Positions 1 to 64,000 of a DNA stretch of 64,000 bases are shown here, piece by piece (within the stretch, counting starts at the first letter, position 1; every line of letters starts with the position of its first letter). Below the pieces are notes generated by a model. The model worked only from the letters and a program-made list of their open reading frames with translations, ran no database searches and had not been told where the DNA came from. Origin of the DNA: a virus; IMG/VR virus record IMGVR_UViG_3300044645_002359, positions 86,355 through 150,354 of that record; one strand, given 5' to 3'. Position numbers and translations under genes: made by a program.

Positions 1-536
1 AAAACGGTCTTGAGACAATCACTGAGCCTGTTTGTGCACAGGAATTTCTGAACATCTATGACATAAATGTTTGTGTCTCAGACGGCTGTCTGACTTTGAT
101 CGGTCATTGCCGCTATTCTACCTCTGATATTCGGTATAACCAGCCGCTAACGAACGGATCTCTTGCTATTGCTCACAATGGTGTCATTGAGCAGTCGCCT
201 CCAGAGACTTGGACAAAGTTTGGGTACCAGCTAGAAACCACCAACGATTCAGAGCTTGTGCTTCGAGCTATCGAAAATAAAGAACAACCCCTGAAAAAGT
301 TTCCTGAAGCTTCTATGGCTGTCTTGGAGCTAAGAGAGACTGGCTCCATGCGCTATTACCGCAATGGTAAGAGACCTTTATGGAAGAGCGAAGTTGAGAA
401 CGGTTTTTTCCTCACCTCAACAAAAGACATTGCATTGAGGGCGGGATTGAAGAATCCGGTCCGCTGCCTTCCGGGCTTCCTTTACCAAGGGAAGGCAGCA
501 ACTAAAATAATTGAAGTTGAAGAGCTGATTGCATGA
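1..536 (+). CDS. Class II glutamine amidotransferase, 5'-truncated by window edge
   Basis: The reading frame is open from base 3 to the stop at 536, so the gene starts outside the window. The TTG at 96 is inside the domain and is not a credible start. Visible Ntn-amidotransferase features are GHCRYST (family form GHTRYST), the oxyanion-hole AHNGVI and TNDSE. The catalytic N-terminal Cys lies off the left edge. The family releases ammonia from glutamine and passes it to a partner domain. The gene overlaps the first amidoligase by ATGA, so the likely role is ammonia supply or a coupled amidotransfer for that enzyme; this is inferred from context. The domain is short, with no synthase half as in PurF or GlmS. 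Confidence 0.85.
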   Translation, partial: NGLETITEPVCAQEFLNIYDINVCVSDGCLTLIGHCRYSTSDIRYNQPLTNGSLAIAHNGVIEQSPPETWTKFGYQLETTNDSELVLRAIENKEQPLKKFPEASMAVLELRETGSMRYYRNGKRPLWKSEVENGFFLTSTKDIALRAGLKNPVRCLPGFLYQGKAATKIIEVEELIA

Positions 537-1411
537 CTTACGATCCTCGAAAGTTTACATATGGTTACGAAATTGAGTGGGGGGATATACCGAGGGATTT
601 CAACATACCTAAGCACTTGGGAACTTGGGAACATGCGGAAACTGACATCCTAAATTTGCACGGGGATTACGCTCTTAGAGCTGTAGATCCTTTGGGAACT
701 GACCCACCCATGGGCGGCGAGATAAACACCAAGCCAACTCATACCTGGGAAGAGCAAGTTGAGAGAATCATAGAAATTCGCGACATGTTTATCAACGTCG
801 GACACAATCCGACTGCATCTTTGGTGAACCACGGTCACTTACATGTTTTCGTGCCAGGGCTGAAGGAAGACTTAACAAGCTTACAAAAATTGGTCTCTTA
901 CGTTCGAGACAACCAACAACTGACTGTAGAAAAGTGTTACGGTTACTATGACGATCCGGACATGAAGGGGGCGGTCAGAGGAGCCAAGACTTACTTGAAG
1001 CTCGATGGGGGCAGGTTAATGCCTCAGTACATGATTGATAACATACTGAATTTGTCCACGGACTTTAACCACTTGATTAAGTTGCACGCTGCAGGCAAAG
1101 ATGGTGTGTCAATGGGACGACCGTTCCGGTATGCAATAAACATCTACTGTATGAAGCACACAGGTACTGTTGAGTTCCGCTGTTTTAGATCTAGTGTAAA
1201 TCGCCGAGAGATTGAAGATCAGTTTCGCTTCGTAGAGGCATTCATTGATGCCGCCCTTAATGATGGTCCACCTGTTGAAACTATTCTTAAAGAGAACAAT
1301 TATCAGTTCCCCCCTTACGTATGGAACAAGGAACACTGGAATGCTTGGGCGCTTACCAAGTGGGACAAGTCCAGGGGCAAAAAAGTCAGAAATTACTACG
1401 AGGTCCAATGA
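533..1411 (+). CDS. Amidoligase (COOH-NH2 ligase, glutamine synthetase-like fold), copy 1
   Basis: 292 aa. Family motifs appear in order: YGYEIEWG (res 10-17), GGEINTKP (61-68), GHLHVFVPGL (101-110), RYAINIYCM (199-207) and TGTVEFRCF (210-218). The acidic and His residues in these motifs are the expected metal/ATP ligands of the glutamine-synthetase-like amidoligase superfamily. That family forms amide or peptide bonds between a carboxylate and an amine, and was predicted in phages to modify proteins, peptides or small molecules. The start overlaps the upstream amidotransferase stop by 4 nt, and the stop overlaps the next amidoligase, suggesting translational coupling. The substrate is unknown. 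Confidence 0.75.
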   Translation: MTYDPRKFTYGYEIEWGDIPRDFNIPKHLGTWEHAETDILNLHGDYALRAVDPLGTDPPMGGEINTKPTHTWEEQVERIIEIRDMFINVGHNPTASLVNHGHLHVFVPGLKEDLTSLQKLVSYVRDNQQLTVEKCYGYYDDPDMKGAVRGAKTYLKLDGGRLMPQYMIDNILNLSTDFNHLIKLHAAGKDGVSMGRPFRYAINIYCMKHTGTVEFRCFRSSVNRREIEDQFRFVEAFIDAALNDGPPVETILKENNYQFPPYVWNKEHWNAWALTKWDKSRGKKVRNYYEVQ

Positions 1412-2358
1412 TTGAGGCTACTTTCGGTGCTGAATATGAACTCGGAGACGTCAACCGCTTGCTGGAACTGCCTACTGGGGCGAATTGGAACTTTAAAGAT
1501 CACAGCATTGCCAATTCCACGGGTATCGCAAATGATGAAAAAGCCAAGTTGTATACCATTGGCGGTGAGATAAACTCCGAGCCAACAGACACAATTGAAG
1601 GGCAGTTGAAAATCTGGGAATCTATAAGGGATTCCCAAAGTCAGATTCATATTAATCACAGGACCAATTTACACTTACACATTCATGTGCCTGGGTTGAG
1701 AGAAGACCTTGGTCGGTTGAAGCGTCTGATGCAATACGTTCAAGAACAACAAGACAGGGTCTACCAATTAATAGAACCCTTAGATCCCCCTGAGAAAGAA
1801 AATTACAAAACAGCAGCATCTTATAAGGGTGCTATGGATCGTTACAAGCGCCGTTTAGTTAGTCATCAGAACAGACTCAAACCGGCCCAGGTTAAGTCTT
1901 GTATGGAAGCCGTGACTGCTGAAGAGTTTATCAACGGTCACGCACCGAAAAACAAGAAGGGTGAACCCTTGTGGGCTTTGGCAGTTAGAGGTGGAATCAA
2001 TATATCTCAACTTCGTGAAACTAATACAATTGAATTCCGGCACTTTACACCTACCTTGAGTGCAGAAGAGCTAGAGTGTTGCTTCACTTGGATCCATGAG
2101 TTCATGCATGCCGCCTTGGTTACAGGCGAATCTGTCGATGATATCTACTCAAGAAAAACCTGGAAGTTCCCACCGTTCGCTGCCTACGACCACGATATCG
2201 ATGTGGTTTTCCGCTGGACAGACTTGGAAAAGAACAAACGTTCCGAAGTGAAACAACGACTCGATCGCTTGGCAGAACACTTTGATACTTATTCCCAACC
2301 AGCGAGGGATATGTCAGAATTTGTCAGCTCAGAAAGTGGTGGAAAACTAGCTCTTTGA
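1408..2358 (+). CDS. Amidoligase, copy 2
   Basis: 316 aa when started at the ATG (1408) that overlaps the previous stop; a longer frame upstream only shadows copy 1. It has the same motif order as copy 1: FGAEYELG (6-13), GGEINSEP (52-59), HLHIHVPGL (89-97), RGGINIS (194-200) and NTIEFRHF (206-213). A central basic insert (about res 130-165) is absent from copy 1. Copies 1 and 2 are clear but diverged paralogues, so they may act on different substrates or form a heteromer. The 3' end overlaps the convergent phosphatase gene by 35 nt. Confidence 0.75.
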   Translation: MIEATFGAEYELGDVNRLLELPTGANWNFKDHSIANSTGIANDEKAKLYTIGGEINSEPTDTIEGQLKIWESIRDSQSQIHINHRTNLHLHIHVPGLREDLGRLKRLMQYVQEQQDRVYQLIEPLDPPEKENYKTAASYKGAMDRYKRRLVSHQNRLKPAQVKSCMEAVTAEEFINGHAPKNKKGEPLWALAVRGGINISQLRETNTIEFRHFTPTLSAEELECCFTWIHEFMHAALVTGESVDDIYSRKTWKFPPFAAYDHDIDVVFRWTDLEKNKRSEVKQRLDRLAEHFDTYSQPARDMSEFVSSESGGKLAL

Positions 2359-2734
2359 TTTGCTGAGCTACTGCGCGATGCATTTCTTCACCCTTGTGTC
2401 TGAATGGGTCTTCAACGTTCCAGTTTCGAACCTTCAACGGATCCACAGAAAAGTTCTTGTTTATACGGTCTACGTGCAAATGAGACATGCAAATGACTTG
2501 GTCCGCCCAGTCCAACAAGTCTTGAGAGTAAGGTTGTGCGATGTGTTGCTCACCACTGTAGCCCATCTCTGCCAAAACTCGTCTCATTTTGGGAGCCATT
2601 CTTGAGCGGTCCACAGCTTGTTTAGAAGTGCCACACGAATCTACTTTGTACAATCCCGTATTATGAAAACTAAGGATAACATGAGCAGCAGCACTACGAT
2701 TCACACACCCTGTACAAATAAAGAGTACTTTCAT
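2324..2734 (-). CDS. Low-molecular-weight protein tyrosine phosphatase-like protein
   Basis: 136 aa, the usual size of the family. The N-terminal P-loop CTGCVNRS gives the CX5R(S) signature, with nucleophile C7 and R13. The general-acid Asp sits in VEDPF (D109). SCGTS and the M/RRVL..MGY segment also match LMW-PTP and arsenate-reductase-like folds. It is the only confidently coding minus-strand gene in the window and lies convergent to the amidoligases. It could remove phosphate from tyrosine or from a small phosphorylated compound. An arsenate reductase role cannot be excluded. Confidence 0.8.
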   Translation of the reverse strand: MKVLFICTGCVNRSAAAHVILSFHNTGLYKVDSCGTSKQAVDRSRMAPKMRRVLAEMGYSGEQHIAQPYSQDLLDWADQVICMSHLHVDRINKNFSVDPLKVRNWNVEDPFRHKGEEMHRAVAQQIKELVFHHFLS

Positions 2735-2782
2735 GTTCAGTGCCTATAATAAGTATGCATAACCTTACCCTAATGCTTCGTC

Positions 2783-3439
2783 ATGTACTATGTATACAAA
2801 ATAACTTTCGAAGAGGTACCCCACTTTTACATTGGAATTCGCAAGTGCCCACCCCTTATAGCACCACAGGAGGATAAATACTTGGGAAGCCCTTGCACAC
2901 ACCGGTCTTATTGGAAAATATACACACCCAAAAAACATATAATGCATTGCTACGAGAGTCAAGAAGAGGCTTACCAGGTGGAGCACACCCTTATTATACA
3001 GAACTGGAAGAATAAGTATTCCTTGAACAGAGGGGTTGCAGGAGCTGTACACGAAGAGATATTATCGAATAATGGCAAAAGAGTGGCACAACTCTGGCAC
3101 AACCGGGTTGAAGAGGACCACAAATTAAGAGAGTGGGCAACGGAAAATGCTAGAAAATGTTTGTCTGGGTATCATGAGAGACGTCAGGAGAACGAGGAGG
3201 AAAACGAAAGATTTCTAAGTCAATGTTCCGAGAACGGGAAGAGAACAGGAGCCTCTAACATAGGCAAATATAACGAAAGAAAAGATGAGCTGGAGTATAT
3301 AAGAGTAAGAAAAGAGAACGGCAGGAACCGAAAAGGCATGATTTGGATTAACAACGGCTCAGAAAATAAAGTGGTCTGGCCGCACATGATGGAGGAGTAC
3401 TCTACCCGGGGATACAAAAGAGGTAGGAAACATGCTTGA
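2783..3439 (+). CDS. GIY-YIG family homing endonuclease
   Basis: 218 aa. The N-terminus YYVYKI...FYIGIRK with KYLGSP is a GIY-YIG nuclease core. E66-E67 in QEEAYQVEHTLI fits the conserved catalytic Glu helix. A long charged helical linker follows. The C-terminus (WINNGSENKVVW...GYKRGR) matches a module repeated three times in the HNH protein at 47623-48441, suggesting a shared DNA-binding element. It lies between the phosphatase and the transferase/kinase pair and overlaps the next gene by 8 nt. It probably inserts as a free-standing mobile gene. AT-richer codon use than its neighbours fits this. Confidence 0.75.
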   Translation: MYYVYKITFEEVPHFYIGIRKCPPLIAPQEDKYLGSPCTHRSYWKIYTPKKHIMHCYESQEEAYQVEHTLIIQNWKNKYSLNRGVAGAVHEEILSNNGKRVAQLWHNRVEEDHKLREWATENARKCLSGYHERRQENEEENERFLSQCSENGKRTGASNIGKYNERKDELEYIRVRKENGRNRKGMIWINNGSENKVVWPHMMEEYSTRGYKRGRKHA

Positions 3440-4448
3440 AGTTACAGCTTGCTCATCAGACTACAGATTGTTGGAGAATAGAAGGGAGGGTTTTTTGCAA
3501 TGGTGGATTGCCTCAACGGCGGCACTTGACGTCGACCCCAGCATGTGGATGATGAGGTACTTAAACGACCGTTATGAGCATAGCACCGAAGAGAAGCTTT
3601 GGTTCGCTTGGCTGTTCCACACATATAATTTACCCACATGTTGGACCCTGAAGCAAGAATTTCCAGACGAAGAGCTGGCAAGCGTGGAAAGATTCGACAC
3701 TTTCGTTGGTGAAAATTACCCTCGAATTCGTCATGAAAAAGACACTAAGTGGTCGCGTGGACACCTGGCAGCAATGTATGCGAGTTACCATGATTGGGTT
3801 GGTGAGAGTACTCAGAGAGACAAGTTCTGGGAACTGTGCCAAGGCTCCCCCGAAGAGAACTTTTGGGCAATCTGGAATTTGGTTATGGAGAAGTTTTTCA
3901 AGTTCGGCCGGTACACCACTTTCTTTTACTTACAAACTCTTAAGCAAACTTGCAATTTGCCTTTAGACTGTCCCTCTCTATTTTTGAGCGATTACTCTGG
4001 CAGTAAAAGCCATAGAAATGGCCTGTGTTTTGCTGCCGGCAAAGACGATTGGGTCAACCAAAAATTGACTCCCGCAGAGTACTCTTGGCTAGAGGGCTTC
4101 GGTGCTGACTTGCTTGTAGAAGCATATTCGCGGTGGCCCGACTTCAAAGGCGACATGGACAACTTCGCCCTTGAAACCTGTCTGTGCTCATACAAAAAAG
4201 TTTTCCGGACAGCTAACGGTCGTTATGTCAATTATTACAACGATCGAGTCTCTGAGCAAATTGCCAAGGCAGAAGGAGATGGTTGGTCAGGTATTGACTG
4301 GAATGTTTTGCATCAGTGCCGCAGCGAATGCTCCAACGGGCGTCTTCGTAAAAAAGACAAAATTGACAAAACGAAAATGCACCTTTTCATGGAGCGTGGA
4401 ACTTTTCATTTTCTGTGGCACGATGGGGAACTGTCTCAGCTTACTTAG
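3432..4448 (+). CDS. Candidate amino acid:DNA transferase-like base hypermodification enzyme
   Basis: 338 aa, helix- and Trp-rich. Segments such as LFHTYNLPTCW (61-71), FFKFGRYTTFFYLQ (155-168) and SGSKSHRNGLCF (189-200) resemble, from memory, the amino acid:DNA transferase / thymine pyrophosphorylase families described in phages with hypermodified thymine. Those enzymes replace the (pyro)phosphate on 5-hydroxymethyl-dU in DNA with an amino acid or amine. The next gene is a P-loop kinase of the kind that accompanies them. No hydroxymethylase is visible in this window. The family match is not verified, so the call is moderate; the linkage to the kinase is the main support. Confidence 0.5.
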   Translation: MLEVTACSSDYRLLENRREGFLQWWIASTAALDVDPSMWMMRYLNDRYEHSTEEKLWFAWLFHTYNLPTCWTLKQEFPDEELASVERFDTFVGENYPRIRHEKDTKWSRGHLAAMYASYHDWVGESTQRDKFWELCQGSPEENFWAIWNLVMEKFFKFGRYTTFFYLQTLKQTCNLPLDCPSLFLSDYSGSKSHRNGLCFAAGKDDWVNQKLTPAEYSWLEGFGADLLVEAYSRWPDFKGDMDNFALETCLCSYKKVFRTANGRYVNYYNDRVSEQIAKAEGDGWSGIDWNVLHQCRSECSNGRLRKKDKIDKTKMHLFMERGTFHFLWHDGELSQLT

Positions 4449-4500
4449 AGCTGAAGAAGCTATACTGACTTTGTAACCAACTTTCTCTTTGCATTCACGT

Positions 4501-4989
4501 ATGAAACTGACACATTACTTCGGAGTTCCAGGGTGCGGCAAAACCACTCTGATGCGCAACAAACTTAGTGTCCTTGAAGCCAATGAGCCGGGGGAAAACG
4601 TACAAGAAGGACTCGTCAGATACCACAAGTTTGAAAAACAAAAAACTATCGTGCTAGGGGTGTACGACGATAGCACTTTCGCTGGTTTAGACAAACTTTC
4701 AAAAGGGGTTGGTCCAAAGTTCCGTCAATGGCTGTTAGACAACGCAGAAAAGTATAAGGGTTGGGAAGTTTTCTCAGAAGGAGAAAGATTCTCTAACAAC
4801 CCCACTCTAGACGCAATGTTTGCTACAGGGAACATGACACTTGTGCTTGTCCAGGTTAGCGACGAAGAACTTGAGAAAAGAAGAGCAGCTAGGAACAATA
4901 CCCAAAATGAGACTTGGATGAAAGGTATGCAAACTCGGATGAATAACCTTGCCCAAAAGTATACTCACACCGTGCTCAACAACGACTGA
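4501..4989 (+). CDS. P-loop kinase, predicted DNA-base (5-hmdU) kinase-like
   Basis: 162 aa from the ATG at 4501; a TTG at 4489 is possible but less likely. The Walker A motif is GVPGCGKTT (res 8-16). A hydrophobic strand ending in VLVQV and an arginine-rich lid (EKRRAARNN) are typical of small phage nucleotide/nucleoside kinases. Its position directly after the candidate transferase suggests it phosphorylates the hydroxymethyl group of a modified pyrimidine in DNA. A free-nucleotide kinase is the alternative. No other domain is present. Confidence 0.6.
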   Translation: MKLTHYFGVPGCGKTTLMRNKLSVLEANEPGENVQEGLVRYHKFEKQKTIVLGVYDDSTFAGLDKLSKGVGPKFRQWLLDNAEKYKGWEVFSEGERFSNNPTLDAMFATGNMTLVLVQVSDEELEKRRAARNNTQNETWMKGMQTRMNNLAQKYTHTVLNND

Positions 4990-4996
4990 AACTTCA

Positions 4997-5512
4997 ATGT
5001 CAAACTCTCAAGAAATTATTGAAAAACTGAAAGACCAGATTGCTTTTCTGACCGCCGAACTTAACCGGGTTGAGCAAAAGTCCAATTCTTTATGGGGCCA
5101 ATTACAAGACGCTTTCCTTCAAGAAGGGAATGATTTAGAAAATGCAAACTTCTGGGCAGACCGAATTTCACAGATTTTTTCTACATGGGTCCATAGTCAG
5201 AGAACCAACCTCACTCAGAGAATTGTATCAACGGGCGTAATGCCTCCCTACACTGACTGCCTTAACGATTTGGTCGTAAGTATTTCCCCTCCGGGGTCTA
5301 CACCACCGAGTTTGCCCCCTGAATTTGCAGAATTAGCTAACACTCCTGTAGTTGGACCTACCCTCGCAACTCCAAGTTTTGATAGACCCGCCTACGAAGG
5401 GCTCTCAGCAGATGCTCAGATTGGCCCACCGAAGCAACGGAAAATTGGTGTCCCGAAACCCATTCCTGGGGCAGTCCCCTTGCCGTTACCTCCCTTGACT
5501 GGAGCAGATTGA
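4997..5512 (+). CDS. Hypothetical protein, coiled coil plus proline-rich tail
   Basis: 171 aa from the ATG at 4997, 7 nt after the kinase stop; an upstream frame overlapping the kinase is unlikely. Residues 1-45 form an amphipathic coiled coil (IIEKLKDQIAFLTAELNRVE). A helical middle contains several Trp. The last 75 residues are Pro-rich and probably disordered. No family recognised. It is the last gene of the apparent modification operon before the GGGTAAAA element. Confidence 0.6.
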   Translation: MSNSQEIIEKLKDQIAFLTAELNRVEQKSNSLWGQLQDAFLQEGNDLENANFWADRISQIFSTWVHSQRTNLTQRIVSTGVMPPYTDCLNDLVVSISPPGSTPPSLPPEFAELANTPVVGPTLATPSFDRPAYEGLSADAQIGPPKQRKIGVPKPIPGAVPLPLPPLTGAD

Positions 5513-5541
5513 AAGACTGTCTGAAATGATTGCTGAAGTGA

Positions 5542-5566
5542 GGGTAAAAAATTAGGAAATTTACCC
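5542..5566 (+). promoter_or_regulatory. GGGTAAAA element with inverted repeat upstream of haloperoxidase gene
   Basis: GGGTAAA (5542-5548) pairs with TTTACCC (5560-5566) around an 11-nt loop. The stem ends 8 nt before the ATG at 5574 and just before GTAGGAAATG. The same GGGTAAAA string recurs upstream of several structural genes, so it may be a phage promoter or operator element. Confidence 0.35.
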
Positions 5567-5573
5567 GTAGGAA

Positions 5574-6917
5574 ATGTCAAAAGAGAGTCAACCACAAAAA
5601 GACCCAATATTGCAATCGATCCGAATTGCCCTAGACGCCGTTAAATCAGCAGGCAGCACAGGAAAGCCGGGTATCCCGCCTACAACAGGGACAAGGCTGA
5701 TGGCTCTTCTATCCGTTGCAATGTTAAACACTTTGGCGTCCTTTGACAGAAGTGTAAAGCCCTACTTCAAATCTAGCAAAGCACTTAATGGTGCAAATCA
5801 AAGTGCGGCCATCCTGGGAGCAGCCCAAAGGATTTTGTTGAGGGGAATTCCCGGTGAATCGCGACTTATCTATTCTGAGTTTGCCAAGGCATTTCGGGGG
5901 TTGAAGCTCAAGTCGGTGAAAGACTTAATAAGTGTAAAATTCGGGGTTGAAATTGCCGACAAGGTGATAGCCTCAAGGTCGCAAGATGGGTCTGAAAATC
6001 AAACTCCGCTTAACAGCAACGGAAACCCTCAGGATTATTTATGGAAACCCGCGACATCTGGCCCCACTGCTGGGATCGCACTTGGGGTTAATTGGGGCTC
6101 GGTTAAGCCGTGGGTCATTGGGAGTACCAGTGCGTACCAGACAGATGGCTTGAATGCTAGGCCAGGCGCGAATTTAGAAGCATATGCCCAGCAATTAGCA
6201 GAAGTGAGGTTGTTCGGGGGCTTAAATGATACATCCCTCACCAAGACTCAACGCACAGAGAACCAGACGCATATCGCTAAGTTCTGGGCCTATGACCGAG
6301 CTGATACGTTCCGCCCCTACGGACAACTCCTAGACATTGCCTCTGAGATAGCAGCAAACCAGAAAACAAGCACTCAGACCAATGCCAAATTGTTCGCAAG
6401 CTTGAGCATGGCAATGGCTGACTCCGTGATTTGTGCGTGGAACGAGAAGTACAAAGTCCTGCAACCACGACCCTATGACGTTATTACCGGGGCGTTTTCT
6501 GATAAGGATGGGACACCGATCACTGTTCGCGACTCCGAGTGGCAATCTCTCTTGTCATCTATCAATGGTGTTCAATCGCCACCGTTTCCAGATTTCTTAT
6601 CGGGGCACTCAGCCATGGGTGGAGCCTTCGCCAGCGTAATGACTCACTTTTTCGGAGACAAGCTAGTCTTCTCGACCCAATCCCAGGATTTACCAGGTTT
6701 TACAAGAACTTTCGATGGTAGTATACCTGCAGGTTCTCTTGGTGACATTGGCCTTATCGTGAACTCACCAATATACCGCCCAAATAGCTTCTACGAAGCT
6801 GGAATTGAGGATGCTGTTAGCCGTGTGTATGGAGGAGTCCATGTACGGGAAGCCTGCCTTGACTCCTTTAATCTGGGGGTCAAAGTCGGTATTGCGGCTG
6901 TCTTGTGGGGTCGGTAA
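5574..6917 (+). CDS. Vanadium-dependent haloperoxidase / PAP2-superfamily protein
   Basis: 447 aa. All three vanadate/phosphate-binding blocks are present: KX6RP (K292..R299-P300), SGH (S343-G344-H345, with H345 as the acid-base His) and SRX5H (S416, R417, H423). The segment RVYGGVHVREACLDS matches bacterial vanadium haloperoxidases of the GGIHFR type more than small membrane PAP2 phosphatases. There are no obvious transmembrane helices or signal peptide, so it is probably cytosolic. Known members oxidise halide with peroxide; others are phosphatases, and the sequence alone does not decide which. It lies between the hypermodification genes and the RNA ligase. It is an unusual cargo for a phage. 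Confidence 0.75.
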   Translation: MSKESQPQKDPILQSIRIALDAVKSAGSTGKPGIPPTTGTRLMALLSVAMLNTLASFDRSVKPYFKSSKALNGANQSAAILGAAQRILLRGIPGESRLIYSEFAKAFRGLKLKSVKDLISVKFGVEIADKVIASRSQDGSENQTPLNSNGNPQDYLWKPATSGPTAGIALGVNWGSVKPWVIGSTSAYQTDGLNARPGANLEAYAQQLAEVRLFGGLNDTSLTKTQRTENQTHIAKFWAYDRADTFRPYGQLLDIASEIAANQKTSTQTNAKLFASLSMAMADSVICAWNEKYKVLQPRPYDVITGAFSDKDGTPITVRDSEWQSLLSSINGVQSPPFPDFLSGHSAMGGAFASVMTHFFGDKLVFSTQSQDLPGFTRTFDGSIPAGSLGDIGLIVNSPIYRPNSFYEAGIEDAVSRVYGGVHVREACLDSFNLGVKVGIAAVLWGR

Positions 6918-6974
6918 ACCGCCTAGAACAGTTCTGTTTCCACCCTTGTCTCCGAGTCCCGGAAGCGCTATAAT
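6912..6974 (+). promoter_or_regulatory. Sigma70-like promoter with CGGTAAACCG palindrome (for RNA ligase)
   Basis: A CGGTAAACCG palindrome lies at 6912-6921. The -35 is TTGTCT (6946-6951), the spacer 17 bp and the -10 TATAAT (6969-6974). The predicted transcript starts near 6981 and carries a GGGAGAG ribosome site (6986-6992) before the GTG at 6997. Confidence 0.75.
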
Positions 6975-6996
6975 TAGAGTATAAAGGGAGAGATCA

Positions 6997-7629
6997 GTGG
7001 AAACCTGCACCAAATATCCCCGCACCTTGCACCTTCCGTGGTCCCTGAGCGTAACATCCGATGATAAGGTTGTGCCTTCGGTCGCTCATTTTAGGGGCCG
7101 CCAAGTGATTGTGACCGAAAAGATGGACGGAGAGAATACGACCATGTACCGCAACCATATTCATGCCAGAAGCCTGGATAGCAAAGGTGGTGAGGACAGG
7201 GCTTGGGTCAAGCAGTTTTGGGGGTCAATCCGAAATGAAATCCCTGAAGGGTGGCGAATCTGTGGTGAAAACCTATGGGCTTGCCATAGCGTCCAATACA
7301 CCGATCTGAAATCATATTTCTATGGGTTTAGCATATGGGATAGCCACAACATTGCCCTACCCTGGAGTGACACTTTAGAGTATTTTTCTATGCTCGGAAT
7401 AAAACCTGTACCCGTTCTCTGGGGCGGTAAATGGAATGAACTCGCAATCCGCAGTCTCTGCGATACCCTAAACCCAGATCAAACCGAAGGCTACGTCGTT
7501 CGCCTTGCTGACTCCTTTCATTACGATGATTTTGGTATGTCAGTGGCTAAGTTTGTTCGTGCCAACCATGTTCGTGCCAACAAGCACTGGCGGTCACAGC
7601 AATTTGTTGCCAATGGCCTAGCTGTCTGA
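6997..7629 (+). CDS. RNA ligase (Rnl2-like nucleotidyltransferase)
   Basis: 210 aa, single catalytic domain. Motif I is EKMDGEN with nucleotidyl-lysine K42. GEN near res 90-92 could be motif II. FYGFSIWD (108-115) fits motif IIIa, EGYVVR (164-169) motif IV and AKFVR (184-188) motif V. The family seals nicked RNA via an adenylated enzyme, for example to repair tRNAs cut by host defence nucleases. The start is GTG, chosen because GGGAGAG precedes it and the frame is closed upstream. It has its own strong promoter. No polynucleotide kinase partner is evident nearby. Confidence 0.85.
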   Translation: METCTKYPRTLHLPWSLSVTSDDKVVPSVAHFRGRQVIVTEKMDGENTTMYRNHIHARSLDSKGGEDRAWVKQFWGSIRNEIPEGWRICGENLWACHSVQYTDLKSYFYGFSIWDSHNIALPWSDTLEYFSMLGIKPVPVLWGGKWNELAIRSLCDTLNPDQTEGYVVRLADSFHYDDFGMSVAKFVRANHVRANKHWRSQQFVANGLAV

Positions 7630-7669
7630 CCCTAACATCCTGATCTTCAAGTACAAAACCAAAACCAAA

Positions 7670-8194
7670 ATGGCAACCACATACAAACCACCCGCACCAC
7701 TCCCGCCGAAATGGCAGGGCTACAGCGTTTTTCTCGCCGGATCCATCGAAATGGGTGCTGCTCCTAATTGGCAAGCCGAGGTAGAACGCAACCTTGCCGG
7801 TCTTGACATCGATATCTTCAATCCTCGCCGCGACAACTGGGACCCAACATGGATGCAAAGCGCAGACAATCCCCAGTTCCGTGAACAAGTCGAGTGGGAA
7901 CTTGATACCCTAGATAGGGCCAACTTGGCCGTGATGTATTTAGTACCGGGAACCCTGAGCCCGATATCGTTATTGGAACTTGGGATTTATGCTGCCAAGG
8001 AGAGAAATAAGCTGATTGTATGCTGCCCTGAAGGCTTCCACCGAAAGGGTAACGTTGACATTGTTTGCGAGCGATACGGCGTCAAGCAAGTTGCTTCCCT
8101 AGATGAGCTTACGGACGCTATTCGGACTCGGTATTCTGAGTGGCAAATGATATGGGAAGAATGTGGGTTTGGCAACCGGGTGATCCATCTCTAA
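7670..8194 (+). CDS. Nucleoside 2-deoxyribosyltransferase-like protein
   Basis: 174 aa. FLAGSIEMG (21-29), NPRRDNWD (51-58), QVEWELD (73-79) and PISLLELG (about 98-105) match the deoxyribosyltransferase-like Rossmann family, with the E in LLELG at the position of the catalytic Glu. Members cleave or exchange the base of deoxynucleosides; phage copies may salvage or degrade (modified) nucleotides. It begins 40 nt after the RNA ligase and is probably in the same transcript. The catalytic Glu is intact. Confidence 0.75.
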   Translation: MATTYKPPAPLPPKWQGYSVFLAGSIEMGAAPNWQAEVERNLAGLDIDIFNPRRDNWDPTWMQSADNPQFREQVEWELDTLDRANLAVMYLVPGTLSPISLLELGIYAAKERNKLIVCCPEGFHRKGNVDIVCERYGVKQVASLDELTDAIRTRYSEWQMIWEECGFGNRVIHL

Positions 8195-8198
8195 ATAA

Positions 8199-8573
8199 AT
8201 GACAACTCCATTCAACCAACCACCCCATCTCCCTGACTTCGATGATATGGACCCTGACGGGTGCATTGAAATCCTACTGGGCGAAGACGAGGATGGCTAT
8301 CAACATCTGGACTATCAGCATGTGAGCCACTATAGGGACGATTGTACCAAACTAGGTAGGACTCGACCCTGGAGACGAACCAAAGAATGGACTCCCAAAA
8401 ATCCGGAGTACACCGATGCTGATTTCGCCTGGGCATTGAGCCGGGTCTTGAAAAACATTAGAACCACCTACGACCTAAAGAGTCTCAAAATTGGACTTAC
8501 CGATGAGGAGTGTGGCCGCATTATGCTTATGAGAGAACAAGCTAATAAGAAGTCTTCCACCCAAGCTAACTAA
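8199..8573 (+). CDS. Hypothetical acidic protein
   Basis: 124 aa, strongly acidic N-terminal half (DFDDMDPDG, GEDEDG). The middle contains RPWRRTKEWTPKNPEYTDADF and the C-terminus is helical. No family recognised. It follows the deoxyribosyltransferase by 4 nt and is the last gene before the next promoter block. Confidence 0.6.
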   Translation: MTTPFNQPPHLPDFDDMDPDGCIEILLGEDEDGYQHLDYQHVSHYRDDCTKLGRTRPWRRTKEWTPKNPEYTDADFAWALSRVLKNIRTTYDLKSLKIGLTDEECGRIMLMREQANKKSSTQAN

Positions 8574-8590
8574 CCTGAACGTCAAAGGGT

Positions 8591-8632
8591 CGGTAAACCG
8601 CCCTATACACCCAGGCAGGAACACCCTATAAT
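8591..8632 (+). promoter_or_regulatory. Sigma70-like promoter with CGGTAAACCG palindrome (for HD protein)
   Basis: The palindrome is at 8591-8600, immediately followed by -35 TATACA (8604-8609), a 17-bp spacer and -10 TATAAT (8627-8632). The palindrome sits closer to the -35 than in the other copies. Confidence 0.7.
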
Positions 8633-8654
8633 ACACTGAGACCCAACCATAAAA

Positions 8655-9137
8655 ATGCAAACCCCGAGCAAAATGCAAAAAGGCGAACAGCTAAACAAGA
8701 TGCTGGTTCTGGCAACCAATGCCCATGCCGGTCAGTATGACAAAGGCGGAAACCCCTACATCCTTCACCCGCTGAAGGTAATGTATTTCCTAAAATCAGA
8801 CGACGAAGACCTCCAGTGCATTGCGCTTGGTCACGACATTATCGAAGATACCAAGGTGACGTATGCGGATCTCCGAGAGCAAGGATTCACCCATCGGGTA
8901 ATCGAAGGCATCCGCGCCCTTACTAAGCTTCCGGGGGAAACCTACGATGAATACAAGCACCGAGTCTTTGCCAATGAGGATGCAATGAGGGTGAAACTCT
9001 GCGACCTCCGACATAACACCGATGTGCGCCGCCTCAAAGGTGTAACCGAGAAGGATATTGCTCGAATGGCGAAGTACCATGTTTTCTACATGGAGATTAT
9101 GGCTAGACTACAGGATATTGACGGAGGTGAATTTTGA
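8655..9137 (+). CDS. HD-domain phosphohydrolase, small alarmone hydrolase (MESH1/SpoT-like)
   Basis: 160 aa. HAGQYDKGGNPYILHP (24-39), HDIIED (60-65) and KLCDLRHNTD (114-123) are the metal- and nucleotide-binding signatures of the SpoT/MESH1 hydrolase domain. There is no synthetase domain. The family removes pyrophosphate from (p)ppGpp or acts on NADPH, so this protein would blunt the host stringent response or recycle nucleotides. An internal ATG at 8673 is an alternative start. It heads a long overlapping gene string. The metal ligands look intact, so it is likely active. Confidence 0.8.
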   Translation: MQTPSKMQKGEQLNKMLVLATNAHAGQYDKGGNPYILHPLKVMYFLKSDDEDLQCIALGHDIIEDTKVTYADLREQGFTHRVIEGIRALTKLPGETYDEYKHRVFANEDAMRVKLCDLRHNTDVRRLKGVTEKDIARMAKYHVFYMEIMARLQDIDGGEF

Positions 9138-9481
9138 TGGAATTTCAAGCCCCCAAAAAGCCAGAATGTTACAGTCCGGGCCGAACCAAATCTTTTCAGG
9201 AAATTGCTGAGAACGACTGCTTTACGTGTCCTGAAAGAGTAACTTGCCTAGAGTTTGTTGCTGAAGTTAGGGGAATAGATGCCACCGATGCGTCAACCAG
9301 TCACCGTCCCCCACCACTCCCCACCACAGACCAAATCATTGCGTTGGCTGTTTCAACGGACTTAGTCTACGAAAATTCTTACGGGGGCGCTTGTTCTCCC
9401 TATGTTGAAGATACCGACATTCGGGACATCGTAGTGGATTTTGCCACCAAACTCCTACACACTTACGGCAACCTGCCATGA
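9137..9481 (+). CDS. Hypothetical protein with Cys pair
   Basis: 114 aa from the ATG at 9137, overlapping the HD gene stop as TGATG. NDCFTCPERVTCLEF contains CX2C and a further Cys, possibly a small metal site. The C-terminal half ends in a helix. Family not recognised. Its stop overlaps the next start. Confidence 0.6.
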   Translation: MEFQAPKKPECYSPGRTKSFQEIAENDCFTCPERVTCLEFVAEVRGIDATDASTSHRPPPLPTTDQIIALAVSTDLVYENSYGGACSPYVEDTDIRDIVVDFATKLLHTYGNLP

Positions 9482-9906
9482 CTGATTCCCCAAAGCCCAA
9501 ACTAACTCACATCAAGCCTGTCAAGGAGTACAAGATACTCGATTGCTTACTCCCTTTTCGTTACTTGTATCAGAATACTTTAGAGGAACTGAACGCACAG
9601 CTTAACGAGTTCAAGGAAAAACTTGACCAATTTAAGGAAGATGGTTGGGAGGGCATCATGGAAGCCTACGAAGAAGGCCACCCTGTGATCCATCTTTATA
9701 AAACCCACCTAGTAGAGGATGAAGAATACGATAAGGCAATTACTGCCGCCCTACAAAATAAGCCTAGTTGGGATGATTTAGAAGAAGAGGTGATGGCCAT
9801 CGGACTTCCCCTCTGGGAATGTGACTACCAATATGAATGGACGTATTTCTACCACACTGACCCCGACAATTGCGTTTTCGTTGAGAACAGGCCCCGAAAC
9901 CAATGA
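9478..9906 (+). CDS. Hypothetical helical acidic protein
   Basis: 142 aa. A coiled-coil-like segment (EELNAQLNEFKEKLDQFKED) is followed by an acidic helix and an aromatic C-terminus (WECDYQYEWTYFYH). ATGA overlap with the preceding gene. No function is visible. Confidence 0.6.
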   Translation: MTDSPKPKLTHIKPVKEYKILDCLLPFRYLYQNTLEELNAQLNEFKEKLDQFKEDGWEGIMEAYEEGHPVIHLYKTHLVEDEEYDKAITAALQNKPSWDDLEEEVMAIGLPLWECDYQYEWTYFYHTDPDNCVFVENRPRNQ

Positions 9907-9953
9907 CGACTGAAAAAGAAGCCCAACGACTGCTTGAAAGTAGAGAAGAATGA
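9903..9953 (+). CDS. Possible 16-aa micro-ORF
   Basis: ATG at 9903 overlaps the preceding stop as ATGA and its TGA overlaps the next ATG (9950), so it tiles exactly between two genes. The peptide is MTTEKEAQRLLESREE. Its overlap pattern matches real genes around it, but it is so short that chance is plausible. Confidence 0.3.
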   Translation: MTTEKEAQRLLESREE

Positions 9954-10213
9954 ACTTTTTTAATAAAATCACCAACTTTCTGTTTCCTAAAAAAGAACCA
10001 ATAAAATTCTCACTCACAGACAAAGAAACAGGAGATCTAGTGCTTAATTTGCTCACTAATTGTAGAGTCGAATATATTACAGGGTATCTTTTAGGTTACT
10101 ATCTTTCTGGCAGCAATAAAAATGAAATAGAGCAGAAAATCAAAACATTACGGGAAGCCATCGTTAAGTCTCAAGAAAGGGAAAACTCATTGATGGAAGA
10201 CAATGGAAACTAG
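9950..10213 (+). CDS. Hypothetical protein, AT-rich
   Basis: 87 aa. Begins MNFFNKITNFLFPKK, a short amphipathic or hydrophobic N-terminus that could associate with membrane. The C-terminus is a helical coiled coil (EIEQKIKTLREAIVKSQ). The gene is AT-richer than its neighbours. It overlaps the RHH gene by 11 nt. Confidence 0.55.
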   Translation: MNFFNKITNFLFPKKEPIKFSLTDKETGDLVLNLLTNCRVEYITGYLLGYYLSGSNKNEIEQKIKTLREAIVKSQERENSLMEDNGN

Positions 10214-10412
10214 ATTCGACGTAATTATGCCACTCGACCTTGCTCAGGACATGCAAGACCTTGTTGAACAAACGGGCCATTCCCGTGGTGAAATCTTCCG
10301 CCGTGCCATGGCTCTCTATAAGAAAGCAATAGATACCCGTAGGCAAGGGGGCAATGTGATTCTTCGCGATTCGGGCGGCACCTTGCGTGATGTTGTGGGG
10401 TTAGGGATATGA
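10203..10412 (+). CDS. Ribbon-helix-helix (CopG/Arc-type) DNA-binding protein
   Basis: 69 aa. TRFDVIMPLDLAQDMQDL then GHSRGEIFRRAMALYKKAI gives the beta strand plus two helices of an RHH dimer. A C-terminal tail (GGNVILRDSGGTL) follows. Such proteins repress transcription, here possibly from the early promoters. No toxin partner is visible. Confidence 0.7.
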   Translation: METRFDVIMPLDLAQDMQDLVEQTGHSRGEIFRRAMALYKKAIDTRRQGGNVILRDSGGTLRDVVGLGI

Positions 10413-10690
10413 CTGTAATTGGTAAAGAACCCGTAGAAATCCTACTCAGAGTCCTGCTAGCAGGCAACACCGTGACTGACGTTAGTGGGGAGGAATATGG
10501 TATGGATGAGGACGGGCACATTCTAATTAAGGCCCAGAGGTTCTATGCCGGGTCTGCCTGTGTGGATCCAGAAGTATTCTGGATGAGGGTACCGTGCGAT
10601 GTGTCCGAACTGAAAATAATCGCTGACAGAATTGGCCGCGATGCCCTTTGGTTGAAAGCTTGTGAAATCTCGATGGGGTCCCTAATATGA
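10409..10690 (+). CDS. Hypothetical protein
   Basis: 93 aa, no family recognised. It has the look of a small beta-rich protein: EILLRVLLAGNTVTD then GHILIKAQRFYAG. It overlaps the genes on both sides by ATGA-type junctions, so it is co-translated with the RHH protein and the coiled-coil HTH protein. Confidence 0.55.
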   Translation: MTVIGKEPVEILLRVLLAGNTVTDVSGEEYGMDEDGHILIKAQRFYAGSACVDPEVFWMRVPCDVSELKIIADRIGRDALWLKACEISMGSLI

Positions 10691-11286
10691 GGAGTTCTGG
10701 AGAGGATTGGCTCGAACCCCCTCGACAAAGCATAGAACGTATTCGCAAAAAGAATGCCGCCATAAGGGAAGAGACTGAAAGGATAAGGGAAGATACTGAA
10801 AAGCTCCGCCAACAAAATGCCTCTTTGAAATCATTGACAGAGTTACAAGAAAAACTCAAACGAATTGTTGAAGCATCCATTATCAAATCAACCCTCATGG
10901 ACGACGAACAACTATTGGAACAAGTGTCTTATGGCTTAGACCTCATTAAGAACCAGATGCGACAAAATAAGGAAACTTTAGTCACCAACGAAAAATATCT
11001 TAGAGAAATCCAGGAGTCATCTCACCTAGTCGCAAAGGAAGACCTATTCGATACCCAAGCTGCATCGTCCTATTTGGGAATAACCAACCCAGACACAATC
11101 CGCAATTGGTTAGAAGGCGGCAGCTTCCCCGGAGCATTCCAGTCTAGGGGGCAATGGTTTTTCCCTGTGGTGGAATTGAACAAGGTGAAGCATCGGATAG
11201 ATGAAATCCAAACAAAAAACAAGAACAGAGACCTTCAACCTCCTGATCCAAGTGATGACTATGATCTCTGGGCAGTCTATGACTGA
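10687..11286 (+). CDS. Coiled-coil protein with C-terminal helix-turn-helix
   Basis: 199 aa. Residues 13-60 are a long charged coiled coil (IRKKNAAIREETERIRED). Residues 118-170 (FDTQAASSYLGI...IRNWLEGGSFPGAF...WFFPVVELNKV) match the winged MerR/excisionase-like HTH layout, where a short HTH is followed by a wing. It is likely a DNA-binding regulator or partition/packaging accessory. The target is unknown. Confidence 0.6.
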   Translation: MRSSGEDWLEPPRQSIERIRKKNAAIREETERIREDTEKLRQQNASLKSLTELQEKLKRIVEASIIKSTLMDDEQLLEQVSYGLDLIKNQMRQNKETLVTNEKYLREIQESSHLVAKEDLFDTQAASSYLGITNPDTIRNWLEGGSFPGAFQSRGQWFFPVVELNKVKHRIDEIQTKNKNRDLQPPDPSDDYDLWAVYD

Positions 11287-11485
11287 GGCAGAGTCCACAA
11301 CCACACTCAAACCATGTCCCTATTGCGGAAGTATAAACCTTAGAGGCACACACTGCACCGACTATCACGGAGATACTTACGCTCCAACATGGCAGGTAGA
11401 GTGTGAAGACTGCCCCGCCAGCATGGAAGTTGCAGGAGATACACCAGAACCGCTGATTGGAGCCTGGAATCGCCGCCCAAACTAA
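11279..11485 (+). CDS. Lar-like zinc-ribbon protein
   Basis: 68 aa from the ATG at 11279, which overlaps the previous stop; a longer upstream frame is a shadow. LKPCPYCGS, later VECEDCPAS, then IGAWNRRPN matches the pattern of Lar-family restriction-alleviation proteins (CPxCG, CxxC, AWNxR). Two CX2C knuckles would bind one zinc. Phage members counter type I restriction in some cases, but many are uncharacterised. Confidence 0.65.
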   Translation: MTEAESTTTLKPCPYCGSINLRGTHCTDYHGDTYAPTWQVECEDCPASMEVAGDTPEPLIGAWNRRPN

Positions 11486-11502
11486 ATACATTCCACCTCC
11501 CA

Positions 11503-11871
11503 ATGACTGACTTAGAACTTGCCCAAGACCCTAAAACTGAAACACCCGGCCACTCCGAAAGGAAACGTATTTGCAATCTAGCAACAGCTCAGGCCAAAAC
11601 CACCTTAAAGCGAGGTGACAGACTGAGAGTAACCAAATGTCCTGGCACCAAACGATGGATCACCTTTGAGCGCTGGGACGGGGACTGGATCGTGTCTAAA
11701 TCAGGAATTAACGACTATCATGCGATTAATATTGATATGGTAAACGACAAAGCTATTAACTTTCCCACCGAATTCCTACCGAAGCCCAACAATGACAACA
11801 ATCCTATACCACCCATTCTCCAAGCTCCACAACCCAACTTACAACCACCCGGACAACCCTGCTCGAATTGA
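11503..11871 (+). CDS. Hypothetical protein
   Basis: 122 aa. The central part (KRGDRLRVTKCPGTKRWITFERWDG, split by loops) looks like a small beta barrel. The C-terminus is Pro/Asn-rich. Its last 80 nt overlap the deacetylase gene in another frame. The true 3' limit is the TGA at 11871, and the overlap makes the C-terminus less certain. Confidence 0.5.
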   Translation: MTDLELAQDPKTETPGHSERKRICNLATAQAKTTLKRGDRLRVTKCPGTKRWITFERWDGDWIVSKSGINDYHAINIDMVNDKAINFPTEFLPKPNNDNNPIPPILQAPQPNLQPPGQPCSN

Positions 11872-12871
11872 TGCAATTCTAGAAGCAATCAAGCCGTACC
11901 GCACTCAGCGGCCACTGCGCCCAGCCACCTTCGAGGAAATTGCCACAGTTCATACGCCAGATTACATCCGCAGCGTCCTCAAACAGCAAGGCCAGAAAGG
12001 ATCCGCAGGACCCGGAGCACTATTAACTGAACATTCAGTCGATGCTGCCTTGTGGAGTGCTGGGGCTGCGATTGAAGCTGCCGATGTGGCCATGGGTGAA
12101 GATGCCGCCGTAGCACTATGCCGTCCTGCAGGCCATCACGCCCGCCCCCATACAGGGATGGGTTTTTGCGTATTTAACAACGTTGCCATCGCTGCAGCCC
12201 ACTGCCTGGCCAAAGGGGCGGAAAGAGTCTTCATCCTGGATTGGGATGTCCACCATGGTAATGGCACCCAGGAGATTTTCTACGAGAGCGACAAAGTGTT
12301 TTTCTTCTCAATTCATCAGAAGTCGGCTTACCCTTCTTCAGGAACAAGCGAAGAAATGGGGGATGGGGCCGGACTTGGCTTCAATCGTAACATTGTCTTG
12401 GAAGAAGAATCCGACGATAACGATTACCTATTTTGCATCAAGGAAATTGTGGTTCCAGTCATTCGAGACTTCGACCCCCAAGTCATCCTAATATCGGCCG
12501 GATTTGACGCGCATAGGGATGACCCTCTGTCCAATATGGCAATGACGAGTTCCGGTTATGGGGAAATGACTCAGCAAATCTGGGAAATTGCCCAAGAGTT
12601 AGATATTGGCTTAGCCCTGATTCTAGAGGGCGGTTACTCAATACATTCCCTCGGTGGCTGCATTGCAAGTTGCCTCGATGCCCTGCCAGAACCTACCCTA
12701 TTTGGGGAGGAAACTACGGGGCCAGACCCCGCCCTCCTAGAGTCAATGGCAATGCGATACCGCCACGATTTCGGATTGCTTGACTCTAAGCACCAAGCTG
12801 CTATACTAGTAACGATGCGGCAGCTTTGGGAAGAGGTTGCTGGCGTCGGATTTTATCGGCCCCTTAGTTAA
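11792..12871 (+). CDS. Histone deacetylase / acetylpolyamine amidohydrolase family enzyme
   Basis: 359 aa, a full-length arginase-fold deacetylase. RPAGHHARPH (111-120, general-base H115-H116), GFCVFNN (124-130), DWDVHHGNGT (150-159), SAGFDAHRDDPL (235-246) and LEGGYS (278-283) are all present. The zinc ligands D152, H154 and D239 and the catalytic Y282 are intact. Bacterial relatives deacetylate acetylated polyamines, lysines or small acetyl-amides (AcuC/HdaH types). A phage copy might alter host protein acetylation or polyamine pools; this is inference. The long 5' overlap with the preceding ORF is unusual. Confidence 0.9.
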   Translation: MTTILYHPFSKLHNPTYNHPDNPARIDAILEAIKPYRTQRPLRPATFEEIATVHTPDYIRSVLKQQGQKGSAGPGALLTEHSVDAALWSAGAAIEAADVAMGEDAAVALCRPAGHHARPHTGMGFCVFNNVAIAAAHCLAKGAERVFILDWDVHHGNGTQEIFYESDKVFFFSIHQKSAYPSSGTSEEMGDGAGLGFNRNIVLEEESDDNDYLFCIKEIVVPVIRDFDPQVILISAGFDAHRDDPLSNMAMTSSGYGEMTQQIWEIAQELDIGLALILEGGYSIHSLGGCIASCLDALPEPTLFGEETTGPDPALLESMAMRYRHDFGLLDSKHQAAILVTMRQLWEEVAGVGFYRPLS

Positions 12872-12913
12872 TTGCCACCCTATAGGACACCCTACAACCT
12901 CACCCACAACAAG

Positions 12914-13345
12914 ATGCAAATCACCACCTCGCACACCCTTAAATCCAAAGCAGTACGAATAGTTTTTCATTATGACTGGGATGAATTTGTAGAAGAAGTC
13001 TATGGGAAGACATATAGTGTCCAGGCACAGCCTGATCAGAGATTTACAAAAATGCAGTACATCACTGTACCCCTAGAGGAAGTGGAAGAGTATAAAAATA
13101 CAGAAATTACATTCGAGCCTTTTCCTCTCCGATTTGGGGTTAAGTTTGAAACTTGGAAGAATACAACACCAGAAGAAACCCTGAAACACTTTGAATTTGA
13201 CTGGGATAATGATTATTTTTGGGCACATGGATTTTTTCCGCATATCCAAATGATTGCCAATGACCTGTACGCTAATGGTCTTTTGGAAGCTGGTGAGTAC
13301 GTTATTGTGCATGTTGATAGGACATACTGCCAAAATACCGATTAA
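12914..13345 (+). CDS. Hypothetical protein, paralogue of next gene at N-terminus
   Basis: 143 aa from the ATG at 12914; an upstream TTG at 12872 is unlikely. The start MQITTSHTLKSKAVRIVFHY resembles the next gene's N-terminus. The rest is rich in Trp, Phe, Asp and Glu. No family recognised. It lies 42 nt after the deacetylase, probably in the same operon. Confidence 0.55.
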   Translation: MQITTSHTLKSKAVRIVFHYDWDEFVEEVYGKTYSVQAQPDQRFTKMQYITVPLEEVEEYKNTEITFEPFPLRFGVKFETWKNTTPEETLKHFEFDWDNDYFWAHGFFPHIQMIANDLYANGLLEAGEYVIVHVDRTYCQNTD

Positions 13346-13389
13346 ATCTTTTGACTTAGAAATTAACTTATCCCCAACCAAACATCACA

Positions 13390-13992
13390 ATGCAAACCGC
13401 CACCTTATACACCCTTCGATCTAAAGTCATTCCGGTGTACCATCACGAAAGCGTGAGATATATGACTGAAGAAGTGTCTCCTCTCCGGGTTGAAGGGGGG
13501 CCACCCTTGTATATTCCATCGTATTTAAAAGAGACCTACCTGCCTTTGCACCATGTGTGTAAATCGTTTAGAGTGTCTAGGGGATGCTCTGAAATTTCAC
13601 CTCCGGGACTGTGGCAACGGTATGACTCTGAGAAAGATTGGAAGACCGGGGACGATATAAATACCTACCACCACCTGTTCGCCGTCGAACCTGAACTAGA
13701 GGGTATCCTGTGGCACGTATTTAATGGAGAAAAAGTTGCAGGAAAAATCTCAAAGTTAGAGCATGAGAATAGGGTAGGGACGGATAAACTTAATAAATGC
13801 CATGCGGATCTTACCGAAGCCAAGAACAAAAACGCGGAATTGCAAAGAGAATTAGTCTTAACCCGCAAAGACTACCTTCAACTTGGGTCAAGTGTTGATT
13901 ATTTCCGCAGGTGCAATGTCTTTAGGAGGCTATGGGTTGCGTTCCGTAACGAACTTACACCATTTATTGCTAAGGACATTAACCCGCAATAA
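13390..13992 (+). CDS. Hypothetical protein with C-terminal coiled coil
   Basis: 200 aa. The N-terminal 25 residues (MQTATLYTLRSKVIPVYHHE) resemble the preceding gene. Residues 120-170 form a coiled coil (KISKLEHENRVGTDKLNKCH). Between them is a Pro/aromatic-rich domain with no known match. ATG chosen; the preceding 40 nt carry no clear ribosome site. Confidence 0.55.
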   Translation: MQTATLYTLRSKVIPVYHHESVRYMTEEVSPLRVEGGPPLYIPSYLKETYLPLHHVCKSFRVSRGCSEISPPGLWQRYDSEKDWKTGDDINTYHHLFAVEPELEGILWHVFNGEKVAGKISKLEHENRVGTDKLNKCHADLTEAKNKNAELQRELVLTRKDYLQLGSSVDYFRRCNVFRRLWVAFRNELTPFIAKDINPQ

Positions 13993-13994
13993 AG

Positions 13995-14153
13995 ATGAAT
14001 AATGCCGCCGATAAAACCACAAGATGCAACACCGAACAAGAGTCATGGTCATGCCCGAACATGCTAGAAACAGGGTCCGACTTTAATTGCGAGTACTACA
14101 GGTGCAAGCTATGCGACCGTAGAATGACCCTATATTATGATGATATGCGATGA
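13995..14153 (+). CDS. Small Cys-rich protein (52 aa)
   Basis: ATG at 13995 follows the previous stop by 2 nt and the TGA overlaps the next ATG (14150). The peptide has CNTE, WSCPN, FNCEYYRCKLCDRR: five Cys including a CX2C, as in a small zinc knuckle. The tight packing between two genes supports it as a real gene. Confidence 0.6.
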   Translation: MNNAADKTTRCNTEQESWSCPNMLETGSDFNCEYYRCKLCDRRMTLYYDDMR

Positions 14154-14410
14154 GTACCTCTTTGAAACCGATGAATAACAACGAAGACCAGGTAAAAAAG
14201 CAACCGATAGTCATGTCTCTCCAGGAAATTATGGACGCTAGGGGACCGGGCTCCCTATACCAGGCTGCACTCGATATGGAAGCGGAGTTCTTAGCCTTTT
14301 GGTACGACACTCACGCAGAAGAACCAACCCGAAAAGACTTGAGGGCTTGGTGTTGGAACAACCTTCGAAAAGAACACCTAGAAAAGTGCTTAATGCACCC
14401 AATCGTATAA
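14150..14410 (+). CDS. Hypothetical protein
   Basis: 86 aa. N-terminal half polar, C-terminal half helical with Trp residues (RKDLRAWCWNNLRKEHLEKC). ATGA overlap with the upstream Cys-rich gene. No family recognised. Confidence 0.55.
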   Translation: MSTSLKPMNNNEDQVKKQPIVMSLQEIMDARGPGSLYQAALDMEAEFLAFWYDTHAEEPTRKDLRAWCWNNLRKEHLEKCLMHPIV

Positions 14411-14414
14411 AACC

Positions 14415-14780
14415 ATGAAATCACATAACCAACACACTATCGAACCACCATCGCAAGACCTAGTTAGAAAGTGGATAGAAGATTGGGGAGGAGGCCAAAT
14501 GAAAGGTCCTGTAACTGAAGATCTTGTAGAAATCGCAACCCAAGCAGCCCGCTGGGGTGCAGACCAGGAACTGGACGCTTGTTGCGAGTGGCTTCAAGAT
14601 CCGGATCTCAATGTTGATACCTACAAACTTCGCACCGACCGCCGCCCTAAGCCGCCGAGCCTGAAAGAAGAGGCACTAGCTGAGTTGAGGGATCTAACTG
14701 AAAAGGCCCGAAAACGTAATTTCGCCGGTTTTGACCCTGAAACCATTCGCCGCGCACTAGAGGCACTACCCAATGACTGA
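14415..14780 (+). CDS. AARWGADQELDAC-family small protein, copy 1
   Basis: 121 aa. Core AARWGADQELDACCEWLQ, then RRPKPPSLKEEALAEL and IRRALEALP, arranged as in the next gene and in 16373-16876. The three copies share order and spacing but differ in linkers. The family is known to me from cyanobacteria and cyanophages as uncharacterised. Probably a compact helical protein. The stop overlaps copy 2. Confidence 0.65.
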   Translation: MKSHNQHTIEPPSQDLVRKWIEDWGGGQMKGPVTEDLVEIATQAARWGADQELDACCEWLQDPDLNVDTYKLRTDRRPKPPSLKEEALAELRDLTEKARKRNFAGFDPETIRRALEALPND

Positions 14781-15156
14781 TAAACACCCGATTACCCCTC
14801 CCGCCACTCTTGTGGCAGAATGGGCCAGCGAAAGCCTGGCCACTCAATCTCTATGCACCAAGGCTGCCCGATGGGGCGCCGACCAGGAGCTGGAGGCGTG
14901 TCTTGAAGTTATTGCTGAAGAGTATCCTGGTGCTACTTGCGATGGTAAAAAATATAATAGTGCAATTTATGAGTTGGTATGCGATGCCCGCCGACCCAAA
15001 CCTCCGAGCTTGAAAGAGCAAGCGTTAGAAGGATTAGACAAAGTTGGAAGCTTTACGCTTGGCGAATGTGAAGGATGCAGTCATTATAGTAAATACAAAA
15101 CTTATGTTGACAACATCCGCCGCGCACTGGAAACCCTGCCCGAGGGTGCCCAATGA
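14773..15156 (+). CDS. AARWGADQELEAC-family small protein, copy 2
   Basis: 127 aa. Core AARWGADQELEACLEVI, RRPKPPSLKEQALEGL and IRRALETLP. It differs from copy 1 by an insert with GECEGCSHYSKY (CX2C), which may add a metal site. It is a tandem duplicate of copy 1 and its start overlaps that gene by 8 nt. Confidence 0.65.
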   Translation: MTDKHPITPPATLVAEWASESLATQSLCTKAARWGADQELEACLEVIAEEYPGATCDGKKYNSAIYELVCDARRPKPPSLKEQALEGLDKVGSFTLGECEGCSHYSKYKTYVDNIRRALETLPEGAQ

Positions 15157-15326
15157 ATGACCCCTGGATTGACTATTTGGGCGATGGTGTATATGCCCAG
15201 TTTGACGGATATGCCGTCTCACTAATGGTAAATGACCACCGCAATGAGCCCGTAGTTGTGCTAGAGCCAAGTGTGCTCGAAGCACTTAATGACTTTTACA
15301 ATAAAGCAGTGAGCCAGTATGCCTAA
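15153..15326 (+). CDS. Hypothetical protein (57 aa)
   Basis: ATG at 15153 overlaps the previous stop and its TAA (15324-15326) overlaps the next start (15319). The peptide (MNDPWIDYLGDGVYAQFDGY...) looks like a small beta-hairpin protein followed by a helix (LEPSVLEALNDFYNKAV). The pattern resembles phage DUF-type antirestriction-like small proteins, but no family is claimed. Confidence 0.6.
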   Translation: MNDPWIDYLGDGVYAQFDGYAVSLMVNDHRNEPVVVLEPSVLEALNDFYNKAVSQYA

Positions 15327-15588
15327 ATTATCCCCCGCTGCTCAGGCAGTATTAGATGCCTATTGGACCGAGGCTGATCGCCTGGGCCGCGATGCCGACA
15401 ACTCAGAATTGATTGCCGCTGTCCTTCGAGCCGTTGCTGATGAAGTGACCCCGCACATGTTTCTCAAACCACAAGAGAATCTTGAGAGCAAGAGAGAAGC
15501 TATGGTTTGGGGTATGGACCAACAAACTCAACTTACACGGCAAAAAATCCGTTCCATCGCTTCTGAATTGGGAGACTACAATGTGTAA
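15319..15588 (+). CDS. LSPAAQAVLDA-family small protein, copy 1
   Basis: 89 aa. LSPAAQAVLDAY at the start, LIAAVLRAVADEVTP in the middle and IRSIASELG at the end define the family. It recurs at 15581, 15876, 20142 and 20791. Predicted all-helical. Function unknown; copies in cyanobacterial genomes are equally uncharacterised. Confidence 0.65.
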   Translation: MPKLSPAAQAVLDAYWTEADRLGRDADNSELIAAVLRAVADEVTPHMFLKPQENLESKREAMVWGMDQQTQLTRQKIRSIASELGDYNV

Positions 15589-15853
15589 ACCATCACAAGG
15601 CTACTACGGTTCAAATAACGCGCTAAGTCCTGCTGCCCAAGCGGTACTTGATGCCTGGTCTGCAGACGAAGGTAGAGTCTACTTACTGGGCGATCCTGAA
15701 CGTCTCGCTGTTGCCCTCCGCACCGCCGCTAGTGAGGTAGTTGAAGAATTCACACCGGGTCAGTCAACTTGGGGAGAAGGATACTATGAAGGGGCATGTA
15801 AGTTTAACGAACATCTTAAAGCAATTGCCTCTGAACTTGAGGGCCTCAACTAA
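15581..15853 (+). CDS. LSPAAQAVLDA-family small protein, copy 2
   Basis: 90 aa from the ATG at 15581, which overlaps copy 1's stop; the longer upstream frame is a shadow. ALSPAAQAVLDAWSAD, LAVALRTAASEVVEEF and LKAIASELEGLN repeat the family layout with a variable Gly/aromatic-rich link (GEGYYEGACKF). Tandem arrangement with copy 1 points to local duplication. Confidence 0.65.
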   Translation: MCKPSQGYYGSNNALSPAAQAVLDAWSADEGRVYLLGDPERLAVALRTAASEVVEEFTPGQSTWGEGYYEGACKFNEHLKAIASELEGLN

Positions 15854-15875
15854 TGAAGAAACCCCAGAGGAATAA

Positions 15876-16376
15876 ATGACCCAACCTCAACCCCGCCGCG
15901 ATCCCCGCGACGGCAGCTACTACTTCGAGCTGGAAAATCCCTTTCCCGGCGGTGGAACATTCAGTCGAATTGAAATCTATCAGTACGACGACTACGAGTG
16001 GTTTTGGCGGGACTACATGGACCATTACTTGGGCCCATACCCTTCACGCAAGATTGCTGAGGCGGATGCTCGTGCCACTTATGAACAAGGGTGGAAATTG
16101 CCATCGAACTTTAATCCCAAACTTAACCCCATGTCAAATCTCTCACCAACAACCCAAGCCGCATGGGACGCCTTTAATGATGTAGCTGAAAAGGTTGGCG
16201 TCTTTGATGATTACGGCAATGCCCTCGCTGCGTTTCTCAGGGTCGTTGCTGACGAAGTAGTTCCTTTTGAGACCGAAGAAATCCAAGGTTGCTGGTACGA
16301 GAAGAGAAATCCAATCCGAGAATCGATCCTTGCAATCGCAACCGAACTTGAAACCCCCAATAACAACAACCAATGA
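15876..16376 (+). CDS. Fusion: aromatic N-terminal domain plus LSPAAQAVLDA-type C-terminal domain
   Basis: 166 aa. Residues 1-75 (Gly/Tyr-rich: DGSYYFELENPFPGGG, RDYMDHYLGPYPSRKIAEAD) are unlike other copies. Residues 87-160 (NLSPTTQAAWDAF, LAAFLRVVADEVVP, ILAIATELE) are family copy 3. This is a domain fusion, or two ORFs merged. An internal ATG near 16132 could start the C-terminal part alone. Confidence 0.6.
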   Translation: MTQPQPRRDPRDGSYYFELENPFPGGGTFSRIEIYQYDDYEWFWRDYMDHYLGPYPSRKIAEADARATYEQGWKLPSNFNPKLNPMSNLSPTTQAAWDAFNDVAEKVGVFDDYGNALAAFLRVVADEVVPFETEEIQGCWYEKRNPIRESILAIATELETPNNNNQ

Positions 16377-16876
16377 CCGCCAAACTTGAATTCACCATTG
16401 AACCTGAAGTAATTGAATACTTTTGGGGTACTACGGCAAACTATAAAACATTTGCTAATTCTATTGCAAAAATGATGGTTTCTAGTACCAACGAGAAAAT
16501 ATCAAACCAGTGGGCAGAAGCACTCACAAATTTCATTAACGAAATTGGAGGTGACGGCCCTTCTCTTTGGCAGTGGAGAGGAATTACTCCAACTCCAGAA
16601 AAGATTGTAGAATATCTCCGAGAGTATATCCAGTACCTTGAGCAAAGTGCTGCCGATGGTGAACTAAATGCCTGTTGTAACGTTATGGAAATAAATGGAG
16701 CGTATGTATCTGGGAATGTTCTTCGTGCTATTCGGCGCCCAAAGTCCCCAACTCTAGACGAGTTGGCTCTACAATTCCTGGGCACTATCGAAAAAGACGG
16801 TAGATACTTGCCCGAAATCACAGATACAATTCGCAAGGCTTTGACTGCTAAATGTAACTCACCGGAATCACAATGA
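16373..16876 (+). CDS. AARWGADQELEAC-family protein, extended copy 3
   Basis: 167 aa. The last 90 residues (AADGELNACCNVM, IRRPKSPTLDELALQFL, DTIRKAL) match the family. The N-terminal 75 residues are a separate helical extension not seen in copies 1 and 2. Overlaps both neighbours by ATGA. Confidence 0.6.
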   Translation: MTAKLEFTIEPEVIEYFWGTTANYKTFANSIAKMMVSSTNEKISNQWAEALTNFINEIGGDGPSLWQWRGITPTPEKIVEYLREYIQYLEQSAADGELNACCNVMEINGAYVSGNVLRAIRRPKSPTLDELALQFLGTIEKDGRYLPEITDTIRKALTAKCNSPESQ

Positions 16877-17319
16877 CTACCTACGATATCTTGCTAACGG
16901 TTGGCCTACTGGTCACCATGGTTACAGTTTATCTATTGTATGGCCGACAATTACAAATCATCAAAAAACTACGCTCCTTCGGTCCAACAATCGCCCCGAA
17001 TCCCTACGCCCCTAAGGAACGAAGATTCTCCGAAAACTTAAAAGAAATCCGGGAAATGAGAAAAATGCTCGAACTAGAAAGAAAACTCAGAGAAGCTGAC
17101 ATCAGGATCGAAGCCAATATGGCAAGGATTGGGGAAATTCTGGGGGACACCCGTGAAACTTTAGAAACCCTACAAGGCAAAGGGGCGCTGGGCCCAACAC
17201 GCCAACAAGCCCTAACTGCTCTGAACGCAATTGCATCCGGTGCAAATGACATCCGCGAACAGTACCAGGACATTGAAACAATCAGAGACGCTCTGAACCG
17301 GCTGCCTGCCGATATCTAA
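16873..17319 (+). CDS. Membrane-anchored coiled-coil protein
   Basis: 148 aa. One N-terminal membrane helix (YDILLTVGLLVTMVTVYLLY) is followed by a long coiled coil (about res 45-105, LKEIREMRKMLELERKLREA) and a helical C-terminus. The topology suggests a cytoplasmic coiled coil anchored in the inner membrane; spanin or holin roles are not indicated by the sequence. It is the last gene before a promoter block. Confidence 0.6.
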   Translation: MTTYDILLTVGLLVTMVTVYLLYGRQLQIIKKLRSFGPTIAPNPYAPKERRFSENLKEIREMRKMLELERKLREADIRIEANMARIGEILGDTRETLETLQGKGALGPTRQQALTALNAIASGANDIREQYQDIETIRDALNRLPADI

Positions 17320-17324
17320 CCATT

Positions 17325-17365
17325 CGGTTACCCGCCCTTTACAACCATCTGGTGACTGCTACAAT
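17325..17365 (+). promoter_or_regulatory. Sigma70-like promoter for a predicted leaderless mRNA
   Basis: A degenerate palindrome CGGTTACCCG is at 17325-17334. The -35 is TTTACA (17338-17343), the spacer 16 bp and the -10 TACAAT (17360-17365). Only six bases (AGGAAC) separate the -10 from the ATG at 17372, so transcription would begin at or next to the start codon. Confidence 0.7.
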
Positions 17366-17371
17366 AGGAAC

Positions 17372-17764
17372 ATGACTGACAAAACCCCGCTACAACAACT
17401 TGCCGAATGGCAAGAGCTTTCTAATTTCTTTCATTCAACACATAGGAAAGAGCTTATTTGCCCCGAAAACACACTAACACTTGTTGTTGATTCTTACGAA
17501 GATGTTTTAATGGGTAATTGCATTTTGGGGGCCAAGTGTAAAATCAATGGCGAAGAGATTGTAAAAGAAGAGACTTTCTGCGTTTGGGACGATCACGATG
17601 GAACCCTTGCGATCAAAACTGTAGAAAAGATGATGGCTAGCCTTGCAAACCGTATCACTCAAGGCCTGGTAGAGGAAACTTGTCGTGTCTTACTAACTCA
17701 ACCCAATTACGATGGCCTTGGGCAAATGGTTAAAGACGGGCTTATCTCAAGAGCAAGGCAATGA
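17372..17764 (+). CDS. Hypothetical protein
   Basis: 130 aa, mixed alpha/beta, with several Cys (ICPE, NCILGAKC, TCRV) that are not arranged as a finger. First gene behind the 17.3-kb promoter, with no room for a ribosome site if transcription starts where predicted. Overlaps the next gene by ATGA. Confidence 0.6.
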   Translation: MTDKTPLQQLAEWQELSNFFHSTHRKELICPENTLTLVVDSYEDVLMGNCILGAKCKINGEEIVKEETFCVWDDHDGTLAIKTVEKMMASLANRITQGLVEETCRVLLTQPNYDGLGQMVKDGLISRARQ

Positions 17765-17976
17765 TTGAAACATTTCTTTTTCTCATGGTATACACGGGCA
17801 TTGTCGGTGCCACTGGGTTCTTAATAGGAAGGGTAATCTACCGAAATGAAAAGCAACTCCGAAAGATTGAGACCCGGATCAAGACACGCCCAGACACAGG
17901 TTTTGCAAAAGACGCTGAGAATATTCGCAGAGACTGGGATAGAGTTCTAGGAGTTGTATCACAGAAGAAACCATGA
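17761..17976 (+). CDS. Small single-pass membrane protein
   Basis: 71 aa. Residues 1-27 (METFLFLMVYTGIVGATGFL-type) form one membrane helix, followed by a basic region and a charged cytoplasmic helix (RNEKQLRKIETRIKTR). The layout resembles the larger protein at 16873. Function unknown. Confidence 0.6.
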   Translation: MIETFLFLMVYTGIVGATGFLIGRVIYRNEKQLRKIETRIKTRPDTGFAKDAENIRRDWDRVLGVVSQKKP

Positions 17977-18185
17977 GCAAACGACCTGAATACATCCGCT
18001 GCATACAGCACACTGACACGACCTTTTCAAAGCAGTCATGGTGCGGTTGCCCCTTGAGCAATTTTGACCTCCCTTTCGTAGACATTGACCACGCTGCCTA
18101 TACTGTTAGGAACGAATCCCGCCTTGTTCCCTGCCCAGACTGCATCAATGTAATTACTTCGCTGTTTATCCCGCAAGCGAAATGA
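17973..18185 (+). CDS. Small Cys/His-rich protein
   Basis: 70 aa. IRCIQH, WCGCPLS, HAAYTV and PCPDCINV provide two CXC/CX2C pairs, consistent with a small zinc-binding fold. ATGA overlaps on both sides. No family recognised. Confidence 0.55.
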   Translation: MSKRPEYIRCIQHTDTTFSKQSWCGCPLSNFDLPFVDIDHAAYTVRNESRLVPCPDCINVITSLFIPQAK

Positions 18186-18883
18186 TTGAGAAGATTTGCC
18201 TCAAGTGCCGTGAGGTATCTTACGGTCCCGAAAACAGAACGTGCTGTGGCGAATTGGTTCCGTTCGACTCTTGCGAGCACGGGAAACTTCTAGTCTCCGG
18301 AGCAAACGGTTGGAACATGGTTTACCGACACTGGGTCAACCATCCCATTTTTGAAGCTGTTAGCCAAGACATGCTCAGAGGCAATAGCGCAAGTGCCCCA
18401 GGCCACCTGAATGAGTTTATTCGGCGCCTCCTGGATGACAAAGAAGCATTACTGGAGCCGAGACCTATCAAGACAGAGGGGTTGCCGTACCCTGAAGATT
18501 GCCATCCAAAGGGAGGCTGGGCTTGGTTTTCTACTGACCGGGACGATTGGACACAGGACAAACCTCCGGAAGATTTTCTCTTGAAAAAAGTTGGTATGTT
18601 GACCGCACTGACCCTGACACAGGGAAGTTCATATACAGCCATTGGCTCCCTTACTGGGCTATTCCATCAACCGAACTTTCTTGAACATGAGCAAAAGTTG
18701 CGGATCCTGCGTCTACTACACCAAGTGGAAAAAGATTCCCTTGTCAAAATAAACGGCGGCAAAGGTGGAGAGCTAGCTTCCGGGCTATGCGAGTTTCTAG
18801 ATGGTCGAACCAAGCCAGATTGGGGCCACACTTGTCCCATTGGACCGGCAAACGCTACGACCGGAACTTGCAAAAACAACTAA
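18182..18883 (+). CDS. Hypothetical protein with N-terminal zinc ribbon-like segment
   Basis: 233 aa. The N-terminus CLKCREVSYGPENRTCCGEL with FDSCEHG gives CX2C and CC pairs suited to metal binding. The rest is helical. GGWAWFSTDRDDWTQ is a Trp-rich loop. No match to known families. Confidence 0.55.
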   Translation: MIEKICLKCREVSYGPENRTCCGELVPFDSCEHGKLLVSGANGWNMVYRHWVNHPIFEAVSQDMLRGNSASAPGHLNEFIRRLLDDKEALLEPRPIKTEGLPYPEDCHPKGGWAWFSTDRDDWTQDKPPEDFLLKKVGMLTALTLTQGSSYTAIGSLTGLFHQPNFLEHEQKLRILRLLHQVEKDSLVKINGGKGGELASGLCEFLDGRTKPDWGHTCPIGPANATTGTCKNN

Positions 18884-18901
18884 TATCAAAAGAGTTAAAC
18901 A

Positions 18902-19306
18902 ATGACGACCAAAATTGACGAAATCTCAAATCGCCCAGACCATAGACTTAATTGGATTGCCGAGTTAGGGCGGGACCAAATTCAATTGGACGGGTCATTC
19001 ACAAGAGGACAACTTTTAGAGCTGGCCCTTGCTATGGGTGGCCAAAGTTTGGACCCTGGGACCCATAGCATCTCCTACTCTGTAGACCCTACTCAATTCG
19101 AACCCTTAGGTGGACCCCTCGTGGTTTACACCGAAGAAATGGCTGCAGAAGACGATGAGTTACTGGCAAATGTACCTACCCCTCTAAGCACATCAACGGG
19201 TGGTCATTTAACCAGGGCACATGTCGATGACTTCCTATCAGAGCACCCAACCCGCGAAGATGCCCTGAAGCTCCTACAGGAAATGGGGCAAGTTGATGAA
19301 CAATGA
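18902..19306 (+). CDS. Hypothetical protein
   Basis: 134 aa. Charged N-terminus, central beta segments (SISYSVDPTQFEPLGGPLVV), acidic loop and C-terminal helix with LTRAHVDDFLSEHPTREDAL. No family recognised. The stop overlaps the next start. Confidence 0.55.
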   Translation: MTTKIDEISNRPDHRLNWIAELGRDQIQLDGSFTRGQLLELALAMGGQSLDPGTHSISYSVDPTQFEPLGGPLVVYTEEMAAEDDELLANVPTPLSTSTGGHLTRAHVDDFLSEHPTREDALKLLQEMGQVDEQ

Positions 19307-19560
19307 CCCAGACAATGTCTGAAGCACCTACCCCCATTTCCCTGGCCGACCGTTTGCCTAGTGACCAAGACTGTGACATTGTTGAATGCTCTGCTTGGAA
19401 GATGAGACTCTGCTGGCTAGGAAAACCGCTTTATCATGCCGGAAACAAACTATGGATCTGGGAGTGGGCGATTGCTCCAGAGACCATGAAACTAGCGCCC
19501 TGGCCCCATACTCATTGGCTTCCTGCCGATACCGAAACCTTACCTGCCCGCAATGACTGA
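19303..19560 (+). CDS. DUF551-like small protein
   Basis: 85 aa. Pattern ISLADRLPSDQDCD, RLCWLGKPLYHAGN, WEWAIAP and HTHWLPADTETLP matches the common phage/cyanobacterial DUF551-type layout (W...H.W.P). Function unknown. Overlaps genes on both sides. Confidence 0.6.
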   Translation: MTQTMSEAPTPISLADRLPSDQDCDIVECSAWKMRLCWLGKPLYHAGNKLWIWEWAIAPETMKLAPWPHTHWLPADTETLPARND

Positions 19561-19807
19561 CGCAGAAAAAGCCTTAAAATTATTCCAATTGCTCGAAGCA
19601 ACAGACCCTGACATAGATTGGACAGCCGTACCTGAACTAACCCCAGAGCAAACGCGACTTGTGACAGTATTAATCGAACAACAAGTTTTAGAGGCTATGG
19701 ACGAAGGGATGGCCCTTGCGGTAGAAATGATCCGTTTGAGCCCTCCACATCTTACCAAAGATGAAATTGCTAACCTAATTGTTAGTAGTATGCACGACCC
19801 CAAATGA
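19553..19807 (+). CDS. Hypothetical helical acidic protein
   Basis: 84 aa, all-helical and acidic (EKALKLFQLLEATDPDIDW, TPEQTRLVTVLIEQQVLEAM). Overlaps upstream and downstream genes. No family recognised. Confidence 0.55.
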   Translation: MTDAEKALKLFQLLEATDPDIDWTAVPELTPEQTRLVTVLIEQQVLEAMDEGMALAVEMIRLSPPHLTKDEIANLIVSSMHDPK

Positions 19808-20136
19808 TTGAAGCTGAACCTCGCGAAACGCCAATGCCCGAAGCGTACACAAAAGAAGAAATGCGCCAGATGTTTCTGGATCAACTGCAATCGATAGCGT
19901 CCTATTGGTCTCAGCTAGGGGGCGTAACCCCGAGAGAAATGTGTGACGGTGTCGTATTTTGCGTCTTAAGTGTCTTCGATGGCTGCTCTGGTGGATTCCC
20001 TGCTGCCATTGATCTTGCTTTGGCTCCACACCCCGAAGACAAAGAGTATTACACCTCAAATGGTGAAAACTGGGTAGAACCAGGCCAAGTGATTAACGAC
20101 GATGTTATGCTACATGATCTATTTTACAATCCTTAA
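19804..20136 (+). CDS. Hypothetical protein
   Basis: 110 aa. A helical middle with YTKEEMRQMFLDQLQSIA and a conserved-looking stretch (REMCDGVVFCVLSVFDGCSG) typical of a small regulatory or phage-encoded accessory protein. It resembles phage/cyanobacterial small proteins, but I cannot name the family. Confidence 0.5.
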   Translation: MIEAEPRETPMPEAYTKEEMRQMFLDQLQSIASYWSQLGGVTPREMCDGVVFCVLSVFDGCSGGFPAAIDLALAPHPEDKEYYTSNGENWVEPGQVINDDVMLHDLFYNP

Positions 20137-20141
20137 AGAAA

Positions 20142-20414
20142 ATGAACGAATCAGCCCCCAAACCAAGTGACCTATCTCCTGCCGCACAGGCGGTGATGAA
20201 CGCCTACTACATGACACTTGATCACGAGGGACCCAGGGTTTATGACACGCTCCTGATTGCCGCCGCCATCAGCGCTGTGGCAGATCTGGTGGTCCCCCCT
20301 GCTGTGATGCTTGAGTATTACGAGCGCAATGAAAGCCCTGTGTTAGGGAAGGCGATTGAGATTAGAAGCAAACTCCTTGCCATTGTCACCGAGTTGGAGG
20401 GCCGCAATGGCTGA
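20142..20414 (+). CDS. LSPAAQAVLDA-family small protein, copy 4
   Basis: 90 aa. DLSPAAQAVMNAYYMT, LIAAAISAVADLVVPP and KLLAIVTELEGRNG keep all three family blocks. It is separated from copies 1-3 by 4 kb. Its stop overlaps the next gene. Confidence 0.65.
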   Translation: MNESAPKPSDLSPAAQAVMNAYYMTLDHEGPRVYDTLLIAAAISAVADLVVPPAVMLEYYERNESPVLGKAIEIRSKLLAIVTELEGRNG

Positions 20415-20631
20415 GAGAAACTTCCCAATTCAAGTCGTCGGCGTTGAATACATATGTGACAAGTGCGGGATCGGGACCATGGAGCCCCGCCCTGATGTGG
20501 CAATCAGATGGTCAGAAAACCCCGCGAAGTACCCGCATAGTTGCACCCATTGTGGCGCGACCGCAGCACTTACCGAGAGATACCCCACTGTGCGCCATTT
20601 GCGCGTTGAAACAGGGGAATCAAATGACTGA
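20407..20631 (+). CDS. Zinc-ribbon protein (74 aa)
   Basis: ATG at 20407 overlaps the upstream stop; the longer frame is a shadow. EYICDKCGIG and HSCTHCGAT form two CX2C knuckles 25 residues apart, a classic zinc ribbon. Probably a nucleic-acid or protein-binding adaptor. Target unknown. Confidence 0.65.
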   Translation: MAERNFPIQVVGVEYICDKCGIGTMEPRPDVAIRWSENPAKYPHSCTHCGATAALTERYPTVRHLRVETGESND

Positions 20632-20767
20632 CAAACAGCTCTACGCCCTTTGTGGCACGATCAGCATGGTAGGGTCGTTCATAGCAAACTCCCATATCCT
20701 TGGCTTAATGGCGGTTGTCTGGTTCGTTTGGGCGCGTCTCGAAAAAGAGGATCCCCGACTTAAGTAA
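20624..20767 (+). CDS. Small membrane protein (47 aa)
   Basis: ATG at 20624 overlaps the upstream zinc-ribbon stop. Hydrophobic segments LYALCGTISMVGSFI and ILGLMAVVWFVWARLE predict one or two membrane helices with a charged tail. Other small membrane proteins in this region suggest a set of envelope-acting factors. Confidence 0.55.
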   Translation: MTDKQLYALCGTISMVGSFIANSHILGLMAVVWFVWARLEKEDPRLK

Positions 20768-20790
20768 TCTACCCCCTCCGTTAACCCACA

Positions 20791-21111
20791 ATGACTGATC
20801 TATCCCCTGCCGCCCAAAACCTAGTAATGGCACTATGTCAACGTCGGTACCCTGCTTCCACAGGCCCTTGCGTGAAACCGTGCGAAGAGTGCCGGGAAGA
20901 CGTTGCGTTTCTTCTTCGTGCCTTTGTGGAACAGGAGTTCCCCCAGGAAGCTCTCAGTCCAACTCAGGGTAGCGCTAAGGGTCTTCCCTCCAACGATGAA
21001 TTCGCCCTAGAGACTTTAACTGAAGCAGCCGAAATCTTTAAACGTCATTGGCGTCAGCATACCCGTCGCAAACTCATAGGCATCGCAACAGAACTTGACT
21101 CTGACATCTAA
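20791..21111 (+). CDS. LSPAAQAVLDA-family small protein, copy 5 (divergent)
   Basis: 106 aa. Blocks DLSPAAQNLVMAL, VAFLLRAFVEQEFPQ and KLIGIATELDSDI. An insert with PCVKPCEECRED (CX3CX2C) is unique to this copy, perhaps a metal site. Confidence 0.6.
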   Translation: MTDLSPAAQNLVMALCQRRYPASTGPCVKPCEECREDVAFLLRAFVEQEFPQEALSPTQGSAKGLPSNDEFALETLTEAAEIFKRHWRQHTRRKLIGIATELDSDI

Positions 21112-21145
21112 CTACACCCCCACCCTTCTCACCCCAAAACTCACA

Positions 21146-21550
21146 ATGACAGAACTTACAAAAGCAGACACTTTTCAACAGCGAATGTTTGAACGCATCC
21201 GTGAATCAATGGGAGAACTTCTCTCAGAAGACGACTTGAAAGAACTCCTAGAAAGAACCATTGAAAAGTCATTTTTCGAAGAACGAATTGTTCCCTCTTC
21301 GAGTCATTATTATGATCGCGATAAAAAGAAACCATCCCTATTCCAAGAACTTGTAACCGAACAAGTGCAGCCCATGATGGAAAAAGCGATCACTGCTTGG
21401 CTTCAGGATAATTCCGAGCAGGTAACCACTACAATCGATGCTGTACTGAAAGATGGGTTACTAGGGGCGCTATCAAAAGCCATCGAGTACAAAATGCAAA
21501 CCCCCATCTTAAGTCTCAGGCAAGAAATTTCAAACAAACTCCTTTCTTGA
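21146..21550 (+). CDS. Hypothetical helical protein
   Basis: 134 aa from the ATG at 21146; an earlier in-frame ATG overlaps the preceding gene. Helical throughout (FQQRMFERIRESMGELLSED), amphipathic, with no known domain. Followed by a 178-nt gap (21551-21728) with TATAAT-like strings at 21580 and 21640 but no convincing promoter. Confidence 0.5.
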   Translation: MTELTKADTFQQRMFERIRESMGELLSEDDLKELLERTIEKSFFEERIVPSSSHYYDRDKKKPSLFQELVTEQVQPMMEKAITAWLQDNSEQVTTTIDAVLKDGLLGALSKAIEYKMQTPILSLRQEISNKLLS

Positions 21551-21728
21551 CCTCGACTTCGGCCTTGACCCTGACCCTATAATTACCCTGCACAACATAG
21601 AAGCCGGTCAAGCCATTGACTTTGGCTGGATCTTTCCCTATAATACTTTCGGTAACTGCAACCGGAATAATTCCAATTCTAATCAGCTAATCCCACCATA
21701 AACATCCCACCATAAACACCCAACAAGC

Positions 21729-22475
21729 ATGGACACCCTACACATTTACGGCCAAGACGCTTGGCATGATACTGCCTACATCGTCGGTGACCGCCAGTCT
21801 CTGGCTGCATTACTCGACTGTTTGGCCGAAGCATTATATTCCGGAGAAGCAACAAAATTCAACTCATTTACAAACGACGGCGAAGGTTACACCATTGAGG
21901 TGATCCCCCTAGATGAACCACGGATGGAAACGATGCGGTTGCCCTACCATGGGGACATTGCCATTGATAATAACCCCGAGAGGATCTGGCCCCACGTTTT
22001 AGTTGCGGCTAACGGGGTAGTGGGCGAAAGAATTACAAAAAGGGAACAGCTGGTGCCCGAACAACAAGTACCCGAAAAGCCCGAATTCCTGGAAGTTTTC
22101 GCCAAAGTCAGATATTGGGAAGATGCCCATGTTTACGGTGACAGGGACATTGATGGTACAATGATTCCTTTCAGAAATGGGGACTTATGGGTCCCTACAA
22201 TCCGACTCAGCGATGGTAAAGTCATGGATTGGCCTGAAGGGATGACTGCACGGGTGTATTACAAAGTTTGTGACGAAGGCGAATACTGGTTGCGTAATAC
22301 CACCCGTAGACTATTTAAGTATAAGGACTATTACGTTCCCGATTCGTATCTTTGCCACGGGGACGAAGGATTCGGGGATTACATCATTCTGAATATTGGC
22401 CCCGATGGAATAATCAAAGATTGGCAAGAGCCACGGTTCGACCCGGAGAGTTGGGATCTGGTGGTTCCTGATTAG
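21729..22475 (+). CDS. Hypothetical protein
   Basis: 248 aa. The first 90 residues resemble an immunity/NTF-like alpha/beta domain (DTLHIYGQDAWHDTAYIVGD, LLDCLAEALYSGEA). The second half is rich in Tyr/Trp (RYWEDAHVYGDRDIDG). No family recognised; the N-terminus looks like a small ligand-binding fold. Confidence 0.55.
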   Translation: MDTLHIYGQDAWHDTAYIVGDRQSLAALLDCLAEALYSGEATKFNSFTNDGEGYTIEVIPLDEPRMETMRLPYHGDIAIDNNPERIWPHVLVAANGVVGERITKREQLVPEQQVPEKPEFLEVFAKVRYWEDAHVYGDRDIDGTMIPFRNGDLWVPTIRLSDGKVMDWPEGMTARVYYKVCDEGEYWLRNTTRRLFKYKDYYVPDSYLCHGDEGFGDYIILNIGPDGIIKDWQEPRFDPESWDLVVPD

Positions 22476-22547
22476 GGCTCGCAAATTGTTACACCATGCT
22501 ATACCATTGGCAACTCCTCAGCCAACAATGCCATCTCCCATACCAAA

Positions 22548-23204
22548 ATGTCCCAACTACCTGAAAACCATAAAGAAGACATCAAACAATTCAAAAAACA
22601 AGTTGCCAACCACCAACTAACCATAATCAAAGACGAAGGCACCCACCGTCACCTACGCTTTAAGAATCCAACCACCACCAACCAGTATTTTGACATTGTC
22701 ACATGGCCAGGTACCCTGTGCTATAATGGTGATATGGGCACGTATGTGTTTAGTCGCATAACGGATATGTTTGAGTTTTTTCGTGGGGGCCACGATAGAT
22801 ACCAAATCAGCTACAGCTACTGGGCAGAAAAGATCCAAGCCGTCGATAAGCGGACGGGCATTTCTAAATTTAGTCCCAGAATCTTCAAAGAAAACGTCAA
22901 GGATCGTTTCGATAGTTGGGTCGAAAGCTTGAGAGATGGTGACTATAATAGCTCCGAAAAAAAGGAACTAATTACCAATGTCTGGCAGCAAGTCGAAGAT
23001 GAAATTCTACATTATGCCGACGACAATGAATATGCTGCCCAGCAAGCTGCCTATGATTTTTCCCATAGTGCCTATCCTAACTTGTTCCAGGACTTTTATG
23101 AGTACGACTGCACGGAATACACCTACCAATTCACATGGTGCTGCTGGGCCCTGAGGTGGGGTATCGCTTTGTATGACGACGCCAAGGGGTTCACCAATGG
23201 TTAA
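22548..23204 (+). CDS. Hypothetical protein, aromatic and charged
   Basis: 218 aa. N-terminal charged helices, a beta-rich part (RHLRFKNPTTTNQYFDIVTW), then an acidic, aromatic-rich C-terminus (DFYEYDCTEYTYQFTWCCWA). No known family. The stop overlaps the next gene. Confidence 0.55.
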   Translation: MSQLPENHKEDIKQFKKQVANHQLTIIKDEGTHRHLRFKNPTTTNQYFDIVTWPGTLCYNGDMGTYVFSRITDMFEFFRGGHDRYQISYSYWAEKIQAVDKRTGISKFSPRIFKENVKDRFDSWVESLRDGDYNSSEKKELITNVWQQVEDEILHYADDNEYAAQQAAYDFSHSAYPNLFQDFYEYDCTEYTYQFTWCCWALRWGIALYDDAKGFTNG

Positions 23205-23520
23205 GAACTGCAAGGTAACAACAAAACTTGTTTTAAACACCCCCTACAAAGCCCGTATAGTCGCGTATGACAACGAAACTGGGCGTCAGGTAGCCGTAAT
23301 CACTGCGGATGCTGCTGAACCCGAGGACATCACACCGTTCATGACCGAATGGTTTTTCAAGGTTTCAGTACCGATTGAGGGTATGAATGGGTGGACCATC
23401 GAATGCAACAACTGGATGGCAATAGAAGCAATTGTAACTAGGGAATGTTCTGTCCTTGGGAAGTTACAAAATCGCTTAGTTACCCTACCAATCGCATACC
23501 TTAGGGGGAACCTCCTTTAA
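23197..23520 (+). CDS. Hypothetical protein
   Basis: 107 aa from the ATG at 23197; an upstream in-frame ATG at 23173 is possible. Beta-rich (TTKLVLNTPYKARIVAYDN). No domain recognised. Its short overlap with the previous gene suggests co-translation. Confidence 0.5.
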   Translation: MVKNCKVTTKLVLNTPYKARIVAYDNETGRQVAVITADAAEPEDITPFMTEWFFKVSVPIEGMNGWTIECNNWMAIEAIVTRECSVLGKLQNRLVTLPIAYLRGNLL

Positions 23521-23540
23521 ATTTAAACTACAGCAGTACC

Positions 23541-23900
23541 ATGACACACGAAAGCACCCAACTCCAATCAGACGGCTACCATACTTTTGCCGAACTCTAC
23601 GAGCACCGGCACGCTTTGTTTTTGGCACTGATGCGTTTCAACCCCGAAAGAAGCTGGGTCAGCCTGAGACACCACGACGGGGAGATTCCCTTTGGTGACC
23701 CAAACTGGTTTATTGCAGGGATGGGCTTAGGGGTCTTAGATTCCCGTGGATCCGAAGTCATGATAACCTATCACTTGCCTATAGAGTTATGGCCCCATGC
23801 AATGGCTACTGGCGCCCACATCCTTGAAAACGGCAAAGAGTGGGACGGTCATACCCCGCAAGATGTTGTTGATCGGTTGTTGGCATGGGTAACCATCTAA
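23541..23900 (+). CDS. Hypothetical protein
   Basis: 119 aa, alpha/beta. Contains RSWVSLRHHDGEIPFGDPNW and MITYHLPIELWPHAM, reminiscent of small phage-accessory proteins of unknown role. No catalytic signature is obvious. Confidence 0.55.
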   Translation: MTHESTQLQSDGYHTFAELYEHRHALFLALMRFNPERSWVSLRHHDGEIPFGDPNWFIAGMGLGVLDSRGSEVMITYHLPIELWPHAMATGAHILENGKEWDGHTPQDVVDRLLAWVTI

Positions 23901-23925
23901 TGGCAGCACTCGAAAATTTCGGGAG

Positions 23926-23964
23926 GGGGGCGAAGCCCCCGACCAGGGACGGGCGCCGCAGGCG
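23926..23964. repeat. Paired GC-rich hairpins
   Basis: GGGGGC-GAA-GCCCCC (23926-23940) is a perfect 6-bp stem. CGCC-GCA-GGCG (23954-23964) follows. They lie in the 102-nt gap before the membrane/His-rich gene. Such hairpins can end transcripts or act as mobile palindromes. No U-run follows, so factor-independent termination is not assured. Confidence 0.6.
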
Positions 23965-24002
23965 ATACCCGGCCCACACCACCCTCTACAACCTACCCAC
24001 AA

Positions 24003-24533
24003 ATGACCTTCCTCCTACTAGTCCCAGTCCTTTTAACTACTTTAGCATTCTACATTAGTGGAAAAACCCGAAAAGCCCCTGAAGTCGAACATAAAGGAGA
24101 CACTTTCGGGAAGCCTGAACCCTCAGCCCTATACCAAGGTTTCAAAGGTCCTATAGACCCTATACTCCTTAGTCGTATTCGAAACTCTTACGGTGAAGCT
24201 ACTGCTATTCTGGTCAATAAGCACTATGAAAACAATCGGAGGGACCAAACATCCAAAAAGTCACAAACACTAAGAAGCAATCGTACAAATATTCCCAACA
24301 TAAGGGGAGGGGATAATTACACATTCCTATATGACTTGGACTCAGCATTAGCCGCAGGTTACGATCTTAACTCTAACCCCCTTAGTCATTCTGATACCGG
24401 ATCTAGCCACGGCCATAGTTGCCATGACTCCAGTCACAGCCATAGCAGCCATGACTATGGAAGCAGCCATGACTACGGGGGCCATGATTGCGGTGGTCAC
24501 GACTTTGGCGGCTTTGATTGTGGTAGTGATTAA
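24003..24533 (+). CDS. Membrane protein with His/Gly/Ser/Cys-rich C-terminal tail
   Basis: 176 aa. The N-terminus FLLLVPVLLTTLAFYISG is a membrane helix or signal anchor. A basic middle part leads to a tail of repeats such as SSHGHSCHDSS, SSHDYGG, HDCGGHDFGG (about res 135-176). Dense His/Cys/Asp suggests metal binding (zinc, copper or nickel). The downstream gene is a DUF1517-type envelope protein, so both may act in the cell envelope. The repetitive tail could also reflect replication slippage. Confidence 0.6.
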   Translation: MTFLLLVPVLLTTLAFYISGKTRKAPEVEHKGDTFGKPEPSALYQGFKGPIDPILLSRIRNSYGEATAILVNKHYENNRRDQTSKKSQTLRSNRTNIPNIRGGDNYTFLYDLDSALAAGYDLNSNPLSHSDTGSSHGHSCHDSSHSHSSHDYGSSHDYGGHDCGGHDFGGFDCGSD

Positions 24534-24558
24534 GGCTGTGATTGATTAAACCCAAGGA

Positions 24559-24622
24559 CGGTTAACCGAACGGAAGCCTTCGGCTTCCCACCCTTGTTTT
24601 CGACCAGCGAAAACGGTATGAT
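24559..24622 (+). promoter_or_regulatory. Sigma70-like promoter with perfect palindrome and hairpin (DUF1517 gene)
   Basis: A CGGTTAACCG palindrome (24559-24568) is followed by a GGAAGCC-TTC-GGCTTCC hairpin (24572-24588). The -35 is TTGTTT (24594-24599), the spacer 17 bp and the -10 TATGAT (24617-24622). The ATG is 10 nt downstream of the -10, so the leader would be only a few bases. Confidence 0.7.
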
Positions 24623-24632
24623 TAGCGTATAA

Positions 24633-25715
24633 ATGAAACCTATGAAACTCACAAAAGCAACGATTCTTGCACTCACGGTTGCGATGCTACTAACGGCATC
24701 ACCCACTTTTGCTGCATCTGCCGGTCGTATCGGCGGTAGTAACTTCCGCAGCCGCTCAAGCTCCCCGAGTTATAGTCGTCCTAGCTCCCCGAGCTACAGC
24801 CGTCGTGGTTCTTCCCCGAGCTATAGCAGCCCTAGATCCCCAAGTATCAGTAGCCCCAGCCATAGTTACTCGGCACCGAGAACATACACTCCTTTGCCTG
24901 TTCTCAGGCCCCCCTACAACCCCCCAAGTCGTTCAAGCACTAACATCATCGTCATGCCTGACTTGACTCCAAATGTTGTACCGGCTATCCCATACTCCTT
25001 GCCTTCTCGGGTGACTACAGTTAGCCAACAGCCTGCCAACCCTATAGTTCTTTTGGCTCTGCTTACTTCAGTGGGTGTGGTAATTATTGCCGTCATTCTC
25101 TTGTTAGGGGGTTGGGAAGATTTTGTAAGCCCGTGGTTAAGCACCCAAAAGGAAAAGTATAAGAAACTCACGGTAGTGCGCCAAAGGGTAGCTCTACTCG
25201 CTTCTGCTAAAGACATTCAATCTGACCTAATTCGGATGGCCGAACAAGGGGATACCAACAGTCCGAATGGCCTTGCCAAGATCCTCCAAGAAACAACCCT
25301 TGCTCTTCTCAGGCACCCTGATAAGGTAGTCTACGCATGGAGTGATAAAAATAGGGAGTCCCTTGACAATGCGGAAGATCTATTTAACCAGTTCTCTATG
25401 GAAGAGCGTTCCCGAGCGTCTGAAGAAACTTTAACGAACGTGAACGGTCGTGTCTTCGAGAGCAAAGTAAAGTCCCGCAAGAAAACTCAGGAGAACGAAT
25501 ACATCCTTGTAAACGTTCTGGTGGTTACCTATGAGAACCTGGACCTTAAACCGTCAGATTCGCAAGAGAACTTAAAGTCAAATCTGGTGGTCCTGGGATC
25601 AATTTCTGCTGAGGACTTGGTCGCCCTTGAGATTATCTGGCAACCAGAAGATGAGTATGACGTTCTCTCGAAAGAGGAACTCTTGACCTTGTACCCCGAC
25701 TTGAACATCTTGTGA
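24633..25715 (+). CDS. DUF1517-family exported/membrane protein (host-derived)
   Basis: 360 aa. A signal peptide (KATILALTVAMLLTASPTFAA) precedes SAGRIGGSNFRS, the characteristic DUF1517 start. A Ser/Pro/Tyr repeat region (SSPSYSRPSSPSYS units) follows, then a membrane helix (PIVLLALLTSVGVVIIAVIL). The C-terminal DUF1517 domain is about res 185-360 (LLASAKDIQSDLIRMAEQGD, VVYAWSDKNRESLDNAE). I know this family from cyanobacteria and chloroplasts, function unresolved, so a phage copy argues for transfer from a cyanobacterial host. Strong promoter upstream; next promoter starts right after the stop. Confidence 0.75.
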   Translation: MKPMKLTKATILALTVAMLLTASPTFAASAGRIGGSNFRSRSSSPSYSRPSSPSYSRRGSSPSYSSPRSPSISSPSHSYSAPRTYTPLPVLRPPYNPPSRSSTNIIVMPDLTPNVVPAIPYSLPSRVTTVSQQPANPIVLLALLTSVGVVIIAVILLLGGWEDFVSPWLSTQKEKYKKLTVVRQRVALLASAKDIQSDLIRMAEQGDTNSPNGLAKILQETTLALLRHPDKVVYAWSDKNRESLDNAEDLFNQFSMEERSRASEETLTNVNGRVFESKVKSRKKTQENEYILVNVLVVTYENLDLKPSDSQENLKSNLVVLGSISAEDLVALEIIWQPEDEYDVLSKEELLTLYPDLNIL

Positions 25716-25722
25716 GGGCCAA

Positions 25723-25789
25723 GGGGCGGTAAACCGCCCCACCCGGTTCGGTTCTCCACCTTGCTTTCGCCTGGAGAAAACGGTATAAT
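25723..25789 (+). promoter_or_regulatory. Terminator-like hairpin plus sigma70-like promoter, leaderless
   Basis: GGGGCGG-TAAA-CCGCCCC (25723-25740) is the strongest of the palindromes and could also end the upstream transcript. The -35 is TTGCTT (25761-25766), the spacer 17 bp and the -10 TATAAT (25784-25789). Six bases then ATG at 25796. Confidence 0.75.
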
Positions 25790-25795
25790 AAAAGT

Positions 25796-25957
25796 ATGGA
25801 AAAGACAACTCCCACTGACTTTCGCGCTCTGTGCGCTGAGCTTGCTTCCCAATTGCAAGGCAGAAAAGATGACGAATACGGCTGGCCTGGAGAGGATCCG
25901 GAGCAGGATCTTCTCGATCGCGCCTGGGCCGCCTTGAAAGAGACTGAGACAAAATAG
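25796..25957 (+). CDS. Hypothetical acidic protein (53 aa)
   Basis: ATG lies six bases after the -10 box, so the message is predicted leaderless. The peptide (MEKTTPTDFRALCAELASQL...) is helical and acidic, ending in LDRAWAALKETETK. It resembles small phage/cyanobacterial DUF-like helices, with no confirmed family. An AGGAG-type site (25957-25963) follows for the next gene. Confidence 0.6.
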   Translation: MEKTTPTDFRALCAELASQLQGRKDDEYGWPGEDPEQDLLDRAWAALKETETK

Positions 25958-25965
25958 GAGACAAT

Positions 25966-26601
25966 ATGCAAATTAGATTCATCGGCGATGTACATTGTAA
26001 ATGGGGACCCTACAAAAAGCTGATTAAGGGTTGTGAACGCTCTCTCCAAGTGGGAGATTTCGGTGTGGGTTTTATCAACTCCGTGACCCAAAAGCCTTAC
26101 AGCAATCCCCCTTACGACCACATGGTTAAGGGAGAACACTTCTTCATTCGGGGTAACCACGACAATCCAAGTGCGTGTAAAAGGCACCCGTTCTGGGTAA
26201 AAGATGGTGGTTCAGTATTCGGCCGCGATGACATCTTTTGTGTTGGTGGAGCCTTCTCGATTGACAAAGATCGACGGACCGAAAACTACGATTGGTGGCA
26301 TGATGAGGAATTGTCCTACGGGCAATTATGCAATATCATGGATGCCTACGAGCTGGTAAAGCCGAAAATTGTAGTCACTCACGAGTGTCCAGACTCGGTG
26401 ATTTCCCGAGTTTGCCAGGCAAGGGGCATGCACAAGTATGATATCCCGTCTGTGACTCGAAGATGTTTCGACAATATGCTCGAAATTCACAAACCGGATC
26501 TCTGGATCCATGGCCACTGGCATCTAAGTGCGCATACAGTTCACCAGGGAGTAGAATTTATAGCTCTGGGTGAACTTGATCACGTAGACCTTGACGTTTG
26601 A
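25966..26601 (+). CDS. Calcineurin-like metallophosphoesterase
   Basis: 211 aa. GDVH (7-10), VGDFG (29-33), GNHD (63-66), THECP and GHWH give the five metal-binding blocks of the superfamily in order, so two-metal catalysis is expected. No extra domains. Phage members include phosphatases and cyclic-nucleotide phosphodiesterases; the substrate is not decided. AGGAG sits 8 nt before the ATG. A clear intrinsic terminator follows the stop. Confidence 0.85.
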   Translation: MQIRFIGDVHCKWGPYKKLIKGCERSLQVGDFGVGFINSVTQKPYSNPPYDHMVKGEHFFIRGNHDNPSACKRHPFWVKDGGSVFGRDDIFCVGGAFSIDKDRRTENYDWWHDEELSYGQLCNIMDAYELVKPKIVVTHECPDSVISRVCQARGMHKYDIPSVTRRCFDNMLEIHKPDLWIHGHWHLSAHTVHQGVEFIALGELDHVDLDV

Positions 26602-26620
26602 GGGGTTTACCCCCTCTTTT
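26600..26620 (+). terminator. Intrinsic terminator after metallophosphoesterase
   Basis: GAGGGG (26600-26605), loop TTTAC, CCCCTC (26611-26616) then TTTT. The stem begins inside the stop codon. Confidence 0.75.
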
Positions 26621-26635
26621 TATTACTTGGTCTAA

Positions 26636-26821
26636 ATGAGTTACCCCGAAATCCTCCATCTCCAAAACTGCCCTCACTGCGGCACCAATCTTGTATCAGC
26701 AGAATTGATGATCCCTGAGACTTGCGAACCGGGTGCCTTCCACTCACGTCTACTCGGCATTCTTAATGACGGCGTAGTAACCGGTTGGAAATGCCCTAAC
26801 TGTGACCACACTCTTCCTTAG
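26636..26821 (+). CDS. Small zinc-ribbon protein (61 aa)
   Basis: CPHCGTN near res 12 and KCPNCDHTLP near the C-terminus form a two-knuckle zinc ribbon around a loop rich in Pro/Glu. Similar to many phage small zinc proteins. Follows the terminator, so it needs its own promoter or readthrough. Confidence 0.6.
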   Translation: MSYPEILHLQNCPHCGTNLVSAELMIPETCEPGAFHSRLLGILNDGVVTGWKCPNCDHTLP

Positions 26822-26823
26822 CC

Positions 26824-26874
26824 GTGAGGCGCTTACCGTCCGGGGTATCAGCTAAACTGGCTGTAGCGTCTCAC
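26824..26874. ncRNA. Predicted three-way-junction RNA structure
   Basis: GTGAGGCGCT (26824-26833) pairs fully with AGCGTCTCAC (26865-26874), with one G-U pair. Inside are TACC/GGTA (26834-26837 with 26844-26847) and CAGC/GCTG (26849-26852 with 26860-26863). Three stems around a compact junction, with single unpaired bases between them, are more than expected by chance in 51 nt. It may be a regulatory leader, processing site or small RNA. No family is recognised. Confidence 0.45.
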
Positions 26875-26898
26875 TCCTAACAATTGACCCCTTCTACC

Positions 26899-27153
26899 AT
26901 GGTATGGGTGACATTAATCGCTGTCTTCACTTATGCTGCTTCGCGAGACCCTAATGTTATCCCATATCTTTTTCTACTCTCTGAGTGGCTGAGTTCTTCA
27001 CTCTCGGGTATCAAGTATAGTTTGACTTTAAACTCAGATCACTTCTGGGTAAAGTGGAAAATTAGCAAAAACGCAGACGAAAACGCCCGCAAACTCCCAA
27101 AAGAACTCGGTTTAGACAAAAACAAGGACTGGTACGATGACAACAGTAATTAA
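26899..27153 (+). CDS. Small membrane-associated protein
   Basis: 84 aa from the ATG at 26899; a TTG at 26884 is possible. MVWVTLIAVFTYAASRD and VIPYLFLLSEWLSSSLSG are hydrophobic segments. The C-terminus is charged. Overlaps the kinase gene by 17 nt. Role unknown. Confidence 0.5.
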   Translation: MVWVTLIAVFTYAASRDPNVIPYLFLLSEWLSSSLSGIKYSLTLNSDHFWVKWKISKNADENARKLPKELGLDKNKDWYDDNSN

Positions 27154-27706
27154 TCTTTTTGGTGGCTCAGGTTGTGGAAAGTCTACCACCGCCGCTCTGC
27201 TTTTTGCTCGAATGAAACTGACCGGGATTCACGTTGAACTCGTAAGAGAATACGTGAAGTACTGGGCTTGGAACGACCGTAAGGTTAGAGAGTGGGACCA
27301 ACTTTACTTGCTTGGAAAACAGAGTGCATACGAAAGCATGCTCTACGGTAAAGTGGATTACATTGTAACCGATAGCCCAATCTTGCTAGCAGGTATATAC
27401 CAAGAGTTTCGCTCCAGTGGCAAAGACTCCTACGTAAGCAACGCTGCTCAAGCTTTCATGGCCCACGCAGAAGAACAAGGTGTGACTTACAAGAACTTTT
27501 TCCTGAAGCGCAACAAGCCCTTCGATCCCCGTGGCAGATATGAAACAGAAGATCAAGCGAGAGAGGTTGACCGATTTGTATACGATTATCTGTGCAAATA
27601 CAGCGGGTTTAAGCCGATTGAAATCTCTGGTCCCGACGAGCACAGAGACGCGGAAATTCTGGGCTACCTTGGCGACATGAACTTCAAGGAACCACCCTCA
27701 CTGTGA
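27137..27706 (+). CDS. P-loop nucleotide/nucleoside kinase (AAA_28-like)
   Basis: 189 aa. Walker A GGSGCGKST (9-17). VREYVKYWAW and VDYIVTDSPILLAG (Walker B-like TDSP) are typical of small phage kinases related to the NadR kinase domain. A lid helix contains FDPRGRYETEDQARE. Likely phosphorylates a nucleotide or nicotinamide riboside; substrate not determined. Last gene before the 27.7-kb promoter. Confidence 0.7.
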   Translation: MTTVINLFGGSGCGKSTTAALLFARMKLTGIHVELVREYVKYWAWNDRKVREWDQLYLLGKQSAYESMLYGKVDYIVTDSPILLAGIYQEFRSSGKDSYVSNAAQAFMAHAEEQGVTYKNFFLKRNKPFDPRGRYETEDQAREVDRFVYDYLCKYSGFKPIEISGPDEHRDAEILGYLGDMNFKEPPSL

Positions 27707-27725
27707 ATTCCACTTAAGGAGAGTT

Positions 27726-27788
27726 CGGTAAACCGCCCTAACCATTCGGCTTACCCTCCTTGTGCTTACTCCGCAGAAGCGGTATCAT
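27726..27788 (+). promoter_or_regulatory. Sigma70-like promoter with palindrome, leaderless HigA-like gene
   Basis: CGGTAAACCG (27726-27735), -35 TTGTGC (27760-27765), 17-bp spacer, -10 TATCAT (27783-27788), six bases, ATG at 27795. Nearly the same architecture as the 25.7-kb block. Confidence 0.75.
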
Positions 27789-27794
27789 ATCATT

Positions 27795-28061
27795 ATGAGC
27801 TACAACCGAGACTGGACCGTACCACCGGGACACCTGATTGAAGAACTCCGTCAAGAGCGAAGAATTTCTCTTCACGACTTCGCCGGAGAAACCGGCTTGA
27901 CGGTCCCTGAAGTTCTAGAACTTGACTCAGGAGATCTCAAAATTGACCCCCTGCTTGCTGAGCGCCTCGAGTACGTGTTCGGCATCCCGGAAAATTTCTG
28001 GCTAACTTTGCAAAGCAACTACGAAAAAGACCTTAAGAAAGGAAGAAAAGTTTATGATTGA
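27795..28061 (+). CDS. HigA/XRE-family HTH protein (antitoxin-like)
   Basis: 88 aa. The N-terminus PPGHLIEELRQERRISLHDF, then AGETGLTVPEVLELDSGD and LAERLEYVFGIPENFWLTLQ, matches the HigA/VapI antitoxin layout exactly, including the terminal NFWLxLQxxYE. No HigB-type toxin is adjacent: the next ORF lacks RelE features. It could be an orphan repressor of phage genes or a decoy that neutralises a host HigB. The start is chosen six bases after the -10 box. Confidence 0.75.
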   Translation: MSYNRDWTVPPGHLIEELRQERRISLHDFAGETGLTVPEVLELDSGDLKIDPLLAERLEYVFGIPENFWLTLQSNYEKDLKKGRKVYD

Positions 28062-28320
28062 GCTCTGCGTATCCGAAAACAAAAGCTTCGACCCGTTCCG
28101 ATTTTGCATGAACAGGGTGAGGGTGTTCTTAGACAGAGATTACCGTTACGGTTTGTGGATTGACGAAGACAAGCTGTTTGACCTTCTGTCTGACGAGCAG
28201 AAAAAACAGTACCTAACCGACAGGTCTACTGAAGGAATGTACTACAAAGTCTCAAAAGAAATTGCCCAGAAGGTACTAGAACGAGGTCATACTCCGTACA
28301 GCAAGCAAAAACTCAATTGA
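28054..28320 (+). CDS. Hypothetical protein next to HigA-like gene
   Basis: 88 aa. FRFCMNRVRVFLDRDYRYGL and FDLLSDEQKKQYLTDRS; alpha/beta, basic. It does not show RelE/HigB residues, so it is not called a toxin. Overlaps the antitoxin-like gene by 8 nt. Confidence 0.5.
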   Translation: MIELCVSENKSFDPFRFCMNRVRVFLDRDYRYGLWIDEDKLFDLLSDEQKKQYLTDRSTEGMYYKVSKEIAQKVLERGHTPYSKQKLN

Positions 28321-28326
28321 AAACTT

Positions 28327-30342
28327 ATGGAAAATTCCGTTAATCTTGTATCGCAACTCAAGGAAGACTACCTGAGTTATTCAATGGCGGTGCTCGTAGG
28401 AAGAAGCATCCCGGACATTTATGACGGACTAAAGCCAGCTCAAAGGCGCATCCTTCAAACAATGATTGAAGAGGGGTTGCTGCCGAACAAACCTTACGTG
28501 AAGTGTGCCCGCACCACGGGTTTGACAAGTGCTTACTATCACCCTCATGGCTCAGCCTATGGGGCACTCATAAACATGGCAACTCCATGGAACAATAACG
28601 TTCCTTGGATTGACTGTCATGGTAATGTCGGTAGCTCCGTTGACAGTCCTGCAGCCGAGCGATACGTAGAAAATAGGCTAAGGGTATCTGCAGTAGATCT
28701 TCTGCTGCAAGACAGAGAAGTATGGGAAACCCGCCCAAACTACGATGGAAGTCGCCAGGAGGCTATTCGCTTCAACACTGCAGTTCCTTCCGTTTTGTTA
28801 AACGGAGATTCCGGTATTGCCGTAGGTTTTGCAACCCGTCTCGCGCCGCATAGTCTGCGCTCAGTAGTCGAAGCCGTTAAGCTCGTATGTAAAGATGCAG
28901 TAACCGAAAAGTCCCACTTAGAAAACCTTCGGAAAGCACGAGAAGTCCTTCTTCCAGACTTCCCCACAGGGACCCAAATCGTCAAAGACGAGCAACTTGA
29001 AATCTATACGAAAACGGGTAGTGGAAACATTCGTTGCATGGCACGTGTAGAACAAGGTATCCAGAAAAGGGAAGGTAGAGCAAAAGATCGCGTTACTTTG
29101 TCTTTCACACACTTGCCTCCCAACTCCAACCCTGAAAAGCTCGGGGAGCAAATCAAGAATGAACTAGAAAAAGGCCGCATCGAAGGTGTAGCTGAAGTCA
29201 ACGACTTGTCAGACATGACCGGAGATTGCCTGGAAATTGTGGCAAAGCCGGGTGTCGACATTGAAAAACTCAAGCAGCTGCTCTACGCTTACACGGACCT
29301 TGAACTGAAATACTCTGCTAAGACTCTCGTGATCGATGGGGTCAAACCCGTTGAACTCTCACCCGTCCAAATTGTCCAGCGTTGGGTGAGTTGGAGGCTC
29401 GACCGCCTTCAAGTGAAGTTCAATAGGGAACTCGACCTCAAAGAATCTCGCCTGCACATTGTTCAGGGGTTGCTCAAGGCCATCGACAAGATGGATCTGA
29501 TCATCAAAAAGATTCGGGCAGCCAAGGACAAAGCCGAAGCGAAATCGGCCCTGATTGCCACACCCCTGAAATTCTCTGATAAGCAAGCAGAAGCGATCTT
29601 AGAGATGCGCCTGCGCCAGCTTACCAACTTGGATCAAAACGACCTTATCATTGAGGATAATTCACTTCAAGGGAGGATTCAAGAGCTAGAGGAACTTTCC
29701 AGCGACGAGGTGAGTGGGATCACGGCAAGGAAGACCTACATGGTGGAAGAGCTGAGCGAACTCAGCAAGCGCCACGGAGAGGCCCGCAGGAGCCCCCTCG
29801 TGGAGCCCCCAGTGGGAGAGGTGGCCCGTAGCCCAGGCGAGAGAGCGAAGCGCCCTGCAGCCGCTCCGAAGCCCCGATTCCTTAAGGTTGACGCGAAAAA
29901 AGGCACGGTTGAACAAGCAAAGGGACCTCGGGGTGCCCTCGTTGTTGATGCCAAGGAGAAGGTTATCCTTATGGCAGAGGATGGAATGCTCAAAAAAGTT
30001 CCGGCAAACTTCAAGGGAACAATTTCAACTTCTTACTCTGCAGTGGTTTTGGCTAAGCGAGAAGCTGACGTTTTTAAGCGGAAGTACCTTGTTGTATTTG
30101 AACTTGAGGGGCAACTCAAGGCTCTGACCCTCAACGGCGAAGACCTTTGCAGGGCTACAAGTAAGGGCAAAATGTGGTTACCGGAAGGTGCTACTTTGAG
30201 ACACTTCGGAGAAGGTGATTACACTGTGAACTGGGTTTCAACTCGAAAGAAAGCAGTGAAACTCAACTTGTCCGTTAAAGCGGGTAAGCCCGGTGGTAAA
30301 GGCATCAAGGTTGCCAATATCTCAGAGGTGAAACTCCCTTAG
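28327..30342 (+). CDS. Type II DNA topoisomerase subunit A (gyrase/topo IV A-like)
   Basis: 671 aa. The breakage-reunion domain starts MENSVNLVSQLKEDYLSYSM. GLKPAQRRIL (34-43), YHPHG (71-75) and the active-site Tyr in AERYVENRL (R112-Y113) are intact. GGVGFATRLAPHSL-type toprim-adjacent loops and a coiled-coil gate follow. A linker rich in Arg/Pro (about res 485-515) precedes a short C-terminal domain (about res 515-671) with beta-strand repeats rather than a full GyrA pinwheel. A subunit B partner is not in this window. It probably relieves supercoils during phage replication, like T4 topoisomerase. Confidence 0.88.
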   Translation: MENSVNLVSQLKEDYLSYSMAVLVGRSIPDIYDGLKPAQRRILQTMIEEGLLPNKPYVKCARTTGLTSAYYHPHGSAYGALINMATPWNNNVPWIDCHGNVGSSVDSPAAERYVENRLRVSAVDLLLQDREVWETRPNYDGSRQEAIRFNTAVPSVLLNGDSGIAVGFATRLAPHSLRSVVEAVKLVCKDAVTEKSHLENLRKAREVLLPDFPTGTQIVKDEQLEIYTKTGSGNIRCMARVEQGIQKREGRAKDRVTLSFTHLPPNSNPEKLGEQIKNELEKGRIEGVAEVNDLSDMTGDCLEIVAKPGVDIEKLKQLLYAYTDLELKYSAKTLVIDGVKPVELSPVQIVQRWVSWRLDRLQVKFNRELDLKESRLHIVQGLLKAIDKMDLIIKKIRAAKDKAEAKSALIATPLKFSDKQAEAILEMRLRQLTNLDQNDLIIEDNSLQGRIQELEELSSDEVSGITARKTYMVEELSELSKRHGEARRSPLVEPPVGEVARSPGERAKRPAAAPKPRFLKVDAKKGTVEQAKGPRGALVVDAKEKVILMAEDGMLKKVPANFKGTISTSYSAVVLAKREADVFKRKYLVVFELEGQLKALTLNGEDLCRATSKGKMWLPEGATLRHFGEGDYTVNWVSTRKKAVKLNLSVKAGKPGGKGIKVANISEVKLP

Positions 30343-30347
30343 GAACC

Positions 30348-30383
30348 GGGTAAAAGTGGTTGTGAGGCTTTACTGAAAGCCTC
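30348..30383 (+). promoter_or_regulatory. GGGTAAAA motif and hairpin after topoisomerase gene
   Basis: GGGTAAAA at 30348-30355 is followed by GAGGCTTT-ACTG-AAAGCCTC (30364-30383), an 8-bp perfect stem. There is no U-tract, so it may be a weak terminator or processing hairpin. The ATG of the next gene is at 30416. Confidence 0.5.
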
Positions 30384-30415
30384 CCCAGCTAAACTCTAAT
30401 TAGTTGATAAGAGCC

Positions 30416-30955
30416 ATGACTGTAGTCTACCCTGTCTCTCGGTTACTCGCTAACCCTCGACTGTTTCTAGCAATCTCAAGTTATTTGGGAGGAGTTTTCG
30501 ATCCAGACGTCTTAAGAGATGTTTTTTACGAGTTGTTAGAAGCAGAGGTTAATGAATTGCCCGATGAGGAATGTGAATTTTTAGCTGAAGAAGTTTGCTT
30601 TGAAGTTGAAGACGAAGGCATGGTCTTTAACATGTACTTTGATACAGGATCTTCAATAAAAATAGAAGCGACTGAAGAAGGTTACAAGCCTCAAATTACA
30701 TCAGAGTTCGAAATGGCTACTGCGTCGGCTGTTAATAATCGACTCATTTGTGCGATTGAGGACTCCCATCCAGAACTCAAAGATGATATTGCCTTTGAGC
30801 ATCCTCCAACCCCCGGTAATGGGTTTCTGAGTTCTAAAGACGGTTTTTCCGGAAGTTTTCATCTTCGCTCAGATCCCAACAAAAAGTATGCGTTCAATAT
30901 AACTATTATAGACCCTGATACCGATCACTTGGTAGCTAAAATTCGACCCATTTAA
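30416..30955 (+). CDS. Hypothetical acidic protein
   Basis: 179 aa from the ATG at 30416; a TTG four codons upstream is rejected. Acidic, with beta-rich C-terminal half (FSGSFHLRSDPNKKYAFNIT). No family recognised. Between topoisomerase and polymerase, so a replication accessory role is possible but unproven. Confidence 0.5.
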   Translation: MTVVYPVSRLLANPRLFLAISSYLGGVFDPDVLRDVFYELLEAEVNELPDEECEFLAEEVCFEVEDEGMVFNMYFDTGSSIKIEATEEGYKPQITSEFEMATASAVNNRLICAIEDSHPELKDDIAFEHPPTPGNGFLSSKDGFSGSFHLRSDPNKKYAFNITIIDPDTDHLVAKIRPI

Positions 30956-30967
30956 AGCAAAACAACC

Positions 30968-31798
30968 ATGATGGACAACATAGTGTTTGCGACCGATAGT
31001 ATGAGATCTTCGGTTTCTTCACTCAAGAAAAAACTATCAAACCTGAAAATTAGCGTAGAGCAACTTGGTTCCGAAGTTGAAAAAATTGAAACGAAATTCG
31101 ACAAATTGCTCACCCAAACTGAAATTTATAAAGCCAAACTAGAACGAGAAAAGGGTCGGGAAGTGCGCCGACTTGAACTCGAACTTTCGAAACTTAAGAA
31201 GCAGCTGAAAGACGTAAACCCTGTCATTGACTCCCAGGAAGATCCCACAGAACTTAGTATCGCTTCTACAATAGCCGTCTTTGAGTGTCTTCTTCGCCAC
31301 ATATGCGAAGGCGCAGACGACTTCCGCCTCATGAGTTACGCTTTTATATTCCCTACCATAGTCGAGAGGGTCGTGTCCTCTGAAGACCCTGCATACTTCC
31401 TTCACAAACTGCCCGAGTCTTCTCAAATTGTTATCAATCGGGGTAAAGAATACGTTGCTTACTTAAGAGAAAACTGTGAAACACACGTTACGGACCCGGA
31501 AGCATGGGAGCAATACGTTCCTTCAGTTACAGATTGGTGGAGAAACGACGCGCTCCCGTTGCTTTATGGTTCGAGAGATGAGCAGTGGGACTTCGATGTT
31601 CCATTGTCTTTGGTAGAAATTCTAATGTGGCGGGATGAACCAGGAGAAAGACCCATTCATTTCTCCCCCGTATTTGATGCCTACGAGATTTACAGGGCGC
31701 ACAAAGACGAAGTCTACAATAGTAGCGGAGTTAGAGCTTTTGACCTCAAAATGTTTAAGTTTGAATTAGCGGATCCCTCTGAAGAAGGGGTAAGTTAA
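30968..31798 (+). CDS. Coiled-coil hypothetical protein
   Basis: 276 aa. Residues 12-85 are a long coiled coil (SVEQLGSEVEKIETKFDKLL). A helical/globular part with several Trp follows. No domain recognised. Lies in the replication region. Confidence 0.55.
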   Translation: MMDNIVFATDSMRSSVSSLKKKLSNLKISVEQLGSEVEKIETKFDKLLTQTEIYKAKLEREKGREVRRLELELSKLKKQLKDVNPVIDSQEDPTELSIASTIAVFECLLRHICEGADDFRLMSYAFIFPTIVERVVSSEDPAYFLHKLPESSQIVINRGKEYVAYLRENCETHVTDPEAWEQYVPSVTDWWRNDALPLLYGSRDEQWDFDVPLSLVEILMWRDEPGERPIHFSPVFDAYEIYRAHKDEVYNSSGVRAFDLKMFKFELADPSEEGVS

Positions 31799-31809
31799 GT
31801 TATCAATGA

Positions 31810-32142
31810 ATGAAATTTATGGTCCCCCGCACAGTACAAATGGCAAAAGCCGTGGCCGACCTTTTGGGACCGGCAGAGATTGAAGAGTACGGTAACATAA
31901 TCTCAAAGCCTTACCAAGGCTGGAGCAACATCTACCAAGGTTACTTCCTAGGTTCGGCAGGTGCAGCTCCATCGGACACTTTGGGAAGACCCGTAATGTT
32001 CAGTTACTACGTCCATAGCTGGTTAGAAAAACAACCTCGTTGGGCTCAACCACCTGAGCGCAAATCCGGCAATGGTTTCAGTGCTATTCTTTTCCCAGTG
32101 GCTGATAGCCTCGTGCCCCCTCCTCTGAACTCTATCACCTGA
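31810..32142 (+). CDS. Hypothetical protein
   Basis: 110 aa, ending in a Pro-rich tail. Contains NIISKPYQGWSNIYQGYFLG. No family recognised. It is immediately upstream of the polymerase gene. Confidence 0.5.
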   Translation: MKFMVPRTVQMAKAVADLLGPAEIEEYGNIISKPYQGWSNIYQGYFLGSAGAAPSDTLGRPVMFSYYVHSWLEKQPRWAQPPERKSGNGFSAILFPVADSLVPPPLNSIT

Positions 32143-32192
32143 GTTTACCACCCCCCAAACCAAGCTAAACTAAACCAGAACAATCAAACGAC

Positions 32193-35129
32193 ATGAGAAC
32201 CAGCGAACTCGGATATCCTGTCCTTTCAAGCACTCTTCACGAGAAGGTGTTTGGCGGTGAAAAGATGGCGCCCATGAGTACCTCTGCTCGCCGCAAGGCC
32301 GAGCGCCTTCTGAAGCAATTCGACATTTCAGTTCCAGTAGATCACCCTGATAACTTGTATGATGGCCCCCTGCCACTACCTAGTTTGAAGGGTGATTCTT
32401 TGCATGAGCACTTTGAGAGAATTGCTACAGAGCAAGTAGGAGTGTATAAAGAACTCGGCGATAATCTGTCCAAGTGCGAACTACCTAAACTGCCCCCAAC
32501 TTCCGACTTCGTTTACCAAGCAGGTTGGACGCGCTACGAGTGGCTTGAGGAAGAAGGCAAGTTTCAAACAGAAGCTGTGCCCTTCCCTTCGGAAGAAGCT
32601 TTCACCTTTGACACGGAAACTTTCGTAAAAGCTGGAGCATTCCCCATCATTGGCACCGCCCTTAGCGAAAAAGCAACTTACATCTGGCTAGCGGCTGAAC
32701 TAATTGATCCTACCTTGCCGGAAGAAGAGTGGGATCAACGCGACCTTATCCCCATCGGAGAGAACAGATTTGTAGCGGGTCACAATATCAGCTACGACCG
32801 TGTTCGATCACGGGAAGGTTACTCGCTCGACCGAATCAAGCCTGAAAACTTCTACTTTGACACCCTCTCGGCTCACATTGGGGTGTCCGGTTTGGCATCT
32901 GGTCAGCGGTGGTTGTACCTACTTGCAGCCAAAGACCCAGATAACTTAACCGAGGAAGAAAAGAGAAAGCTTCGATACGCACCGAAGTGGCTCGACGAGG
33001 GTTCGACGAACAGTCTTGTCCAATGCTACAACTTTCACGTTTACGAAGTTAGAAAGTACTTCGGGGATGAGACGGTTCGCCCTCTAAACCAAGGAGACAA
33101 GAAAGTTCGAGACATTTTCGTAGACGCTACGCACATTTCTCAAATTACTGCTGTTCTTGAAAAAGCAGTTGAGTATGCCGTAAGAGACGCATTTTACACT
33201 GCGGAACTGTTTCAAGCACTATGGCCAAAGTATCTAGACAGTACTCCCTCTATGGTAGGACTTTGCGGTCATTACCACTTGAACGGTTCCGTTGTCCCTC
33301 TGGTGGATGACTGGGCTGAATGGATCCGTAATACTGAGAAAGTTTTTCACGAGCATAGCCAGGAAATGACTGAGTTGTGTAGAAAACTTGTTTGGAAGAC
33401 CTATGAAGAGTGGAAAGGAATCTTCGAAAGTGAGGAAGATCCTGAGGAAGGGTTGAGGCAAGCTACGGCCTGGGTGAAGCTTGACCCTTGGGTGTCCCAA
33501 CTTAACTGGAAGATCGAGAGTCGTAAAGGAAAGTACGCCTGGATCCCAACTTGGATGCGCCCATTTATCAAGGACCCTGAGCAACATATTGGGGTTAAAT
33601 CTCAACTGGCCCACTTGCTATTGAGGCTTAAGTACGAAGGGTCCCACATGGTTCTCACCAAGGAAGACGGGTGGTGCTATTACGACGAGAATCACAAACT
33701 TACAAAAATTCCTCACCCGAAAGGTAACGGGGATAACTGCGGAGGTGTCCTGTCAAAAGACTTCGTTCAAGACATGGAAACAGGCAGACTGAGTAGTGAT
33801 TTACCCGAAGCTAAAAGAGCACTTGACATTTCCAACTCAATCTCATACTGGACATCCGTTCGTAAGCGTGTGATGGATAGGATTTTCCTTGATGTCAAGA
33901 ACCCCTACGGTACGGACACCCTTGTGACTCTACCCGAAATTCTGTGCCACGGCACTGTTACACGGAGAACGGTTGAAAGTCTTATGGCAACCATGTGCTC
34001 TACGAAGAACTGGCGCATTGGTACTGAGCTTAAAACCAGGGTTCAGGCGCCAGAAGGCTGGAAAATCGTAAGTGCCGACTACGACGGGCAAGAACTTCAA
34101 ATCGCCTCCATTTATAGCGATAAGTGGGAGGGTGGTTTCGTAGGCTGCTCCCCGATGGGTTACAACGTTTTGTCTGGATCAAAAGAGAACGGAACTGACC
34201 CGCATACTGCCCTGGCTAGAGCTATTCTACCTGAACTGTACAAAGGTCTCGTTTGGGATAGAAAGTTGGGGGTGTGCTACAAATTTGAAACCGAGCCTCT
34301 AAATACTCCAGACTGTGTAAAAATCGGCGAACATTGGCTTTGCCCTATTGATGACAAGAAAGACAAGCTGCTGAAAAAAGCCCGAGATCTGAGCAAGATT
34401 GTTGGTTTCGCAACTTTGTATGGAGGAAGTGTGAGAGCCCTCAGCACCCCGATTCGTAGAACTTTCCCTGAAAAGAAAGAGCGAGAGGTTAAAGACTTTG
34501 CCTTGAAAGCTTTGTCTTCGAAGAAAGGAGTGTTGTCAAATGGAACTTATGAGGGTGGCTCCGACTCCGGTGCCTTCAATTTGATGGAACAAATTTCCAT
34601 GAAAACGAAAGTTCCTCAGCTCCCGTGCTTGGGCACAAAAATCTCAACTGCAATGCGCCCTGCTGCGGTCGGAAACGACTTTAAGACAGGCAGAACAAAC
34701 TGGACCATCCAAGCCTCCGGTGCCGAGATTCTTTCCATCACGCTAACCGCAGTCGCGTGGTTGGCGGAAGAATACAAGATTCCCTATCGTTTCATTATCA
34801 GTATTCATGACGAACTTCACTTCATGACTCCTGAAAGATACGCAGAGCAATTCGCTGTGGTATTTCAAATTGCCCACTTGTACACTTGGGCAAACTTCCA
34901 TAGCGCTGTGAGTATTCCGGAACTGCCTCTCAGTCGGGCGTTTTTCTCCTCTGTGGCTATTGACTACAGGCTCAGAAAGTCCCCGAAAGAATGTACTGTG
35001 ACACCTTCCAATTTGAGAGGGTCCGAGGAGCCGAACGGCGTCGAATACTCAATGAGCGAGCTTAGCGAGATCGGCGCTGTCGACAAGTTGAAAATTCGGT
35101 ATGAAGCTATCCAAAAAGGTTTAATTTGA
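32193..35129 (+). CDS. Family A DNA polymerase with 3'-5' exonuclease
   Basis: 978 aa. Exo I is TFDTE (D140, E142), Exo II is GHNISYDRV and Exo III is YAVRDAFYTAELF. Polymerase motif A is SADYDGQEL (about res 627), motif B ARDLSKIVGFATLYGG (about 729-744) and motif C SIHDELHF (about 871). Motif A uses DYDGQEL rather than DYSQIEL. About 100 residues between motifs A and B carry extra charged loops. There is no 5'-3' exonuclease domain. The spacing resembles mitochondrial/phage gamma-like enzymes more than E. coli Pol I. Replicative role expected, together with the topoisomerase. Confidence 0.9.
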   Translation: MRTSELGYPVLSSTLHEKVFGGEKMAPMSTSARRKAERLLKQFDISVPVDHPDNLYDGPLPLPSLKGDSLHEHFERIATEQVGVYKELGDNLSKCELPKLPPTSDFVYQAGWTRYEWLEEEGKFQTEAVPFPSEEAFTFDTETFVKAGAFPIIGTALSEKATYIWLAAELIDPTLPEEEWDQRDLIPIGENRFVAGHNISYDRVRSREGYSLDRIKPENFYFDTLSAHIGVSGLASGQRWLYLLAAKDPDNLTEEEKRKLRYAPKWLDEGSTNSLVQCYNFHVYEVRKYFGDETVRPLNQGDKKVRDIFVDATHISQITAVLEKAVEYAVRDAFYTAELFQALWPKYLDSTPSMVGLCGHYHLNGSVVPLVDDWAEWIRNTEKVFHEHSQEMTELCRKLVWKTYEEWKGIFESEEDPEEGLRQATAWVKLDPWVSQLNWKIESRKGKYAWIPTWMRPFIKDPEQHIGVKSQLAHLLLRLKYEGSHMVLTKEDGWCYYDENHKLTKIPHPKGNGDNCGGVLSKDFVQDMETGRLSSDLPEAKRALDISNSISYWTSVRKRVMDRIFLDVKNPYGTDTLVTLPEILCHGTVTRRTVESLMATMCSTKNWRIGTELKTRVQAPEGWKIVSADYDGQELQIASIYSDKWEGGFVGCSPMGYNVLSGSKENGTDPHTALARAILPELYKGLVWDRKLGVCYKFETEPLNTPDCVKIGEHWLCPIDDKKDKLLKKARDLSKIVGFATLYGGSVRALSTPIRRTFPEKKEREVKDFALKALSSKKGVLSNGTYEGGSDSGAFNLMEQISMKTKVPQLPCLGTKISTAMRPAAVGNDFKTGRTNWTIQASGAEILSITLTAVAWLAEEYKIPYRFIISIHDELHFMTPERYAEQFAVVFQIAHLYTWANFHSAVSIPELPLSRAFFSSVAIDYRLRKSPKECTVTPSNLRGSEEPNGVEYSMSELSEIGAVDKLKIRYEAIQKGLI

Positions 35130-35137
35130 GACAAACT

Positions 35138-35335
35138 ATGAAAAAACACACCAAGGTTAAAAAGCCCAGAGTTCAATCAGCAGACATCTTCCCTTGCAAG
35201 ACGAAGGTGGGTATGTACTGGTGGCCTGTTCCATATGATAAGAAAGACAAGTTCATCCCTTCATCCGTTGATTGCTTGTACTCTCAAGAATACTTTTCTG
35301 AAAGAGATGCTATTACCATGCTTCGGGCTCTTTAA
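35138..35335 (+). CDS. Small basic hypothetical protein
   Basis: 65 aa from the ATG at 35138; a TTG at 35126 overlapping the polymerase stop is less likely. Lys-rich N-terminus (KKHTKVKKPRVQ) and a Tyr/Trp-rich middle (GMYWWPVPYDKK). No family. Confidence 0.5.
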   Translation: MKKHTKVKKPRVQSADIFPCKTKVGMYWWPVPYDKKDKFIPSSVDCLYSQEYFSERDAITMLRAL

Positions 35336-35355
35336 AGATAAAGAGAAGCTGAACA

Positions 35356-35574
35356 ATGCCTTTCCCCTTACCCCTTGACCCTGCCTTTAGAAAAGAAGTC
35401 ATAAAAAGTTGGATAGATGATGTTCACGATAGACTAGAGTTAGGAGACAGAAAAAGTGCTGAGTTAAGCTGGAAAATTGCTAATAGTCTGTTCGTCTCCC
35501 TTCCAGCTGGACAGGGGGACTTTTCTCTTGAGAATGACTTGATAGAAAGCAGGGTAAAACTAGAGCAGCATTGA
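35356..35574 (+). CDS. Small hypothetical protein
   Basis: 72 aa, helical (PAFRKEVIKSWIDDVHDRLE). No family recognised. Lies between the replication and virion modules. Confidence 0.5.
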   Translation: MPFPLPLDPAFRKEVIKSWIDDVHDRLELGDRKSAELSWKIANSLFVSLPAGQGDFSLENDLIESRVKLEQH

Positions 35575-35587
35575 TACTACACAAACC

Positions 35588-35914
35588 ATGCGCTCAGTAA
35601 CAACCGAACCCAACCAACCTTCAGAACCAAAGTCTATTTCTAATCTTCAGACTTTCAGTGCAACTCTGTCAGATGGCAGAGAAATTACCATCCGTGAAAT
35701 GACCGGTCGCGACCTCATTTATATGGAAGAAGATCTAGCCAAATATGGGGAAACTCGTCAGAGTTTTTACCTTGTTGAAAGGCTGAATGTGGGTCCCGCA
35801 AAGGTGACCTTCGACGAGGTGGCCGATATGGGTGCTCGCGACTTGAAAGTTGTTTCCGAACTTGTCAAGAAAGCCAATGGTGGCGAGGAGGAAGAAAATA
35901 AAAACCCAAAATAG
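35588..35914 (+). CDS. Tail assembly chaperone, short (zero-frame) product
   Basis: 108 aa. TFSATLSDGREITIREMTGRDLIYMEEDLAKYG is split by loops but resembles the beta-rich N-terminal domain of Mu gp41/E-type tail chaperones. It ends EEENKNPK*. The last codons form a C CCA AAA heptamer directly before TAG, the classic -1 frameshift arrangement of gpG/gpGT pairs. Position two genes before the virion morphogenesis gene and four before the sheath fits this role. ATG chosen; no strong ribosome site. Confidence 0.7.
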   Translation: MRSVTTEPNQPSEPKSISNLQTFSATLSDGREITIREMTGRDLIYMEEDLAKYGETRQSFYLVERLNVGPAKVTFDEVADMGARDLKVVSELVKKANGGEEEENKNPK

Positions 35915-36336
35915 AGGTTGAGGAACTTGAGGACTTTTCCTTCAGGGTGATTGTAGAGTCTAACGAGCCAGTTCACATAAGGGATATCTCCCCGAAAGAC
36001 TTCTTGTTTGCTAGAATTTTACAGGACAAGGGAGAAGGTGCTCTCAAGTTAATATCAAGACTTGTAATCAACCCCGAAAGTTTAAACCCCATGCCCGCGA
36101 GAGACTTTAGAACCTTCACTGTATGGGTGTCAGATAATATACTAAATGAAAGTATTCTAATCCCCGAAAGTTGGATGGAAATTGCTTTTCATTTGAATAA
36201 ACAACGATGGGATGAGGGCATAGACTGGTTAGAAGTTCAGCCCATGACGCGAATAAAGCGTATGATTGAAATCAACCAAAAAGTGGCTGAAGAACAGCAA
36301 GATGCTATAAAAAACTCAAAGGGTAAGAGGCGCTAA
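35902..36336 (+). CDS. Tail assembly chaperone, frame -1 extension (fusion product)
   Basis: The -1 frame is open from 35902. After slippage at 35905-35911 it continues as KIEVEELEDFSFRVIVES and ends at 36336. The fused protein would be 249 aa. ISPKDFLFARILQDKGEGAL and a basic, helical C-terminus are typical of the T domain that contacts the tape measure. A GTG at 35947 has no good ribosome site, so frameshifted expression is preferred. Confidence 0.65.
   Translation, partial: KPKIEVEELEDFSFRVIVESNEPVHIRDISPKDFLFARILQDKGEGALKLISRLVINPESLNPMPARDFRTFTVWVSDNILNESILIPESWMEIAFHLNKQRWDEGIDWLEVQPMTRIKRMIEINQKVAEEQQDAIKNSKGKRR
35905..35911 (+). other. Predicted -1 ribosomal frameshift heptamer CCCAAAA
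   Basis: Zero-frame codons CCA AAA TAG; slipping back one base reads CCC AAA ATA GAG. The heptamer has the X XXY YYZ form with shifty AAA in the A site and a stop next in frame, which favours pausing. Confidence 0.65.
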
Positions 36337-36746
36337 TGTTCAAATTCAGCACTAAAATGAACTTTGGGGTAAAGCTATTCAACCCCGATTGGTGGGAGCC
36401 CACGAAGTTAGAATGGGCTCCTGTTCTTCTAAACGAAAACAAGCCCTTTTGGAAAAACCAGACACAACCGAACGGACGACCCTGGAAACCTCTGACAAAC
36501 CAGTACAGAGCGTGGAAGAAGAAGAAGTACGGTGAGCAGCCAATTTTAAGGGCAACAGGAAAGATGCAGGATACGGCAAAAATTCTAACGAATTTAAGAA
36601 ACGATCGCTTCGAGGTTTTAACAACTAGTGTTGGTCCTTACCACCAATTCGGTACTAAAAAGATGGCTGCAAGGCCCTGGATGAGTGTACCCGATTCATC
36701 CCTTGAAAAACTCTCAGGCATAGCCTGGAAAAACATTCTTAAATAA
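36336..36746 (+). CDS. Phage virion morphogenesis / tail completion protein (Mu gpG, P2 gpS-like)
   Basis: 136 aa. PNGRPWKPLTNQYRAWKKKK, then QPILRATGKMQDTAK and VGPYHQFGTKKMAARPWMSV match the gpS/gpG family layout (PxGxxWxPL, LxxTGxM, HQFGTK.M.ARP). Such proteins cap or complete tails in myoviruses. Start overlaps the chaperone stop by one base (TAATG). Confidence 0.8.
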   Translation: MFKFSTKMNFGVKLFNPDWWEPTKLEWAPVLLNENKPFWKNQTQPNGRPWKPLTNQYRAWKKKKYGEQPILRATGKMQDTAKILTNLRNDRFEVLTTSVGPYHQFGTKKMAARPWMSVPDSSLEKLSGIAWKNILK

Positions 36747-36748
36747 CT

Positions 36749-37219
36749 ATGACAAAACGTCGCGCTAGAGACCAAGAAGGCGAATACGCCGGTGATAATC
36801 CGGCTAAGCCGGATGTGAACGAAGCTTGGGTTGAAACCCCGAGCGAAAGCCCGAAGGAAGAAAAGAGTCTTCCAATTGAACCAGTAGTTGCGGAACCGTT
36901 AGAGGAACCCGCCGCTGTAGAAGCTGTTGTCGAGGTTCCAGTTATTGTGGAGCCCGCTGGGACAGAACCTGCAGTTGTAAAACTCAAAACCTCCGACACT
37001 ACCGAGCTGAAAGAAAAGCAGAGCAAAGAAGCCATTGAAGCTTCTGTTCAGGAAAAACTCTCAAAGAGATCTTCTGAGGAAGTAGACCCCTTTGTACCCT
37101 CAGCTCAGCTTCAAAAAGAAGTGAAAGAAATTGCAAAACAGGGGGGATTCCCGCTCTCCAGAGGTACCGAGGCAGGTGCTGCCTTAATGGCTCGTGCACG
37201 TAGGCAAGCTAAATCGTGA
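36749..37219 (+). CDS. Acidic, Pro/Val/Glu-rich low-complexity protein
   Basis: 156 aa. Residues 25-90 are low-complexity (EPVVAEPLEEPAAVEAVVEV), probably unstructured. The C-terminus (QGGFPLSRGTEAGAALMARA) is ordered. It sits among tail genes, so it is likely a structural or assembly factor. Low-complexity acid stretches are common in phage scaffold or linker proteins. Confidence 0.55.
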   Translation: MTKRRARDQEGEYAGDNPAKPDVNEAWVETPSESPKEEKSLPIEPVVAEPLEEPAAVEAVVEVPVIVEPAGTEPAVVKLKTSDTTELKEKQSKEAIEASVQEKLSKRSSEEVDPFVPSAQLQKEVKEIAKQGGFPLSRGTEAGAALMARARRQAKS

Positions 37220-37578
37220 ACTCTTACGTCTTCCAACCTGGAATGACTTGGAGAAAGTTAGGGTACGGGTTTTACTCGGACTCTTTAGCTTACCGTCAGG
37301 TCTTAGACAACAATCCCAGGTGGTCGGTAGTTGAACTGCCTCCTCCTGGAACAGTCCTAGTTGGAGGAACTACCAACTCAGGGGCTGGTGCATCGCAGCA
37401 GTCCCCTATATTTGGCAGAAGTTCGGGGCAAGAAGTTCTAGACTTTTATCCTTTTTCTAGTGAAGGGGAGTATTTTTCGTCTCTATCCTTGTACAGTCGC
37501 TCAAGTCTCAGAGAAGTAAGCAGGTTGAACGGCTGGTCAATGGATAGCTCTGAAGTTGTAACAGGACTTGTAGGGTAA
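37216..37578 (+). CDS. Hypothetical structural protein
   Basis: 120 aa, GTG start overlapping the previous stop (GTGA). Ser/Tyr/Gly-rich with beta-like segments. The context (just before the sheath) suggests a tail/neck protein. No family recognised. Confidence 0.5.
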   Translation: MNSYVFQPGMTWRKLGYGFYSDSLAYRQVLDNNPRWSVVELPPPGTVLVGGTTNSGAGASQQSPIFGRSSGQEVLDFYPFSSEGEYFSSLSLYSRSSLREVSRLNGWSMDSSEVVTGLVG

Positions 37579-37677
37579 AATACAGAGGTATACACCCTAA
37601 ACTTCTGGCCCACGGGCACCACCGCCGGACTTATCCTCGCCGGCACAGAGGTAAGGAAAAGGAGGAATCTAACAAAA

Positions 37678-40600
37678 ATGGCAACTTTTTCATTCGGCAC
37701 CGGAGTAGTTCCCGGCGCCCCTGGCACATACATCAACGAACGTGTTGGTAACGTAGCTTCAGCAGGAATCGCCTCTTTCAGCACTACTTACTTGTTGGTA
37801 GAAACTGAGGAAGACGTTCCAACCACACGCTTCCCCTTCAATAAGCCTGTTCCGGTATCTTCTCTACCCGACTACAAAGTACTAGTCGGTGGAGTGCCTG
37901 AAACTCGCATTCCCCTGCTAAGCTACAACTGCGTAAATTCTTTCTTCTCCAATGCACAAGTCGGCGATCTTCGGGTCGTTAGAGTTGGTACTCCGAATCA
38001 AATCGTAGAAATTGAGATTCTTCCTTCAGGATCAAAAATCAGCAACTCGGGTTTGCCTTCCTCTTTACAAGCTGGAGATATAGTTTACGCTCAGCTTATT
38101 CTTAACGGCTTGAAACTTGTTGCCGGTGACGGCTCTACAGGTTACACCTCCGAAGGAGAGTGGTTGGGTGTACCAACAGTTATCCCTGTCGACTATATTC
38201 CTGGAGACGAGGTAAATAATCGTAAAATTTCCGCTGCTATCTCAAGCGCTATCGCAGCAGCTATCGAGAGCAACCCTAGCGTTCGTAGTGCTATTTACGT
38301 CCGCGACTCTGGTCTCGTTAACGACTTGCTTCCTTCTTCCAACTCTGAAAACGGTTACATTACGATTGCAGCATCTACCTATGACGGCAACGTATCTGTA
38401 GTAACTGAGCAGCTTCCCGTTGGGGCTGAATATGTTCTGATGCAAAATGCTTACGTAGTTCAGAACATCGTGGGCCTTCAAAATAACTTGGAGAGAGTTC
38501 CCCAAGATTATATTCAGTGCATCAATACCGCTTTTGACGGTCAGGTAAACCAAGGTTATCTTGCAACTCCGACCGCTTATGCCCAGTTCGATGCGGAAGG
38601 GCGTGCAGCAGTCGGTGCCGCAGCAGCAGCGCATTGTCAAGACAACAACTTCAAGTGGATGGCGGTTGCTGATGCGGGTCCTTTTCTTGTTACCGATATT
38701 AACAAGTACAAGGAATATACATCCCATCAACCTGCAGATGACCTTGTAACAGACAATTTGTACCTGGTAGATAATGCCATGTACAAGTGGATTGGAAACG
38801 ATGTTACTTACGATCGTCTAAAGTATCAAACTCTTGTGCAAGGTTACGATCCTAAGGTTGCGATTCAAAGCTCCGTGGAAGGTGTAGCGGATGACGAGAA
38901 AGTAGGTCTTCTTGACCTTGCAAAGTTCACAGCAACTTCAACTTCTCCTTTAGCTCAACTTGGAGTTTTCCTCTTAGACTCAAATACAATTTGGCCCGTA
39001 GATTACCAAATTCAACTGGTAACCCTGAGTGACCTTGGCGCCGACTTCTTGCCTCTTCTCCCAGTTGGAGAAACTTCGGTTGAGGTTTACTTCGTAGCAC
39101 CGCCTTTCAATAGCGCATTGTACGGACCTTACCCCTCAGACGGTTCTGATCAGTTTGTCTATATCGCTCAAACGGCTGCTGAAGCTGTTTCTATCCTAAC
39201 AGAAGTCACTGCTCTTGGCGGTACTGCTTTAGCTTTAGACGCAACTCTGACCCCTACCGGCGCATTCAACGTTGTAACTCCTACCACGAGTACAGCAGCA
39301 GCGACTTACACCACTCCTCAGTGGAATTTGCCTGTAACGATTGAGGGTCAAACTTCTAACTTGATTCACAATTTAACTGGTGCTTCCACCTACGTGAATA
39401 CACTTCACCTTCCTGGAAGTTTACAAGAGCCTACAGAAGAGTATCGTCTTGCCTTTGTGAGCAGAACTCTGTTTGATCCCGACGCTGTTCTTTCTTCAAG
39501 TACAGTGTCTGGCTATACCGGTGCTGCTTCTTTCGAGGTCGTTTCACACAAACTGGTGAATGGGCAAAAGCTTTACTTCACTCAGCCGATCTTGAACAAT
39601 TCTTCAACCTTGTTCAAGGCTACTTTGAGAAACAGCCTTCAAGCTTACTACGTCAAAGTGATCGACAACGATAACTTTGTATTGTCAACCTCTAGCTCCA
39701 ACTACTTGGCTGGCTCATACGTTCCTTACCCAACAGGAAGTGTTAGCATCTCCTCGAATCCAACGATCCTTTACTCTTCTGTAAGAGGTGGTGGATTAGC
39801 CTCAATCAACCTGTCCGAACTAAGTGTCGTACCTTTAATTCGAGGAAGAAAATACGGCTGGTCCTCGGGGACTATTGCAGATGAAGCTGCTAGCAGTTCC
39901 TCCTTCACCCCCTCGGTCGATAACCCAACTGTATCCCTGTTCCTTAACACTAGCTCTTCAGTGCTAGGTGCCGAGCGCATTTTCCCCTATGGAGAGGATG
40001 ATCAAGCAGACTGGCTCCCTTCTCTGAATCTGGTTAATCCTGGTTCAACCTCAACAACCGTTGACAACTTCCTTTGCACTCCAACCGTCGACCAAAGTTT
40101 CACATCAGAAGCTTATCTGGTTCCCTCAATTGATTCTATCTTCGGTGGAAACTATGAGGCTAACACAACTGCCCTGCTGGGTAATTTAGATATAGTAACT
40201 GACTACGCGTCAGCCTGTGGACTTGCAGTGTCGGATACCGGCGTCGATATTCAAAGTGCTCTTTCCAAGTTGAGTGGAGTTTACTTTACTGTAACTTCGG
40301 CACCAACGAACTCTGTTGCTCCTGATGGAACAACTGAGGTTGTTCTGGGTGACCGTATAGCTGTAGTCTTCAACGGATCTAGTTACGAATGGGTTGTAGT
40401 TCCTGCTGCTTCTCTCGGTGGAGACTTGAGCTCTGTCGCATCTGTCTGTTACGGCTCTCAAGTTGAATTCGCTCTAACACCTGAGCAAACCCCAGCTGCT
40501 GCTCTTTGGAGATTTGAAGCTGTCACTTCAACCGAAATTATCGATGAAGCACTCCGTGGTGTTGGATTCGCTGGTGAGCCCCAAGCTGTGTTTATTGAAG

Positions 40601-41334
40601 CCGGTGTCGACAACGTGAACCGCCTTTACGAAGACAGCCAGCGCTACTTCAACGCTTTCGGTTTCATCGCATTCTACGGACCCTACGTGGAAAATTCTGC
40701 AGGTCAATTCATTCCTCCAACACCGTACGTAACCGGTGTCGCAACTCGCCGTTACCGATCAGAAGGGTTCCAATTCCCACCTGCTGGAACCAAGTATCAG
40801 CTTGCTGATGCAGTTGGTATCCAAATCTCTGTGAACTCTGCTCAGCAAAATCTGCTGAATCCTGACGGTTGCAACGTGCTTCGTTCCTTACCAGGCTACC
40901 CAAATACTGCGGTATTTATCTGGGGTGGACGTACCCGAATCAACAAGGCTGTCGCTGACCAACGCAAGTTCCAATTTGTGAACACCCGAGTGATTCAGAA
41001 CGTTGTATACGGTTCTCTTCGCAATGCTTTTGACAACCAGATTTTCTCGGTTGTGGATGGCTTCGGAATCGTGTTCAACCAGATTGTTTCGATCGGTAAT
41101 AGCGTTCTTAGCCAGCTATACTTAGCCGGTGCGTTGTTCGGTGCTCGTCCTTCTGATGCTTTCCAAGTTATCTGCGACGAAAGAATCAATAGCGGTGAAA
41201 ATCTTGAGAATGGTGTTGTATTTGTCAAAGTCTTTGACACTCCCGTTCCAACTCTTGAGAGAATCGAGGTTGACTTGATCCGAGTCTCTGTCGGACAAAT
41301 GAACAAAGAACTCGAATCACAAGGTTTGGGTTGA
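37678..41334 (+). CDS. Contractile tail sheath protein, oversized
   Basis: 1218 aa, about twice the size of T4 gp18. The N-terminus (GVVPGAPGTYINERVGNVAS) is the conserved sheath start. The C-terminus (VFIWGGRTR, FVNTRVIQNVVYGSLRNAF, VICDERINSGENLENGVVFV, VDLIRVSVGQMN) matches the sheath handshake and core domain. The central region (about res 350-950) is beta-rich and contains many Ser/Thr residues, consistent with inserted surface domains that decorate the tail. AGGAGG-type site upstream (37651-37670 region AAAGGAGG). Confidence 0.9.
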   Translation: MATFSFGTGVVPGAPGTYINERVGNVASAGIASFSTTYLLVETEEDVPTTRFPFNKPVPVSSLPDYKVLVGGVPETRIPLLSYNCVNSFFSNAQVGDLRVVRVGTPNQIVEIEILPSGSKISNSGLPSSLQAGDIVYAQLILNGLKLVAGDGSTGYTSEGEWLGVPTVIPVDYIPGDEVNNRKISAAISSAIAAAIESNPSVRSAIYVRDSGLVNDLLPSSNSENGYITIAASTYDGNVSVVTEQLPVGAEYVLMQNAYVVQNIVGLQNNLERVPQDYIQCINTAFDGQVNQGYLATPTAYAQFDAEGRAAVGAAAAAHCQDNNFKWMAVADAGPFLVTDINKYKEYTSHQPADDLVTDNLYLVDNAMYKWIGNDVTYDRLKYQTLVQGYDPKVAIQSSVEGVADDEKVGLLDLAKFTATSTSPLAQLGVFLLDSNTIWPVDYQIQLVTLSDLGADFLPLLPVGETSVEVYFVAPPFNSALYGPYPSDGSDQFVYIAQTAAEAVSILTEVTALGGTALALDATLTPTGAFNVVTPTTSTAAATYTTPQWNLPVTIEGQTSNLIHNLTGASTYVNTLHLPGSLQEPTEEYRLAFVSRTLFDPDAVLSSSTVSGYTGAASFEVVSHKLVNGQKLYFTQPILNNSSTLFKATLRNSLQAYYVKVIDNDNFVLSTSSSNYLAGSYVPYPTGSVSISSNPTILYSSVRGGGLASINLSELSVVPLIRGRKYGWSSGTIADEAASSSSFTPSVDNPTVSLFLNTSSSVLGAERIFPYGEDDQADWLPSLNLVNPGSTSTTVDNFLCTPTVDQSFTSEAYLVPSIDSIFGGNYEANTTALLGNLDIVTDYASACGLAVSDTGVDIQSALSKLSGVYFTVTSAPTNSVAPDGTTEVVLGDRIAVVFNGSSYEWVVVPAASLGGDLSSVASVCYGSQVEFALTPEQTPAAALWRFEAVTSTEIIDEALRGVGFAGEPQAVFIEAGVDNVNRLYEDSQRYFNAFGFIAFYGPYVENSAGQFIPPTPYVTGVATRRYRSEGFQFPPAGTKYQLADAVGIQISVNSAQQNLLNPDGCNVLRSLPGYPNTAVFIWGGRTRINKAVADQRKFQFVNTRVIQNVVYGSLRNAFDNQIFSVVDGFGIVFNQIVSIGNSVLSQLYLAGALFGARPSDAFQVICDERINSGENLENGVVFVKVFDTPVPTLERIEVDLIRVSVGQMNKELESQGLG

Positions 41335-41349
41335 TAAAAGAGTGGGTTA

Positions 41350-41619
41350 ATGAACAAGGACCTGAAGCTACAAATTCCTGACTCACTTTTCTCTTCTTTA
41401 TCTCAAAAAGCAAACCAGCGGGGCGTCTCACTTGAGGCGCTCTGCATTTCCTTGCTGGGGGAAGAACAGATCTTAATTGAGCCTTCGTTATACAATTCTC
41501 TTGGAAACGGGGAAATTCGTATAGAAATGCAAAAACTTATGCAAAGTAAACTTCCGAAAGAGGAAGTTAACAAGCGGGTCAGGAAGTTAGAAACCCAAAT
41601 TTTAAGGCTTATTCGATGA
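41350..41619 (+). CDS. Hypothetical small helical protein
   Basis: 89 aa. LQIPDSLFSSLSQKANQRGV then SLEALCISLLGEEQ looks like an RHH-like or CopG-like N-terminus, but the rest is helical. It may be a small tail chaperone. The stop overlaps the gp25-like start by 4 nt. Confidence 0.5.
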   Translation: MNKDLKLQIPDSLFSSLSQKANQRGVSLEALCISLLGEEQILIEPSLYNSLGNGEIRIEMQKLMQSKLPKEEVNKRVRKLETQILRLIR

Positions 41620-41993
41620 CGGTACCCCAAACATTGTCTCCGGCTATTCGAGGGTTGTCATACCCTCTAAGGATCGTAAATGGGAATTTATCCACGAGTA
41701 CTGATTACGAGCTTAAGACTCAAGAAATCAGAAGCATAGTTGAAACTCGGTTTTTTGAAAGAGTTATGAGAGCGGATTACGGTGTTGGAGATCATACTCT
41801 CGACGTGATTGATCCTGGCCAAATAAACTCTGAATTCCAAAACTCCATACAAGCTTACGTCTCCGGACTAACTTCTCTCGTGGTGAAAGGAGATTGGATA
41901 ACGAGCGGTGAAGACGGAATTTACAAAGTTTACATTATTTACCAGTTAAATGGTGTGCCCCAACCCCCACTTGAATTCTCCCTTAGTAACTAA
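41616..41993 (+). CDS. Baseplate wedge protein, gp25/gpW-like
   Basis: 125 aa. IRSIVETRFFERVMRADYGV is the conserved gp25 signature (F.R.MR.DYG). A helical core and a beta C-terminus follow (VYIIYQLNGVPQPPLEFSL). Initiates wedge assembly in contractile tails. Near the start of the baseplate/head cluster. Confidence 0.8.
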   Translation: MTVPQTLSPAIRGLSYPLRIVNGNLSTSTDYELKTQEIRSIVETRFFERVMRADYGVGDHTLDVIDPGQINSEFQNSIQAYVSGLTSLVVKGDWITSGEDGIYKVYIIYQLNGVPQPPLEFSLSN

Positions 41994-41995
41994 TC

Positions 41996-42003
41996 GGGTA
42001 AAG
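41996..42003 (+). promoter_or_regulatory. GGGTAAAG motif before the portal gene
   Basis: GGGTAAAG three bases after the gp25-like stop, 62 nt before the portal start. Followed by TTCCTTAGAA, similar to the other copies. Confidence 0.35.
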
Positions 42004-42064
42004 TTCCTTAGAAGTGACGCATTAATGAGTACCGAAAACAAAACAAGTATGGAAAGAGGGAACT

Positions 42065-43606
42065 TTGTCAAACAGATTTAAAACGGCTCCTGTGCCGACT
42101 GGGGAGATCTCAAGTTATACGAGCGACCCTTATAATTTATCCAGTATTTACATGTTCGGGAGTTCTTCTCCCTTTACAGGATCTGGAAATAGCATAGTTC
42201 GGCCTAGCGACGACCTTTTAATCCAAAAGGGTGGAAATCGAGCACTTTCGGTTTACCAGAGACTCTTCTTTGACGAGCACGTACAAAGTTCTTTTTCTAA
42301 GCTGGTTCAAGAAGTTGTATCAAGACCCTGGTATGTTGAAGAGTATAGCTCAAAACCGGGTGACATTGCAGTAAGAGACTTCGTAGCAGAGATTCTAGAA
42401 GAGCTGGCCTTGGATGAAATTTACAAAGGTTTGGCAGAAGCTCTGATTGTAGGGTACAGTGTTGGAGAAGTAATGTGGAAAAAGACCAAGAGGGGGGTTA
42501 TACCTTTCGACATTAGAATGAGAGACCAGCGCCGCTTCGTTTTCCAAGAATCGGAGGATTCTCAAAATGGCTTCACGATGCGCTGCTTAACCTTCAACCG
42601 GATGTTTGAGGGTGTCGAATTGCCCGCCAGAAAATTTGTGGTAAATAGATACTGGTCTCAGCACAATGGTGACCCTTACGGTTCTTCTCTAGGCAGGGTG
42701 CTTTACCCGTTGGTTAAGTTTAGACGACGCGCTATAGAATCCTATGTCCTTTACGGTGACCGTTACGCCACTCCTACCGTTGTTGCTACGGCACCCTTAA
42801 GCGCATCTTCCGCAGAAATTGATACAATCTACAACCACATCTCTAACTTATCACAAGAAACAGCTCTTGTTTTACCAGAGGGGTACAAGTTAGACTTTAT
42901 AAATCCGAGCGGAAGCCCGGACGTTTTTAAAAGCTTGATTGACTACATTGATAAGGAAATCAGTTTGATACTTTGCGGAGAAAATGAAGCCGGACAAGCC
43001 GAGGCAGGTTCAAGAGCTTCTTCCCAAGTTGCCAATGTTGTAAGAGTAGTGAAAGCGGCCGAGATTTCTGAAGCTGTCTCCCATACTTTGACAAGAACCT
43101 TGGTAAGGTGGATCGTAGACCTTAACTTCGGAATCGACGTTGCGGCTCCAAGTCTCACAAGAGAGTTCAGAATTGAAGAATCTCCCGTCACAGCTAGTGA
43201 CCTCTCAGTTCTCATACAATCGGGCTTCAAACCCCGAAGAGAGTGGGTGGAAAGGCACTTCAGAATTGAGCTTGAGTCTGAAGCTCCAAACTTTGAAACT
43301 AAAGGGGAAGAAGACAACACTACTTACAATCCCGACGAAGACACTGATCTTTACAATTCAATTTTCGGTGGGGATTACGAATCAGAAGAGTCCGAGTCTA
43401 CTGGTTCAACCACTAAACAAACTTCTGAGGAACCGCTACCGGAAGCCGAACCAGAAGAAACTTCCGGGGAATTAGTAGCAGAGGAAGCTCCTGAGGGTTA
43501 CGATTCAATTTTTGAAGGGGGAGACGAATCAGAAGAGTCTTCCGCAGATCAACTTGTGGAAGAATTTATTAAGACCAAAACAAGGAAGAAAAGCAAAAAA
43601 GGGTAA
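42065..43606 (+). CDS. Portal protein, Mu gp29-like (DUF935)
   Basis: 513 aa with TTG start at 42065, preceded by AAAGAGGG 8 nt upstream; no in-frame ATG serves better, and an 18-codon ORF at 42025 in another frame overlaps it. RPWYVEEY, ALIVGYSVGEVMW, RDQRRFVFQ, KFRRRAIESYVLYGDRYATP and EISLILCGENEAGQAEAG fit the Mu-type portal pattern. The C-terminal 100 residues are acidic with repeats (YNSIFGGDYESEESE; YDSIFEGGDESEESS). The portal forms the dodecameric DNA gate. Adjacent protease/scaffold fits Mu gene order. Confidence 0.85.
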   Translation: MSNRFKTAPVPTGEISSYTSDPYNLSSIYMFGSSSPFTGSGNSIVRPSDDLLIQKGGNRALSVYQRLFFDEHVQSSFSKLVQEVVSRPWYVEEYSSKPGDIAVRDFVAEILEELALDEIYKGLAEALIVGYSVGEVMWKKTKRGVIPFDIRMRDQRRFVFQESEDSQNGFTMRCLTFNRMFEGVELPARKFVVNRYWSQHNGDPYGSSLGRVLYPLVKFRRRAIESYVLYGDRYATPTVVATAPLSASSAEIDTIYNHISNLSQETALVLPEGYKLDFINPSGSPDVFKSLIDYIDKEISLILCGENEAGQAEAGSRASSQVANVVRVVKAAEISEAVSHTLTRTLVRWIVDLNFGIDVAAPSLTREFRIEESPVTASDLSVLIQSGFKPRREWVERHFRIELESEAPNFETKGEEDNTTYNPDEDTDLYNSIFGGDYESEESESTGSTTKQTSEEPLPEAEPEETSGELVAEEAPEGYDSIFEGGDESEESSADQLVEEFIKTKTRKKSKKG

Positions 43607-43615
43607 AAAACGTAT

Positions 43616-46192
43616 ATGAGTACAACAAGTAGTAAAGTGTTTACAAAACGTGTTCATGTTTTCACGGCGGGGCCTCAGATTTCCGCTCAGGGGGTAGAAA
43701 GAGATTTCACCCCCGATGACCTTCAACAAGTTGTTGAATCTTACGATCCTCAAACTCATGAGGCTCCCTTAGTAATAGGGCACTCTGGAGACAATGACAG
43801 CGTACCTTCTTTCGGGTGGGTTAAAAAATTGGTTCGGAGCGGAGAGAAATTATACGCCGATGTCGATTTTACAGACACTGCTAAAGATTTGGTGAAGGAC
43901 GGTCATTATCGCAAAGTTTCGATCTCTTTCTATTCCCCGAACTCCCCAATCAACCCACATGAAGGGAAGTGGAGTGTTAGACACTTAGCGCTTCTAGGTG
44001 CCTCTCCCCCCGCTGTTAAGGGTTTAGAACCTTTTTCATTCTCCGAAGACAAGGACGGAGTTTTCAACTTCGCTTCCGTTCTTTCACCCAGCGAGATCTT
44101 CGATGAAGAACTCGGCCCAACCCTTCTTGTTGAGCGAAGCCCTTTAGAAATTCTGAAGGAAAAGCTCGAAGAAGTTCGGGGGGACATGAAGTCTTCTTTG
44201 AATGATCTTCAAGAAAACCAGGAGCAACAAACAGAAACAGACGTCGATGAGACGCGAAACAACACCTCGGCGGATGAAAGCACCGCCCCCGAAAACCCTA
44301 ACCAGCAATTTTCCGAAATGAAAAAGAAAATGGGGCGTGAAGGAGCCGAAGTCTCCGAGTCCGCTCAAAAACTCGCAAACATGGAAGATCAGTTTCCAGA
44401 AGAAAAATTTGATGAAGGTGTTTCCCGTAAAGTTACAAAGGGAGCACATGGCCAAGAAGTCCAAGTTGTGGAAGAAGTCTTTGAAGAAGACGACGAACTT
44501 TCCGACGAACATGGTGAACTTCCGGCTGCCTTCAAGAAAAACATGGCTAAAATGAAAGCCAAGGCTAAGCATAAGGCCCATGAAAATATGGATGATGAGG
44601 AAGAGGATGTTTCCGAAGACCACCGAGAACTCCCTGCTGCTTTAAGAGCAAATGCATCCAAAATGAAGGCTAAAGCTAAGCATAAGGCCCATGATGAAGA
44701 CATGGACGAAGATGAAGAAGAAGGCGATTTCGCTGAAGTCAGTGACAAAACTGCTTCTGGTGGTAAAGCCAGTTTCGGTAAGCACGCTCAGAAAGACTCT
44801 GAAGACCCTGCGGGAAGAGCAAAGACCGCTCGCTCCTCTGACGACAGCTACGGCGACCGTCAGTCGGTTGGTCACGGCGATGAAGAAGATCGTGAAGGCG
44901 TCACTTCTGATGACGAGCAAGACCTTGACAGAGTGAACACTGCTAAGAACGGTGATCAGGATGAAGATCGCAAGAAACTTGCCAAAGTTGCTGAAGGTGA
45001 AGGTGACGAAGACTCTCGTTGGGCAGACCAACCAGAAGGTCGCCGCCGTGCGATGGAAGACGATCAGTACAACGACGGCGAATACGGTCTTCCTCGCCCC
45101 AACAAGCCCGGAATTTCTGACGGTACTGACCCACACGGTCGTGACGGTGGTCCTACTCCCGTTTCTGAAAAGTCTGAGGAAGAACCCGATTCCGAAGATA
45201 TCGTAGTTCCTCTTCAAAGCACCAAAGGAAACAAGGTTTCCCGTGTACTTCATCAAACCTCCGGACAAAAAAGAGCTCCTTTGAAAGGTGGAGAGATCGC
45301 AGACCACAGCGAAGAATCTGATGGTGTTACCCGAACTGCTAAAAAGGCAGGTGTTTCCGCAGGCAATGACCCCCACGGTCGTGATGATGGCCCAACGAAC
45401 TTCCCATCTCGTTCTGAAGAAGAGCCCGATGATCTGGAAATGGCTGTGGATCTGGAGAATGCTACTCAGAGCAATAAAGTTCGTATACTTCGTCAAAAGT
45501 CCGGAGACCAGCCTTCTCTTGACCACGCCGAAGACGACGACCTTGATGTAGAAGAGTGCGAAGCTACTGGCAAAATGACACGCAAGTACGCTGAGCGTGA
45601 CACTATGACCCGCACAGGAAAGGGTTCTACCTACGGGCAAAAGCGTTCGTTTATGGACGAGGAGGATGCTGAAGACGAGGATGACGATTATTCAGAAACC
45701 GATGACTTCTGCGGAATGGGCTCAATGGGGCAGGCCAAACCCATGGGTTACCCTGTTCAAATGTTCGAAGAGTTCCAGCGTGAACTAGAGAACCTTAAGA
45801 ACGAAAATTCTCGTCTCAAGAAAGAGTACCAAGAGCAACAAACTCGCTCACGCAAACAACGCATCGCCGAGTTCGTAGATAACCTCTACACCGAAGGAAA
45901 GTTGACTGATGGGATTATTCCTCAGAGAGATCTTCAAAATTACTGCGAAGGTCTTGAGTTCGGGACCCTTGAGTTCGCTGAAGGCGAATCTCCAACAACC
46001 AAGTTGTTTGGACTTCTTGATCGCTTACCTAACCTGGTCTACTTCGGAGAAGTTGTCGCTGATGGTCGCTTCGAAGCTCCCGAAGATGAGGACCTTGACC
46101 CCCACGCCCGTGCCATGAAAATGGTTGAGTCCGGAGAGTGTGATTACGTTGAAGCCATTAAGCGTTGCATTCCTTGGGGTGGAAGAGGCTGA
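43616..46192 (+). CDS. Prohead protease-scaffold fusion (Mu gpI-like)
   Basis: 858 aa. Residues 1-150 resemble Mu gpI protease: FTPDDLQQVVESYDPQ, APLVIGHSGDNDSVPSFGWV, YRKVSISFYSPNSPINPHEG and RHLALLGASPPAVKGL. The rest is a Glu/Asp/Lys-rich scaffold with repeats: ELPAAFKKN...KAKHKAH (44515-44584) is repeated as ELPAALRAN...KAKHKAH (44628-44697), and a longer DPHGRDxGPT unit repeats around 45120 and 45370. The C-terminus (about res 725-858) carries a coiled coil and a folded end. Maturation likely cuts the scaffold out after capsid assembly. An internal start for scaffold alone is possible. Confidence 0.75.
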   Translation: MSTTSSKVFTKRVHVFTAGPQISAQGVERDFTPDDLQQVVESYDPQTHEAPLVIGHSGDNDSVPSFGWVKKLVRSGEKLYADVDFTDTAKDLVKDGHYRKVSISFYSPNSPINPHEGKWSVRHLALLGASPPAVKGLEPFSFSEDKDGVFNFASVLSPSEIFDEELGPTLLVERSPLEILKEKLEEVRGDMKSSLNDLQENQEQQTETDVDETRNNTSADESTAPENPNQQFSEMKKKMGREGAEVSESAQKLANMEDQFPEEKFDEGVSRKVTKGAHGQEVQVVEEVFEEDDELSDEHGELPAAFKKNMAKMKAKAKHKAHENMDDEEEDVSEDHRELPAALRANASKMKAKAKHKAHDEDMDEDEEEGDFAEVSDKTASGGKASFGKHAQKDSEDPAGRAKTARSSDDSYGDRQSVGHGDEEDREGVTSDDEQDLDRVNTAKNGDQDEDRKKLAKVAEGEGDEDSRWADQPEGRRRAMEDDQYNDGEYGLPRPNKPGISDGTDPHGRDGGPTPVSEKSEEEPDSEDIVVPLQSTKGNKVSRVLHQTSGQKRAPLKGGEIADHSEESDGVTRTAKKAGVSAGNDPHGRDDGPTNFPSRSEEEPDDLEMAVDLENATQSNKVRILRQKSGDQPSLDHAEDDDLDVEECEATGKMTRKYAERDTMTRTGKGSTYGQKRSFMDEEDAEDEDDDYSETDDFCGMGSMGQAKPMGYPVQMFEEFQRELENLKNENSRLKKEYQEQQTRSRKQRIAEFVDNLYTEGKLTDGIIPQRDLQNYCEGLEFGTLEFAEGESPTTKLFGLLDRLPNLVYFGEVVADGRFEAPEDEDLDPHARAMKMVESGECDYVEAIKRCIPWGGRG

Positions 46193-46221
46193 TTAGCCTC
46201 TATACCTTGGAGAGCGACCCT

Positions 46222-46923
46222 ATGGACCTGCTAACTTTGGTAGGACAAGTCACGAAGAAACGGGGTGATTACTTCTCCCAAGCCGAAAACTTGGCTAGAA
46301 AAGCAAAAACGCAAGCAAAACTGAAGAGTCTTATGACAAACCAGTCTAAAGTTCTTGTCAAAGCTTTAAGAGACCGAGAAATACGCTGGGAGGAGTACTC
46401 TCGAACTTTAATTGACAAAACTCTATCAGCTGCTCTTGCCGCTGTCTATTTGGGTGCGGGGCGAGCTTCTCCAGGAAAGAAAGTTGAAAAGGCTTGGCCC
46501 ACAGTTACAGGGCAAATACTTCCACCTTTGGTAGACTTTTTGAACCAAACAGAGATAGCCCTTAGTAAGGGCTCTCTCATGTTGGGAGACGACCGTTCAA
46601 ACTTCTCTGAAGTTGATATGGATAGCCTTAACTACGAAGAAAAAGAAATAGCTGAGCCTGTAATGTCCTGGCTCGGTTTGGCTTCAAGGGTAGTTCGCTA
46701 CCTGGCAAATCCCTCCTACTCATTTTTCAACTTAGGAGATTACTATGTCAGACAAGAGCAGGGCTACAAGGAAATGAGAAGGGTTCCAGTCTTTGACAGA
46801 AGAACGTGTCCTGACTGCATTAATTTTGGACGAAGGGGGTGGCAGCCCTTGGGAAGTTTGCCTATGCCTGGGCAAGAATGCAGATGCTATGATCGCTGCC
46901 GCTGCTCCATTGAATACCGCTAA
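46222..46923 (+). CDS. Minor head protein, Mu F-like (head morphogenesis)
   Basis: 233 aa from the ATG at 46222, preceded by GGAGAG 7 nt upstream. The ATG at 46165 would overlap the protease gene by 28 nt. The C-terminus DRRTCPDCINFGRRGWQPLG...PGQECRCYDRCRCSIEYR is split here but shows the CPxC...CxC..C.C...Y pattern of Mu F/SPP1 gp7 minor head proteins. A helical N-terminus. Typical position after the portal. Confidence 0.75.
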   Translation: MDLLTLVGQVTKKRGDYFSQAENLARKAKTQAKLKSLMTNQSKVLVKALRDREIRWEEYSRTLIDKTLSAALAAVYLGAGRASPGKKVEKAWPTVTGQILPPLVDFLNQTEIALSKGSLMLGDDRSNFSEVDMDSLNYEEKEIAEPVMSWLGLASRVVRYLANPSYSFFNLGDYYVRQEQGYKEMRRVPVFDRRTCPDCINFGRRGWQPLGSLPMPGQECRCYDRCRCSIEYR

Positions 46924-46949
46924 CGTTTGCATGGCAAACGAGGGTAAAA
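46924..46949 (+). promoter_or_regulatory. Hairpin plus GGGTAAAA motif before decoration gene
   Basis: CGTTTGC-ATG-GCAAACG (46924-46940) overlaps the end of the minor head gene's stop region and is followed directly by GGGTAAAA (46942-46949). Decoration gene ATG at 47022. Confidence 0.45.
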
Positions 46950-47021
46950 CAATTATAACAAACTAGGTGAAAAACAAGTCCTAGAGCAAACCACAAATGT
47001 AGACCTTTATCACATAAAAAC

Positions 47022-47495
47022 ATGTCTTTGAACATTGCACCCGTTTACGGCAAACAGTTTATCCGTTATGCCGAGACTTGGGAAGCTGCTACCGACAACC
47101 AAGCTGGTGATGTCGGCGTAGTCGAAATTCCTGAGTTTGCTGTCGTTGCTTATGCAACTTATGCCGGCGCTAACAAAGTTTGCACCCCTGGTAACCTTAC
47201 TTCCTTTACCGGGCCAATCGCTGGTGTCAACCAGTCCTATATCCCCACCGCGCTTGCTCAACCTCATACTGCCCGCCAAGCTTCCGTAGCTACCAGTGGT
47301 TCTTTGATCGTTGAAGTTAGCGCTGACGCTGTTGCCGCTTTCACCCTGAATGGCCGCCTCTCTGTTGGTCCCAATGGTAAGGCACTCCCCACCGCTAACG
47401 GTGGCGTGAATGTTACCCTCGACGGCACCACTCCGCTTATCCGTGAAGTTGTTGAAATCGGTGGTCGCACCATCGTAATTGCTTCCTTCGCTTGA
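47022..47495 (+). CDS. Probable capsid decoration protein
   Basis: 157 aa, Ala/Gly/Thr/Val-rich, beta-type. FIRYAETWEAATDNQAGDVG then VAYATYAGANKVCTPG. Low charge and upstream position next to the major capsid gene suggest a capsid cement/decoration protein (DUF2190-like). Strong codon usage typical of abundant virion proteins. Followed by two intrinsic terminators. Confidence 0.6.
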   Translation: MSLNIAPVYGKQFIRYAETWEAATDNQAGDVGVVEIPEFAVVAYATYAGANKVCTPGNLTSFTGPIAGVNQSYIPTALAQPHTARQASVATSGSLIVEVSADAVAAFTLNGRLSVGPNGKALPTANGGVNVTLDGTTPLIREVVEIGGRTIVIASFA

Positions 47496-47497
47496 GA

Positions 47498-47524
47498 AAT
47501 GCTAACGCATTTCGGTGCGTTTTT
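47498..47524 (+). terminator. Intrinsic terminator with alternative hairpin
   Basis: AACGCA-TTTCGG-TGCGTT (47505-47522) followed by TT. An alternative AAATGC-TAAC-GCATTT stem (47498-47503 with 47508-47513) competes for the same bases, as in attenuators. Confidence 0.6.
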
Positions 47525-47527
47525 ACT

Positions 47528-47562
47528 AAGAGCCTTCAACTTCCGGGTTGTGGGCTCTTTTC
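47528..47562 (+). terminator. Second intrinsic terminator
   Basis: AAGAGCC (47528-47534) pairs with GGCTCTT (47553-47559), with inner CAAC/GTTG, followed by TT. Tandem with the previous one. Confidence 0.65.
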
Positions 47563-47573
47563 ACTAAGTTTAC

Positions 47574-47601
47574 TTGAAGTCCCATTTAACTAAAATATAG
47601 T
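47574..47601 (+). promoter_or_regulatory. Sigma70-like promoter of the free-standing HNH gene
   Basis: TTGAAG (47574-47579), 16-bp spacer, TATAGT (47596-47601). It lies downstream of the terminators and 22 nt before the ATG (47623), so the endonuclease gene can be expressed independently. CAGGGAA provides the ribosome site. Confidence 0.55.
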
Positions 47602-47622
47602 TAATAAATCAGTATCAGGGAA

Positions 47623-48441
47623 ATGGGTTACCGAAAGAACCTTTTTATGGGGGCCTACATGAGACTTATGCGTAAGGGCAGAGGTAGAGGATTACTTACT
47701 AAAGGGGAGCAGGGGGTAATGCACAAACACCACATATTTCCTAAGTCTATTTTCAAGAACAAAAGGACCGTAAACAAGAAGATCGTAGGGTTAACTCCCA
47801 AGGAACACTTCCAGGCCCACCACCTGCTCTACCGTGCTTTTATCGATAGGTATGGAACTAACCACTGTAGAACAATAAAAATGGGTCATGCCATATCTAA
47901 AATGGCCACCAAGCACGGGAAACAAGGGGTTAGGAACATATTATCGTTAAAACAGTTTGAAGAAGCGGTGAATATGCAAAGGGTCTCCATGAGAGCCCGT
48001 TACTCTGACGAAAAGGAACGGGAGAAAACTTCCTTGAAGGCTAAAGAAAGAATGGCTAGAGAAGGAGAACGGGAGAAGATATCTGAATCTCTGAAAGAAT
48101 ACTTTAAAGACCCTAAGCAAAGGGAGAAGCAAAAATATAACACTCTGGGAAAAAAGTGGTATAATAACGGTGAGACCCAAACCTTGTCTTGGTGTTGTCC
48201 CGGAGAGGAATGGGTGAAAGGAAGACTATCGAATGGTATAACTGGAACATATTGGTGTAACAATGGATTTGAAAACTTAAAAGTGAGGAAAGGTAACGAA
48301 CCCCCTCAGGGATTTTCATCGGGTAGACTTATGAATCTTGGGAAGTTCTACAATGACGGTAAGAAACAAATAAGAGTTGCAGAAGGTTGTAAGGTTCCCT
48401 TAGGCTTCTCTCCTGGGCGACTCAAGAGAAATAGGGTATAA
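47623..48441 (+). CDS. Free-standing HNH homing endonuclease
   Basis: 272 aa. HKHHIFPKSIFKN (res 34-46) with LTPKEHFQAHHLL is the HNH core. A Lys/Glu/Arg-rich helical linker follows. Three C-terminal repeats of about 27-30 residues (KWYNNGETQ..., YWCNNGFEN...GFSSGRL, KFYNDGKKQ...GFSPGRL, about res 177-270) resemble a DNA-binding repeat also seen in the GIY-YIG protein. Sits upstream of the intron-split capsid gene with its own promoter. It may target an uninterrupted capsid allele. Confidence 0.75.
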   Translation: MGYRKNLFMGAYMRLMRKGRGRGLLTKGEQGVMHKHHIFPKSIFKNKRTVNKKIVGLTPKEHFQAHHLLYRAFIDRYGTNHCRTIKMGHAISKMATKHGKQGVRNILSLKQFEEAVNMQRVSMRARYSDEKEREKTSLKAKERMAREGEREKISESLKEYFKDPKQREKQKYNTLGKKWYNNGETQTLSWCCPGEEWVKGRLSNGITGTYWCNNGFENLKVRKGNEPPQGFSSGRLMNLGKFYNDGKKQIRVAEGCKVPLGFSPGRLKRNRV

Positions 48442-48524
48442 CTCTATTGGTTGCGACATCACGCTCACAACCAGATTGCTAAGGCAATCTTTGAAGTCAA
48501 CTTTACACAAAGGAAACATCTATT

Positions 48525-51500
48525 ATGATGAATCTTCAACAGACCTACGCCGGGGTCGATCCTATCTTGACCACGTTGGCGCAGGGCTTCATGCTCCCTT
48601 TGGTGTAGGGGAAAAGAAATTGGGTGAACTGCGGGAAAGCCTACTTTTGTTCAACGAAAGGGTCAATCCGCAGCCAAGCTTCCGGTACACCGGGAGAAGG
48701 TTCAGAGACTACCTGAGAGATATAGTTCTCTTAATAACAGGCTAGAGCGCCCAACGTTTTGTAAAGAAACGATAAGATAGTCCGACACTCTGTGTAAACA
48801 GAGAGAACATACTGTCCACCAACATCGCGAATCGATAAGGTTCCCTTCAGAGGCAACTCTGATTGAAAATCGGGTGAATTGCTGGGATACCTGACGGTTT
48901 CAGAATCTACTTTTCTGGAACACAAGGCAATCAGCAGCCAAGTTTACTTTGGGCATCTATTGGCTACAATAGAGATAAGTAAGAAGGTTCAACGACTAGA
49001 AAGTGATCAACCCAGAAATAATCTTTCCACGAGCGCCCGACTCTCCCTTACATTACCAACGGTATGTAAAGCTTATAAACTCCCGCCCCTCTAGAGGTTT
49101 GATAAAAGAGATTGGTTTCCACATCCACCACATAGTGCCTAAGTGCATGAAGGGTGGGAACGCTAAAGCCAATTTAGTTAAACTCACCTACAGAGAGCAT
49201 TATCTATCCCATTGCTTGTTAGCTTTAGCTTTCAGTTCCGTGAAGAAACTGGGTAAAGCTATAAACTCTTTCAAAAAGTCTTCAAAGAACTCTCGGGTTT
49301 ACGAAAAGGTGGCTCACCATGAGCACTCCGAAGAAACTAAAGTCAAAATTAGCAAATCCAACAAAGGAAAAGCTAGACCCCGTAAAGTTCCAATGTCTGA
49401 CGAAGAGAGAACTGCTCGCGCAGAACGATGTAAAAATAGGGTTTGGAGTGAAGAGTCAAAACAAAAACTTAGAGACAAAGCCTTAAGTAATCCTACTATC
49501 CAGTTTGCAATACAAGCAGCTAATAGCCCAGATAGAGATCGAACGGGAGTTAATAACCCCCGAGCAGATAAAGAAGTTTGGGCCAACTTAGGGGTCTTGC
49601 ATAGAGCCTGGACAGAAAACGGAAAGTGTGGTGCCAGAAAGCTCCACAGGCTAACAAAATTAGGTAATACTTGGCAATCTCTAAAAACCGTTGTTAAAAA
49701 GTTTAAGGAAGATGATGATATAGTCTGAACTTACAGGAAACTGTAAGAAGTGAGTGATAAACTCTCTCACGGTAACAAGTGTTTATCGCACCTGTTGTTG
49801 ACACCCCTACCAGAGCTGGGAGAATTCTCAGATTTGGTAAGGAACAATTTGCTATAAACGACTTCCGTCGTGCTTATGGTACAAACATTCCCTACGTTCA
49901 GAGCCGTTACGACTCTGAGCCCTACGCTCTTGAACAAGAAGTTGTGGCTTGGGAATTGCCTGAAGAAGTCGAACTGGCTTCCGCCGCTTGAGAGAGCGGT
50001 TGAAAAACTGGGTGAATTGCCTGGAACCCTAACTGCGTCAGCGTCGCACAAGGGAATCAGCAGCCAAGTTTACTACGTCGAGAAATCACTATGATTCCTG
50101 TAGTAAAAAGGTTCAACGACTAGACGATGAGTTTCGACAACAATAACTCGTCCACGAGTGCCCAGCACCCTAACAAATGGTTGAAATGGTACTACACTCT
50201 ATGCGCCTCCCGAAAACACAGGGGCGTATCCAAGGAAAAGGGTTACCACGTACATCACATTATTCCAGAATGTGACGGTGGTGACAACTCCAAAGAAAAC
50301 AGAGTGAAATTAACAAACCGAGAACACTTTATCGCTCATGTCCTCCTTGCAAAAGGAACTAACTCAGTCAAACACTGGTACACAGTTAGAAGGATGTTGG
50401 GAGTGAAAGGTGGGAAAGGCGCAGTTACCTACCAACCTCGTCTATCTATTCTATCTACTTCTCTTCAAAAGACTGCTTTTGAAATTGCCCCTGGAGCTGC
50501 GCAAAAGGGAAAACCAAAGTCGGAACAAATGCGTTCAAGACTAAGTCGGACCAAGAAAGGCAAACCTCTACCTCCTGAAACCGTACGAAAAGCACACGAA
50601 GCTGTTCGAGGCAGAGTTCAAACAGAAGAGGAAAAGCAAAGGCGAAGTGAGTCTGCAAAGGCTTACTGGGCCGAGAAAAGAATGAAAGACAAGGGTGAAG
50701 ATATAGTCTGACCTCCTCTAAAGAGAGAGAAGTGAGGGATAAAGAGCCCCCACGATAACACAAGTGCATCGAGAACGCTGGTGAAGGCCCTGCACAAGTA
50801 GACCTCCGCGCTTTCGAAACCCGTAACGCAATGTCCAGACTGATGAACTCATACGAGTACACAGTTTCTCAGGCCGTTACCGTTACCGGTTCCTACAACC
50901 CATATGAACCCTGGGATACAACCCCCGGTTCACAAACTGGCCTTGGTTTTACAACCTGGACCAACTTCAACACCGCTTATGGCACCGCAACCGGCCCCGC
51001 CGCATGGTCCGCTCTCTCTGCTAACCCCATTGAGGACATTCTGACCCTGAAGCGTGCTGTTGCCAACCAGATCGGCATCCGTCCGAACTCCGCTGTTCTT
51101 GGAACCGCTGTTTTCGACCTCTTGCTGACCAACCAAGCGATCCTTGAGCGTATCAAGTATACCTCACCCGACAGCATCGATACAGATGTCATCGCTCGCT
51201 ACTTCGGTCTTGAGCGTGGCCTGCGCGTAGCCGAAGGTCGTTATTTGGCCGCAGACGGTACCTTGCAACCGGTATTCCCAAGCAACGGTATCCTTCTGTT
51301 CTACAGCCCCAACGGCCCCTCTGATTCAATCATGCCTGCCGGTGGCGCTAATGCTGCGACTCCTGCGTTTAGCTACACATACCAGTTGACTGGCACACCC
51401 GCTGTCCGTCCTGAGTACTACATTCGCGAACGCCGCGTTGTACGTGCTGAAATCTCAATCGAACGTGTGGTTAACCTAGTTGGCCTCGGTGCAACTGGTC

Positions 51501-51541
51501 TTATTGGTTCTGGCGCTATGATCACCGACATCCTGTCCTGA
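48525..51541 (+). CDS. Major capsid protein, split by three group I introns
   Basis: Exon 1 is 48525-48599 (ATG; alternative 48528), exon 2 is 48815-48836 (22 nt), exon 3 is 49780-49988 and exon 4 is 50765-51541. Lengths 75+22+209+777 total 1083 nt, exactly 360 codons plus stop. The joined N-terminus reads GFMLP, then STNIANR, then LFIAPVVDTPTRAG, a capsid-like N-arm (NIANRLF..APV). RILRFGKEQF and later RRAYGTNIPY continue. Exon 4 has ILTLKRAVANQIGIRPNS and AVLGTAVFDLLLTN, typical of HK97-fold capsids of Mu-related phages. The ribosome site is AAAGGAA (48509-48515). Exon edges were set by frame and P1 pairing and may be off by 1-2 nt. Confidence 0.8.
48600..48814 (+). ncRNA. Group I intron A (ORF-less, 215 nt)
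   Basis: Exon 1 ends ...CTCCCT; TCCCT pairs with GGGGA just inside the intron (P1). A P3/P4 segment GGGTGAACTGCGGGAAAGCC and CCGCAGCCAAGC (P4') are visible. The R element is GGTTCAGAGACTA (48699-48711) and the S element AAGATAGTCCGA (48774-48785); GACTA pairs with TAGTC as P7. A P9 hairpin CTCTG...CAGAG follows. The intron ends at G48814. No ORF inside. Confidence 0.75.
48837..49779 (+). ncRNA. Group I intron B (943 nt, HNH-encoding)
   Basis: Starts right after the 22-nt exon; exon TCGAT can pair with ATTGA inside the intron. The core GGGTGAATTGCTGGGATACC and CAATCAGCAGCCAAG is typical of phage IA introns. R is GGTTCAACGACTAGA (48986-49000), S is GATATAGTCTGA (49717-49728). CTTACAG-GAAA-CTGTAAG (GAAA tetraloop) and GTGAG...CTCAC hairpins follow. 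Ends at G49779. The ORF lies between R and S, in the P8 region. Confidence 0.8.
49003..49728 (+). CDS. Intron B-encoded HNH homing endonuclease
   Basis: 241 aa, GTG start 3 nt after the R element. FHIHHIVPKCMKGGNAKANL with LTYREHYLSHCLLA is the HNH core. Helical Lys-rich middle with SEETKVKISKSNKGKARP and SEESKQKLRDKALSNP, which resemble NUMOD3-like motifs. The C-terminus (TENGKCGARKLHRLTKLGNT) is basic and may bind DNA. The stop codon TGA is the end of the S element, so gene and ribozyme share sequence. Confidence 0.8.
   Translation: MINPEIIFPRAPDSPLHYQRYVKLINSRPSRGLIKEIGFHIHHIVPKCMKGGNAKANLVKLTYREHYLSHCLLALAFSSVKKLGKAINSFKKSSKNSRVYEKVAHHEHSEETKVKISKSNKGKARPRKVPMSDEERTARAERCKNRVWSEESKQKLRDKALSNPTIQFAIQAANSPDRDRTGVNNPRADKEVWANLGVLHRAWTENGKCGARKLHRLTKLGNTWQSLKTVVKKFKEDDDIV
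49989..50764 (+). ncRNA. Group I intron C (776 nt, HNH-encoding)
   Basis: The exon 3 end CCGCT/CCGCTT pairs with (G)AGCGG in the first 15 nt (P1). Core GGGTGAATTGCCTGGAACCC and GAATCAGCAGCCAAG, R GGTTCAACGACTAGA (50110-50124), S GATATAGTCTGA (50700-50711). Ends CACAAG at 50764. Intron B and C cores are near-identical in R, S and P4', implying one spread from the other or both from a common source. A splice placement one base later gives the same protein. Confidence 0.8.
50127..50711 (+). CDS. Intron C-encoded HNH homing endonuclease
   Basis: 194 aa. YHVHHIIPECDGGDNSKENR with LTNREHFIAHVLLA is the HNH core. KPKSEQMRSRLSRTKKGKPL and LPPETVRKAHEAVRGRVQTE are NUMOD3-like basic segments. Its C-terminus ends GEDIV followed by TGA in the S element, as in intron B. 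Clearly a relative of the intron B enzyme, though diverged outside the core. Confidence 0.8.
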   Translation: MSFDNNNSSTSAQHPNKWLKWYYTLCASRKHRGVSKEKGYHVHHIIPECDGGDNSKENRVKLTNREHFIAHVLLAKGTNSVKHWYTVRRMLGVKGGKGAVTYQPRLSILSTSLQKTAFEIAPGAAQKGKPKSEQMRSRLSRTKKGKPLPPETVRKAHEAVRGRVQTEEEKQRRSESAKAYWAEKRMKDKGEDIV

Positions 51542-51568
51542 TTAGGAAGGAAATAAAGAGGTGACACC

Positions 51569-52012
51569 ATGGCAATTCTCAGACCGATTACAAAGGCCCA
51601 GTACGAAGTTTCCTTCGTAGCCCCTGACGGCCCCACCCTAATCGCCACGTTTACAAAATTCAGCGGAATCAAAGATTCCTCCGATAGTAGTGATTATGCC
51701 AATGGTACAGGTAACCGTATTTATCACGTTGTAGGCCCCAGAAAGGCAGACAACATCACTCTAACCGCACCGTACGATCCCACGATCTTCAAGCAGTTGG
51801 AAATTTACTGGTTGCAGTACAATTGTAGAGAAATCACAGTTACTATCACTCCAAAAGATTGTGTTGGAAACGGCTCAGCTGCGGCTGGCGGCCAATACAC
51901 CTGTTACGGATGTCAATTCATGTCTATCAATACTGCTGACGTTGACCGTGAAAGCGGCAACGTTCAAGAGATTGAAGTCCAGTTGACAGTGAACTCTTGG
52001 GATAGAACCTGA
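51569..52012 (+). CDS. Tail tube protein
   Basis: 147 aa. Begins AILRPITKAQYEVSFVAPDG with FTKFSGIKDSSDSSDYANGT, then ITLTAPYDPTIFKQLEIYWL and NTADVDRESGNVQEIEVQLT, which match the T4 gp19-like tail tube fold (FSG..., D..E...I...L.V..W). AAGGAAATAAAGAGGTG upstream. Followed by a strong terminator. Together with the sheath it defines a contractile tail. Confidence 0.8.
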   Translation: MAILRPITKAQYEVSFVAPDGPTLIATFTKFSGIKDSSDSSDYANGTGNRIYHVVGPRKADNITLTAPYDPTIFKQLEIYWLQYNCREITVTITPKDCVGNGSAAAGGQYTCYGCQFMSINTADVDRESGNVQEIEVQLTVNSWDRT

Positions 52013-52022
52013 GTCACAAGTG

Positions 52023-52050
52023 AAAGCCCCCTAACCGGGGCTTTTTTTTT
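52023..52050 (+). terminator. Strong intrinsic terminator after tail tube gene
   Basis: AAAGCCCC (52023-52030), loop CTAACC, GGGGCTTT (52037-52044) then six further T. The best-formed terminator in the window. Confidence 0.9.
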
Positions 52051-52064
52051 CGGATACCATAAGA

Positions 52065-52072
52065 GGGTAAAA
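52065..52072 (+). promoter_or_regulatory. GGGTAAAA motif before baseplate genes
   Basis: GGGTAAAA right after the tube terminator, 29 nt before the ATG at 52101. A position where a new transcript must begin makes this copy the best evidence that the motif is a promoter element. Confidence 0.4.
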
Positions 52073-52100
52073 CCTTTGTAAGAATAGACCTTTTGTATAG

Positions 52101-52577
52101 ATGGCCAAAACCCTGTTTTCAAGTGGCGTCATAGTAACAAGTGAGTGGTTAAATGGCGCTAGAAATATAGTATTTGACGGCCAGGACTTAGACTGGCATT
52201 ACAATCCCCTGGGTCTGAACTCCCTTGTAACCGTAGGACCTGATGGCTTAGACAGTCGCTACTTGACCTTGAGCACAAGCCAGCCAGGTTTGTCTAGCTC
52301 AGGCGAATTTTTGACAGGGCAACCCATCTCGGGAGGGAAAGTTGTATCAGGTTCTTGGTCTTTCGGGTTTAATCCCGTAGAAAATCCAACCTTAACACAG
52401 AATTACGATAACGCCCCTCAGAGCTACCTTACTAATCTCAAGTACGAAAATGCGAACGGGATAGACCCGGCATCCATTGCACAAAAGTTTGCAGCTTTGT
52501 CCGATTCAGACTTGATAACAAAGAAAGTTTTGGTGGAATACCTCAGTACTCTTGTAGTGGACAACGGCGAATACTAA
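52101..52577 (+). CDS. Hypothetical virion protein
   Basis: 158 aa, beta-rich and Ser/Gly-rich (SGSWSFGFNPVENPTLTQNY). C-terminal helix (LITKKVLVEYLSTLVV). Located between the tube and baseplate wedge genes, so a baseplate/tail protein is likely. No family recognised. Confidence 0.55.
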   Translation: MAKTLFSSGVIVTSEWLNGARNIVFDGQDLDWHYNPLGLNSLVTVGPDGLDSRYLTLSTSQPGLSSSGEFLTGQPISGGKVVSGSWSFGFNPVENPTLTQNYDNAPQSYLTNLKYENANGIDPASIAQKFAALSDSDLITKKVLVEYLSTLVVDNGEY

Positions 52578-52589
52578 TCGGAGATCCAA

Positions 52590-55412
52590 ATGCCACGTTA
52601 TTCACCACTACCGTCCGTTTCGATAGACCCCCGAAGTGAAGCAGATTTGGTTCAAGCTGCTGCCCAAACCGTCTACGAAGCCTCTAACAAAACTTTAAAT
52701 GATTTCAGTGCAGGCAACCCTCTGGCAGTTCTTTTAGAGGGGCAGGCTTTCGCACAGGGAGAATTTTTGTATTGGGCCAATCAGCTACCAGACAAGATCC
52801 TGATTGAGTGGATAGGACCCTTTTTGGGGGCGATGAGAAGGCTGGGGACCACTTCCACAGCCGAGCTGGTTGTAACAATTCCCCCAACCGGGAGTTCTAC
52901 AGTAATTCCCTCAGGAACGATTTTTTCCACTAACCCTCAACTTACATCTGGAGAAAGTTACGAATTCATATCAAATTTAGACCTGGTTATACCTTCGGGA
53001 GAGGCGACTGGAAGAGTTCCAGTGTATTCAAGGTTCGTTGGAAGCATATATAATGTTCCTTCAAATTCAATTACAGGGGTTGCTAATACAGGTGCTCTCA
53101 ATCTTTCGGCAACCAACCCTCAGCCGTCTGTTGGAGGTAGCGACGTAGAAACTTTCCAAGAAGTACAGGAAAGATTTTTCACCCTTATCCGTAGAAGAAA
53201 CCCTGTCAGTGAGTCCGATTGGCAAGACTTTTTCATTGATTTGTACGGGATTGGAACTTTAACTTCGGTTCAACCGAATCGTTCAAATTTTTACGGCTAC
53301 AACTACACCCAAGATTACACTCTCCCTAATGGACAAGTCTCTTTCTTCGTGTTGGGTCCCAACGGTCAAGAATTAACCACGCAACAATTGTCCTTGGGTC
53401 AAAATGCGGTGAACTTTTCCGTACCCGTTGAAAACCAAGGACATTTATTCCCAATCACCTTGAGTCAAGTACAATACAACTTGACTGTTGAGGTTAACTC
53501 AAATGGATCGTTCGGCTCAAACTTCAAAGACAGTTCTCTAAATTTTCGCGATAAACTTTTCTCAGTATTGACACCGGGTCAGACTTTTCCAGCCGACATC
53601 ACACCGACAGTAAGTGATATCGACGCCGCTTTTTACTCTACTTTTGATGCGAATACTAGATTTAGAGACCCCTCAATAACAGAGTCTTTAGCGTATAATA
53701 CTCCAAATTCCCTGAGTAAAGAAGCAGCGGTTTATACGAACGTCTATGATTTCACACCCTCAAGTAGTATCTTGAAGCAGAATGACCTTATTGTTGTAAA
53801 CACCCCCAACCCAACTTTTTACCCAGTAGAGGCTGATTTCACACCTTATTCTTCCAATAAGTACGATCAGACCGTTTATGGTAATCTTTCCTTAAAGCAG
53901 ATAAAACCCTTGACGTCAGGATCTTACCTCCTTGGCGACATTGTGTATTACGACGGTGCTGGGGACCCGGCTGAACAAGGACTTCATGTTGTCTTAGAAA
54001 ACCTCAACATAGCTTCTTCTTCGGACGTTTTGTCTTCTATAGCAAGCGGAAAAGTGTCTGGGGTTAAAACTTTTTCACCCTGGGTTGTAGGCAACTCTTA
54101 TGTTTACTCCTCGGGAGGAACCATAGACCCTGAGATAGTAGAGTACAATTACTCTTCGGGAGAATTTGTGCCTCTGACTCCTTCTTCTGTTCCCTTAAAC
54201 AGTCGCCCAGGAGGGTTCGCCTGGCTGGTTTCACAGAACTTCACTCTCAACCCTTCCACGAATGATATAACTGGGGCCCAGACCGAGGTTTTAATCGGAT
54301 CCTATATTACCCCTCAACAACTAGAGCCTAATTCGTCCTACACCTCTGGCATATGGGTTTGCACTCCCCAAATAGGCGGTGGACCATCACAAGTTGTAGA
54401 TCCGTACTACAACTATGTAGATCTGACCAAAGGGGCCATAGTGAAATATGCTTATGTTGAAGCTAATTTCACCTACACCCCTAACGAATTGACCGTTAGC
54501 GAGTACTTCAACCTCCTAGTTGATCAAGGAGTGCTGTCGGAAATTCTAGTATTTGAAGGGGATGGCGGTTTGCCTATCTACAAGTACAAAGCTCGGTTTA
54601 AAGCGGGTCAATACTTGCTGTACAAAGAATCCGCGTCCTCTCTACCCACTTACTACATATCTTCCTTATTTTTCACACCAGATAGCACGAACATACAGGA
54701 CTTACTAGGGAATGGCTCAGTCTACAATTTGGCGCCGACCCCTGCTCTTCAAGCGCAACTGAACTCTGATTTGGCGGGCTCTTCTCTGAAAAATTTCGAT
54801 CGGATGTTCACTTTTTTCCTTGGAGACCGCACTTTTTTCCGGGAAGGCTCAAATGTACAGTCTTACACTGCAACTTCTGCAGTTACACCCTTATTTGACT
54901 TTAACATTTATTTGAACAATGGAATTTTCGTTGAGTCCGAATCTTTAGGGCAAGCTCTACCTTTAGCTAATGGCTATATCCCGTTTTTTAATCCCGTTTA
55001 CCTTAACACCACTGAAGACACAATTTTAAGCGAGGACGGAAGAAATTACTACAGAGTCATGAAAGCTTTCACACCTTCTACAACGGTGACAAACTGGACT
55101 GGAATGGTGACAAACAACACGTCTAGGTACGAAGAATTCGCGGGCAATTTACTACGTTTTGTAGTCTCCTACCGGTGCGAAGAACCTGTTCTTTCCCAGT
55201 ACGGATTGGAGACTTCTTCAATTAAACTTGGATCTTGTCAGATAACCATCATACCCAGAAACACTGGCAGGAACTTTAGTTCCTCACCGAACTTAGTCTA
55301 CGTCTGGGAGAATGCCTCAACCTTGAGCGAAGTACCCGATCTTTCCTGGTATACAGGAACCACTTTTGAATATAGCCCACCCAACTACGGTGAAGGAACG
55401 TTGGCCCTATGA
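52590..55412 (+). CDS. Baseplate wedge protein, baseplate J/gp6-like
   Basis: 940 aa. The N-terminal 300 residues are typical: SIDPRSEADLVQAAAQTVYE, NPLAVLLEGQAFAQGEFLYW, ARGT..G-type beta blocks and RFFTLIRRRNPVSESDWQDF. The rest is beta-rich with many aromatic residues, probably receptor or wedge arms. Larger than Mu gp47 and P2 gpJ, closer to T4 gp6 plus extra domains. CGGAG ribosome site. Confidence 0.8.
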   Translation: MPRYSPLPSVSIDPRSEADLVQAAAQTVYEASNKTLNDFSAGNPLAVLLEGQAFAQGEFLYWANQLPDKILIEWIGPFLGAMRRLGTTSTAELVVTIPPTGSSTVIPSGTIFSTNPQLTSGESYEFISNLDLVIPSGEATGRVPVYSRFVGSIYNVPSNSITGVANTGALNLSATNPQPSVGGSDVETFQEVQERFFTLIRRRNPVSESDWQDFFIDLYGIGTLTSVQPNRSNFYGYNYTQDYTLPNGQVSFFVLGPNGQELTTQQLSLGQNAVNFSVPVENQGHLFPITLSQVQYNLTVEVNSNGSFGSNFKDSSLNFRDKLFSVLTPGQTFPADITPTVSDIDAAFYSTFDANTRFRDPSITESLAYNTPNSLSKEAAVYTNVYDFTPSSSILKQNDLIVVNTPNPTFYPVEADFTPYSSNKYDQTVYGNLSLKQIKPLTSGSYLLGDIVYYDGAGDPAEQGLHVVLENLNIASSSDVLSSIASGKVSGVKTFSPWVVGNSYVYSSGGTIDPEIVEYNYSSGEFVPLTPSSVPLNSRPGGFAWLVSQNFTLNPSTNDITGAQTEVLIGSYITPQQLEPNSSYTSGIWVCTPQIGGGPSQVVDPYYNYVDLTKGAIVKYAYVEANFTYTPNELTVSEYFNLLVDQGVLSEILVFEGDGGLPIYKYKARFKAGQYLLYKESASSLPTYYISSLFFTPDSTNIQDLLGNGSVYNLAPTPALQAQLNSDLAGSSLKNFDRMFTFFLGDRTFFREGSNVQSYTATSAVTPLFDFNIYLNNGIFVESESLGQALPLANGYIPFFNPVYLNTTEDTILSEDGRNYYRVMKAFTPSTTVTNWTGMVTNNTSRYEEFAGNLLRFVVSYRCEEPVLSQYGLETSSIKLGSCQITIIPRNTGRNFSSSPNLVYVWENASTLSEVPDLSWYTGTTFEYSPPNYGEGTLAL

Positions 55413-56683
55413 GTCAAAACTTAGTTGCATTAAATGGTGGAAGAAACCAAATTGAAACCTCTTCCACTTTTCAACAAGGTGTAAACCTATCACGACAGTA
55501 TGTTGACACCCTAGGGTTAAACCCTCAGCCCACTGAGTGGGTTCTGGGGGGCAGACCTATCTATGGACGATTACCTTCTGCCTCACAAGTCTATAAACTA
55601 GACTTTGGGCTTGACGATGACTCCGCTTACGCTTACGTTCCCGTGGGAAGCAGCTCCTTCGGAAAAGGTTCTCTCCAGGTTCAGTCTTCTGGAGACAATA
55701 AATTCTTAACCATACAGTCCGGTGAAATTGTTTGGAAGTACGGAAATTTAGCAGCAAACCCGGTTATCATATCTCTAGAAGAAATGGGAATGATAAGCAC
55801 GAAGTACCTTTTAGCTTATCAACTCTACTATGACGATTCCCCCTTTGTCGCTGAATATTCAGTTGAAAACTTTTCCTTATCCGGGTATGAATTGAGTGTG
55901 AGTAGCAGTACAGATGTGGTAGAAGGTTGGAGGTACACCCCTGTCTTCGCATTCACGGATCTTGAGTCTCAAACTTGGAGAAATTACGACGGTCTCTTCC
56001 CTTCTTACTCCAGTGAAGCTTTTCTCTCTTGGCAGAGTCCTTACCCTGCCGCTTATTCCGACCTCACCTTAAGATGCCCTGCGAATTCTTCTGTAACAGG
56101 AACAGCTTCCCTGTACTATATGACTTGTCCCAATCCCGTGGAAGGGGAGACTTACTGTTCGAGCCCCGAATGGATTCTGCAAGGAACTACGAATGTTGAG
56201 TCTGACACCGACGGGCAATACTTTAAGTTTTCTTTCCCCCAGCCTTCATACCGCTACGGTTGGAAAGTCGTGTGGTCCGACATTAAAGTTACAATAAATA
56301 GAGTACTCGTAAGCGGCGTTCTCTCTCTGCTAAGGAAACCTGCAACGGCGACAAGTTTTTTCCGCTTAATCGCCTACCCCGAAAATAGCGTCCCTAAGAC
56401 TGTGAAGAATGCCATAGGAATTGAAGTTCCGACCACGTTATGCAAACTCGCTTACGTGGACATAAATGGAGCATATGAAGTTGAGAAGATAACTGACCTT
56501 AGAGAAATAGTTCACACAGACTATCAACCTGTAGCTGACTGGTTGACTAAGGGATTTGACGAAAATTTGATCAACTTATTTTCACAAGTTAAAGAGTACC
56601 CTACCCTTTGGATGAGCCCCACCGAGTGCATGGTACAAGAATACCTCTCTTTGGAAGAGAAGTTGATTACAGTGGAGAAATGA
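55409..56683 (+). CDS. Baseplate/tail structural protein
   Basis: 424 aa, ATGA overlap with the wedge gene. Beta-rich (SGYELSVSSSTDVVEGWRYT) with Trp/Tyr and several Cys. C-terminal helical part. No named family. Position after gp6-like suggests a wedge or tail-fibre-attachment role. Confidence 0.55.
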   Translation: MSQNLVALNGGRNQIETSSTFQQGVNLSRQYVDTLGLNPQPTEWVLGGRPIYGRLPSASQVYKLDFGLDDDSAYAYVPVGSSSFGKGSLQVQSSGDNKFLTIQSGEIVWKYGNLAANPVIISLEEMGMISTKYLLAYQLYYDDSPFVAEYSVENFSLSGYELSVSSSTDVVEGWRYTPVFAFTDLESQTWRNYDGLFPSYSSEAFLSWQSPYPAAYSDLTLRCPANSSVTGTASLYYMTCPNPVEGETYCSSPEWILQGTTNVESDTDGQYFKFSFPQPSYRYGWKVVWSDIKVTINRVLVSGVLSLLRKPATATSFFRLIAYPENSVPKTVKNAIGIEVPTTLCKLAYVDINGAYEVEKITDLREIVHTDYQPVADWLTKGFDENLINLFSQVKEYPTLWMSPTECMVQEYLSLEEKLITVEK

Positions 56684-56684
56684 A

Positions 56685-59522
56685 ATGACAGAGATTAAGC
56701 CCACATTCAACGTAGAAGAGTTTGAAAATTACGGAAACACAAACTTTTTCCTGACCGCCGACCAATTAAACTCAGTAGCCCTAACAGAGAGTAGAGTAAA
56801 TGAGCAACTTGATTGGCTGGCACAATTGCTCGGGTGGAGCGGTCCTAACTACTGGAACAATCTTGTTTCGTCTGTTTCTCAGAAGAGGGGTCTACAAACC
56901 GGCACTTTCGGTGTGTATGACGGATATCTGTACCCCGAGATAGTTGAGGTCCGAAACTGGGAAAACAAAGTAATTGTGAAGGCAGACACGAGAATTCAGG
57001 TTGGTCAAACTTTCTACTTAGGAGATTACTCATACATCCTGTTGGGAATGAGCCAAGCTGGGGGGAATTACAGCTTGGACTTTGGAACTTTAACTGAGCA
57101 ATTTTACACCGATCTTTCCGGAAATGAGCAGCTCAAAGTAATCGCCCCGAAATCTCTTCCAAGCCCCTTCTACCGCCCAGAGCCAGGAGTATCAGCTAAC
57201 GCCTCTTTTATTTGCGAGATTCAAGGTTCCAATCTCGTTTTGTTCCCCGACTATAACACCGAAAGAACACTACCCTACAAGTTTAACACTTTCGTTGCCG
57301 GAGGTAGATACTACTTTAACCTGCCTGTAACTCTCAGCAGTGATACGGTATCGCTTTCGCCTGCATACGACTTTTCCAGAGAACTATGGTACCTTAACAT
57401 CCCTCTTAACTTGACAACAGATGAGTTAGGTTTGGAGGGTGCTCTTTCCTATGAAGGTTCAACTTTATTGGTTAGGGTATCTCCTTGGACGAACCCCTCA
57501 GATTGGGGAAATTATGATAAAATAAATAACTTCCGAGGGGTTTGGTCGAACAAGGGAGGTAAGTTGCCTTTTCACTTCGTCTTCGACGCTCTTAGCATAC
57601 ATGGATTCAACGAAAGAGTTTCTCTTTGGTTGGGCAACGTTGAAAGATCAATAAAGTTTGATGAGCTCCTTGACTTCGTATACTATCAGACGGTTCCAAT
57701 ATCACCTGGAGAGCCAGATTTAGGGTACGGTAAAGTATGGTGGAACAGCCAATCCGGAAGTTTTTCGGTCTTTCTAGGGGATCCATTAAATTGCGGTCCG
57801 TGGGCTGAAGTGAACTACCCAGAGTTCCCTGAATTTGGACCCTTTCCTGACTTCGTTTTCCCGGATGTTTCAAGCTTTTCAACCTATACCGGAGATATAC
57901 CAGAAGGGTGTCTTGTTACAATTTTAGACTTGTCAGGTTTGGACCCTTCCTTGGGAATTGAGGGTTTAACGCAGACTTTACTTGGTCCAGGACAGATAGA
58001 GATGTTCAGAAAAGAAAGTTCCGAATATTGGACACCTTATTTCATAGCATTCAACTTAGAAAGTGACTTTTCAGTGAACGCTGAGCTCTTGCCTTCTAGA
58101 ACGCCTGTGAAACTCTTAGATTCCACGGGTTTGTCTCCCACAGGTGTTAATTATTCTGTTTCCAACCTGAGCCTTGCTGTGTCTGAGTCCTACCCTCTTC
58201 TCCTTATGAAGGGTACTTCCGAGGGCTCTTGGTACATATCTCCCCCTTCAGACCTCAAATATATCGGAAATACGAGACTATTCGAAAGTTCTCAAGACTA
58301 CGAAAAACCGGTCGACGGGGAGATGAACTGGGACTTTTCAAACCCAGATCCAAAAACAAGACTTGCACGAGTTTTTTACTACAACCGCTGGGAACAAGAC
58401 CTATTAACGAGCGAATGGACATTAGCAGGGGACTGGGTTGGGGTGAATGATGGGACATCTTCTTCGTCGGTTCCAGAGGTTGTAGACTTTGGAGCCATAC
58501 TAGTTTACTGTAACGGGGAACTTCTCTCAGAAGGGGAATCCCTTAGACTACCAAATTTTCAGTTTAGTTTTGAAGTGGACCCCGGTACAGGGATTTTCAA
58601 TTTCCTGTATGTGCCCTTGAACTACAACGGCTGCGTAAATCTACCGAAAATAACCGTATCGGACTCACTAACTTCTGCGTTTAAGTTCGATATCTCTAAC
58701 CTGGTGTTCAGCGGTTTAACTTACTACATGTCACCAAATGTAGTAGACAGCGAAACTCTACTTAGGTTGTGGAAAAGTGAGCCACTTCACGTTGTTGATT
58801 CAATCAGTGAGCTTGAACTCTTAAGAAACTCTAACCCCTTGAGAGCAGATGTGAACCAAGGTCCTGGTGACATAAACTGGGAGAGATACTTCGTGCGTCT
58901 TCCTCCCGCTTATGGGAGAAATGGAAAAGAATGGCAAAAGGTTAACCTTATATGCCAGGACTTCGGTTACTGGGGTTCTTCTATAAGTCCCGAGAAAATG
59001 GCTTGTCCCTCTGAGCTAGCAGAGCCTAGAATCTACGAACAGGTAGTTCTTTACGGAGAAAGAGTAGACTCTCCTTCTTACTTATATTCTGAGCCTTACT
59101 TATACTCAGACGTTATGTATGACTTTGGAAATTCAGGCGACTACAACAATTCAGATATTGTCCCTGGCTTCGACAGGCCCTATGACGACTTTGACGAAGC
59201 AGAGCTTGTGAATTACAACCCTTTGCATAACCGCCAAGCAAATACTTCCTCCACAGGTACTGGCTACGGGGATTGGGAAGGAATTTACCTGCGCTCTCAA
59301 GCTTGCTCAAGTCTGAGTGGTTTCCTCGTTAACGATCTAAGCGACGGTTCTTTAGAGTCTTTACCGGCACCTGTGTGGGATGCAAGTATTTATAAGTGCC
59401 CCCCTCTCTGTATAGACGGGAAGGCATCGTCTACAGTCGACTCAAATCATTTCAAGATAGGGTACTCTTTCTTCGCCGCCGATCTTTCAGCCGCAGAAGA
59501 AGGGTGTTTTGACTTTGAGTAG
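56685..59522 (+). CDS. Large baseplate/tail protein, possibly fibre-related
   Basis: 945 aa, almost entirely beta-like with many Tyr, Trp, Ser and Pro. N-terminal 60 residues helical (ADQLNSVALTESRVNEQLDW). Repeats of Y/S/D-rich segments near the end (YLYSEPYLYSDVMYDFG). No family recognised. It starts 2 nt after the previous stop. Likely a large wedge or host-recognition protein. Confidence 0.5.
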   Translation: MTEIKPTFNVEEFENYGNTNFFLTADQLNSVALTESRVNEQLDWLAQLLGWSGPNYWNNLVSSVSQKRGLQTGTFGVYDGYLYPEIVEVRNWENKVIVKADTRIQVGQTFYLGDYSYILLGMSQAGGNYSLDFGTLTEQFYTDLSGNEQLKVIAPKSLPSPFYRPEPGVSANASFICEIQGSNLVLFPDYNTERTLPYKFNTFVAGGRYYFNLPVTLSSDTVSLSPAYDFSRELWYLNIPLNLTTDELGLEGALSYEGSTLLVRVSPWTNPSDWGNYDKINNFRGVWSNKGGKLPFHFVFDALSIHGFNERVSLWLGNVERSIKFDELLDFVYYQTVPISPGEPDLGYGKVWWNSQSGSFSVFLGDPLNCGPWAEVNYPEFPEFGPFPDFVFPDVSSFSTYTGDIPEGCLVTILDLSGLDPSLGIEGLTQTLLGPGQIEMFRKESSEYWTPYFIAFNLESDFSVNAELLPSRTPVKLLDSTGLSPTGVNYSVSNLSLAVSESYPLLLMKGTSEGSWYISPPSDLKYIGNTRLFESSQDYEKPVDGEMNWDFSNPDPKTRLARVFYYNRWEQDLLTSEWTLAGDWVGVNDGTSSSSVPEVVDFGAILVYCNGELLSEGESLRLPNFQFSFEVDPGTGIFNFLYVPLNYNGCVNLPKITVSDSLTSAFKFDISNLVFSGLTYYMSPNVVDSETLLRLWKSEPLHVVDSISELELLRNSNPLRADVNQGPGDINWERYFVRLPPAYGRNGKEWQKVNLICQDFGYWGSSISPEKMACPSELAEPRIYEQVVLYGERVDSPSYLYSEPYLYSDVMYDFGNSGDYNNSDIVPGFDRPYDDFDEAELVNYNPLHNRQANTSSTGTGYGDWEGIYLRSQACSSLSGFLVNDLSDGSLESLPAPVWDASIYKCPPLCIDGKASSTVDSNHFKIGYSFFAADLSAAEEGCFDFE

Positions 59523-59524
59523 GC

Positions 59525-59532
59525 GGGTAAAA
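59525..59532 (+). promoter_or_regulatory. GGGTAAAA motif before spike operon
   Basis: GGGTAAAA 4 nt after the previous stop, 21 nt before the ATG at 59554. Followed by TTCTTTAGCTAAG. Confidence 0.35.
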
Positions 59533-59553
59533 TTCTTTAGCTAAGAAACTAAA

Positions 59554-59856
59554 ATGACAACGAGAAAGAAAAAAGTGTTTTCCGACATTGAGAGTCTAGA
59601 ACAAGGCTTAACAGAAGAGATTCTTGAAGAAAGTTTTTCATTACCCTCCTTAGAAGATTTCTCGGAGACCCCTGTAGAAAAGGAAGAGGAGCCAGAACCT
59701 ATTGAAAAGGTGAAGGAAGTAACCGAAGAAGTGAAAGCTGAGGTTATTGAACAAGAACCCGAAGGGCAACCTGTTCAAGTGAGACCGAGACCGGCTGCTC
59801 CAGCTAAACGGATCCCTTCCAAAAACACTCCGAAACTTTCTGCTAAACTTAGGTAA
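59554..59856 (+). CDS. Acidic/Pro-rich small protein
   Basis: 100 aa. Basic N-terminus (MTTRKKKVFS), acidic helix (LEQGLTEEILEESFS), Glu/Val/Pro-rich middle, basic Pro-rich end (RPRPAAPAKRIPSKN). Low complexity like the protein at 36749; likely an assembly factor next to the spike gene. Confidence 0.5.
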   Translation: MTTRKKKVFSDIESLEQGLTEEILEESFSLPSLEDFSETPVEKEEEPEPIEKVKEVTEEVKAEVIEQEPEGQPVQVRPRPAAPAKRIPSKNTPKLSAKLR

Positions 59857-59859
59857 ACT

Positions 59860-61056
59860 ATGAGCCACAGCCTTAGGAACCAACCCTGGATCCGCCAACA
59901 GGCGGAGATGATGAAGGCACACGAAGCGAATGCAAGATATGCTGGTTCACCACGAGGTACAGTCCGAGGTACGATCGTAAGTGTCGACGATCCAGAGGAT
60001 CTAGGAAGGGTCAAAGTTTTGTTTGATGCTATGAATCCGAAAGATCTTCCGCCCGTAGAAGGTGCTGGCGAATTCTCTCTGCCCCGTCCTGGAGAATCAA
60101 ACAACTTCTCTCATTGGCTAGACGTATCTCCTGCATTCAAGGGAAAGCAGCCGAAATCCCTTGAGGGGAAAAGGGTTAATATAGCTTTGAGTAACGGTGA
60201 ATATCATTACGCTGTACTCCAAGACGTTCTTTACGACCCCCAGAATCTGACTGAAAGTTCGCAAAGAAACTACGAAATTCCTAGCAACAGTACAATGACA
60301 CGCTTACCTGTGTATGAGGCAGGATCACTGCCCCTTGCTTGTAAGGAAAACCATGGGTGTTCAGTCATAGAAGAAGGCGGTCCGATGAACTCAGACTGGG
60401 TTTGCGTTTGTCTTAAGAGGGACGGTAAATACATTTGGGTTCGCCACGCCGACTTGGCGCATGGGCATGCCGGAGGCAACGATGTAACCTCCCAAGTGGA
60501 TTCTTCGGGAAATCGGGCAAGTCCTGGGCAAATGGCAGCGACTTACGATCACGTTTTCGTAACTAGCCACCAGGAGATGAAAAAAGAAGGAAGAACAGGG
60601 TATTCAACTGCTCCGGCAGGCAACCCTTGGGGTGTAGATTGCCGCTGGACCCCTGCCCCAGGAAGCGAAGCTAAGGCTCTTGACTTCGTGGAAGGCCCAC
60701 TGTTCAGCCAAGACACTGCTCTGACGTATGCGAGAAATTCAGGGTTCATAGACAATATAACAGGGTCATTCATAACTACCTACGCGCCGGAAATATCGGC
60801 AGTGGTGGAAAGCGTTCCTGGTTCTACTTTCGTTCAAAGGGCGGTAAAGGAAGCTCAAAAGGTTCTGAAAATAGCAGAGAATTTAAGAAAGATAATAGCA
60901 AATCCTACTTCTTTTGTTATCAGCGCGGCGGAAAGTTCTCTCTCTTCTTACGCCCCTGGTGCAACGAAGTTCGTTCTTTCAACGCTTCAGAACCCTGCTG
61001 CGACAATAAAAACTGTTTTCTCGAAACTACCTTCATTACCCAATCCATTCAAATGA
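59860..61056 (+). CDS. Baseplate hub/spike protein, gp5-like OB fold
   Basis: 398 aa. RGTVRGTIVSVDDPEDLGRV with KVLFDAMNPKDLP is the OB-fold signature of T4 gp5 / VgrG N-domains. HWLDVSPAFKGKQP and VNIALSNGEYHYAVLQDVLYDP continue the domain. The middle has HGCSVIEEGGP and Gly-rich stretches. The C-terminus is helical/amphipathic (FVQRAVKEAQKVLKIAENLR). No lysozyme domain is visible. Likely the central hub piercing the membrane. Confidence 0.7.
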   Translation: MSHSLRNQPWIRQQAEMMKAHEANARYAGSPRGTVRGTIVSVDDPEDLGRVKVLFDAMNPKDLPPVEGAGEFSLPRPGESNNFSHWLDVSPAFKGKQPKSLEGKRVNIALSNGEYHYAVLQDVLYDPQNLTESSQRNYEIPSNSTMTRLPVYEAGSLPLACKENHGCSVIEEGGPMNSDWVCVCLKRDGKYIWVRHADLAHGHAGGNDVTSQVDSSGNRASPGQMAATYDHVFVTSHQEMKKEGRTGYSTAPAGNPWGVDCRWTPAPGSEAKALDFVEGPLFSQDTALTYARNSGFIDNITGSFITTYAPEISAVVESVPGSTFVQRAVKEAQKVLKIAENLRKIIANPTSFVISAAESSLSSYAPGATKFVLSTLQNPAATIKTVFSKLPSLPNPFK

Positions 61057-61424
61057 CTTTTACAGAAGATTACGACCCTGGTTTCATAAATTCACCTGGT
61101 TTTGGTCAAAGTGCTACAAATCCTTTGGCTCCCGTTTTCTACCAATCTTTGGGAGTTGTTGAGAGCTTGTCTGTTTATGACTCCATCTACGCAGCAAACT
61201 CTATAAAAGCCAACGTTTCCTTTTCCATCGGGAATAGTTTGTTGTCCCAAAGGGGTTTCACGGTTGCGGTTCCTACAACTTTCCTGGATACCGTGACTTG
61301 CGACAAAGATGTAAGAGTTAATGCAATAACCAACACAGACAGGTTAATAGTTGATGGGAAGGAGTATAGAGAAGGAGTTATTGTTGGAAGGAACGGAACT
61401 TTTCGTGTTTTGGTGCAAATCTAA
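61053..61424 (+). CDS. Hypothetical virion protein
   Basis: 123 aa, ATGA overlap with the hub gene. Contains SVYDSIYAANSIKANVSFSI and a beta C-terminus (LIVDGKEYREGVIVGRNGTF). The beta pattern could be a spike tip or hub accessory. No family recognised. Confidence 0.5.
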   Translation: MTFTEDYDPGFINSPGFGQSATNPLAPVFYQSLGVVESLSVYDSIYAANSIKANVSFSIGNSLLSQRGFTVAVPTTFLDTVTCDKDVRVNAITNTDRLIVDGKEYREGVIVGRNGTFRVLVQI

Positions 61425-61834
61425 TGGCAATTCGTCGACCTTCAGTTTATCGTCAGCGAGAATTCGTTTTTCAAGACTTTTTCTTCTTTCAAGACGGGGA
61501 GTCTCAACTTCGCTATATTCTCGGTAAGTATGACGGGGAGCCTTACGAGGTTGTTCCGCAAACTTTTGACTACCCTACCCCTGAGTTTAAGGGAGGGGAT
61601 ATAGTTTCCCGTATTGACTACACGATAACGGGTAAGTTAATAACAATAGACAATTGGGAAGTGAATTGGAGGGATGAATGGCCTCTTCGGCTGGCTCTTC
61701 AGTTTTTGCTCAATTGCCTCTATCCTTCAGCTCTAGGGTACTCCGTAAGAGTTCAAAAAGATACCTACCCCTTCTGGGTGTCGGAAACTTTGTTCCCGTT
61801 GACGAACGACCCTAACGACTACCTCTTGCACTAA
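61424..61834 (+). CDS. Hypothetical virion protein
   Basis: 136 aa. Start overlaps the previous stop (TAATGG). QREFVFQDFFFFQDGESQLR is strikingly aromatic. Helix WPLRLALQFLLNCLYPSALG. No family; context suggests tail/baseplate. Confidence 0.5.
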   Translation: MAIRRPSVYRQREFVFQDFFFFQDGESQLRYILGKYDGEPYEVVPQTFDYPTPEFKGGDIVSRIDYTITGKLITIDNWEVNWRDEWPLRLALQFLLNCLYPSALGYSVRVQKDTYPFWVSETLFPLTNDPNDYLLH

Positions 61835-61840
61835 TTTTTC

Positions 61841-62920
61841 ATGGCCATCCCTAAGATAAAAGAAGCCATCTTGTCAACGCCGAAGACAGTAGTTCTGTAC
61901 TTTGACAGCCCCATTGACACCCGAATTAGTGTTCCAGTGAACAGTTTCACTGTGAACTATGGTCAGTTCGGGGTTGTAACCATTGTATACTCTTCGGACA
62001 CGATGGTTTCTCTAGGGTTGGATAGTAGCCTCTCTCCTTGGGACGAAGTTTTCGTTTCCTATGAACCGCCGTTGGATCTGAACGCCTGTATGAGGGGACC
62101 CATACCTCCTTCCGCTAACGATGTTGTTAAGAAAAGAAACGCCGTTAGAGCTTTTTATCGAGTAGCAGTTAGAAACTCTTTAGCGCCCGACGAGCGAACG
62201 GACGGTTCCCGTGAAGGGTCGAACCTTGGGCAAACAATCGGGGGTTACGGCTTCCCCTATCAGAATCGGTCTGGGGTTCTAACCGAACATAAATCCGACC
62301 CACGGAGTGCCTCTCCGGACGACTTCATAATTGCTTACGGGCTTAAAGAAGCAATTCAGCTCACAAACATAGACGACGCAAGCGCAAACTCGGTGAATGT
62401 CGCTAAAATGAGGATGGCGCTTGAGGATGCAAATTCTCTAATTGACTCATACATCGAGCAATCAGGTAAAGCGGGAAGGGTTCTAATAACAAGCAACCGC
62501 CGCCGAACTGCTTTAATTATAGCAAGATATTACCTAGACAATGTTCGAAGAAGAGAAGATGTATACAAAGATTATGTAGAATCTCTAAAACAGCTTGACG
62601 CTGAACGCGAAATGACTGCTATTCGAGCAGGGCATGGAGATTCGGCGATAGACACGAAGAGAGGAATTATGCGTTCCTGGCGCATCCCTCAAAGATATAA
62701 TGGTGTGTCCGGTAAAGGTCTCAGCGGTTGGACAACGGATACAGCTGGGGATCAAGCACCAGACTACCGTTTAGGTTACGGTGCGGTAGGGCAAAACAAC
62801 GATCAAGAAAATTGGATTTCCGCCCGAAACTACGAAGACTTGGGAGGTACTCCTCAAATCACAGCACCTAGTGATGCGGGTGGTTACTTCATTAACGGCT
62901 CCGACCAAACTTTCCCTTAA
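61841..62920 (+). CDS. Hypothetical virion protein
   Basis: 359 aa. The N-terminal 90 residues form a beta domain (TPKTVVLYFDSPIDTRISVP). A long helical middle (res 180-270: KMRMALEDANSLIDSYIEQS; RTALIIARYYLDNVRRREDV) resembles head-tail connector/head completion proteins such as Mu gp36 (DUF1320-like), which contain IARYYLD. The C-terminus is Gly/Asn-rich. Moderately supported as a neck/connector component. Confidence 0.5.
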   Translation: MAIPKIKEAILSTPKTVVLYFDSPIDTRISVPVNSFTVNYGQFGVVTIVYSSDTMVSLGLDSSLSPWDEVFVSYEPPLDLNACMRGPIPPSANDVVKKRNAVRAFYRVAVRNSLAPDERTDGSREGSNLGQTIGGYGFPYQNRSGVLTEHKSDPRSASPDDFIIAYGLKEAIQLTNIDDASANSVNVAKMRMALEDANSLIDSYIEQSGKAGRVLITSNRRRTALIIARYYLDNVRRREDVYKDYVESLKQLDAEREMTAIRAGHGDSAIDTKRGIMRSWRIPQRYNGVSGKGLSGWTTDTAGDQAPDYRLGYGAVGQNNDQENWISARNYEDLGGTPQITAPSDAGGYFINGSDQTFP

Positions 62921-62925
62921 ACTAA

Positions 62926-64000
62926 ATGGAACTAAATTCCTTAACGCGCATCGAGCAATTTCTCTGTGACTCTTTAATAGCTTCTCCTTTAATCCCCCTG
63001 GGCGTAAATGTTTTACGTTTGGCAGACGCAGTTGAAAATGAGGGGGTAGTTACCCAGACAAATAATATTGTTGTTCGCTATGTGAATTCTACGAGCAATG
63101 TGAAAAATAGAGTACCGTTCATCTATGAGGACTCTCTGAACTTTGAGCTAAACTTTTCGTGCCAGAATTACTTGACAAGTTCCGGTCACGACTTTGCAAC
63201 TCAACTTCTCATGGGTGCAAAAATCACTCTGTCTGGGAGTGCACCCTCGGGTGCGTATGTACAAGTCCTGCAACCTTTCAGCTGCTCCTCTTCTCAATTC
63301 ACCGGAATAAGCGAAGAATCCCAGTACACCTACACACAGAACTGGACCGTAACAATTGAGGAAACATTGCCTTACATTGCTCTGGATCCCTGTGTTCAAC
63401 GAGGTGATTGTCGGCAAATATTTCCAAGTCGAAACGTTGCAACAACGCTGCCTTTGGCAGGTGTGCTAGATGAGGCGTCGGGTAGCATATACATTCCGTG
63501 GTGGCCTGGCACGAATGAGCTTGAAGCTGCCTTCACCGAAGCCCTCGGAGTTCGTTGGAGTGAAGAACTTACACAGTCCGGAGATTGGGTTTACGTTTGC
63601 GCCCCTGATGAAGTTTTTATTGAGGACCCTCTTAATCAACCTATCTATTTACTGAGCAATAACAACTATACGGAGGACGGTCGCTTAGTTGTTACAGTTT
63701 GGGATGCTATTACGAAAGAGCCAATTAAAGAAGTCTTTTACGTTGACTCTGGCAAAAAACTTGCTCGTTATGCTGTTGAACTTTGGAGGAACACGGTTCT
63801 AGGGTCTCTTGGAGGTGTAATCGATCCGATGAGTGTGAAGGACGCTTCATGGACTTCGGGTATTACTATTGGAGAATTTGCGGTGGTAAGAGGTGCAAAT
63901 CAGACACTTTTCACAGATCCTCTTGACCCGAACGGAAAAATGCAAACGTTGATGGGAGGAACCTTAATCGGCGTGAAACCCGACACCTTCATTCAAACCC
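62926..64000 (+). CDS. Virion protein, 3' end beyond window
   Basis: The ATG at 62926 opens a frame that stays open to the right edge (at least 358 codons). It begins MELNSLTRIEQFLCDSLIAS with NNIVVRYVNSTSNVK, an arrangement like Mu gp37-type tail terminator/completion proteins, but much longer. Later PWWPGTNELEAAFTEAL, WRNTVLGSLGGVIDPMSVKD. It starts 5 nt after the previous stop, so it belongs to the same operon. Confidence 0.7.
   Translation, partial: MELNSLTRIEQFLCDSLIASPLIPLGVNVLRLADAVENEGVVTQTNNIVVRYVNSTSNVKNRVPFIYEDSLNFELNFSCQNYLTSSGHDFATQLLMGAKITLSGSAPSGAYVQVLQPFSCSSSQFTGISEESQYTYTQNWTVTIEETLPYIALDPCVQRGDCRQIFPSRNVATTLPLAGVLDEASGSIYIPWWPGTNELEAAFTEALGVRWSEELTQSGDWVYVCAPDEVFIEDPLNQPIYLLSNNNYTEDGRLVVTVWDAITKEPIKEVFYVDSGKKLARYAVELWRNTVLGSLGGVIDPMSVKDASWTSGITIGEFAVVRGANQTLFTDPLDPNGKMQTLMGGTLIGVKPDTFIQT

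Follow-up and report, generated by a model that had tools for sequence, protein, structure and literature searches.

The capsid locus at 48525-51541 raises the question of how a gene interrupted three times, with a very small exon between two of the interruptions, can still specify a single protein, and whether such a load is peculiar to this gene or common to its relatives. We analyzed it within a window of 64,000 nucleotides, which lies inside a 201,260-base metagenomic assembly from IMG/VR. The photosynthesis gene psbA, which would have been a clue to the host, was absent from the record. The joined exons specify a major head protein, with matches to PHROG_1005 (5e-47), to the Pfam family Phage_cap_E (PF03864, above its cut-off) and to the solved phage protein 3bjq_A (7e-27). 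The nearest isolate homologue is the capsid protein of Synechococcus phage S-CBWM1 (65% identity), whose gene is uninterrupted and has no intron, followed by those of S-TIM5-like cyanophages (36%) and of Mu-like phages such as RcapMu (31%). The neighbouring genes encode a Mu-type portal, a Mu-type protease/scaffold and a tail tube protein.

We then characterized the intervening pieces. All three matched the Rfam model Intron_gpI (RF00028) over its full length, with scores (Table 1) above the curated cut-off of 50 bits; the edges of these matches (48508-48804, 48823-49747 and 49966-50729) are those of the model and not splice sites. A preliminary description, made from the letters of the window, had proposed that a major capsid gene of Mu-like type is interrupted by three group I introns, two of which are separated by a very small exon. 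The covariance-model matches and the intronless relatives support this proposal, the joined product is capsid-like as it had stated, and the R and S elements that it had paired as P7 were found in each piece as GACUA/UAGUC. In the whole 201-kb record we observed no additional group I introns, the five hits being pieces of the same three introns. A fourth intron considered upstream of the gene (47496-48524) gave no Rfam match even at an E-value of 1; this spacer contains a free-standing HNH gene.

The boundaries were obtained with a spliced aligner based on dynamic programming, whose inputs are the protein and the rule that an intron is preceded by U and ends in G. It independently recovered the three introns at the positions presented in Table 1, with a score of 1760 compared to at most 96 in the controls (five shuffled sequences and ten pieces from elsewhere in the window). 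The exons add up to 75 + 18 + 188 + 775 nt = 1056 nt, which corresponds to 351 codons and a stop, and removal of the introns restores the frame of the intronless homologues over 351 aa without gaps.

Table 1. Position of the exons, introns and endonuclease ORFs of the capsid locus in the window.
Feature	Position	Strand	Characteristics
Exon 1	48525..48599	+	75 nt, MMNLQQ...GFMLP; intronless-relative alignment, spliced aligner
Intron 1, group I, no ORF	48600..48814	+	215 nt, after codon 25; RF00028 65.8 bits
Intron 1 P1 UCCCU:GGGGA	IGS 48608-48612	+	P7 48707-48711/48778-48782; ends in G
Exon 2, micro-exon	48815..48832	+	18 nt, UCCACCAACAUCGCGAAU = STNIAN; six whole codons
Intron 2, group I	48833..49781	+	949 nt, after codon 31; RF00028 56.2 bits
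Intron 2 P1 GAAU:GUUC	IGS 48840-48843	+	P10 CGAUAAG/UUUAUCG; P7 48994-48998/49721-49725; ends in G
HNH homing-endonuclease ORF in intron 2	49003..49728	+	241 aa; PHROG_655 5e-31, NUMOD3
Exon 3	49782..49969	+	188 nt, FIAPVV...LPEEV; intronless relatives, spliced aligner
Intron 3, group I	49970..50766	+	797 nt, inside codon 94 (phase 2); RF00028 70.0 bits
Intron 3 P1 GAAGU:GCUUC	IGS 49977-49981	+	P7 50118-50122/50704-50708; ends in G
HNH homing-endonuclease ORF in intron 3	50127..50711	+	194 aa; PHROG_655 5e-27
Exon 4	50767..51541	+	775 nt including stop, IENAGEG...TDILS; relatives, aligner, Phage_cap_E, PHROG_1005
Free-standing HNH endonuclease ORF	47623..48441	+	272 aa; PHROG_655 1e-16; upstream of the capsid gene

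From these features, we infer that the three introns would excise themselves from the transcript and restore the 351-aa capsid protein. Each excision would proceed by two guanosine-dependent transesterifications, in which the internal guide of the intron would choose the 5' site by pairing with the exon end (P1, with its U.G pair) and P10 would align the 3' exon. At all three 5' sites, the exon-final U lies in a U.G pair within P1, and every intron ends in G. The P10 pairing between guide and 3' exon comprises 7 of 8 positions for intron 1 (chance 0.02), 7 of 7 for intron 2 (0.0006) and 3 of 7 for intron 3 (0.49). It is strong in the first two introns and weak in intron 3, a point that speaks against the present reading.

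In exon 2, the first 6-8 nt form P10 of intron 1 and the last 4 nt form P1 of intron 2; since the two segments do not overlap, 18 nt can serve both ribozymes. Being short, in frame and flanked by two group I introns, this exon might also be skipped often, which would produce a 345-aa in-frame variant alongside the full protein, and such skipping is documented for the 23-nt exon of orf142 in phage Twort (PMC10136302). However, swapping the guides leaves a single base pair in each case, between intron 2 and the end of exon 1 and between intron 1 and the end of exon 2. Since neither guide complements the exon end used by the other, exon 2 should be included rather than skipped. In addition, the two introns flanking exon 2 are dissimilar, in contrast to the highly similar skipping pair of Twort. 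We consequently regard frequent skipping as unlikely, and the full 351-aa protein as the expected product.

The preliminary description had joined the exons differently. Compared to the intronless relatives, it placed intron 1 exactly but displaced introns 2 and 3, so that its micro-exon measured 22 nt and its product 360 codons, with 27 nt of intron retained as nine extra residues; homologues and guides bring these values to 18 nt and 351 aa. Its join is likewise an open frame, reading NIANRLFIA and EEVELASAACIEN (also given as EEVELASAACIENAG) at junctions 2 and 3, and would be correct if this capsid had extra residues at two junctions. By contrast, all 20 intronless relatives examined (taken from the first-search set, with 80 loci retained, 86-92% identical overall) lack extra residues at precisely those junctions and read NIAN/FIAPVV and LPEEV/IENAGEG; at the first of these, the motif STNIAN or ATNIAN is directly followed by FIAP. 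Furthermore, P1 requires U48832 in intron 2 (GAAU:GUUC) and U49969 in intron 3 (GAAGU:GCUUC), and the P10 helix of intron 2, with its 7 bp, can form only if exon 3 starts at 49782. It is thus very improbable that the longer join is the right one. The corrected join predicts a protein containing MLPSTNIANFIAPVV and LPEEVIENAGEG, the first of which discriminates between an 18-nt and a 22-nt exon.

The metagenomic origin of the record could also favor a decayed, non-functional capsid copy or interruptions that are assembly artefacts. This explanation is barely credible, since no second, intact capsid copy was found in the 201-kb record, every exon is intact and the coding sequence is under strong purifying selection (dN 0.047 and dS 0.83 compared to L006, dN/dS about 0.06), while identical insertion sites recur across contigs from many samples, including records of 277 and 279 kb. 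Inteins, group II introns and programmed frameshifts do occur in phage genes, but here their probability is negligible, RF00028 being the only significant Rfam match and each exon, when read through into its intron, meeting an in-frame stop soon after, which rules out inteins and simple frameshifts. Overall, we hold with high confidence that the gene at 48525-51541 is functional, is present in a single copy and encodes the major capsid protein of a large tailed phage known from uncultured material, that three group I introns interrupt it, and that it belongs to a family whose introns appear to have multiplied inside this gene.

This family was delineated with the spliced aligner, which detected introns in the capsid gene of about 35 other IMG/VR contigs. 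The introns occupy 16 insertion sites, located after codons 3, 12, 25, 31, 50, 64, 91, 101, 106 and 309 and inside codons 14, 54, 94, 119, 297 and 299. The window has site 31 in common with L088 and L137, site 25 with L139 and site 93/94 with L089. Single introns were observed in L088 (site 31), in L089 (codon 94, the site of window intron 3) and in L074, L082, L083 and L084 (site 3 in each). Five introns were found in L225 and in the 277-kb record L231, six in L135, L139, L140 and L143, nine in the 103-kb record L234 and at least 11 in L227 before the contig ends. The highest number, thirteen, was reached both in the 24-kb contig L218 and in the 279-kb record G030 (locus L249), each encoding an intact 351-aa protein. 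The exons of L218 measure 9, 27, 5, 52, 67, 32, 81, 30, 15, 38, 533, 6, 32 and 126 nt, and G030 additionally has exons of 10 and 8 nt; the 6-nt exon of the 13-intron gene reads ACACGT.

The stringency of these counts was assessed on unrelated DNA (L222), used as a null, on which the aligner scored 140; under a loose penalty, the score rose to 330 with 36 chance introns. Because a loose penalty invents introns in unrelated DNA, its results were accepted only where Rfam or strict scoring concurred, and the counts are based on scores close to the maximum, on runs at the strict penalty and on Rfam. Rfam supports the introns of the family, and all 15 Rfam hits on the L218 contig fall inside its 13 introns. 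Extra introns proposed at contig edges (L126-L128, L147, the L137 tail, L246 and L248) were aligner artefacts and were not counted. We also compared 13 sister introns from different sites, in which all pair cells were standard (377/377) and 13 pairs had changed on both sides, compared to 7.7 in shuffles. Their covariation score was 0.41, against 0.14 when shuffled and at most 0.09 in slid controls; P3, P6 and P9 vary with compensation and P4 and P7 are invariant. One site departs from the usual pattern: in L249, L234, L227 and L244, the site-31 intron has the usual guide (GAAU:GUUC), and its in-frame 3' junction, GUUUUGUAUAUUA/UUCAUAGCA, has no preceding G. This points either to an unusual 3' end or to another join, which would change AN to IL.

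The relatedness of introns from different sites was then analyzed. Within L218, exact matches between introns located at different sites reach 95 nt (sites 13/14 and 64). Except for those at sites 31 and 297, all introns (11 of the 13) have at least 54 nt in common with an intron at another site. In a comparison with seven regions of group I introns taken from other genes of phages, the longest match was 28 nt. An exact scan of 2.9 million viral contigs with a diagnostic 37-mer returned nine stretches, all in introns of the capsid gene, the contig L248 being represented by codons 1-12 and the following intron only. Taken together, these results suggest that introns appear to have multiplied within one capsid gene, intragenic copying being the simplest reading. 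Reverse splicing, endonuclease cutting and recombination are candidate routes. The stretches shared within L218 form a mosaic, in which different introns share different domains, and this points to recombination between introns. The window introns conform to intragenic multiplication in part. Introns located at other sites in the relatives have 56 nt in common with intron 3 and 37 nt with intron 2, and intron 1 is, from its sequence matches, an outsider related to psbA introns.

In a tree of the spliced coding sequences, the intron-rich genes mostly grouped together, with moderate support. The same tree, with the same level of support, placed the intronless L006 beside genes with 9 to 13 introns, suggesting that intron number changes quickly. 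Long and short introns were observed at the same site in four cases: 3 (899 or 266 nt), 106 (969 or 280 nt), 118 (1011 or 299 nt) and 298 (914 or 329 nt). Where checked, the long versions carry endonuclease-like ORFs, as expected for a homing cycle of gain and decay.

The shortest L218 exon, CCCAU, bears on the order of splicing. Four of its five bases are needed for P1 of the next intron (CCAU:GUGG), and CCCAU also occupies the P10 position of the preceding intron. Since P1 and P10 cannot coexist on these bases, removal of the two introns would have to be sequential. On balance, we lean towards viewing this capsid gene as an intron breeding ground, in which site-to-site copying and recombination have filled up to 13 of at least 16 sites, leaving exons of 5-10 nt and forcing sequential removal.

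Concerning mobility, the ORFs borne by introns 2 and 3 match the PHROG_655 family, and their Pfam HNH match is below its own cut-off. Compared to its L137 orthologue, the HNH gene of intron 2 has a dN of 0.045 and a dS of 0.24, and that of intron 3 has a dN of 0.065 and a dS of 0.81 compared to L089. Judged by these rates, both endonucleases are constrained by selection, and introns 2 and 3 are probably mobile via these enzymes. A DNA search of isolates gave only a 66-nt match for intron 3, at its 3' end. Both ORFs end within the 3' strand of P7 (49721-49728 and 50704-50711; GAUAUAGUCUGA), which means that the ribozyme core determines the final codons of each.

Intron 1 has no ORF, and its nearest isolate matches lie beside the psbA coding sequence of S-SRM01 (78% over 137 nt) and in psbA of S-PM2 (84% over 81 nt). 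These are the closest isolate sequences to intron 1, although they belong to another gene. In S-PM2, the homing endonuclease gene F-CphI adjoins the psbA region, whereas here the enzyme encoded beside the capsid gene is a PHROG_655 HNH protein. This free-standing gene is located between the genes for a presumed decoration protein and the capsid, and is missing there in L006, L139 and L151, where the spacer upstream of the capsid gene measures about 175 nt. Its position in the spacer, together with the neighbouring F-CphI of S-PM2, makes collaborative homing of intron 1 plausible, with the free-standing HNH as the candidate partner. As a side observation, S-SRM01 has an unannotated group I intron-like sequence directly after its psbA coding sequence (L235, 601-734), and its psbA may be split and under-annotated.

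We finally compared these genes with known systems. Taken alone, the window gene resembles a known kind. The tail tube gene orf142 of the Staphylococcus phage Twort has three group I introns and a 23-nt exon (PMC10136302; PMC11878797), and its introns 2 and 3 are highly similar, with exon skipping seen (PMC10136302). In both cases, one virion gene is interrupted by three group I introns, two of which are separated by a very short exon, but the introns flanking the short exon here are dissimilar, the exon is 18 nt long and the relatives reach 13 introns and 5-nt exons. Bastillevirinae have up to three introns per gene (PMC11878797). The capsid gene of a crAss-like phage of the Zeta group (cMAG OLRF01000054) is in five fragments with group I introns (PMC7886860); its four intervening segments compare with 13 introns in the relatives described here, and it belongs to an unrelated phage group. 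The capsid gene of Faustovirus E12 is also intron-laden, with 12 introns and a smallest exon of 13 nt (PMC6247863), but this is a eukaryotic giant virus, its introns are far longer and only 5 of the 12 are group I. In Jug phages, each genome holds many introns, and metatranscriptomes have shown their splicing (PMC12363816). Exons of 3 bp and 1 nt between introns, reported for mitochondrial or organellar genes (cited in PMC12308204), are comparable in length, but they are organellar and not from phages.

What is unusual is the intron load of the family, together with its apparent intragenic multiplication. A coding sequence of 1053 nt that carries thirteen group I introns surpasses all phage cases that we found (three in Twort, four in the crAss-like phage), and our literature search, incomplete in its coverage, returned no phage gene with more than four introns. 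The exons of 5 and 6 nt test the sharing of exon sequence between ribozymes, and relatives with 0, 1, 3, 5, 6, 9 and 13 introns constitute a natural series for gain, loss and spread. Very strong expression is required of a capsid gene; this calls for efficient splicing and makes it possible to measure what 13 splicing reactions in succession cost. For annotation, intron-split capsid genes appear broken and are easily overlooked. Outside the capsid gene, G030 has three further group I introns clustered in an apparent helicase-like gene (L250, 2879-3955, minus strand), and the 73-kb contig G008 has one group I intron (L233, 2192-2420; 51.9 bits).
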